35,295 bases of DNA, taken from assembly GCA_937919685.1 (NCBI GenBank), contig CALFOM010000057.1, positions 1 through 35,295 on the forward strand, written 5' to 3'. Under the pieces are notes generated by a model. It saw only the letters and a program-made list of their open reading frames with translations, was not told where the DNA came from and did no database searches. Shown piece by piece: positions 1 through 35,295 of the stretch. How positions within the stretch are numbered: the first letter of the stretch is position 1; every line of letters begins with the position of its first letter. This stretch comes from an uncultured Phycisphaera sp. GTDB lineage: Bacteria > Planctomycetota > Phycisphaerae > Phycisphaerales > SM1A02. The translations under genes and the position numbers were made by a program.

Positions 1-63
1 GCGATGAACGCGATGAACGCGATGAACGCGATGAACGCGATGAACGCGATGAACGCGATGATC
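1..63. repeat. 9-bp tandem repeat (GCGATGAAC)n
   Basis: Six exact copies of GCGATGAAC fill positions 1-54 and a seventh copy at 55-63 differs by one base (GCGATGATC). The array begins at the window edge, so its true length is unknown. Nine bases keep the reading frame; read on the minus strand in the frame of the zinc-ribbon ORF below, each unit encodes Ile-Ala-Phe. Copy-number change would therefore lengthen or shorten a hydrophobic segment without a frameshift. Confidence 0.9.
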
Positions 64-155
64 GACGTCCGCGGAAGTACTCGATGGACGCCGAGGGCCG
101 ACGCGAGTGCGACCGCCGTGGTGGCGCCGCATTCCGGGCAGGGCGGTACCTCCAC
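1..155 (-). CDS. Partial zinc-ribbon protein with (IAF)n tract, open at left edge
   Basis: An open frame runs from a GTG at 153-155 to the left edge without a stop; an in-frame TAG lies upstream at about 171-173. It starts VEVPPCPECGATTAVALAS, so it carries one CPxCG half of a zinc ribbon at residues 6-10. The same knuckle type (CPECG, CTECG) occurs in both UbiA-like proteins of this cluster. After a short linker the 9-bp repeat encodes at least six Ile-Ala-Phe units, which would form a hydrophobic, possibly membrane, segment. It follows eboF by about 65 bases on the same strand, so it may be the last gene of the ebo operon. The start is uncertain, as no Shine-Dalgarno is visible. I do not recognise the family, and only 51 codons are in view. 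Confidence 0.45.
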   Translation of the reverse strand, partial: MEVPPCPECGATTAVALASALGVHRVLPRTSIIAFIAFIAFIAFIAFIAFI

Positions 156-220
156 GATCTGACCGCATGACTAACAGGTGAGGCGATCGTCTGACGCCAC
201 TGATCGTGGTCGCGCCGCAC

Positions 221-1615
221 TCATCCGAATATCGTTCCCAGCGCGAGGTCGCGGACGGCGGTGCAGGGGACTCGACCATCCGCCTCGTCATCAAGGTTCG
301 CCGCGGCGTCGGCGACGAGGATGCCGTCCCAACCGAGCCCTTGATCAACGCGGCCGTGCGATCCGCGGACCAAGGAGGTGTCCGTCGGAATCACGTCCAG
401 CAAGGTGCGGAATCCGAGTTTGCGGCGGATCAGTCGCGAGCCAATCGCGAGTTTCGGGAAGCGGATCGCCGGATCGACAAAAAGTTCCCGAGGGTCGTAT
501 CCCGGCTTGCGATGGATGTCGACGGTGCGCTGGTAATCGGGGGCGTGATCGTCGTCGAGCCACCAGTCGTGGCAGAACCACCGGTCGCGATTGGAAATCA
601 GGACAAGGTCTCCGGTGCGGGCATGTCCGAGGCCGGCCGCAGTGCGTTGTTCACCGACGAGCACCTGTTCAATGCCCGGCGTGGCGGCGAGGAGAGATGC
701 GATTTCGTCGTGCCGAGAGGCGCCCGTCTTTCCGAGATACACATGAGCAATCTGATGATCGGCGACCGCGAAAGCGCCACAGGCGGCCGGATCAACCATC
801 TCTCGGCCGAGCTCTTCCCGCCAGGTGAGAAGCCCCGCCTCGCGCAGTACGCGGTTTGGTGCGACGGCATCCGTGACCGGGACGACCCCGTACTCGCTCA
901 CCAGAATGGGCTCGACGCCGCGGGCGGTGTAATGCTCCAGCAGTCGGGCAACCTCGTGGTCGAGGTCTCGAAGATGTTGAGGAATATCGGCATGGTCCGG
1001 ACCAAGCTTCTGAAGTCCGTAGTCGAGGTGCGGTAGATAGACGAGGTTGATGGTCGGCGAGTGATCTCGCTCGACCCGGATCGCCGCATCTGCAATCCAT
1101 CGAGTGCTGGTGATGTCCGCACCCGGACCCCAGAACTTAAAGAGCGGAAAAGGGCCGAGCGATCTCGTGAGTCGATCGCGAAGGTCGGGAGGGTGGGTGA
1201 GGCAGTCCGGGACCTTTCGGCCATCGGCTCGGTAGATCGGTCGTGGGGTCACCATGTAGTCGCAGGTGGAGTGCATCGCATACCACCAGCAGATGTTGGC
1301 GCAAGTCACCGACTGGTCTCGTCGTCGGGCGGTCTCCCAGAGTTTCTCGGCCTGGACCAGCGGGTTGGACTGTTTCCAGAACTGAACTTCGCCGAGATCT
1401 CGATCAAGCCAGCCGTTTCCCACGATGCCGTGTTGACTGGGGGCGACGCCGGTGAGCATGCTGGATTGAACGGTCGTGGTCACTGCCGGGAGGACGGGCC
1501 GCAGCGTGCGCACCCCACCGCGATCCCGCGCAAACGAGGCGATGGCGGGCGTGTGCTTGCCGATCAATGCGGGAGAGAGACCGACCAGATCGATGATGGC
1601 GATTCGACGCGGCAT
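221..1615 (-). CDS. eboF: Alkaline-phosphatase-superfamily hydrolase, EboF-like
   Basis: This 464-residue protein belongs to the type I phosphodiesterase/nucleotide pyrophosphatase branch of the AlkP superfamily. Visible landmarks are the first metal Asp in IAIIDLVGL (Asp9), the nucleophile region PAVTTTVQSSMLTG (about 44-56, Thr as likely nucleophile) followed by PSQHGI, the LPHLDYGLQK segment (Asp and downstream His as metal ligands), VADHQIAHVYL, and the subfamily block DIHRKPGYDP. Where many family members have SDHG, this one reads SEYG. The substrate is unknown; phosphate or phosphodiester hydrolysis of a metabolite is expected. It lies 48 bases behind the second UbiA-like gene and completes the ebo set, which argues for EboF. 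The ATG start gives a family-like N-terminus, although no clear ribosome site precedes it. No signal peptide is evident. Confidence 0.8.
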   Translation of the reverse strand: MPRRIAIIDLVGLSPALIGKHTPAIASFARDRGGVRTLRPVLPAVTTTVQSSMLTGVAPSQHGIVGNGWLDRDLGEVQFWKQSNPLVQAEKLWETARRRDQSVTCANICWWYAMHSTCDYMVTPRPIYRADGRKVPDCLTHPPDLRDRLTRSLGPFPLFKFWGPGADITSTRWIADAAIRVERDHSPTINLVYLPHLDYGLQKLGPDHADIPQHLRDLDHEVARLLEHYTARGVEPILVSEYGVVPVTDAVAPNRVLREAGLLTWREELGREMVDPAACGAFAVADHQIAHVYLGKTGASRHDEIASLLAATPGIEQVLVGEQRTAAGLGHARTGDLVLISNRDRWFCHDWWLDDDHAPDYQRTVDIHRKPGYDPRELFVDPAIRFPKLAIGSRLIRRKLGFRTLLDVIPTDTSLVRGSHGRVDQGLGWDGILVADAAANLDDEADGRVPCTAVRDLALGTIFG

Positions 1616-1663
1616 GAGATGGATCGTACTCGTCCCGCGATGATCTGTTGAGTTCTTCTTCCT

Positions 1664-2725
1664 TCAGTCCTCTCGAACGGCGCCCAGCCGATCCCTCGAG
1701 AAGCCATGATTCATCGCCATGGTCAGAATGAACGCGGCGACGCAGATCGCAGCGCCCAACGTCGCGTTCGAGTCGAGTTGGTACATGATGAGTCCGGCAT
1801 CGAAGAGGGCGAGGGCGGCGAGAGATCGTGCCACGTATCGCCGAAGCAGCTCGGGGATGTCGGCGAGCCTCCGAATCGTCAGAAACAGGTGACTGCCGAG
1901 GATCAACAGTGTCGCGAGAGAGACCATGAGCATAAACATCGCCAGCGGTTGATGCCTTCCCGGCCCCGCGGTCAGCAAAACCGCGGAGAGACTGGCGGCC
2001 CCCAGAAACGGCAGCAAGAGCACGAAGGCGACACGTCCTGGCATGCCGCGGTAGAACCCCCGCGCGACCACGACTTGTCCCGCTCGGACCTCGGGCCCAC
2101 AGGGTGAACCACATTCCGGGCAACTGGTCTGATCTTCCAATACGAAATGCCCGCAGGAGGGGCAGGTCGGGACGGTCGGGTCGAATCGACCCCAGGCCAC
2201 GAGGCCGGTCGCCGTGAGATGGATGAAGAGCACCGAGAGCATGATGGACGCGATGAGAAACTCACCGCCACCTCCACCGGTGAGGCCGGAGATCGGGAGC
2301 GGGAGCGTCGCGGTGAATCCGAGGGGATAGAGAAGGACTCGTCGCAAGGAGAAGGCGAGGATCGCAGAGAGCCCCCTTCGTCGGTTCCAGAGGTCGAGGA
2401 GGAGGATCGTCGCGATCAAGGTTGCGGTGATCCCCGCCTCCAGACGAATCGACCATGCGATGGACATGCCGCCGGCGAGAAGCAGGCCGCCGGCGATCGT
2501 GAGTCCGAGGATCTTCTTCAGTTCGACCTTGGAACGAAGGATGATGAGCGGGCGTTCAGCGAGATGGAGCATGCTCGCCGCGAAGATGATCGCCGTGATC
2601 AGAACCCAGTCGACGGAGCCTTGTATTGCAGATCCAAGCAAGGAGCCCGCGAGCACGTTTGACCAGGTGACCGGAAGACATGAGATAGGACTTGGTTCGA
2701 ACCGTGGGCCCATGCCGAGGATCAT
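1664..2725 (-). CDS. Second UbiA-like membrane protein, Asp motifs lost, zinc-ribbon insert
   Basis: This 353-residue multi-pass membrane protein is a diverged tandem copy of the adjacent EboC. Its N-terminus (CLPVTWSNVLAGSLLGS) matches LPTVWTNVLVGAVLS in EboC, and its C-terminal part shares the ALFDAG block (LALFDAGLI against LTLFDAGIM). Both carry a four-Cys zinc ribbon in the middle, here CPSCG at 188-192 and CPECG at 202-206. The prenyl-diphosphate/Mg2+ loop (NDxxDxxxD) of UbiA enzymes is missing: EboC reads FNDVFDVAIDRRERPGRPIPSG (in parts), while this protein goes from LHLAERPL straight to ILRSKVELK. It is therefore probably not a prenyltransferase; a structural, regulatory or transport role beside EboC is inferred. 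The start could also be the ATG at 2713. It lies 27 bases behind eboC and 48 before eboF. Confidence 0.8.
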   Translation of the reverse strand: MILGMGPRFEPSPISCLPVTWSNVLAGSLLGSAIQGSVDWVLITAIIFAASMLHLAERPLIILRSKVELKKILGLTIAGGLLLAGGMSIAWSIRLEAGITATLIATILLLDLWNRRRGLSAILAFSLRRVLLYPLGFTATLPLPISGLTGGGGGEFLIASIMLSVLFIHLTATGLVAWGRFDPTVPTCPSCGHFVLEDQTSCPECGSPCGPEVRAGQVVVARGFYRGMPGRVAFVLLLPFLGAASLSAVLLTAGPGRHQPLAMFMLMVSLATLLILGSHLFLTIRRLADIPELLRRYVARSLAALALFDAGLIMYQLDSNATLGAAICVAAFILTMAMNHGFSRDRLGAVRED

Positions 2726-2752
2726 ACGGAGTGGCGTGCGATCGCTCTGTTG

Positions 2753-3832
2753 TCAGGTGCCCGCGATTCGCCGGTGCGACCAACGGACCAGGAAGAAGCA
2801 GCCGAGGGCGGCAAGGACCCCGAGACCCGCGGAGTACCGCGCTCCGGCGCTCGGGCTCGTCCATAAGAACGCCATGATGCCGGCGTCGAAGAGCGTGAGT
2901 ACGGCGATGGACCTCAGCACGAAACGACCGACCGCGTTCGGGTGACCCGCGAGGTGTCGGGTCGAATTCACGAGATAGGCACCGATGCCCACAAACGAAA
3001 TGAGAATCGCCCCGAGGAACCACTCCTCGGATCGTTTCCCAGTCGTCGGCATGCCGACCATCGCGGCGAGGATCGCGAGGAACCCGAAGGGCGTGACGAG
3101 GACCATGGTTCCGGTTCCGTACCAGCCTCGTCGCTTCTTGAGTCGTTCAGTCGCGATCGCCACGATGCTTTCGGCGTCGCACGCCGCGCCGCATTCGGTG
3201 CAGATGTCGGAATCCTCATCGCTCGGGTACCCGCATCGCGGACATCGCCACCGCGACTCCTCCGTGACCTCGTCGCGGGCCACCATGCTGAACGCGGCGA
3301 CGTGGATCGCGGCGACGCCGCCGACGATCACCGCAAGCAGTAAGCCGTCATCAGCAGCGACACCGCTGGGCTCATTGAGACATGCCATTCCAAGGACATA
3401 GAGTCCTCCCCGACACCCGCCCATCAGGAGGACGCTCCACGCGGTGCGGGCGTGGAGTGCGTCATAGGCGAGAAGCATCAGTCCGATGCCCGTGGCAATG
3501 CCGCCGGCGATGACGCCGTGGGTCCACGGTAGTCCGATGCCGATGGCCAGCAGGACAGTGCCGAACGCAGCCGCAGCGTTGCGGCTGATCCGCCCCGAGG
3601 GAATCGGTCGTCCCGGTCGTTCTCGTCGATCGATCGCGACGTCGAAGACGTCGTTGAAGACCATGCCGGCAAGATAGAGGCACGATCCGGCGACGATCGC
3701 GATGACGAGCCCGGGCACGATCTCAGGATTCGAGGGTCGAGCGACCGCAACCGAGAGCACGGCACCGACGAGGACGTTCGTCCAGACCGTCGGCAGATTC
3801 GAGATGCGAAGAATCTCGAGCCAGGCCCTCAT
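2753..3832 (-). CDS. eboC: UbiA-family prenyltransferase EboC with inserted zinc ribbon
   Basis: A 359-residue integral membrane protein of the UbiA superfamily, which transfers prenyl groups from prenyl diphosphates to acceptors inside the membrane. The first Asp-rich motif is intact: Asn60-Asp61-x-x-Asp64-x-x-x-Asp68, followed by ERPGRPIPSG (71-80), the usual EboC signature. YDALHA and the GGCRGGLYVLG segment follow. Unlike ordinary members near 290 residues, a hydrophilic insert holds a zinc ribbon, Cys197, Cys200, Cys211 and Cys214 (CPRCG and CTECG), in a loop after ARDEVTEES. Several further hydrophobic segments complete the fold. Its ATG overlaps the eboE stop (ATGA), indicating translational coupling. 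In the ebo pathway it is expected to prenylate or handle the metabolite made with EboD; the substrate is unknown. Confidence 0.87.
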   Translation of the reverse strand: MRAWLEILRISNLPTVWTNVLVGAVLSVAVARPSNPEIVPGLVIAIVAGSCLYLAGMVFNDVFDVAIDRRERPGRPIPSGRISRNAAAAFGTVLLAIGIGLPWTHGVIAGGIATGIGLMLLAYDALHARTAWSVLLMGGCRGGLYVLGMACLNEPSGVAADDGLLLAVIVGGVAAIHVAAFSMVARDEVTEESRWRCPRCGYPSDEDSDICTECGAACDAESIVAIATERLKKRRGWYGTGTMVLVTPFGFLAILAAMVGMPTTGKRSEEWFLGAILISFVGIGAYLVNSTRHLAGHPNAVGRFVLRSIAVLTLFDAGIMAFLWTSPSAGARYSAGLGVLAALGCFFLVRWSHRRIAGT

Positions 3833-5040
3833 GGCTCAATTCCGCCGCGGATGGTCTCGATCGTCCCGCGGAGCCATCGTAATTCCTCAGCGATGCCGGC
3901 GGCGAGCCCATCGTCACCGGCGTACAGGCAGTTTGGAAGAACATCCCACGCGTACGTCTCGACTTCGAGCATCGGAAGCGGAAGATCTTTCGGCAATGCC
4001 GCGAGGCAACGTTCGATCTCGGTTTGAGTGCTCGACCAGCCGTTCATGCCCTGCGTGAAGATCGGAACGTGGAAGTGCGTGCGCCAGAGTCCGGTGGGCA
4101 CCTGATGCTCCGCTCGATTCGCAATCGCGATCGGCAGATCTTCGAAGAACTCGGCGTCGAAGTTCGGCTCGAGTCCGGTTCTGATCATCGTTTGATGAAG
4201 GTATCGGGGCTCGACAAAGCCGCGATACGCGTCGAGCGTTCTCGCTCGCTCCGCTTCGTCATCGATCGCATCGAAGTCGATTTCAATCGCGGAGGAGATC
4301 TGGATTTTCCCCACTTCGATCCCATGCTCCCGGTAGGTGCGCAATGCCGCAGTCTGCGGTTCAAACATCACGGCCGCATGACACACGTCATGGCAGACCC
4401 GGAGGTATCGGCGGTGATCGACGTCGTCACTGGGGCGGAACGCCTGCTCGAAGAGATCGACAACATCTTGGCTCACGTCAAGCACGCACCCGGGCTCGGG
4501 TTCGAGATCGAGATGCACGCAAATGCCCGTCCGGTCCTCGATCGACCGCAATGCCTTCGCGGCTTCGACGAGTTGTGCGGCGGCCATGCCAACTGAGCAA
4601 CCGCATCCTTCGTTGGTGAACGACGTTCGCCAGCCGATGGGAAGCGTCGAGATGGACGCCTCGGTCGTGCCATCCGGAAGGAGATCGACCAGCAGATTTG
4701 CAAGGTCAATGGTGTAGGCGAGTCGCTTCGGGTCGGCCCAGTGTGGTTCGTAGACCGCGTGCTTGACGACTTCAGCATGGAAGTCGCCGTAGGGGAATCC
4801 ATTGAACGTCAGGACGTGCAGACCTTTGGTCAGCAGGCTGTCCCGGAGGGCGGGTGCGCCGTCAATTTCACGAAGTTCTCTAGCCGCGGAGGCAGAGAGC
4901 CAGAGTCCGAGGCCGATCGGGGCCTCCGGATCCTCAATCGTGGCGGTGAGTTCACGGACTCGCGGCGCGAAGCGATCGAGATTCGCCTCGGTTTCCGCGA
5001 GCGTTCGGCCGGCGTGGACGTTGGTGCAGTAGGTCAGCAT
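3829..5040 (-). CDS. eboE: Metabolite-traffic protein EboE (TIM-barrel, xylose-isomerase-like)
   Basis: About 403 residues from the ATG at 5040, whose N-terminus MLTYCTNVHAGRTLAET is the family-typical beginning; the longer open frame upstream overlaps eboB and has no family character. It resembles the xylose isomerase-like TIM-barrel superfamily used by EboE. Recognisable blocks are GLGLWLSASAARELRE, LTFNGFPYGDFHAEVVK, the acidic/His strand ends CVHLDLEPEPGC and RVCHDVCHAAVMFE, KIQISSAIEIDF, and HFHVPIF near the end. The His/Glu/Asp residues at strand ends suggest a metal site, but the reaction is not established. It begins 10 bases after eboB and its stop overlaps the eboC start by four bases, so it sits inside the tightly coupled core of the operon. 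Confidence 0.87.
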   Translation of the reverse strand: MLTYCTNVHAGRTLAETEANLDRFAPRVRELTATIEDPEAPIGLGLWLSASAARELREIDGAPALRDSLLTKGLHVLTFNGFPYGDFHAEVVKHAVYEPHWADPKRLAYTIDLANLLVDLLPDGTTEASISTLPIGWRTSFTNEGCGCSVGMAAAQLVEAAKALRSIEDRTGICVHLDLEPEPGCVLDVSQDVVDLFEQAFRPSDDVDHRRYLRVCHDVCHAAVMFEPQTAALRTYREHGIEVGKIQISSAIEIDFDAIDDEAERARTLDAYRGFVEPRYLHQTMIRTGLEPNFDAEFFEDLPIAIANRAEHQVPTGLWRTHFHVPIFTQGMNGWSSTQTEIERCLAALPKDLPLPMLEVETYAWDVLPNCLYAGDDGLAAGIAEELRWLRGTIETIRGGIEP

Positions 5041-5050
5041 GCCCGTGGTT

Positions 5051-5866
5051 TCATCGGGTTGGTTGAACGTCGGTTCGGAACTTGCCCGTCTGAGAAAGGA
5101 ACTCAAGCGGGTTATCGAAGGAAACTTTTCGGATGGTGGCTTCGAGATGGCCACGTCGGCGCATCTCATCCCGGCACTTGGGGACGGCCAGCGGATCGCT
5201 CGGACCCCAGTCGCCGGCCGAGTTGATCCAGAGTCGATCGGTCCCGTGCATCTCAAAGATGTCGGCGGCTCGTTGCGGGGTGCATTTGGTATCCGGATAG
5301 AGGGTCAGGCCCGCCCAATAGCCACGGTCGAGGACTTCACGCACGGTGTGCTCTTCGACGTGGTCGATCAGCACCCGGTTCGGATCGAGCACGCCGTGGT
5401 TCTTGATCGCGTCCATGATGAGACGCGTCCCTTTTCGCTTGTCTTCCAAGTGTGGGGTGTGAACCAGCACCATCTGATCGTGATCGGCCGCGAGCTGGAG
5501 GTGGGCTTCGAAAATTTCGAGTTCGTTGCGACTGTTCTTGTTTAGGCCGATCTCGCCGATCCCAAGCACGCTCTCGCATTTGAGAAACTCCGGGATGATC
5601 TCGAGGACTTCGCGGGCGAAGACCGGATCTTCGGCTTCCTTGGGATTGATGCAGAGCCAAGTGTGATGGGCGATGCCGTATTGCGCGGCTCGCTTCGGTT
5701 CGGTCTCCGTAAGCACCGAGAAGTAATCGTGGAAACCCTGCGGACTCGAACGGTCGTAGCCCGCCCAGAACGCGGGCTCGGTGATCGCCACACAGCCAGC
5801 GAGGGCCATTCGTTGGTAGTCGTCGGTGGTCCGACTCACCATGTGGACGTGGGGATCGATGTACAT
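5051..5866 (-). CDS. eboB: TatD-family metal-dependent hydrolase EboB
   Basis: A 271-residue TatD-like amidohydrolase-fold protein. The ATG at 5866 gives MYIDPHVHM, placing the metal-binding HxH at residues 6-8, right at the N-terminus as in the family; the open frame reaches 16 codons further upstream but that part has no family match. Further ligands lie in GIGEIGL (Glu), VLVHTPHLE (His), LIDHVEEH (His) and [16 protein letters not shown] (Asp). Members hydrolyse phosphodiesters or amides; the ebo substrate is unknown. The start overlaps the stop of the small upstream gene by one base (TGATG), and eboE follows after 10 bases. Confidence 0.88.
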
Positions 5867-6204
5867 CAGCCGTTCTCCCCGTCTCGAGCGGATGCGGGCT
5901 TGAAGCCGTCCCACGCACCGGTGGCACCCTTCATCGGGGCCGCGGCGATGGGTTCGGTACTCGGGTCGCTCATCAGATCGAGGATCCGCTTTGCTCGCTC
6001 CGGCTCGCCGTCGAGCAGCAGGGCAATCGCGCCTCGCAGACTGGTGAGTCGAAAATCTTCTTTGGAACCGACCGCGTCGGGATTGGCGCGATCGACACGA
6101 TCGAGGAACGCGGCGAGGTCGAGAACCTTCGCCCGGTGTTCCAGAAAATACCGATCAACGACAGCGCTTCGGGATAGAGGGAGCGGTGGAGGACTACTGG
6201 GCAT
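5866..6204 (-). CDS. Small protein at the eboA position, family not certain
   Basis: A 112-residue protein read from the ATG at 6204; a TTG two codons upstream is a less likely start. It has a Pro-rich N-terminus, then a predicted helical core ([31 protein letters not shown]), a second helix with [22 protein letters not shown], and a polar tail. No signal peptide, membrane span or catalytic motif is apparent. Its stop overlaps the eboB start (TGATG), so it is translated as part of the ebo operon. EboA proteins of cyanobacteria are, from memory, roughly twice as long; this may be a diverged short EboA or an unrelated replacement. I do not assign a function. Confidence 0.7.
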
Positions 6205-6366
6205 GTCCAAGAGTCTACCGCCCTCGCCCCGATCGACGATTAAGGAGCGATGATGGGATGACCAACCGCCCTGCGAGGGCAGGATCGGAAGGGAGTGTTC
6301 ATTAAAGGAAGACGGCGGCGAACAGGTGTCTGGCTCGGATGCGGTGCAGGACGCCCGGCTCGTCGC
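6205..6366. other. Noncoding gap inside the ebo operon
   Basis: The 162 bases between eboD and the small gene contain only a short hairpin (GCCCT GCG AGGGC near 6270-6282) without a T-run. I see no credible reading frame and no terminator. It may hold an internal promoter or a processing site, but nothing in it decides this. Confidence 0.5.
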
Positions 6367-7527
6367 TCAGTCAACGATCGAGTGGAGTACCGCGATCGAT
6401 TCACGGACGCGATCGAGTTCCATCTTGTGAACTTCCGCGCCAAGTCCGATTTTATCGAGCAGGGTGATGGTCAGGCGTCCACCAAGATGTTCGCGAAACT
6501 CCTCGAGACCGGCAACTAGTCGGTCATCGCCGAGCAGCGGATGGCTGACCGGGAGCCCGAGCCGCAACATAACGTCGATGATCCGGTCGAATTCCGCCTT
6601 GCTCAGGCGTCCGACGAGATTCGAGTAGGCGGAATCGAGGCAGATGCCGATCGCGACCGCCTCACCATGGGACAGGTTGAATCCACTCATCGACTCGAGT
6701 CGATGCGCCGACCAGTGGCCGAAGTCGAGGGGACGCGCTTCGAGTCGTTCGAAGGGGTCTCCTCCGGATGCGATGTGCTCAAGATGCATCTTCGCGCAGC
6801 GTCGGATGATCGGGCGGGCCGCATCCAGATCACGTTCTCGAATGCGATCGGCGGCATCGGAGATGGACTCAAAAAAGGCGGCATCCTGAAGGCAGGCGAT
6901 CTTCACCGCTTCGCTGAATCCTTCACGCCAGCGGCGAACATCCAGCGATTCGAGCATCGCTTCGTCACAGACGACGGCGGTGGGCACGTCGAAGGTGCCG
7001 ACGAAGTTCTTCTTTTCGAAACGATTGACACCGGTCTTCACGCCGATCGCCGCATCGAGCTGAGCCAGCACGGTGCTCGCGAATCGGACGACTCTCACGC
7101 CGCGATGCGCGGTACTGGCCGCGAATCCTGCGGCGTCGAGGACTGCACCGCCGCCGAAAATCGCGACATAGGACCGACGGTCGATGCGATGCTTTTCGAT
7201 CGCGGCCAGAATCCGGTCAATAATCGCGGGATCGTTTTTGCACGTTTCGCCACCCGGAACCAGGAGTACCTCTCGAAGTTCCGGAAGATTCGACGCCGCG
7301 AATCGCGTGGTGATCGCGTCTTTGATTTCTGGGCGGGCGTCCGCGAGCCCTTGATCGACGACCGCGATCACTCCCGATTGAGGTGCATCGTCGTCTTCAC
7401 GTTCGAACACCGCATCAAGGAGCGGGTTCTCCGGGTTCAATACGTCACGATCGAACAGCAGCCGATGGGTGAACGGTACGCCGAAGTCGTTGCGAATCTC
7501 GTGGGCGATGGTATGCGTGGGGGACAT
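6367..7527 (-). CDS. eboD: EboD, 3-dehydroquinate-synthase-like sugar phosphate cyclase
   Basis: A 386-residue NAD- and zinc-dependent cyclase of the dehydroquinate synthase/2-epi-5-epi-valiolone synthase superfamily. Diagnostic blocks are VPGGETCKND, the NAD-binding IFGGGAVLDAAGFAAS, AHRGVRVVRF, KNFVGTFDVP, WREGFSEAVKIA, and the metal site DFGHWSAHRLE followed by LSHGEAVAIG. The tryptophan in GHWSAHRLE, where dehydroquinate synthases read GHTxGHA, places it with sugar-phosphate cyclases and EboD rather than AroB. It should cyclise a sugar phosphate to make the ring of the ebo metabolite; the exact substrate (for example sedoheptulose 7-phosphate) cannot be read from sequence. It is the first gene of the ebo operon, preceded by a 230-base region with inverted repeats and followed by 162 noncoding bases. 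Confidence 0.88.
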   Translation of the reverse strand: MSPTHTIAHEIRNDFGVPFTHRLLFDRDVLNPENPLLDAVFEREDDDAPQSGVIAVVDQGLADARPEIKDAITTRFAASNLPELREVLLVPGGETCKNDPAIIDRILAAIEKHRIDRRSYVAIFGGGAVLDAAGFAASTAHRGVRVVRFASTVLAQLDAAIGVKTGVNRFEKKNFVGTFDVPTAVVCDEAMLESLDVRRWREGFSEAVKIACLQDAAFFESISDAADRIRERDLDAARPIIRRCAKMHLEHIASGGDPFERLEARPLDFGHWSAHRLESMSGFNLSHGEAVAIGICLDSAYSNLVGRLSKAEFDRIIDVMLRLGLPVSHPLLGDDRLVAGLEEFREHLGGRLTITLLDKIGLGAEVHKMELDRVRESIAVLHSIVD

Positions 7528-7624
7528 GGGGACCTGATTTTAATCGGCTCGATCAATTGCCGAGGCCAACGGATCCGCGAGAGGGGGGGGCAGCATAGAT
7601 CGGACCCGTCCCGGCCGGGGTGGT

Positions 7625-7651
7625 TCCGAATTCGGAGAGCCAGAATTCGGA
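7625..7651. promoter_or_regulatory. Perfect 9-bp inverted repeat upstream of ebo operon
   Basis: TCCGAATTC (7625-7633) and GAATTCGGA (7643-7651) are perfect inverted copies separated by nine bases. The element sits about 100 bases upstream of the eboD start, just beyond the htrA terminator, where the ebo promoter would be expected. It has no T-run in the minus direction, so it is more like an operator or an RNA hairpin than a terminator. No function is proven. Confidence 0.45.
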
Positions 7652-7654
7652 CAT

Positions 7655-7696
7655 AAAAAAGGGGGACCACAGCGGAGGGGCGCCCACCGTGGTCCC
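7655..7696 (-). terminator. Rho-independent terminator behind htrA
   Basis: Read on the minus strand, GGGACCAC (7696-7689) pairs with GTGGTCCC (7670-7663) around a GC-rich 18-base middle. The stem is followed by CC and six T residues (A-run at 7655-7660 on plus). It lies 60 bases beyond the htrA stop and separates htrA from the ebo operon. Confidence 0.8.
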
Positions 7697-7700
7697 GGAG

Positions 7701-7723
7701 TCTCGCACCACAATGGTGCGAGA
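7701..7723. other. Perfect 10-bp hairpin downstream of htrA
   Basis: TCTCGCACCA (7701-7710) and TGGTGCGAGA (7714-7723) form a perfect stem with a three-base loop. It precedes the terminator in the htrA transcript and has no T-run of its own. It could protect the mRNA 3' end or act as a protein site. Confidence 0.7.
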
Positions 7724-7757
7724 GGTCGGATCGAAGTCATGGATTTTCGGACCTGAC

Positions 7758-9281
7758 TCAGTTCCCGGTGTCCACGAGGACGAAGCGAGTCATGCCTCTT
7801 CTTTCGACCAACAGTCGGATCGTCTGATCCGGATCGATCTCATCGAGGGCTTTCTGAAACGCTTCGAGACTCGTCGGCCGGAAATCGTTGATCCGGAGGA
7901 TCGCGTCGCCGGGCTCGATGCCTGCGGCGGCGGCAGGCCCGTCTGTGAGGACACCCTTCACGAAGAGGCCGGTTTCCGAGGTGAGTCCCGCTTCGAGGCT
8001 CATCGCCTCATCAAGAGGTGCGAGTTCGAGTCCGAGTCGCGGCGTCTCCGGTTCGGGAGCTTCCTCGACTACCGTGGGGGATTGGGATCCGGGTCGGACC
8101 CCGAGCACCGCGGTCCGTGAAAGTTGCTTGCCGTTCCGGAGAATCTCCAGGGAGACTGCGGTGTCCGGTGCGAAGTCCGCGATGCGACGGGCCAGTCCCG
8201 CAGGCGTGTCGGTCCGCCGACCATTGATGTTCAGGACGATGTCGCCGGGTTCCAGTCCAGCGTTTGCGGCCGGTGTTCCATCAAGGACTCCCGCCACGAG
8301 AACGCCAGACCTGGCCTCATGGCCGAAACTCGCCGCAAGGCCCTCGTCCAACGGCTGGATGTTGACGCCGAGCCAACCACGTTCCACCGTGCCGTCGGTC
8401 GCCAGATCATTCACGATCCGTTGCACCATCCGGCTGGGGATTGCGAAGCCGATACCGTCGTTGCCGCCGGCGGCGCTGGAGATGGCGCTGTTGATGCCGA
8501 TGACCTCGCCGTAGATGTTCGCGAGCGGTCCACCCGAGTTGCCGGGATTGATCGCCGCATCGGTCTGGATGTAGTTCTCGAACGTGGCGAGCCCCATCCC
8601 TTCTCGACCCAGAGCACTGACGATGCCTGCAGTCACCGTCTGGCTCAGTCCGAATGGACTTCCCAGCGCGATCACCCAGTCTCCAACCTGCGATTCATCA
8701 CTGTCGCCGAACTTCGCGGCAACCAGGTCCGACGCATCGATTCGAAGCACCGCGAGATCGGTCGCCGGGTCCGCACCGATCACCGTGGCGGTGGTCTCGC
8801 GGCCATCATGGAGAAGGATTTTCACTTCGTCGGCGCCTTCGATCACGTGGTTGTTGGTGATCACCAATCCGTCGGCAGTGGCGATGACGCCGGTCCCCTG
8901 GCCCATTCTGTCGGGCTGTCTTCGGTTCGATTCCGGCGCGGTTCGAGGCATTTCCGGAAGGAGGTCACGGAACTGTTCCGGGATCTGATTTCGGTCGGGA
9001 CGTACTCGACGATTTTCACCGCCTGCAAAGGGTGGATGATCAATCGAGATGATTTGGACAACGCTGGGACGGAGGATCTCTGCGACGGAACGGAAGGCGT
9101 TCGAGAGCATTATTGCATCGCCGGCGGCGGCGTTGGACCGCGTCTCGGCGTTGGTGAAGGTGACGGTATCGGCGGCAAGAAGCGTCGGCGCGACCGCAAG
9201 TCCCGCGAGGGCCGCGAGGACCATCATTCGGTGTCCTCGTGGGATGCGGGTTGCCTGGCCGGTTGGGGTGGAATCTCTCAT
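7758..9281 (-). CDS. htrA: HtrA/Do-like periplasmic serine protease with two PDZ domains
   Basis: A 507-residue protease and chaperone of the DegP/HtrA (S1C) family, which degrades or refolds damaged envelope proteins. An N-terminal basic stretch and hydrophobic core (MMVLAALAGLAVAPTLLA, 19-36) form a signal peptide. The trypsin-like domain has the full triad: His145 in ITNNHVIEG, Asp175 in PATDLAVL and Ser249 in NPGNSGGPL. Two PDZ domains follow, around 290-385 (GWLGVNIQPLDEG onward, GLEPGDIVLNING) and 410-505 (RLGLELAPLDEA onward, GIEPGDAILRIND). Length fits the family. The ATG at 9281 is supported by AAAGGAG nine bases upstream. Tandem hairpins and a terminator lie downstream. Confidence 0.95.
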   Translation of the reverse strand: MRDSTPTGQATRIPRGHRMMVLAALAGLAVAPTLLAADTVTFTNAETRSNAAAGDAIMLSNAFRSVAEILRPSVVQIISIDHPPFAGGENRRVRPDRNQIPEQFRDLLPEMPRTAPESNRRQPDRMGQGTGVIATADGLVITNNHVIEGADEVKILLHDGRETTATVIGADPATDLAVLRIDASDLVAAKFGDSDESQVGDWVIALGSPFGLSQTVTAGIVSALGREGMGLATFENYIQTDAAINPGNSGGPLANIYGEVIGINSAISSAAGGNDGIGFAIPSRMVQRIVNDLATDGTVERGWLGVNIQPLDEGLAASFGHEARSGVLVAGVLDGTPAANAGLEPGDIVLNINGRRTDTPAGLARRIADFAPDTAVSLEILRNGKQLSRTAVLGVRPGSQSPTVVEEAPEPETPRLGLELAPLDEAMSLEAGLTSETGLFVKGVLTDGPAAAAGIEPGDAILRINDFRPTSLEAFQKALDEIDPDQTIRLLVERRGMTRFVLVDTGN

Positions 9282-9290
9282 AGCACTTGA

Positions 9291-9297
9291 CTCCTTT
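9291..9297 (-). promoter_or_regulatory. Strong ribosome binding site of htrA
   Basis: AAAGGAG on the minus strand, nine bases before the ATG at 9281. It fixes the htrA start and is stronger than at most genes in this window. Confidence 0.75.
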
Positions 9298-9523
9298 CAA
9301 CGGAGGCTGAGGTTTCGCGAGTGCGGGCGCCACGATGGCGCACGCCGTGGTCGGCTTCTGCCGAAGACCTCGCGGTGATGAATGGCGTCGTTCCGGTCTC
9401 CCCTTTTCCCTCAAGGGCCGGTCGACGCTTAGGGTCTACGCACCGCCTCGGGGGCGGGTTCGGCGTCGACAGACTTCGTTCTCTAATTTGCGAATTACTC
9501 GGACGGTGCGAAAAGAGTGATTT

Positions 9524-10357
9524 CTACGCCCGAATCGCGGTGGAGTACCGATCTAGAAGAATCGCGGCTGCCACCGCGACGTTGAGGGAGTCGACGCCGG
9601 GCGCCATGGCGATCCTGACCAGCGCGTCACAGTTCTTCGAAGCGACGTCGCCGAGTCCGTCGAACTCGCTTCCCATCACAAGGGCGACGCGGTGGTGATC
9701 GGATGGCGGGAGGAGGTCCGCGGTGGTCCGCCCCTCGATGCTGGCACCGATCCGATGGAACCCATGGACGTCTCCAAGTCCGGCGAGGTCCGCGGCCCAG
9801 TCCGAACTTCGGGCGAATGGAATGCGAAGGGCGTGTCCGATCGAGACCCGCAACGACTTCCGGTAGAGGGGGTCGTGGCAGTCCGGGCTCAGAATCACAC
9901 CATCGATACCGAAGGCGGCGGCGACTCGAAAGAGCATGCCGATATTGTCGATGTTCCGAATCGACTCGCAGACCAGCAAGGTTCCAGGGCGTCCGGTGTC
10001 GGGAATGAGATCATCGATCGAGCGATCATCGACCCCCATCCGATTTCCACTCGCGAGCACGCCACGATGGATTGGAAATCCGACGATCGACTCGAGGATT
10101 TCCTGGGGCGCGACCAGCGCCTCGACCTCGGGGTGCCCGTGCCTCGCGAGAATCTCCTCCAACCACGGCCGTTTCCGGTCGGAGACCAAGATCCGCCGAA
10201 TCTGATTCGGGGACTCGAGCATTGCCTCCACGATCAAGGGTTGTTCGCCGATAAAAATTCCCGGTCGGGAATCGACGCCCCGTTGGTCTCGGCCCCGAAG
10301 GTCACGGAAGTCCTCCAGCCTCGGATCGTCGGATTGGCGGACGGACTCGATGGTCAT
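9524..10357 (-). CDS. SpoU/TrmH-family RNA 2'-O-methyltransferase
   Basis: About 277 residues from the ATG at 10357 (MTIESVRQSDDPRLEDF); the open frame continues upstream but collides with mgtE and lacks family sequence. SPOUT-class enzymes bind S-adenosylmethionine in a C-terminal trefoil knot and methylate ribose in tRNA or rRNA. The three motifs are present: NIDNIGMLFRVAAAFG (motif 1), VALVMGSEFDGL (motif 2) and VRIAMAPGVDSLNVAVAAAI (motif 3). The N-terminal part (GIFIGEQPLIVEAML, RRILVSDRKRPWLEEI) matches the substrate-binding domain of the TrmH/RlmB type. The target nucleotide cannot be deduced. It is transcribed divergently from mgtE across an 82-base gap. Confidence 0.88.
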   Translation of the reverse strand: MTIESVRQSDDPRLEDFRDLRGRDQRGVDSRPGIFIGEQPLIVEAMLESPNQIRRILVSDRKRPWLEEILARHGHPEVEALVAPQEILESIVGFPIHRGVLASGNRMGVDDRSIDDLIPDTGRPGTLLVCESIRNIDNIGMLFRVAAAFGIDGVILSPDCHDPLYRKSLRVSIGHALRIPFARSSDWAADLAGLGDVHGFHRIGASIEGRTTADLLPPSDHHRVALVMGSEFDGLGDVASKNCDALVRIAMAPGVDSLNVAVAAAILLDRYSTAIRA

Positions 10358-10371
10358 GAGGGGAGGGTCGC

Positions 10372-10394
10372 GGTTGTGAACACGTTTCGCAACC
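10372..10394. promoter_or_regulatory. Near-perfect inverted repeat between methyltransferase and mgtE
   Basis: GGTTGTGAA (10372-10380) and TTCGCAACC (10386-10394) pair over nine positions with one G-T mismatch and a five-base loop. It lies in the 82-base divergent intergenic region. It could be an operator for either gene or a hairpin in the mgtE leader. It is too short to be the known M-box Mg2+ riboswitch. Confidence 0.45.
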
Positions 10395-10439
10395 CCATCG
10401 GTCGAGGTAAGGACCGGAGGTCGCAGATACACTTGAATC

Positions 10440-11918
10440 ATGCCAGTCGAACGCGAATTCGAGTCCGAAGATCGAACCCGGCCGGAAGAGCTCGAGACTG
10501 AGACGCCGCCGACGCGTTCGTCGACGGTCATCGAGAATCCCGCGGAGGCCAGCCCCGAGGACGACCGGGTCGCCCGGCTTCTTCAGCACACCATCGACCT
10601 GCCGATTCTCGCATCAGCGGTCGAGGCGCAGGATCCGGCGGATGCGGCGGACACGCTAGAGAAACTCGACGAAGGCGATGCCGCGGACGTTCTGGAGGAG
10701 ATGGATGTCGCGAACGCGGCAGATGCACTTTCGCACATGGTGGGCCCGCTCGCGCTCAGTGTGCTCGAGGATCTGGTGGAAGAGGACCCTGGCTACGCAG
10801 CGGCGCTGATCGAGTCGATGCCGACCGATGATGCCGCAGACCTCCTCCAACTCGCACCAGATGAGATTGCAGAGGCGATTCTCCGGCGGATGTCGTCAGC
10901 CGGACAGATGGCGCTGCGTCGATTGTTGGCCTACGACGAAGAATCAGCCGGCGGGCTGATGACCCCTGATGTCTTCAAGATTGATGAGGAGATGACGGTC
11001 ATCGAGGCGGTACAGGCGCTTCGAGATGCGGAATCGAAAGAAGAGACGCACTCCATATTCGTCGTCGATGCCGAAGAGCGGCTGACCGGCATGCTCGGGT
11101 TTCGCCGTCTGGTGCTTGCCGGTCCGAACGAGCGCATCGGCGATGTCTGTGATCGAGAGATCTCGGCCATTCCCCCCGATCTCGATCGCGAGATGGTCGC
11201 GATGGAATTCGAGAAGTACGATTATCTGGTGCTCCCCGTGGTCGATGCGGATGGACGTCTGCTCGGCGCGATCACCGTGGACGACGTCCTGGATTCGATC
11301 CGCGCCGAAGGCACCGAAGATGCGCAGATGATGGTGGGTGCGGGCCGTGAAGAGATGGTCTTCTCGTCGACCGGCGAGAAACTCCGCAGTCGCATTCCGT
11401 GGCTCATCGTCAATCTGGTCACCAGCTCGATCGGTGCGATGGTCGTCTTCCAGTTCGAAGGGCTGATCGCGGAGGTCGCGATTCTCGCGGTACTCATGCC
11501 GGTGATCGCCAACCAGTCGGGAAACGCCGGGCAGCAGTCGCTGGCGGTCACGCTTCGAGGCATCGTGCTCGATCAGGTGAATAACAAGGTCGCCAGTCGC
11601 CTCTTGTTTCGCGAGTCGGTGGTCGGTGCGATCAACGGCCTGATCGCAGGGCTTCTGGTGGGCACTTTGGTCGGTGGCATCTCGATCATCTCGGGAAGCG
11701 GTACCTGGAAACTTGGGGTCGTGATCGCGATCTCGATGATCTGTTCTCTCACCATCGGAACGTTCACCGGAACGGCACTGCCAATGTTGATGCGGCGGCT
11801 CGGTGCGGACCCGGCGACCGCGAGCACCATCTTCCTGACCATGGTGACCGACTCGCTGAGTTTCCTGATCTTCCTTGGCACGGCGGCATCGCTTTCCGGT
11901 TGGCTCGGCCTAGCCTGA
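10440..11918 (+). CDS. mgtE: MgtE-family magnesium transporter
   Basis: A 492-residue magnesium channel/transporter. After an acidic N-terminal tail comes the MgtE_N helical domain (about 45-160, with Asp/Ala repeats such as DPADAADTLEKL and MPTDDAADLLQL). A CBS pair follows (about 168-290, GLMTPDVFKIDEEMTVIEA; LPVVDADGRLLGAITVDDV), then five membrane helices (about 320-490) with the pore signature PVIANQSGNAGQQS. N- and CBS-domain acidic residues in this family sense cytoplasmic Mg2+ and close the pore. Full length for the family. The ATG at 10440 has only a distant GGAGG (19 bases away), so translation may be weakly primed. It converges on gcvP after 41 bases. Confidence 0.95.
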   Translation: MPVEREFESEDRTRPEELETETPPTRSSTVIENPAEASPEDDRVARLLQHTIDLPILASAVEAQDPADAADTLEKLDEGDAADVLEEMDVANAADALSHMVGPLALSVLEDLVEEDPGYAAALIESMPTDDAADLLQLAPDEIAEAILRRMSSAGQMALRRLLAYDEESAGGLMTPDVFKIDEEMTVIEAVQALRDAESKEETHSIFVVDAEERLTGMLGFRRLVLAGPNERIGDVCDREISAIPPDLDREMVAMEFEKYDYLVLPVVDADGRLLGAITVDDVLDSIRAEGTEDAQMMVGAGREEMVFSSTGEKLRSRIPWLIVNLVTSSIGAMVVFQFEGLIAEVAILAVLMPVIANQSGNAGQQSLAVTLRGIVLDQVNNKVASRLLFRESVVGAINGLIAGLLVGTLVGGISIISGSGTWKLGVVIAISMICSLTIGTFTGTALPMLMRRLGADPATASTIFLTMVTDSLSFLIFLGTAASLSGWLGLA

Positions 11919-11959
11919 GCCGGCCCCGAGTGCGCCGCGGCTGAATTCAACCGCCGGCT

Positions 11960-14890
<2,931 letters not shown>

Positions 14891-14950
14891 GGCAGCAGCT
14901 TCAGTCCGGGTCGGGAATCGAGGTATGGTCGACACTGATCGAATTCGTCG

Positions 14951-14956
14951 AGTATA
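14951..14956 (-). promoter_or_regulatory. Possible -10 box for gcvP
   Basis: TATACT on the minus strand, about 60 bases upstream of the gcvP ATG, matches five of six bases of the sigma-70 -10 consensus. No convincing -35 box is found at the right distance, so the call is weak. It overlaps the start region of the divergent gene. Confidence 0.25.
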
Positions 14957-14957
14957 G

Positions 14958-15923
14958 ATGGTCCGCATGGCGAAATCGCGTCTCGACAAGCTGTCTGCCT
15001 CAGAGTCTCGGGAAGACCCGCGCCGGGCGTCTGAATCCGGTTCCGGGAACACTCTCGGAAGCACGATTCCGGAACCGCTCGAAGTCCGACGGGGGCGGGC
15101 GGCGGTGGTGATGGGAATCCTGGGCATTCCGACCGTCGGCCTCGCGGCGATCGCCGGTATCGGGCTGGGTCTGGCGGGAGTTCGATCCCCGAGGCCGGCC
15201 TGGTCGATCGCGGGCACGGTGCTCTCGTTGCTCGTTGTTGCCGCTTGGATCGGAGGCCTGGCGGGCTTCCTGAACGCCATGTCGGCCGATCGGCCCCCTC
15301 CGGGGATCATTCACGCGGGTGGAAGACTCGGCACTGCGGTGGCGGCGCGGATCGCCCGCGGTGTCGATCCGGCCGATCCTCGAACGCCGCCGGATTCGGC
15401 CATCGCGGAGATTCTCGAGAGCATGCCAACTTCCTTGCGGCGGCATGGCGGTAACCCACCCGGTGAATTGGCCATCGAGACCCTGCCTCGGCCCCCAGGC
15501 TGCCTGCTTCGATGGCGAATTGGGCCACCGCTCGATCCTGCGATGGGGTCCGCGATCACCCCGGTCGATCCGAAGCGTGGGGGTATCTATCTGTATGCCG
15601 CAGACGGGCGAATGCTCGTCGGACTCGACGGGGCGCTCGTTCCGAATCCCCATGGGGTGGGGCTTGATGACGACGACGTGGCGCTCATCGCCCGCCTTGT
15701 TCCGCATGCTCGAAAGATCACCGCGTACGCCAGTGCGCAGAGCGGTCGATTGCCGAATGGGATCGAAGCCGCGGAGATCCTCCAGTCGGGCGGCACTGGT
15801 GGTGTACCGACGCCTCGGTATCGCCCTCGCCCGGGAGGTCTATTCGATCTGATCGAATCCGATTCCGGGCGCCGAATCACCTTCGCGGCCTTCGGGGGGG
15901 TTCTCCTGCCCTTGCAGCCATGA
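14958..15923 (+). CDS. Hypothetical membrane-anchored protein, DUF4190-like N-terminus
   Basis: A 321-residue protein of unknown function. A polar N-terminus (about 45 residues) precedes two hydrophobic segments ([20 protein letters not shown] and [18 protein letters not shown], roughly 49-105). Their arrangement, with GLGLAGVRS between them, resembles the DUF4190 type. The rest (about 110-321) is a soluble domain rich in Pro and Gly, without Cys pairs or a catalytic motif that I recognise; it probably faces the periplasm. The start may instead be the ATG at 14967 (MAKSRLDKL). It is divergent to gcvP. The high-GC codon pattern and length support a real gene, but the function cannot be named. 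Confidence 0.75.
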
Positions 15924-16037
15924 TCTTCTCTGCCGGTACGCTGGCGAACAGTTCCCCGTCGTCGCGGAACCTATGATTGCATCGATTTCGCTTTCGGTTC
16001 ACCGCGTCCTCCAGCCGACGTCAACACGGTTTTCTCT

Positions 16038-16043
16038 AAGAGG
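16038..16043 (+). promoter_or_regulatory. Ribosome binding site deciding the M28 peptidase start
   Basis: AAGAGG eight bases before the ATG at 16052. It favours that ATG over the in-frame TTG at 16046, which would be only two bases away. Confidence 0.6.
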
Positions 16044-16051
16044 TCTTGTCC

Positions 16052-18118
16052 ATGTCCATTCGCCACGCCTTTTCGCTCATCGTCGTTTCAACTGTCCTGA
16101 TGATCGCCTTGGGATTCAGTCCTGAGGTCGTGGCGCAGGACGCCGCTCCGGGACAAATCATCGAGGGCGCCGTGAACCCCTACGGTTTTCAGCCGGAGAA
16201 CGACTTCGTCGTGGTCGACGCAGAGACCGCGGATCTCGGTCGGTTGTTCGAAGACCTCGGTCCCGAGGCGCGGGAGTGGTATCAGCACGTCATGACGCTC
16301 TCCGGGCCGTACTTCGAAGGGCGGGCGCCGGGAAGTGCGGGAATCGAACGAGCGGCGGACTACGTCCAGTTCTGGTTTGAACGACTTGGCTTGGAACCAG
16401 CGTTCGCCGAAGGTGACGATGCATCCGGGACCTGGACGAGCTATCGCCAGTTTCTTGAACTGCCAGGCGGAACACCGACCATCGAGCGGGCACTGATGCA
16501 GTACCGAAGAGCGGAGCACGGCGAGCAGACTGCCGAAGTCGGAAAAGACTTCACGGTCCTCGGCAATTCGGGCACGGCAGACGTCTCCGCGCCGCTCGCG
16601 TTCCTCGGTTATGCGATCGAAGACGGTCCGGACGGCTACTCGAGTTTTCCGGCGGCGGACGAAGGCCTCAAGGATCTCGATGGTCGGATCGTGATTATTC
16701 TTCGCTACGAGCCGCTCGATGACGAAGGCCGAAGTCGTTTCACGAGCCGCCGCTTCAGTCGGCACGCGGCGATTCCACCGAAGATGAAGGCGGCAGTGGA
16801 CCGCGGAGCCGCAGGAATCATCCTGGTCAATCCTCCGGGGGCCGTCTTTGCGAAGGACGGGCTTCAGGATGTGGCGGCCAGCCGGGCAGGAGACGAACTC
16901 GACATCCCAGTGGTTCAGGTGACACCGGAGATCGCGAATCGACTCATCGCCGCTGCGGATTCCGATGGGCGGGACCTTGCGGCGCTGCGACGCATCGCCG
17001 ACGAGGGCGGACATGGCAGCATTATCTTTGGCGGAGAGGACGAAGTTCGACTGGCGACGGCGATCGACGGCGGAATGAACCGCACCGCCAACATCGGTGG
17101 TGTGCTTCGCGGGCAAGGTGACCTTGCGGACGAATGGGTGATCATCGGCGGTCACTACGATCACGTGGGCCTCGGCACTTTCGGCGCCATGCCCAACAAT
17201 CGTGGCCGTCTCCACCCTGGTGCCGACGACAATGCGAGCGGAACCAGCGGCGTCCTTGTCACCACCCAGCTTCTCGCGGAGCGTTATGCGAATGCGGACG
17301 CGGACGCCGATCTTCGTTCGATCCTTTTTATCGCGTTCACTGGCGAGGAAACGGGTCTCAATGGTTCCCGCTACTACGTCGAGCATCCGACACTTCCAGC
17401 GGGCTCGATCAATGCGATGCTAAACATGGACATGATCGGGCGAATGCGAAGCGACACGCTGGCGATCGGCGGAACCAGCAGTGCGGATGGCATGCTCGAA
17501 GAGCTTCGGCCGATGCTTGAAAAGAGCGGCCTCACCGTGTACGCCGATCCGAATGGCCGCGGTCCGAGCGACCATGCAAGTTTCTACGGCGCCGGCATTC
17601 CGGTGCTGTTCTTCTTTACAGGAACGCACGATGTCTATCACCAGCCCGGTGACTATGGATGGACGGTGAATCCTGCCGGCGCCGCCAAGGTCATCGACCT
17701 CGTGGTGGATGTTGCGGGGCATTTTGTCACCGACCCCGAGCGGCTGGTCTTCGGCGGTGGACGCCCGACTCGAGTCGTCTCGAAGCCAGAGAATGGCGAT
17801 ACCGGGAAGCCCGACGCGAACGACCGGGGATATGCCCCGGTTCGACTCGGGGTCCGGCCCGGCATGGGTGCGGGTGATGAGCCGGGGGTGCGGATCGAAG
17901 GCGTGAGCGAAAACACCAGCGCGAGCGATGCGGGTCTCCGCAAAGGTGACGTGATTATCGCGTGGGGCGGCGAGGATCTGGTTGACGTCATGGACATGGT
18001 CACTCGACTGCGAGGGCATCAGCCGGGCGAGGTGGTCGAAATGGTGATCATTCGCGACGGTGAAGAGATGACCATTCCAGTCACCATGAAAGCGAGCGAG
18101 AAGGTCATTGAGAACTGA
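16052..18118 (+). CDS. Secreted M28-family metallopeptidase with PA and PDZ domains
   Basis: A 688-residue zinc aminopeptidase-like protein. The N-terminus (MSIRHAFSLIVVSTVLMIAL, then VVAQ-D) is a signal peptide, so it acts outside the cytoplasm. A protease-associated domain lies at about 180-300 (GRIVIILRYEPLDDEG, AAGIILVNPPGA). The M28 catalytic domain (about 340-570) shows the two-zinc ligands: IIGGHYDHVG (His), HPGADDNASG (Asp), TGEETGLNGS (Glu-Glu), LNMDMIGRM (Asp) and THDVYHQPGD (His), with PSDHASFYG before it. A C-terminal PDZ domain (about 597-686, GLRKGDVIIAWGGEDL) is appended, which could bind substrates or partners. Exact substrate unknown. It stands alone and converges on the FAH gene. 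Confidence 0.9.
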   Translation: MSIRHAFSLIVVSTVLMIALGFSPEVVAQDAAPGQIIEGAVNPYGFQPENDFVVVDAETADLGRLFEDLGPEAREWYQHVMTLSGPYFEGRAPGSAGIERAADYVQFWFERLGLEPAFAEGDDASGTWTSYRQFLELPGGTPTIERALMQYRRAEHGEQTAEVGKDFTVLGNSGTADVSAPLAFLGYAIEDGPDGYSSFPAADEGLKDLDGRIVIILRYEPLDDEGRSRFTSRRFSRHAAIPPKMKAAVDRGAAGIILVNPPGAVFAKDGLQDVAASRAGDELDIPVVQVTPEIANRLIAAADSDGRDLAALRRIADEGGHGSIIFGGEDEVRLATAIDGGMNRTANIGGVLRGQGDLADEWVIIGGHYDHVGLGTFGAMPNNRGRLHPGADDNASGTSGVLVTTQLLAERYANADADADLRSILFIAFTGEETGLNGSRYYVEHPTLPAGSINAMLNMDMIGRMRSDTLAIGGTSSADGMLEELRPMLEKSGLTVYADPNGRGPSDHASFYGAGIPVLFFFTGTHDVYHQPGDYGWTVNPAGAAKVIDLVVDVAGHFVTDPERLVFGGGRPTRVVSKPENGDTGKPDANDRGYAPVRLGVRPGMGAGDEPGVRIEGVSENTSASDAGLRKGDVIIAWGGEDLVDVMDMVTRLRGHQPGEVVEMVIIRDGEEMTIPVTMKASEKVIEN

Positions 18119-18140
18119 TCGCGTCCACCCATGCGCCGAC

Positions 18141-19016
18141 TCAGTTCATCGTGTTCTCTAGTATCCCAAGCCCATCGATCTCGACTTCCATCCGGTCGCC
18201 GGCCTTGAGGTGGATCGGTGGCGTCCTCGCGAATCCCACGCCCGGCGGAGTCCCGGTCAAGATGATGTCACCGGGATCGAGCGCGACGAAAGATGAGAGG
18301 TGTGCGATCAGGGCGGGGATGCGAAAGATCAATTGATTGGTGGATGAATCCTGGACCAGTTCTCCGTTCAGCCGGAGTCTGATTCGGAGTTGATGCGGAT
18401 CCGGAATCTCATCTTTTGTCGCGATGTACGGACCGAGGGGGCAGAATCCTTCGCAGCTCTTTCCGCGCTGCCACTGACCGTCGGCGAATTGGAATGCCCG
18501 GGCGCTGAGATCGTTCGCGCAGGCGTATCCAAGGACGTGTTCCATCGCGTCGCACTCCGCGACTCGCCAGGCCCGGCGCCCAATCACCACCGCGAGTTCG
18601 GCTTCGTAGTCGGTCTCTGAGGTTCCTAGGGGCATCGGGACGACGCCTCCCGGACCGATGACGTTGCAACTGAATTTCGAGAAGGCCAGTGGCGATGCCG
18701 GTGGTTCCATTCCGCTCTCCGCGGCATGATCGGCGTAATTGAGACCGATGCAGATCACCTTGCCGGGAACTGGCACCGGTGACATCAGTTCGCAATCAGT
18801 GATTGGAGTGCGGTCGATGTTCGAGGTGTGTACCCGCTCGCGCAGTTTGGCCAAGACGGGACGCGATACATCGAATCGATCTCGAACGCCGAGATCGAAA
18901 CGATCGTGATCGGGCATCTCCAGCAGATCCGTTCCGTCGATCACAGCGCCGTCGGGTGTGATTGCGCCGAATCGAACTCCTGATTCACCGTTGATACGAA
19001 AGTGGACGATCTTCAT
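18141..19016 (-). CDS. Fumarylacetoacetate hydrolase-family protein
   Basis: A 291-residue member of the FAH superfamily, metal-dependent enzymes that cleave or decarboxylate beta-diketo acids. Family blocks are GKVICIGLNYADHAAESG, the metal ligands of DYEAELAVVIGR (Glu residues), YACANDLSARAFQ, RGKSCEGFCPLGPYI, GDIILTGTPPGVGFAR and the end MEVEIDGLGILEN. Relatives include 5-oxopent-3-ene-tricarboxylate decarboxylase, acylpyruvases and 2,4-diketo-3-deoxy-L-fuconate/rhamnonate hydrolase. The last splits its substrate to pyruvate and L-lactate. LutABC and a sugar-acid dehydratase occur within 12 kb, so the diketo-deoxysugar role is attractive but only inferred. It is divergent to the AlkP fusion gene. 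Confidence 0.88.
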   Translation of the reverse strand: MKIVHFRINGESGVRFGAITPDGAVIDGTDLLEMPDHDRFDLGVRDRFDVSRPVLAKLRERVHTSNIDRTPITDCELMSPVPVPGKVICIGLNYADHAAESGMEPPASPLAFSKFSCNVIGPGGVVPMPLGTSETDYEAELAVVIGRRAWRVAECDAMEHVLGYACANDLSARAFQFADGQWQRGKSCEGFCPLGPYIATKDEIPDPHQLRIRLRLNGELVQDSSTNQLIFRIPALIAHLSSFVALDPGDIILTGTPPGVGFARTPPIHLKAGDRMEVEIDGLGILENTMN

Positions 19017-19177
19017 GTCTGGAAGCCTATCACGGAGTGTCGTTTCGTCGGTATCGGACCCTCGCTTGCGACGATCCAGCTACGAATTCTCATTCTTGTT
19101 TTCCCACGATCATATGGCCCGGTACTCTTCAAGTATTCGATTCAAATCTACTCATGTACTCCACGCTTGGTCGCCCC

Positions 19178-22100
19178 ATGACTGCACCAGAAAAACTCAT
19201 CGCGAATGATCAAAAAGTCTTAGTCATCGGCTGGGATGCCGCCGACTGGCGGGTGATTCGCCCCATGATCGCCGAAGGCAAAATGCCGAACCTGCAGAAG
19301 ATGATGGAAGAAGGCGTTCATGGCAATAACTCGACGCTCAATCCGGTCCTGAGCCCGATGCTTTGGACGTCAATGAGCACGGGGAAACGACCTTACAAGC
19401 ACGGTATCCATGGATTCAGCGAGCCGACTCCCGACGGAAAGAGCATTCGTCCGATCTCCAACGTCAATCGCAAGTCGAAGGCGATCTGGAACATGCTGAA
19501 CCAGGTTGGCAAGAAGTGCAACGTCGTGGGTTGGTGGCCGTCGCATCCGGCCGAACCGATCGACGGAGTGATGGTCAGCAACTTCTACCAGACGGCGCGA
19601 AACATCAAGAATGCGGACATCGATCCCGAAATCGGAAAGCCACGCCCCGACACGGTGGGCTGGAAAGCCGACCAATGGGAGATGCCCGCCGGAACGGTGC
19701 ACCCGTCCCGTCTTGCGAAGAGCCTCCAGGAATTTCGTTTCCACCCTCTAGAACTCGATGCGGAACATGTCGGTCCGTTCATTCCGAAATTTTCGGAAAT
19801 CGACCAAGAAAAAGATGAACGTCTCGTCGGTTTTGCCAAGACCCTTTCGGACACCGTGAGCATCCATGGAGCTGCCACGGCGTTGATGCAACTCGAGCCT
19901 TGGGACTTCATGGCGGTCTACTACGACGGGATCGACCACTTTGGCCATGGTTTCATGAAGTACCACCCGCCGCGGCAGTCTTGGATCAAGGAAGAGGACT
20001 TTGAAATCTACAGCGGCGTGGTCGAAGGTGGCTACCGCTTCCACGACATGATGCTCGGCGCGTTGCTCCATCTGGCTGGCGAAGAAACCACGGTTATTCT
20101 CGTGTCGGATCACGGTTTTCATCCGGACCACTTACGACCCGAGCACATTCCAGTCGAGCCCGCGGGCCCTGCGATTGAGCATCGGCCGTACGGCATTTTC
20201 GTCGCCAAGGGACCGGGCATCAAGAAGAACGAAACCATCTCGGCCGCGAGTGTCCTTGACCTGGCCCCGACCGTACTCTCCATCTTCGGCCTGCCGGTCG
20301 GCGAGGACATGGATGGAAAACCACTCTCCACGATCTTCGAAGAGACGCCAGAGATTGCAACGGTGCCATCGTGGGACGATGTCGACGGTCCACACCCCGA
20401 CGGCAGGCATCCAGACGGGATGCACATCGACAGTGTGCAGAGCGCCGAGGCGATGAAACAACTCGTCGAACTCGGATACATCGAGGAGCCGAACGAGGAT
20501 ACGGACGAGGCGGTGCGAGAGACCACTCGAGAACTCAGTTACAACCTTGCTCAGGCATATATGGACGGAGGTCGGGTCCAGGAGGGGGCCGTGATCCTGG
20601 AGGAAATCTGGAGCGACTGGCCGAGGGAGAACCGATTCGGTCTCAATCTGATTGCATGTCTTGGCGCCCTTGGAAAAGTGGAAGAACGTGGGATGGCCAT
20701 TGCGACACTTGCGAACAACATTCGCAACGGCGTCGAATGGGCGCTCGAAGAGTTGGAGCGAATCCGACCAGAAGCCACGGAATACGGCATCTCACTGCCC
20801 AAGCCCAAGCCCAAGCCCAGCCCGGAATCGCCGGACGAGTCCGAATTGAACGACGGTGATGTCGAAATGGCGGCACCGGACGAATCCACGGAGGGCGAGT
20901 CCAAGAAGAAGGAAGCGCCCAAGAAGCTGACGTTCCAAATTCGAAAGATCCTCAGCCATCTCCATCCGATGGGTGGAACGCTTCAGTGGCTCTCGATGCA
21001 GCAGTCGCTGGCCACCGGTGACCATGAAAGTGCTCGAAAGGTGCTCGAAAGCATTGCGAGCGCGGATAAGAACGTCGATCGGCCGGATCTCCTGGTGATG
21101 ATGGCGGATTCGTGGTTCACCATCGGCGACCTCGATGCCGCCCACGATCTCTATCTCCGGGCCCTCACGCTCGACGACGAGAGTAGTAGCGCCAACTTGG
21201 GTCTTGCTCGGGTCGCAGTCGCCAAGGAAGACTGGGAACAGGGAATCGAACGTGCCCTCGCGACCACGGAACTGATTTTCGCGACTCCATTAGCGCATTT
21301 TCTTCTCGCCCAGTCCTTGGAAGGAATGGGTGATGATGAGCACGCCAAGATTGCCTACGGCGTCACGATTCGTTTGGCCCCGGGTTTGGTCGACGCCCGT
21401 GAGCGCTTCATCCTCTTACTTGATCGTCTGGGCCTTGAAGCCGAGGTGAAACTGCATCGAGAGGCTCTGGAAGAGATACAGGATTCGAGAGCGATCGATA
21501 TCGCGATCGAGAAAGACGACGTCGATCGGGTGGCTGAGGAGATCCTTCATTCCAGAATAAGCCGCCGCGAACAGCTCGATTTCACCGGCAATTCAACGAT
21601 CGCCGCAACGCAAAGCCCCGTGGTCGTGGTGAGCGGACTGCCTCGATCGGGGACGTCGATGATGATGCAGATGCTCGAGAAGGCTGGGATCCCCGCATTC
21701 GCGGACCAGCAGCGCGAAGCGGACGAGGATAATCCGCGCGGTTACTTCGAGCACGAGAAGAGCATTCAGATCGCCAGAGACGTCTCGTGGGTTCCCGAGG
21801 CCCGAGGCCATGCGGTGAAGATCGTCGCGCAGCTCCTGAATCACCTGCCTCGAGGTGAACGCTATCGAGTCGTTTTTATGGATCGTGATCTGCGTGAGAC
21901 TGTTCGAAGCCAGCGGGTGATGCTTGATCGTATGGGTCGTCAGGGTGGTCGCCTCACCGACGCACGAATGATGTCTACGCTCGACGCTCAGGTGGCGCAG
22001 ATTGAGCGTTTGCTTGCTCGCCGACCGGATATCGAAGCGATCTTTGTTGATTACGCCTCGGTACTGGCGGATCCGAAGGCGGAAGCGAGTCGGATATCGA

Positions 22101-22201
22101 GCTTCCTCGGTGTCGATTCGGATACGGATGCCATGGCCGCGGGGGTCGATGGGTCTCTTCGTCGCCAGAGTGTCCAAAAACCAGAATCGGATTCGGAATG
22201 A
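19178..22201 (+). CDS. AlkP-type hydrolase / TPR / sulfotransferase fusion protein
   Basis: A protein of about 1,007 residues with three parts. Residues 12-420 are an alkaline phosphatase-superfamily domain: VLVIGWDAADW (Asp20), LSPMLWTSMSTG (Thr64, likely nucleophile) with KHGIHGF, VYYDGIDHFGHG and LVSDHGFHPDH supply the metal ligands. A middle part (about 440-810) has TPR-like helical repeats interrupted by a Lys/Pro then acidic linker (PKPKPKPSPESPDESELNDG). Residues 810-1000 form a sulfotransferase domain: VVSGLPRSGTSMMMQML is the 5'-phosphosulfate loop of PAPS-dependent enzymes, ADEDNPRGYFEHEKS follows, and VVFMDRDLRETVRSQ matches the 3'-phosphate region. No signal peptide is seen. It may sulfate and hydrolyse polysaccharide or protein-linked groups. 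The start at 19178 is preferred; ATG 19154 is possible. The next gene overlaps by four bases. Confidence 0.88.
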   Translation: MTAPEKLIANDQKVLVIGWDAADWRVIRPMIAEGKMPNLQKMMEEGVHGNNSTLNPVLSPMLWTSMSTGKRPYKHGIHGFSEPTPDGKSIRPISNVNRKSKAIWNMLNQVGKKCNVVGWWPSHPAEPIDGVMVSNFYQTARNIKNADIDPEIGKPRPDTVGWKADQWEMPAGTVHPSRLAKSLQEFRFHPLELDAEHVGPFIPKFSEIDQEKDERLVGFAKTLSDTVSIHGAATALMQLEPWDFMAVYYDGIDHFGHGFMKYHPPRQSWIKEEDFEIYSGVVEGGYRFHDMMLGALLHLAGEETTVILVSDHGFHPDHLRPEHIPVEPAGPAIEHRPYGIFVAKGPGIKKNETISAASVLDLAPTVLSIFGLPVGEDMDGKPLSTIFEETPEIATVPSWDDVDGPHPDGRHPDGMHIDSVQSAEAMKQLVELGYIEEPNEDTDEAVRETTRELSYNLAQAYMDGGRVQEGAVILEEIWSDWPRENRFGLNLIACLGALGKVEERGMAIATLANNIRNGVEWALEELERIRPEATEYGISLPKPKPKPSPESPDESELNDGDVEMAAPDESTEGESKKKEAPKKLTFQIRKILSHLHPMGGTLQWLSMQQSLATGDHESARKVLESIASADKNVDRPDLLVMMADSWFTIGDLDAAHDLYLRALTLDDESSSANLGLARVAVAKEDWEQGIERALATTELIFATPLAHFLLAQSLEGMGDDEHAKIAYGVTIRLAPGLVDARERFILLLDRLGLEAEVKLHREALEEIQDSRAIDIAIEKDDVDRVAEEILHSRISRREQLDFTGNSTIAATQSPVVVVSGLPRSGTSMMMQMLEKAGIPAFADQQREADEDNPRGYFEHEKSIQIARDVSWVPEARGHAVKIVAQLLNHLPRGERYRVVFMDRDLRETVRSQRVMLDRMGRQGGRLTDARMMSTLDAQVAQIERLLARRPDIEAIFVDYASVLADPKAEASRISSFLGVDSDTDAMAAGVDGSLRRQSVQKPESDSE

Positions 22202-23841
22202 ACGAAGCAGGTGCTTCACCTGTTGACGTCCGCGTCGGTCTCCTGCAGATCCAACTTGACGATGTCAAATGGGATTCTCTGGCGAAGATTCGGCCGGAGA
22301 TTTTCTTCAAGATTAGTCGTCGTCGTTGGCTCGGCCCTGCTTCGACCGTCGCGACGTTGCTTTCTGGAACCTCGCTTGAAGCGCACGGTGTGGAGACTTG
22401 GCTGGTTCCAGCAGATGGTTCAATCAATGATTCCTCTTCCGGTCTTGGCAAGGAGAACTTTCGGTGGCGTCGCTCGACGGAGTTCAATCGTCCGATCCTT
22501 TGGCACCGACTCGCAGCGCAGGGGATCGAATCTGTGGTCGTTGGTTCGCGATTCGCATCTTCCGGCGTCGAGGGTGTCCATGAGGTTGACCGACAAGTAC
22601 TCCAGCAATCGGCGAATCTTCGAAACGTCTCGGTACTGCAAGCCTCGTTCGAGGCACTTCTGGAGGCTCGAAGCCGCTGGGAACAGGCGACGTTCCACTT
22701 TCTCTCATTGAACTTGGCGACGAAGGCTTCCAACTCAGAGGACGGTCAATCGGTGCATGCCGATCAAGGCGACCGCGATGAAGGTGGCGACATCTTGGAG
22801 TCGATTTCATCGACGATTCTTCGCTTCCAGGAGACGATATCTCTCGACCATCTGCTGGTGCTCTACTCGGCGCGGGGCGTCGAGTGGCTCACCTACCACG
22901 GGGATCGTGAGCTGGGCATGAAATCGAAGGGAGTCAAGCCAGGAGCAGTGGTCTCCACGGTTCTTGATCTCTTCGGACTCTCGAAGATGGCGGATGTCTC
23001 GTCGTGCTCTATTCTGGAGGCCGAGACCAGTTCGGAGACGGACCAGCCGGAGTGGGAGATCAGTTGGGAACTTCCCCCGGATGGCGAAGACAGGGCCCCC
23101 GATCTCTCTGCCGTCGTCGCGGCCGCAGTGCAAGGTGAGGGTGGTCGGATCACACAAAGATTAGCACAAGAGGTGGCACGACTGGCCTGGGAAAAATCCT
23201 ATGCCTCATTCATGACCGCGGAACTGGTCACTTTGGCGCGAGATCTCGTTGCGATTGACGAGTCACCCCTCAACCTCTATCGCCTTTGTGCCTCAATCTC
23301 GATACAGAACAACTCAGAGGATTTTCTGGTGGCTCGCGCGCGGCTCCAGACGTTGTATCCCGATTCCACTCCGAACCGATTGGTTGATCTCCTCCCGATC
23401 GCGGAAAAATCCACAGATGAACGGATCGAAATTCTGGATCAGAATCCGTACGAGACGTTTCATGAACCACATCTGCGTGGTTTGTGGGCAAGGGCCGCGA
23501 TGAACAGCGGACGTATCGACGAAGCTTTGGCACTGCTCTGGCGGCGTATTCAAGGTGAGTGGTCGAACCATCAGGAGCATTTGGTGTTCGCGGTCAGGTC
23601 AATCGAGCGCCACCAGGAAATGGACCTGCCGCGAGCGAGATACGCACTGACTCGGATTATCCCCATGATCTCGAGTCCGGAACGCCGCTCCAAGATCGTC
23701 CGCATGCTTGCGGAGACGTATGTAAAAACAGATGAGCCAAAGACGGCCATCGTCATTCTTGAGGGCTTCCTCAAGAATTTTCCAGGCGAGATGGGCGCGA
23801 CGAGCATGCTCAATGCGCTGCGTCGGCAGGTCGGCGACTGA
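22198..23841 (+). CDS. Degenerate AlkP-like protein with C-terminal TPR-like repeats
   Basis: A 547-residue protein whose ATG overlaps the preceding stop (ATGA), so the two are translationally coupled. The N-terminal half follows the AlkP pattern in outline: VGLLQIQLDDVKWDSLA against VLVIGWDAADW, then PASTVATLLSGTSLEAHGVE against the nucleophile loop and KHGI. The later metal-binding blocks are lost: the position of YDGIDHFGHG reads FHFLSLNLATKAS, and VSDHGFHP reads LYSARGVEWL. It is therefore probably catalytically dead. Residues from about 330 on look alpha-helical and TPR-like (GRIDEALALLWRRI, TAIVILEGFLKNFPGE). I infer a scaffold or regulator of the upstream fusion enzyme; no established family name comes to mind. 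Confidence 0.72.
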   Translation: MNEAGASPVDVRVGLLQIQLDDVKWDSLAKIRPEIFFKISRRRWLGPASTVATLLSGTSLEAHGVETWLVPADGSINDSSSGLGKENFRWRRSTEFNRPILWHRLAAQGIESVVVGSRFASSGVEGVHEVDRQVLQQSANLRNVSVLQASFEALLEARSRWEQATFHFLSLNLATKASNSEDGQSVHADQGDRDEGGDILESISSTILRFQETISLDHLLVLYSARGVEWLTYHGDRELGMKSKGVKPGAVVSTVLDLFGLSKMADVSSCSILEAETSSETDQPEWEISWELPPDGEDRAPDLSAVVAAAVQGEGGRITQRLAQEVARLAWEKSYASFMTAELVTLARDLVAIDESPLNLYRLCASISIQNNSEDFLVARARLQTLYPDSTPNRLVDLLPIAEKSTDERIEILDQNPYETFHEPHLRGLWARAAMNSGRIDEALALLWRRIQGEWSNHQEHLVFAVRSIERHQEMDLPRARYALTRIIPMISSPERRSKIVRMLAETYVKTDEPKTAIVILEGFLKNFPGEMGATSMLNALRRQVGD

Positions 23842-23861
23842 CGCGGTTCGGGTTCGGATGG

Positions 23862-24593
23862 TCAGCGATGTTCGAGCAGAATCACATGCTGATTCTTCGG
23901 CCCGTGCACGCCGAGCACCAGTTCAAGTTCGATGTCTGCCGTCCGGCTCGGCCCCGTGGCGAACGTCGCGGTGGGCGGAAGATCTCCCGAAGTGGAGCAG
24001 AGCGCGGTCAATGCCGCATCCCAGGTCTCGACGAGATCTGTCGCGGCAAGGATCGCGACGTGAGTCGCCGGTAACAGCGCGACCAAACGTTGCCGTTCCG
24101 TTGGCGTGCCTTTGACTCCTTGCGTATCTCCGGAAGAGAGGACGATCGTTCCGTATTCGACGACGCCGATGGTCGCCCGCGAGACGCCGAGTTCGCATTG
24201 GAGGAGAAGGGATCGATCGGCGTCCGGCGGCAGGAGTTCAAATCCGCCGATGACCCGTTCGAGGATCTCGATGACCAGGTGATCGTCGCTTCGAACCACG
24301 CGACGCACGCCAAGGTCGGCGATCACCGCCTGCAGCGCATCGGCCGCTCCTGCGTCGCTGGTGACTCGATGGCAGACACCCTGTACGCGATCCAGGGCGC
24401 CCTGAAACCCGGTGACGGCCCGTATCGACGCCGGTCCTTTCGGACCGACGGCAGGGACGGTCAATTCGGTGGTCGGCGGTGGGGCGGCGATCGCTGGCGG
24501 AGATCCATGGGGTCCGCGTGCCGCGCGGACGCCAGCAGCCGTGGCGAGCGAGGCCCTGATGGAAGCGAGGATCTTCGATCGGTCATCATTCAT
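23862..24593 (-). CDS. lutC: LutC-type LUD-domain protein of L-lactate oxidation
   Basis: A 243-residue LUD-domain protein (LutC/YkgG family), part of the LutABC complex that oxidises L-lactate to pyruvate in the cytoplasm. Its N-terminus MNDDRSKILASIRASL is typical. Core blocks are HLVIEILERVIGG, VSRATIGVVEYGTIVLSSG and the end LVLGVHGPKNQHVILL. The ATG at 24593 overlaps the lutB stop (ATGA), which fixes the start against the longer open frame upstream. It is the last gene of a lutABC operon and converges on the TPR gene 20 bases away. Confidence 0.88.
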   Translation of the reverse strand: MNDDRSKILASIRASLATAAGVRAARGPHGSPPAIAAPPPTTELTVPAVGPKGPASIRAVTGFQGALDRVQGVCHRVTSDAGAADALQAVIADLGVRRVVRSDDHLVIEILERVIGGFELLPPDADRSLLLQCELGVSRATIGVVEYGTIVLSSGDTQGVKGTPTERQRLVALLPATHVAILAATDLVETWDAALTALCSTSGDLPPTATFATGPSRTADIELELVLGVHGPKNQHVILLEHR

Positions 24594-26107
24594 CTTTTGC
24601 GATCTTCTTCTTCGCGTCGAAGCCGGCGCGCTACGTCGCTGGATCGAAAACTCCGACCTGGGGATCTCGGGACGGCGCGGCCGTTGGTCCAGCCGCCGAG
24701 CGGGCCCGCATATTTTGCGAGAGACGGGACTCGACCGACCACCGTCGCGAGCAGTCGGCCGAGCGCTCCGAATATCTCGAATCGTCGCGATGAACCCATC
24801 GCCCATCGCCAAAGACGGAAGCCGCGGCGCATGACTCGGTTTTTCTCTGCGGTCTGCGGATCGGAAGCAGGACGACCGCCGGTGCTTCGATCGCCCTCTG
24901 CGGCACGATGTCGGAGGTGCAACAGCACGCCGGGAATGTCGATGTCGACCGGGCAGACCTCACGGCACGCACCACAGAGGCTGGAAGCGCCGGGGAGTTG
25001 CGAAGCGGCATGCATCCCCGCGATCAGCGGCGTGAAGATCGCTCCGATGGGACCGGGATACACACTTCCGTAGGCGTGACCACCGATCTGTCGATAGACG
25101 GGGCACACGTTCAGGCATGCACTGCAACGGATGCACCGAAGGGTCTCGGCGGTGAGGTCGTCTTCGAGGAGTTTCGACCTTCCGTTGTCGAGCAGTATCA
25201 GGTGAATCTCTTCCGGGCCGTCGTCTTCGAGGCTCGTCTTGGGTGAGGTGACCAGCGTCTGGTAGCAGGAGATGGGCTGGCCGGTGGCGCTTCTGGTGAT
25301 GATCCGAACCAGCGGACCAAGATCCTGCAGGCGTGGAACGATTTTCTCGATGCCTACTACGGCGACATGAATCTTCGGAAGCGAAGTGGTGAGCCGGATG
25401 TTGCCTTCATTCTCGATGAGCAGGAACGAGCCGGTCTCTGCCACCAGAAAGTTCGCGCCACTGATTCCCAGCTCGGCCTGAGCAAAACGTCCACGGAGCT
25501 CATTCCTCGCGACTTCGGTTAACCCTGCGGCATCATCAGGCATGGGGCGGCCGAGCACCCGGGCCAGCAGATCCCGGATTTCTCGTCTTCGCTTGTGGAT
25601 CGCCGGCGCCAGGATGTGGGAAGGGGGCTCTTCCGCGAGTTGGACGATCCACTCGCCGAGGTCGGTTTCCACCGGCACGATTCCAGCGTCGATCAAGGCG
25701 TCATTGAGCCCAATCTCCTCCGAGACCATCGATTTCGCTTTCACCGCGAGTCGAGTTCCATTCTTGATCGCGATTTTCAGCACCATTGCTCGCGCGGATT
25801 CGGCGTCGGCTGCCCACTGGACCTGGATTCCATTCGCGGTGGCATGTCGCTCGAACGTCTCAAGGTGCTCATCGAGATGAGCCAGCGCTTCGGTCTTGAT
25901 CGCCTTCGCCTGACCTCGAAGTTTCTGAAGATCATCTATGCCTTCGAGGGCGATGGCCCGTCGATTTCGGATGGTATTCGTGGCTTTGGCAAGGGCGCCG
26001 CGGAGTTCCACGTTTGCCAGTGCCCGAGGCACCAGATCATCGAATTGGTGCGCATGAAGATGATGAATCGAGCCGGTCTCCCTCGGCTCGGAGCCCGAAG
26101 CGGTCAT
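24590..26107 (-). CDS. lutB: LutB-type iron-sulfur L-lactate oxidation protein
   Basis: A 505-residue LutB/YkgF-family protein. The N-terminal LUD domain spans about 30-300 (VKAKSMVSEEIGLNDAL, ELGISGANFLVAETGS). A ferredoxin-like part with two 4Fe-4S motifs follows: CIRCSACLNVCPVYRQIGG near 325 and CGACREVCPVDIDIPG near 380. A C-terminal DUF3390-like tail follows. It transfers electrons from lactate together with LutA and LutC. The ATG at 26107 (MTASGSEPRETGSIHHLH) overlaps the lutA stop by four bases, and its own stop overlaps lutC, so all three are coupled. Confidence 0.9.
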   Translation of the reverse strand: MTASGSEPRETGSIHHLHAHQFDDLVPRALANVELRGALAKATNTIRNRRAIALEGIDDLQKLRGQAKAIKTEALAHLDEHLETFERHATANGIQVQWAADAESARAMVLKIAIKNGTRLAVKAKSMVSEEIGLNDALIDAGIVPVETDLGEWIVQLAEEPPSHILAPAIHKRRREIRDLLARVLGRPMPDDAAGLTEVARNELRGRFAQAELGISGANFLVAETGSFLLIENEGNIRLTTSLPKIHVAVVGIEKIVPRLQDLGPLVRIITRSATGQPISCYQTLVTSPKTSLEDDGPEEIHLILLDNGRSKLLEDDLTAETLRCIRCSACLNVCPVYRQIGGHAYGSVYPGPIGAIFTPLIAGMHAASQLPGASSLCGACREVCPVDIDIPGVLLHLRHRAAEGDRSTGGRPASDPQTAEKNRVMRRGFRLWRWAMGSSRRFEIFGALGRLLATVVGRVPSLAKYAGPLGGWTNGRAVPRSPGRSFRSSDVARRLRREEEDRKR

Positions 26108-26856
26108 GAAACCACCTTGGTCAGCGGCTCGCGGGCGGCGAGGATCTCCGCCAGATGGACGCCGCGGATCCGCGAGCCACGCGCTTCGAGCCGTCCTTCC
26201 AGCTGCATGAGACAACTCGCATCACCGGACACGATGGCATCGATGCCCAATGTCTCTAGTTCGTCGATCTTGTCATCAGCCATGCCCGTCGATATACCCG
26301 GGAGGTTGACGCTGAAGGTGCCGCCGAAGCCGCAGCAGCGATCGCAGGTCGCGGATTCCACGAGTTCGAGGCCGTCGACGGCCTCGAGCAACTGTCTGGG
26401 CTCGCTTTTGATTCCCAGCTCCCGAAGTCCGTGGCAGGCATCGTGCCAGGCGACTCGGCCCGGCCAGGAGGCGCCGAGTTCCACACGCTGCAGTCGTCGT
26501 ACGAGGAACTCGCTCAATTCATGGGTGGCGTCCGAGACGAGCTTTGCTGCCGCGGCGTCCTCGCCATCCAGAAGTTCGACTGCGTGGCGGAACATCGCCG
26601 CGCAGGATCCCGACGGGGTCACGATTGCATCGCAGCCACCCCGGGTGATCTGGTCGTGAAGGACGCGCACCGCGCCTCTGCAGACGGGAATCGCGTCTTG
26701 ATGATGTCCCGCGTTGAATGCCGGTTGGCCGCAGCAGGTCTGCCGAGGGTCGAAGACGACCTCGCATCCACAGTGTTCGAGGACCGATACCGAGGCTTCG
26801 GCCGCTTCGGGTCGGAACTGGTCGATCAGGCAGGTGACGAAGAGAGCGATCCGCAT
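26104..26856 (-). CDS. lutA: LutA-type CCG-domain (Fe-S) L-lactate oxidation protein
   Basis: A 250-residue protein of the LutA/YkgE family with two cysteine-rich CCG domains: QTCCGQPAFNAGH near residue 55-70 and CDRCCGFGGTFSVNLPG near 170-190, which bind a special iron-sulfur cluster. N-terminus MRIALFVTCLIDQFRPEA is family-typical and fixes the start at 26856, not the upstream extension. First gene of lutABC. A GGGAG lies about 13 bases upstream, farther than usual. No GntR-type regulator (LutR/LldR) is seen next to it. Confidence 0.9.
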   Translation of the reverse strand: MRIALFVTCLIDQFRPEAAEASVSVLEHCGCEVVFDPRQTCCGQPAFNAGHHQDAIPVCRGAVRVLHDQITRGGCDAIVTPSGSCAAMFRHAVELLDGEDAAAAKLVSDATHELSEFLVRRLQRVELGASWPGRVAWHDACHGLRELGIKSEPRQLLEAVDGLELVESATCDRCCGFGGTFSVNLPGISTGMADDKIDELETLGIDAIVSGDASCLMQLEGRLEARGSRIRGVHLAEILAAREPLTKVVS

Positions 26857-26960
26857 GGGTAGAGAGGATACTCCCTCGATTCCGGATCCCTCAGGGCCAA
26901 TCTCAAGGAATTTCGAGAGAAGAGTGGTCCTAGGTCGATTCGTGTACGTACCACTTGCCC

Positions 26961-26997
26961 GGCAGCCTCCTTCGAGATCTTTACGGCTGTCTTTTTT
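26961..26997 (+). terminator. Terminator-like hairpin with T6 in leader region
   Basis: GGCAGCC (26961-26967) pairs with GGCTGTC (26985-26991) over seven positions with one G-U pair, followed by six T residues (26992-26997). No plus-strand gene ends here. It lies about 90 bases before the plus-strand gene at 27089, so it could be a leader attenuator or stop antisense transcription towards that gene. Confidence 0.4.
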
Positions 26998-27016
26998 GTG
27001 GCCAAAGTTCAAAATC

Positions 27017-27088
27017 ATGGCGAAGATGGCAAAGATCGCAAAGATTCACACGCCATCTTCCAGAACTTCAATTAAGGACGCGCGGTGA
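27017..27088 (+). CDS. Possible 23-codon leader peptide abutting the next start
   Basis: An ATG at 27017 opens a 23-codon frame beginning MAKMAKIAKIHTP, encoded by degenerate 9-bp repeats, and its TGA ends exactly where the ATG of the next gene begins. No ribosome site precedes it, so expression is unproven. Such an arrangement would allow translational coupling to the downstream gene. Confidence 0.25.
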   Translation: MAKMAKIAKIHTPSSRTSIKDAR

Positions 27089-27760
27089 ATGATGTCTGAT
27101 TCCGACCAGATTCCAGCGGATGGAATTCCTCCTCGTTTTCGAAATCGGTCTGCTTCGATTCCGGGAGAGAAAGGGTGGCAGGCTCGCGTGGCGAATATCG
27201 CCACGGACCAGGGAGCGATCGATCGATTCCGAAGACGCATTTTGGACGACGTGGCCGACCTCGAGTCGCTCGACGTCTTTCTCACCTCTGATCGAGTTGA
27301 GAATGAAAGCATGAAGATCGATGGGGAGTGCGTTCTCGTGTTCTCCGAATCAGGCGACGTCGTGGCGTCGGCGAGAATGATCCCACTCGAACGCCTGCAG
27401 GCCGAACTCGGCGAGTTTCTGAATGGGCGTCGATTGGCTGAGCAACTGGGCAGGGATCTCGTCAACGTGGCCTGGTCGCAACATGTGCTGATCGATCCGG
27501 AGGTTCCGGAGGCTGCGGTCGCGAAGACGTTGTCTGCCGCCATGTCGGAGCATGCGATCCGACGAGGCTGGAATTTCGACCTTTGTTTATGCATCGAATC
27601 GAACGCGGTGCGTCGAGAGTCGATCGGATTTTCCCGCTTGGGCCTTCGAATCGACCGGACGAACAAGGCGCCGTTGGAGATTCTCTACCGAGAGATCGAG
27701 GAGCAGCCGGAAGAGGCTCTCCCCGCAGCGGTAGTGATGCCACCTCGCAACAGAGATTGA
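27089..27760 (+). CDS. Hypothetical protein, possibly GNAT/autoinducer-synthase fold
   Basis: A 223-residue protein without a clear family. Residues 40-190 show an order seen in GNAT or N-acyl amino acid synthase-like proteins: LVFSESGDVVASARMIPL (a central strand pair), VAWSQHVLIDPEVPEAAVAKTL followed by a helix, then FDLCLCIESNAVRRESIGFS and LGLRI. This is a weak, pattern-level resemblance. AAGGA at 27074-27078 lies 10 bases before the first of two adjacent ATG codons, supporting the start. It is surrounded by catabolic genes but on the opposite strand; it converges on the alcohol dehydrogenase 24 bases away. Confidence 0.7.
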   Translation: MMSDSDQIPADGIPPRFRNRSASIPGEKGWQARVANIATDQGAIDRFRRRILDDVADLESLDVFLTSDRVENESMKIDGECVLVFSESGDVVASARMIPLERLQAELGEFLNGRRLAEQLGRDLVNVAWSQHVLIDPEVPEAAVAKTLSAAMSEHAIRRGWNFDLCLCIESNAVRRESIGFSRLGLRIDRTNKAPLEILYREIEEQPEEALPAAVVMPPRNRD

Positions 27761-27784
27761 GCCCTGAGGTTCACGTCCCAAAGA

Positions 27785-28948
27785 TCAGTCTGATGATCGG
27801 ACAAGCACGCCCTTGAGGTAGTCGGGCTCGGTGGGGTCAACCCCCAACGCTTGCTCGAGATTCTCGAGATCCGTGTAACGGTGGGTAATCAGGTCCCGTA
27901 CGTCGACCCGGCCGCTCTGGAGGTGGCTGAGACATTCTCGATACAGATTTGATCGTCCGTCGGGATCGATGGAGCCCGAAGCGCCGCTCGAAGTGATCAG
28001 GTGAGCGCCACGCCACTGAAGACGATCAAGGCTTGCACCTGCGCCACGCTCGCGGCCGAAACCGTAGAGCACTGCGGTCGCCTGCTTCCGGATGATCGCC
28101 GCGAAGTCCGCCCAAGCGTGGGGCGATCCGCACGCGTCGATGAGCAGTTCACAACCGTTTCCGTCGGTGAGCTCTCGGATCGCACTCGGAACATCCGTGG
28201 AATCATTGATTTCGATTGGCGTGGCGTCAAAGGATTCTGCCGCCAGCCGGAGTTTTGAAGAACGCGGGTCGGTCACGATGATCGTGCCTTCGAAATCGAG
28301 AATGCTCCGAAGTGCCTTGCCGAAGATCTGTCCCGAGGGCCCCAGACCGCAGATCACGATGTTCTTGATGCGATCGCGGGGATCGTCGGCCGCGATCGAG
28401 AACCGTGCCCCTCCAGCCGCCATCAGCCTCAGATTGTGAAGAACGCAGCCAAGCGGTTCCGCCATGGTCGCGAGGTCCAAGGGGAAATCGTCGTCGATGC
28501 GGATCGCATTGACCGCCGGAATGGCGATGCAGTCGGCGAATCCACCTGGGAGCCCGGTGATGCCGTGTTCTTCGTAGTCGGTGCAGTGATGGGAAAATCC
28601 TGTAGCGCAATACTCACAGAACGCCTCCGGTGGTCGTCCACGAGAGGCGCAGTTGATTCCTTGATCCAGAATCACTCGATCACCGAGTTGCAGATCCCTG
28701 ACGCCGCTCCCGATCTCGACGACTTCGCCGGCCATTTCATGGCCCAGAATCTGCGGCTGGGTAGCGCACGGGATCGGGGTGCCGCCGGCGTCGACGTTCC
28801 AGTTGGCGTGGCCCTCGAACACATGAACATCAGAGCCGCAGATGCCAACCGCATCGAGTCGCACGAGGACATCTTGGGCATGCACCTCGGGATCAGCGAG
28901 CTCGCGGACCTCCAGTCGCTTGGATTCGACCAGCATGGAAGCTTTCAT
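27785..28948 (-). CDS. Zinc-dependent alcohol/polyol dehydrogenase (MDR family)
   Basis: A 387-residue medium-chain dehydrogenase. Catalytic zinc ligands are Cys37 in GICGSD and His70-Glu71 in LGHEMAGEV. A structural zinc site is formed by Cys100, Cys111, Cys114 and Cys122. The Rossmann NAD-binding loop is ICGLGPSGQIFGKAL. The length and layout fit threonine/sorbitol dehydrogenase-like enzymes acting on sugars or sugar acids. It lies 72 bases behind the UxaA-family gene in a three-gene minus-strand operon, so it probably oxidises a hydroxyl of a sugar acid or keto-deoxy acid. The exact substrate is not readable. The stop converges with the GNAT-like gene. Confidence 0.88.
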   Translation of the reverse strand: MKASMLVESKRLEVRELADPEVHAQDVLVRLDAVGICGSDVHVFEGHANWNVDAGGTPIPCATQPQILGHEMAGEVVEIGSGVRDLQLGDRVILDQGINCASRGRPPEAFCEYCATGFSHHCTDYEEHGITGLPGGFADCIAIPAVNAIRIDDDFPLDLATMAEPLGCVLHNLRLMAAGGARFSIAADDPRDRIKNIVICGLGPSGQIFGKALRSILDFEGTIIVTDPRSSKLRLAAESFDATPIEINDSTDVPSAIRELTDGNGCELLIDACGSPHAWADFAAIIRKQATAVLYGFGRERGAGASLDRLQWRGAHLITSSGASGSIDPDGRSNLYRECLSHLQSGRVDVRDLITHRYTDLENLEQALGVDPTEPDYLKGVLVRSSD

Positions 28949-29020
28949 TCCGCGTCCTTTCGAGGTCGGCGGGTACGCCGATCCAGTCGTCTCACCGAAG
29001 GCTGGTCTGCCGAATCGAAT

Positions 29021-30592
29021 CTACAGGGACACGGAGCATTCCGACCAGATCTGGAACTCTCGATGCTTGGTCTTCTCGGCCAGTGCCGGAGTACCGTCCG
29101 CGACGGCAACCACGTGGTCGAAGACCCGTCGACCGCATTCGGGGATGGACTCGTCACCGTCGATCACCGTGCCGGCATTGAGATCGATGTCGTGCTTCAT
29201 TCGATTGAAGGTCTCGGTGTTGCTGGCGAGTTTGATGACCGGGCAGATCGCATTGCCGATCGTGGTGCCCCGGCCGGTGGTGAAAACCACGACGTTGCAC
29301 CCGGACGCCACGATTCCCGGTGTCGCCTCTTGATCATAGCCCGGGCCCTGCATCAACCAGAGGCCGTTTGTGGTCGGAACAGCGGCGTAGTCGCAGCACC
29401 CTTCGACACGCCGGGAGCCGGCCTTGGCGAGTGCGCCGAGACTCTTGATTGCGATGTTGAGTAGTCCGCCCGCCTTGTTTCCAGGGCTGGGATTGTCGTC
29501 AAGTCGGGTGCCGAACACGCTCGCGTGTTCCTTGTACCAATCGACCAGTTCATAGACGGAGCGACCAGTGGCAGCGTCCTTCGCCCGCCAAGCGAACACA
29601 TGTTCCGCACCGCAGAATTCCGGAACTTCGGTGATGATCGCGGTGCCACGACGATCGATCAGGAGATCGGTCGCGACCCCGAGTGCGGGATTCGCACTAA
29701 GCCCGCTGAACCCGTCGCTTCCACCGCACTTGAGGCCGAGGACGATCTCGGAGACCGGACGGTCCGATCGCTCGGCCTGATTCACTTTTGGAAGCATCTT
29801 CTCGATCAGCGAGAGACCCTTGAGCACGGTTGCTTCCGTGCCACCTTCGGATTGGACGCCGATGCGTTCGATCGGTTTGTCCCACGAGAATCCGCCGTGG
29901 TCTCCCAGCCAGCGGTCGACGGCCGACTGATTGGTCTTCTCGCAGCCGAGTTCGAGCATGAGGACCCCGCCGACGTTGGGGTGATCGGCATAGTGCGCGA
30001 GGGTGCGCATCGTGATGTCTAGATTCGATCCGTCGGAGCATCCGCACCCCTTCGAATGAGGAATAGCGACGACGCCGTCGACGTTGGGGAACTTCGCCTT
30101 TGACCAGTGTTGGAATTCGGCGATCATCGAGATCTGACTGGCCTCGTGACTCGAGCACATGGAGGTCGGCAGAACCAGCAGGAAGTTCCGAGTGCCGGTT
30201 CGTCCGTCCGGCCTCAGAAAGCCACGAAAAGTGCCAATCTCTTCGTCGGGTACGTAAGTCGGCGCGGGTGAATGAAGATCGTCGGGAAGGTCTCGTACCA
30301 CCGGGATATCGTTGCTCATCGTCGCTTCGGTGATGGCGGCACCCGGTGCCAGGCCCCGACTGGTCCCGATGGGTTGGGAGTACTGACGCACGAACTCGCC
30401 GTCGGCGATGGAGGTGATCGCGAATCGATGCCCCGGACCGATGTCCTCGGTGATGATCACCAGTTCGCCAGCGATATCGACCGTGATGCCCGCAGTGACG
30501 CCGAACTTGACGACCGCGCAATTGTCCTGCGGATCGACTTGAATCGCGACGCTGGCGAGCGGCATGGCATCTGATGTCGAAGGGGGCGTCAT
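29021..30592 (-). CDS. UxaA-family sugar-acid dehydratase (altronate/galactarate/fuconate type)
   Basis: A 523-residue protein of the altronate/galactarate dehydratase family, which removes water from aldonic or aldaric acids to give 2-keto-3-deoxy acids. An N-terminal SAF domain (about 10-100, ITVDIAGELVIITEDIGPGH) is joined to the large catalytic part starting FRGFLRPDGRTGTRNFLLVL. It has GCGCSDGSNLDI (Cys ligands for an Fe centre), LMLELGCEKTNQ, LGLKCGGSDGFSGL and FTTGRGTTIGNAICPVIKL. Single-chain fusion of SAF and catalytic domains is normal here. Its ATG overlaps the SDR stop (ATGA). Relatives in Campylobacter jejuni are assigned to fuconate dehydration, so the substrate could be a 6-deoxy-sugar acid. 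Confidence 0.9.
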   Translation of the reverse strand: MTPPSTSDAMPLASVAIQVDPQDNCAVVKFGVTAGITVDIAGELVIITEDIGPGHRFAITSIADGEFVRQYSQPIGTSRGLAPGAAITEATMSNDIPVVRDLPDDLHSPAPTYVPDEEIGTFRGFLRPDGRTGTRNFLLVLPTSMCSSHEASQISMIAEFQHWSKAKFPNVDGVVAIPHSKGCGCSDGSNLDITMRTLAHYADHPNVGGVLMLELGCEKTNQSAVDRWLGDHGGFSWDKPIERIGVQSEGGTEATVLKGLSLIEKMLPKVNQAERSDRPVSEIVLGLKCGGSDGFSGLSANPALGVATDLLIDRRGTAIITEVPEFCGAEHVFAWRAKDAATGRSVYELVDWYKEHASVFGTRLDDNPSPGNKAGGLLNIAIKSLGALAKAGSRRVEGCCDYAAVPTTNGLWLMQGPGYDQEATPGIVASGCNVVVFTTGRGTTIGNAICPVIKLASNTETFNRMKHDIDLNAGTVIDGDESIPECGRRVFDHVVAVADGTPALAEKTKHREFQIWSECSVSL

Positions 30593-31569
30593 GAAGTCAC
30601 CTTTTCGGGAAGATCTCGGAGGTCGAGCGCGCCGTCCGAGTGGAGCGCCGCGAATGCCGCGTACGTGGATGCCAGGCCGTCCCGCAACGAGGTCCGGGGC
30701 GGCGGCCCGATCGCGGCCGCCAGCGCGGAGTCATCGAGGGCGCCGGGAATCGGGAGGTGGGGGCCGTCGCAGTCGATCAGACCGCGGCGATCCTTGGGGA
30801 CGATCTCATCGATCATGGCGATCACCGCAGCGACGGTCGAAGTCTCGCCATGTGGATTGAAGACGTGGGCTCCCTCCGGTGCATCGAAGCACCGGACGAG
30901 GATTTCGGCGATGTCCTCAGCGAGTTGAAAATCCGTCGGCCCTTGGAATCCGATGGTGTAGGGGCGTCCGAGGATCGCCGCCTTCAGTGCAGTCGTTGGG
31001 CCGCTGGTCATCCCGAAGTCGCGACCCACGCCGTAGACGGTGAGCGGACGAAGGCCGACGCTGTTCACGCCTTGATCCTGATAATAGATCCGCGCGTTTC
31101 CCTCATTGGCGAGTTTGAAGATGCCGTAGTGGGTGCGGGCATCACCCGCTTCCTGTTCGCCATGCGGCCGGAGTGGTTCGTCGTCCGGTCCGTAGACCGC
31201 GGCGCTTGATGCGTAGACCACACGGCAACCGACGGCTACGGCGGCTTCGAATACGGAAAGGGTGCCCAGCACGTTCACCGTCGCGCCGAGCATCGGGTCC
31301 GTCCGGCAGGTGGGAACCTGCAGCCCGGCGAGGTGGATGACGCCGTCAACGCCGTATGACTCGATCGTCGATCGGACCATCGGCGCGTCGGCGACGTCGG
31401 CATGGATGAACCGGATGCGAGCGAGCGACTCCGGATCGAGCAGAGCTTCCAGGCGATGCCTGTCGGTGCCGTGATCGAGGGCGGTCACGTCATCGCCGTC
31501 TTGAAGGAGTCGTCGGACGACCCAGGCGCCGATACAGCCGTTCGCGCCGGTCACGAGTCTTGTCGCCAT
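30589..31569 (-). CDS. NAD-dependent epimerase/dehydratase, extended SDR
   Basis: A 326-residue extended short-chain dehydrogenase. The NAD-binding glycine motif is VTGANGCIGAWVV (6-18), Asp59 in HADVAD contacts the cofactor, VYASSAAVYG holds the catalytic Ser near 121, and Tyr148-x-x-x-Lys152 (HYGIFKLANE) completes the site. It is closest in look to UDP-sugar epimerases and to uronate or aldose dehydrogenases. As the first gene of the SDR-UxaA-ADH operon, oxidation of the incoming sugar at C1 or an epimerisation is likely. The start is ATG 31569; the divergent ABC operon begins about 160-190 bases away, so regulation is probably shared. Confidence 0.88.
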   Translation of the reverse strand: MATRLVTGANGCIGAWVVRRLLQDGDDVTALDHGTDRHRLEALLDPESLARIRFIHADVADAPMVRSTIESYGVDGVIHLAGLQVPTCRTDPMLGATVNVLGTLSVFEAAVAVGCRVVYASSAAVYGPDDEPLRPHGEQEAGDARTHYGIFKLANEGNARIYYQDQGVNSVGLRPLTVYGVGRDFGMTSGPTTALKAAILGRPYTIGFQGPTDFQLAEDIAEILVRCFDAPEGAHVFNPHGETSTVAAVIAMIDEIVPKDRRGLIDCDGPHLPIPGALDDSALAAAIGPPPRTSLRDGLASTYAAFAALHSDGALDLRDLPEKVTS

Positions 31570-31667
31570 TGGGGTCTTCTACCTTCCGCGAGGATTGGGA
31601 GTGAGCATGGAGGATAGCGGTCAGGAACGGAGGAGTACGCCGAGGGGAGGTTGAAGCCGGGCCTGTA

Positions 31668-31701
31668 TTGCCGGACCGACCATCGAGGTGTACCCTCGAT
31701 G
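31668..31701 (+). promoter_or_regulatory. Candidate promoter overlapped by a perfect operator-like palindrome
   Basis: CATCGAGG (31681-31688) and CCTCGATG (31694-31701) are perfect inverted repeats with five bases between. TTGCCG (31668-31673) and TACCCT (31691-31696), 17 bases apart, could be -35 and -10 boxes; the -10 lies inside the palindrome. It is 29-56 bases upstream of the transporter starts, a place where a LacI- or GntR-like repressor could act. The promoter boxes match the consensus only partly. Confidence 0.45.
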
Positions 31702-31717
31702 CGTTCGAATCGTCAAG

Positions 31718-31750
31718 AAGGAGACGTCCTTGAACGGAAAACAACTGGAG
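31718..31750 (+). promoter_or_regulatory. Two ribosome sites for two in-frame starts of the binding protein
   Basis: AAGGAG (31718-31723) lies six bases before a TTG at 31730, and GGAG (31747-31750) lies six bases before the ATG at 31757. Both starts share one frame, nine codons apart. Confidence 0.45.
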
Positions 31751-31756
31751 ATCGGC

Positions 31757-32779
31757 ATGTTCAATCGCTCCCGTGGTATCAGGATCCTCGCCACCCTCGC
31801 CGCCACGATGACGATTTTTTCGATGGGCTGTGAGCCTCCGGGATCGGTGGCCGCAAAAATCGAGGCGAAGACCGCGGCAGCCAACTCTCGGACCTTTGCG
31901 GTCATCCCGAAGGGAACCAGCCACGAATTCTGGAAGGCGGTTCATGCGGGCGCCGTCAAGGCTGGGAACGAACTCGGCGTCGAGATCATCTGGCAGGGAC
32001 CGGCCAGAGAGGATGATCGGGACGATCAGATCAAGGTCGTCGAGCAGTTCATCACAAAAGGCGTCGACGGCATCGTCATCGCTCCGCTGGATGACACGGC
32101 GTTGATTCGTCCCTTGAAAGAAGCATCCGAGGCGGGCATTCCGGTGGCGATCATCGACTCCGGAGTGAAGTGGGACGGCTCCGTGACGTTCGCGGCCACC
32201 GACAACTTTGAAGGCGGCGTCCGTGCGGCGCGAGAAATGGGCCGGCAACTCGGCGGGAAGGGGCGAGTCGTGGTGATGCGTTACGCGGAGGGATCCGCCA
32301 GCACCACCAAGCGAGAACAGGGCTTCCTCGACACGATCCGTTCGGACTTTCCAGATGTCGTGATGCTCTCCGACAATTCCTATGGAGGCGTGACCCTCGA
32401 GGGATGTGTTTCGACCGCAGAGAATCTCCTCGATCGGTTTCCCGAGATCGACGGCGTCTTCGCGCCCTGTGAACCAGTCACCGTGGCATTCATGAGAACC
32501 CTCGACCAAGCAGGTAGGAAGGCGAGCACCGTGCTTGTCGGCTTCGACGCCAGTGAGTCGTTGGTCGATGGACTTCGGAACGGCAAGGTTGATGCGCTGG
32601 TCGTCCAAAGCCCTTTCGCGATGGGTGAGCAAGGAGTCTCGCTGCTTGTCGATTCGATTGAAGGCCGCGAAGTGGCGAAGCGGTTCGATACCGGCTGCGT
32701 GGTCGTCACTCGTGAGAACATGGAGACGCCCGAAGCGCAGGTCGTTCTGAATCCGCCGATCGACCAGTACCTCAAATGA
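31757..32779 (+). CDS. Sugar ABC transporter substrate-binding lipoprotein
   Basis: A 340-residue periplasmic-binding-protein type I (RbsB-like) protein that captures a sugar outside the membrane. The N-terminus from ATG 31757 has a signal sequence ending in FSMGC, a lipobox-like site, so it is probably a lipoprotein. Core blocks are FAVIPKGTSHEFWKAVHAGA, KGVDGIVIAPLDDTALIRPL, IPVAIIDSGV, ATDNFEGGVRAAREM, and near the end VLVGFDASESLVDGLRNGKV with VVQSPFAMGEQGV. A TTG at 31730 with its own good ribosome site would extend it by nine residues. Gap of four bases to the ATPase gene. The ligand is unknown; context suggests a deoxysugar or sugar acid. Confidence 0.9.
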   Translation: MFNRSRGIRILATLAATMTIFSMGCEPPGSVAAKIEAKTAAANSRTFAVIPKGTSHEFWKAVHAGAVKAGNELGVEIIWQGPAREDDRDDQIKVVEQFITKGVDGIVIAPLDDTALIRPLKEASEAGIPVAIIDSGVKWDGSVTFAATDNFEGGVRAAREMGRQLGGKGRVVVMRYAEGSASTTKREQGFLDTIRSDFPDVVMLSDNSYGGVTLEGCVSTAENLLDRFPEIDGVFAPCEPVTVAFMRTLDQAGRKASTVLVGFDASESLVDGLRNGKVDALVVQSPFAMGEQGVSLLVDSIEGREVAKRFDTGCVVVTRENMETPEAQVVLNPPIDQYLK

Positions 32780-32783
32780 CCGG

Positions 32784-34376
32784 ATGGTCCTTGTCTCCGA
32801 CCGCGGTCCCCGTATGAGAACTGACTTGCCTGACGCCATCCCTTCGCATCCCGCTTCGTTGCTCGCCATGCGGGGGGTCTGCAAACGGTACGGGGGCGTT
32901 GAAGCGTTGCGTGACGTTGATCTCTCGATCGCGCCTGGCGAAGTCCACGCACTGGTCGGGGAGAACGGCGCGGGCAAGAGCACGCTGATGAAAGTCCTCT
33001 CAGGCGTCGAGCGTCCGGACGCTGGAACCATGGAATTCGCGGGCCGGGAATGGAAACCGGCCGGCCCGGTTCAGGCGCGTCGAGCCGGCGTCGCAATGAT
33101 CCATCAGGAACTGGCGCTGGCGCCGCATCTTTCGATCGCCGAGAACATCGCGCTCGGGGTCGAACCGAGGAAGTTCCGGGGCCTAGGACCGCTGGCGCCA
33201 CTCGATCGCCGCCTCATGCATTCGACGGCTTCTCGAGTACTGGCGAGGCTTGGACACGGCGGTCTGGATCCAACTCGCCGAACCGGAGACCTGCCCGCCG
33301 CCACCAGACAACTGGTCGAAATCGGACGCGCAATTGCGAGCCGGGCGACGGTGATGATCATGGACGAGCCGACGAGTTCACTCGGCCGACACGATGCGGA
33401 TCGACTTCTTGAAGTCGTGAAGCGGCTGCGGGATGAGGGGCTCTCGATCGTTTATATCAGCCATTTTCTCGAGGAAATCCGGCGGGTCGCCGATCGGTTC
33501 ACGGTGCTTCGAGACGGAAAAACCGTCGCCACCGCGGCCATCGCGAGCTCGACGGATCAAAGCCTGATCGAGTTGATGACCGGCCGCTCGGTGGGCGCGG
33601 TCTTTCCGAAGCGGAAGCGTCGGATCGGCGACGTGGCGCTCCGGGTCGACGGTCTCAAGGGCCGTCCGATGCCGATTCGAGCATCGCTCGAAGTCAGGTC
33701 AGGCGAGATCGTGGGCCTGGCCGGGCTGGTAGGTGCGGGGCGTACCGAGTTCCTTCGATGTATCGCGGGGCTGGCCCCGATTGCCGCGGGTGCAATCACG
33801 ATCGATGGGCATCGGTTGGCTTCGAACGCATCGATCCGCGCCAGGTTGCGAAGAGGCCTCGGATTCCTGAGCGAGGACCGCAAGGGCGAAGGCCTCGCAC
33901 TGAGAATGTCCATCGCGGAGAACCTCCTCTTGTCCAATTTTCAAACCGTGGCGACACAAGGAGTGCTTTCCGCCGCTCGCATGAAGGCCGCCGCAAACCA
34001 GTGGATCGAACGACTTGCGATTCGATCCGCCGATCCGGGCAGAGCCGCCGGGACCCTTTCTGGTGGCAATCAGCAGAAGATCGCGATCGCGCGACTGCTC
34101 CATCAGGATTCCACGGTGCTCTTGCTCGACGAGCCGACGCGAGGGATTGATATCGGAAGCAAGGTTCAGGTCTACGAACTTCTCGACGGTCTGGCGCGGG
34201 CGGGTCGGGCGGTCATCGTGTCGAGTGGTCACCTTCCCGAACTCCTCGGTCTCTGTGACCGGATTGCGGTGATGCATCGGGGCGTGCTCGGTCCGGCTCG
34301 CGACGTCGCGGAATGCACTGAGGCGTCGTTGATGTCCGAAGCGGTCCTCGGCTCGGACGGGGAGGTGGCGGCGTGA
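32784..34376 (+). CDS. Sugar ABC transporter ATP-binding protein, two ATPase domains
   Basis: A 530-residue RbsA/XylG/MglA-type protein with two nucleotide-binding domains energising sugar import. Domain 1 has Walker A GENGAGKST (59-67), the usual degenerate signature GDLPAATRQLVEIG and Walker B VMIMDEPTSSL. Domain 2 has a degenerate Walker A-like GLVGAGRTEFLR, the classical signature LSGGNQQKIAIARLL and Walker B VLLLDEPTRGID. This asymmetry is normal for the family. The start at 32784 directly follows the lipoprotein stop; ATG 32814 would also be acceptable. Its stop overlaps the permease ATG by one base (TGATG). Confidence 0.92.
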   Translation: MVLVSDRGPRMRTDLPDAIPSHPASLLAMRGVCKRYGGVEALRDVDLSIAPGEVHALVGENGAGKSTLMKVLSGVERPDAGTMEFAGREWKPAGPVQARRAGVAMIHQELALAPHLSIAENIALGVEPRKFRGLGPLAPLDRRLMHSTASRVLARLGHGGLDPTRRTGDLPAATRQLVEIGRAIASRATVMIMDEPTSSLGRHDADRLLEVVKRLRDEGLSIVYISHFLEEIRRVADRFTVLRDGKTVATAAIASSTDQSLIELMTGRSVGAVFPKRKRRIGDVALRVDGLKGRPMPIRASLEVRSGEIVGLAGLVGAGRTEFLRCIAGLAPIAAGAITIDGHRLASNASIRARLRRGLGFLSEDRKGEGLALRMSIAENLLLSNFQTVATQGVLSAARMKAAANQWIERLAIRSADPGRAAGTLSGGNQQKIAIARLLHQDSTVLLLDEPTRGIDIGSKVQVYELLDGLARAGRAVIVSSGHLPELLGLCDRIAVMHRGVLGPARDVAECTEASLMSEAVLGSDGEVAA

Positions 34377-35295
34377 TGACGGAATCAAACTCCACGGTGG
34401 AACAGGCCGATCGAAGCGTCTCAAGAGATTGGCTGCGACGACTGGGCAGGCTTGCAGCACCTTTCATCGGGCTCTTTCTGGTGTTGGGCATCTTCACCGT
34501 GATCGAGCCAGGCTCATTTCCGAGCGTTCGCAACGGGCAGACGATCGCAGTGCAGACCGTGGTGGTCGGGATCGGTGCTCTCGGCATGTGCTTCGTCATC
34601 GTCTGCGGCGGAATCGACCTTTCCATCGGCTCGGTGATCGCTCTGGCGAGCGTTGCGGGCGCGATGACTCTGGATGCCGGATATGGGCCGACCGCGGCAA
34701 TGGCGATGGCGGGAGGTACGGGGGCCGTCTGCGGTCTGATCAATGGCGGATTGGTCACGGCACTGCGCATTCCTCCGTTCATCGTGACACTCGGAATGCT
34801 CGGAATCGCCCGCGGGCTTGCAAAGCTTCTCGCCGGCAACCAGCGGATTGCCCCTCCTCCGGAATCGCTCGGATGGTTAGAGGGCTTCGTCGACAAGACG
34901 CCTGAAATCGCCTGGCTACTGGTGGCGCCGGCGGCATGGTGCCTGCTTGCCATCGCGATTCTGGCGGGCTTTGTCCTTCGTCGAACCGCGTTCGGAGTTC
35001 AGGTCGTCGCCATCGGTTCGAGTGAACCGACAGCAAGGTTGTGTGGGGTGCCGGTCGCGAGGACCAAGATTCTCGTCTACGTTCTGTGTGGACTCAGCGC
35101 CGGGGTTGCTGGCGCTGTCACACTTGGGCGTCTCGGAGTCGGCGATCCGACGACCGCGGTCGGCCTCGAACTCCAGATCATCGCCGCGGTGGTGATTGGC
35201 GGAGCGAGCCTCTCCGGTGGCGAGGGCGGCATACTCGGCACCATGATCGGCGCCTTCATGCTCAGTTGTCTGAGCGCTGGATGCACGCTGGCTGG
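34376..35295 (+). CDS. Sugar ABC transporter permease (RbsC-like), cut by right edge
   Basis: An open frame starting at ATG 34376 in a TGATG overlap with the ATPase gene and running off the window after 306 codons without a stop. It begins MTESNSTVEQADRS, followed by a first membrane helix (APFIGLFLVLGIFTVIEPGS). The family hallmark VCGGIDLSIGSVIALASVAG follows, then RIPPFIVTLGMLGIARGLA, LRRTAFGVQVVAIGS, GVPVARTKILVYVLCGLSAG and AAVVIGGASLSGGEGGILGT. These match the RbsC/XylH permeases that form the channel of ribose-type transporters. Family members are about 320-340 residues, so only the last helix should be missing. It completes a lipoprotein-ATPase-permease import operon. Confidence 0.92.
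   Translation, partial: MTESNSTVEQADRSVSRDWLRRLGRLAAPFIGLFLVLGIFTVIEPGSFPSVRNGQTIAVQTVVVGIGALGMCFVIVCGGIDLSIGSVIALASVAGAMTLDAGYGPTAAMAMAGGTGAVCGLINGGLVTALRIPPFIVTLGMLGIARGLAKLLAGNQRIAPPPESLGWLEGFVDKTPEIAWLLVAPAAWCLLAIAILAGFVLRRTAFGVQVVAIGSSEPTARLCGVPVARTKILVYVLCGLSAGVAGAVTLGRLGVGDPTTAVGLELQIIAAVVIGGASLSGGEGGILGTMIGAFMLSCLSAGCTLA

Follow-up and report, generated by a model that had tools for sequence, protein, structure and literature searches.

The ebo operon of this uncultured Phycisphaera sp. raises the question of why a second UbiA-like protein is encoded directly beside the prenyltransferase EboC, and what such a protein could do without the catalytic residues of its neighbour. This second protein is called P1 here (1664-2725, minus strand), and the window is the whole stretch of DNA that was analysed, 35,295 nucleotides long and a single contig of a 3.45 Mb draft assembly. 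The features are:

6367-7527, minus strand: EboD, an AroB-like cyclase, by family match
5866-6210, minus strand: EboA-like short protein, assigned from its position and its conservation in relatives
5051-5872, minus strand: EboB, a TatD-like hydrolase, by family match
3829-5076, minus strand: EboE, a TIM-barrel protein (NF035939, 399.7 bits, cut-off 250)
2753-3832, minus strand: EboC, the prenyltransferase (UbiA type) encoded in the ebo operon; it has NDVFDVAID at 3629-3655 and a zinc ribbon at 3191-3244, in the same loop as that of P1
1664-2725, minus strand: P1, the putative EboC-like UbiA pseudoenzyme, 353 aa, with predicted UbiA fold and zinc ribbon
2522-2566, minus strand: what is left in P1 (residues 54-68) of the TM2-TM3 loop; the EboC counterpart reads NDVFDVAIDRRERPGRPIPSG
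2168-2206, minus strand: start of the P1 TM6-TM7 loop, residues 174-186, G-[FL]-VAWGRFDPT
2099-2167, minus strand: P1 zinc ribbon, residues 187-209, with C188, C191, C202 and C205
221-1615, minus strand: EboF, type I phosphodiesterase / alkaline phosphatase-like, the gene after P1

Along the minus strand the operon reads EboD, EboA, EboB, EboE, EboC, P1 and EboF, with gaps of only 27 bases between EboC and P1 and 48 bases between P1 and EboF. Both gaps were free of terminator-like sites in a scan of the window, which is weak evidence as the scan returned 9 sites versus 6.0 (sd 2.2) in shuffled sequences; a terminator-like hairpin of 14 pairs was found at 7696-7663, between EboD and the gene upstream, and two weak overlapping sites lie within P1 itself (2166-2148). 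The EboC of the window matched Pfam UbiA with 77.2 bits (cut-off 34.2) and the NF035940 model with 139.7 bits, below the curated cut-off of 250, while P1 had no match at E up to 1 to either Pfam UbiA or the NF035940 EboC model (cut-off 250 bits), and its family matches were to zinc-ribbon-type models only, every one below its cut-off. No family match above chance was obtained for the EboA-like protein. In the window (221-7527) and in three further loci (L087, L096 and L130) the ebo genes are clustered as one operon; a survey from 2016 reports them as unclustered in the three planctomycetes that it included (PMC5133447).

The initial annotation had given P1 an EboC ancestry, and this holds up well: P1 and the EboC of the window are 31% identical across 326 aa (E 1e-22), their profiles match over 320 columns (E 5e-29), and 47 bits remain when the zinc ribbons are masked. 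In a separate run with the composition correction switched off the pair scored 63.9 bits versus a shuffle maximum of 26.9, with 188 of the 200 shuffles giving any score. A chance similarity is ruled out by the combination of alignment, profile match, masking and shuffles, and the sequences indicate that P1 is a paralogue of the neighbouring EboC. P1 and EboC (NF035940; UbiA superfamily PF01040) share descent, predicted fold and operon, and the same loop holds a zinc ribbon in the nearest EboCs as well, but P1 is without the first Asp motif, the RPxRPIPSG signature, the catalytic tyrosine and the A-R-x-E sequence of EboC.

Structure prediction of P1 alone returned the UbiA fold that had been claimed for it, given EboC rows in the alignment. 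The model made from an alignment including the 37 EboC rows reached a pLDDT of 87.2 and a pTM of 0.85, and the model made from P1 and its five orthologues alone had a pLDDT of 45.8 and was unusable; since the high-quality model needed the EboC rows, it is not independent proof of the fold. The best twelve Foldseek rows were all from the UbiA superfamily (E 0.005 to 0.04, with no match at E < 0.001), at modest TM-scores of 0.36-0.51 by query length. With VIA-align the best eleven entries were again all of the UbiA superfamily (Z 13.6-18.1, 226-249 residues), the fourth best being the complex of UBIAD1 and HMG-CoA reductase (8djk), and soluble prenyl synthases ranked next at Z 11 and below, where values below about 13 can be common for any helical bundle. 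A search of the P1 profile against solved structures gave mainly zinc-ribbon proteins and no UbiA entry. In the model the zinc ribbon (residues 187-209) lies between TM6 and TM7, the place taken in AfUbiA by the long cytoplasmic loop described as following the second motif (PMC4106721). Based on this model, P1 is predicted to have the UbiA fold.

For the conservation analysis we aligned six P1 rows (the G003 row is cut at a contig end) with 37 EboC rows; the source set before selection held 48 frames, five of P1 and 43 of EboC. Left out were the EboC frames of L058, L066, L069 and L075 (251-269 aa or a shorter copy), those of L077 and L079 (400 and 472 aa) and the EboC fragment of G002. A conservation of 90% or more across the 37 EboC rows is reached by 28 columns, and P1 retains nine of these by majority rule across the five full-length P1 rows, i.e. 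P14, G23, D64, G80, R141, Y145, A185, L314 and D316 (EboC numbering), of which D64 and G80 fall in an arbitrarily aligned loop and are absent from the P1 copy of the window. Residues N60, D61, D68, Y123, H127 and E188 are present in 37/37 EboC rows and lost in 6/6 P1 rows, as are, in all six P1 rows, the further EboC residues R9, N12, T15, Y53, G56, R72 and C140. As the initial annotation had stated for the window, the NDxxDxxxD loop and the RPxRPIPSG signature are gone, and this extends to all six P1 copies: the first Asp-rich motif is found in 37/37 EboC and 0/6 P1 rows, and the remnant of the TM2-TM3 loop is shortened, with the motif gone and conservation lost. An Arg-Pro in P1 of the window aligns on R75-P76, but the rest of RPxRPIPSG does not follow. 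The tyrosine in TM4, which is Tyr in all 37 EboC rows, is replaced by Asp (D111) in all six P1 rows. With regard to the second Asp motif, the earlier description needs to be restricted to the first: the canonical DxxxD after TM6 is absent from P1, which has VAWGRFDPT there, but is absent from EboC too, which has A-R-x-E instead (A185 and E188 in 37/37 rows), so that EboC itself has only the first motif.

The functional weight of these positions comes from other members of the family. EcMenA is reported to lose function when the equivalents of the motif 1 or motif 2 residues or of the TM4 tyrosine are changed, and this tyrosine, present in 97% of a set of over 10,000 sequences, is given as the residue that the family conserves best; GPP binding by AfUbiA is abolished when N68 or D72 (motif 1), R22 or K146 is replaced by alanine, and alanine at D198 or D202 (motif 2) raises the KD by 45-fold or 21-fold, respectively (all PMC4106721). 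A profile alignment pairs EboC Y123 with Tyr125 of MjDGGGPS, and Y123 is presumably equivalent to AfUbiA Y139, with EboC R9 and H127 probably corresponding to AfUbiA R22 and K146. From the conservation pattern, P1 appears to be a pseudoenzyme, the site for donor and Mg2+ being gone from all copies found, and no relative was found with intact Asp motifs in its P1 (6/6 are without them).

The zinc ribbon has fared differently from the catalytic site. Its CxxC-CxxC pattern is present in 6/6 P1 rows, in agreement with the ribbon noted earlier in the window copy. Among the EboC rows 16 of 37 show a zinc-ribbon pattern in the loop after TM6 and the other 21 do not, and the 2016 description presents EboC without an additional conserved domain (PMC5133447). 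The best conserved segment of P1 is the G-[FL]-VAWGRFDPT sequence, which is 85% identical between P1 lineages and differs from the S-x-x-A-R-x-E of EboC; the zinc ribbon comes next, and the loop replacing the catalytic loop is the least conserved part, at 10%. Among the membrane helices TM1 (68%), TM7 (60%) and TM9a (61%) are above the protein mean of roughly 50%, and TM2 (38%), TM4 (42%) and TM8 (35%) are poorly conserved.

A direct comparison with EboC is possible at matched divergence, as P1 of the window shares 49-53% identity with the remaining P1s, much as the EboC of G007 does with the remaining EboCs of the genus (49-52%), and dN is 0.41-0.49 across both sets of pairs. In the catalytic loop (EboC 53-82) identical columns number 4/22 for P1 vs 23/30 for EboC (p 5e-5; for P1 a further eight columns are gaps in both sequences, and a column with a gap in one sequence only is scored as changed), whereas in the cap loop (P1 174-209) they number 28/36 vs 18/36 (p 0.03). 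Two other representative pairs both yield 3/22 vs 22/30 for the catalytic loop (p 2e-5) and 29/36 vs 17/36 for the cap loop (p 0.006); the pairs are not mutually independent, and the regions were picked after viewing the alignment. These figures point to a constraint which in P1 has moved from the catalytic loop to the cap loop with the zinc ribbon.

Selection was estimated with a simple counting method. For P1, dN/dS was 0.18-0.31 in the 10 pairs without G000 (the genome of the window) and 0.40-0.51 in the five pairs with it, similar to EboC, for which the five pairs involving G007 gave 0.36-0.44 and the other 10 pairs 0.18-0.37, and both are well above EboF (0.05-0.13), EboE (0.04-0.17) and EboB (0.01-0.04). 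In each of the 10 full-length P1 pairs 0/500 bootstraps reached a dN/dS of 1. All six P1 frames are open; the longest has 353 codons and the shortest, truncated where its contig ends, 223. P1 therefore does not present as a lone decayed gene, open as it is in six genomes with dN/dS below 1; plain decay is contradicted by the dN/dS values, the bootstraps and the shifted constraint, and P1 is under purifying selection.

The distribution of P1 is narrow. Eight genomes represent the genus of the window, and an open P1 is present in six of these (G000, G001, G002, G003, G005 and G006), always adjoining EboC (6/6, the G002 EboC being cut at the contig start). G007 contains a P1 remnant with one stop, in which only both gene ends are left, 82 bases apart, matching P1 of the window at residues 10-55 (65%) and 316-352 (57%); in G004 (68% complete) neither P1 nor EboE was found. 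Counted over the seven genomes of the genus with EboC, P1 is open in six and a relic in one. In the genome of the window and 100 relatives EboE was found in 68/101, with 66 above the curated cut-off, and P1 in six; 17 of the 101 genomes gave some match in the P1 search, which beyond the six P1s were, as far as they were examined, the G007 relic, EboCs and short stretches consisting mostly of zinc ribbon. A P1 profile search of 181 family genomes gave no further P1 among the matches examined: the strong profile matches in G133 and G134 (genus g38), candidates for P1 orthologues, are their EboCs, and the weak matches examined were zinc ribbons (G158, G155 and G152) or EboCs (G044, G035 and G220). 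No P1 other than that of the window was present in 392 phylum-sampled genomes at E 1e-8, and in a one-genome-per-species collection the P1 profile matched five contigs, apparently those of P1-bearing genomes of the genus, and a single-protein query no relatives. Together, the searches of the 101 genomes, the family and the phylum found no P1 outside the genus of the window. A pseudoenzyme that always accompanies EboC is not borne out, as the pairing is seen in one genus only and P1 is wrecked in one of the seven EboC-bearing genomes of that genus.

EboF is directly 3' of EboC in 10 loci from other genera (G133, G044, G033, G013, G009, G057, G055, G067, G079 and G220), and so P1 occupies a place where these have no such gene. 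No EboF was found in the stretch examined of G035, and G134 has a long sulfatase-like frame between EboC and EboF. This very long frame (L131 333-4493, minus strand) directly follows EboC at the place expected for EboF; another very long frame directly follows P1 in G002 at the equivalent place (L088 1642-6417, plus strand, open at the contig end), and by eye both resemble two sulfatases. A scan for tandem EboC pairs in a class sample of 397 genomes (five candidates scored per genome, with matches to E about 7e-19) gave two separate open frames only in G000 and G006 among the matches listed, the other neighbouring rows being pieces of one frame.

In a tree of 24 rows all P1s group together (100/100), and the stem leading to them is long, at 1.97 changes per column; P1 together with the EboCs of the genus of the window and of genus g38 makes up one side of a branch supported at 100/99. 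The nearest EboC to P1 is that of G133, with weak support (67/86), and a within-genus duplication is not rejected by the tree test (p-AU 0.14). The tree places the duplication only inside the EboC clade of the two genera; of the tandem duplication suggested by the initial annotation the origin from an EboC stands, while the genus itself is one possible place for the event.

The DNA around P1 has a mixed history. Compared with G007, the window is 91-94% identical over most of EboE and 88-96% over most of EboF, whereas the stretch between about 4083 and 3214 shares 92-94% with G003 and G006, its identity to G007 dropping to 57-59% inside EboC; from 3213 to 2652 the identity is 72-80% to G001, G003, G005 and G006 and 55-64% to G007. 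The region from about 4083 to 2652 has the appearance of a recombination tract, in which EboC is like that of another lineage of the genus, with EboE and EboF like G007. The simplest reading of these identities is that much of the EboC of the window was imported from another lineage and P1 was not. An EboC that was replaced while P1 stayed counts against a tightly matched pair, and since G007 keeps EboC with its P1 wrecked, EboC can manage alone there.

The explanation that we prefer, and hold with about as much belief as doubt, is that P1 is a dead EboC paralogue which the Ebo system retains as a membrane subunit without catalysis, most likely in a hetero-oligomer with EboC. The roles suggested in the initial annotation, heterodimer partner or carrier, would both be plausible. 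P1 is probably a non-catalytic partner rather than an enzyme; its place in an EboC or Ebo membrane complex is the step which we infer. P1 would be a subunit first of EboC and second of other Ebo proteins, its cap and membrane bundle binding EboC or another membrane Ebo protein, and it may tune the substrate choice or stability of EboC or the hand-over of the prenylated product, much as soluble prenyl diphosphate synthases are tuned by their non-catalytic small subunits. The main evidence against a subunit is the apparent import of EboC together with the loss of P1 in G007; in addition, most of the ebo operons seen do without P1 and the pairing is confined to one genus, P1 evolves fast, and P1 and EboC are both less constrained than EboB, EboE and EboF. 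A gene kept by some species and lost in a close relative offers a natural comparison for the capabilities of EboC alone.

A pseudoenzyme beside an active paralogue is an already-known kind of arrangement. The EboC homologue Ubi-297 is reported to farnesylate quinoline acids in vitro (PMC9235831). For soluble prenyl synthases, non-catalytic regulators of catalytic subunits are known: the small subunit of mint GPPS is described as lacking the DDXXD motif and acting on the catalytic subunit (PMC7839719), and both this protein and HexA of M. luteus tune a catalytic subunit as proposed for P1, but they are soluble and their complexes were shown experimentally, whereas P1 has a predicted membrane UbiA fold and its complex is inferred. 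Two membrane aromatic prenyltransferases of hop, HlPT1 and HlPT2, are reported as one complex (PMC8430942), but both are catalytic and P1 is without a catalytic site. UBIAD1, with the UbiA fold, is reported to regulate HMG-CoA reductase by binding it (PMC9314443, PMC7069719), but is also an active enzyme with a partner that is not a paralogue, unlike EboC, the proposed partner of P1. In trypanosome AdoMetDC a dead paralogue is described as activating its sister (PMC5201418). A full-text search of open-licence literature found no paper pairing 'UbiA' with 'pseudoenzyme', and among the matches listed we recognised no UbiA-barrel pseudoenzyme in titles and abstract starts of that literature; one candidate for a motif-less UbiA enzyme was set aside, as the enzymes in that report are active and their first Asp motif is called conserved (PMC12172877).

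The strongest of the alternatives, possible but rather doubtful, is that P1 does not work on EboC and instead gives the soluble proteins EboA, EboB, EboE and EboF a platform at the membrane on which to dock, with the ribbon binding these and the bundle serving only as anchor. The ribbon-bearing cap loop as best conserved part of P1, the position of the gene between EboC and EboF, and a published proposal of a membrane-anchored EboC-A-B complex (PMC6282210) all speak for such a platform, but the conservation of TM1, TM7 and TM9a exceeds what an anchor needs, and Ebo proteins occur without P1 in G007 and in other genera. It is unlikely that P1 retains the UbiA cavity as a pocket in which a lipid-linked intermediate (the prenylated Ebo product or its acceptor) is bound and then handed over for export, with no catalysis involved: the poor conservation of TM2, TM4 and TM8 between P1 lineages argues against a carrier, and ligand binding is demonstrated for none of the retained residues, although the UbiA cavity is described as opening into the membrane (PMC4106721) and the conserved R141 and Y145 of EboC are kept as R129 and Y133 in 6/6 P1s. 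We give little credence to P1 as an enzyme with a new UbiA-fold chemistry based on D111, R116, R117, D182 or zinc; P1 does have invariant polar residues of its own, among them D111 in the place of the catalytic tyrosine in all six copies, but the donor and Mg2+ site residues of EboC are gone, and the loop which bore them is now the least conserved. The least probable reading, that of a slowly dying duplicate without present function which G007 has already lost, can draw on the G007 relic, the restriction to one genus and the fast evolution (dN/dS up to 0.51 with the copy of the window), but sits badly with six open frames, dN/dS well below 1 in 15/15 pairs and conservation concentrated in one region.

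Returning to P1 as a non-catalytic subunit, a bolder version, which we put forward tentatively and rather doubt, is that of a UbiA barrel free of chemistry, in which the cap docks on EboC or its partners and the prenylated Ebo intermediate is kept in the empty cavity until its transfer. If true, such a stripped barrel would give the UbiA superfamily a pseudoenzyme partner of its own.

Elsewhere in the window, a frame of 1054 aa on the plus strand (19037-22201) appears by eye to combine a phosphodiesterase-like part, tetratricopeptide-like repeats and a sulfotransferase-like end.
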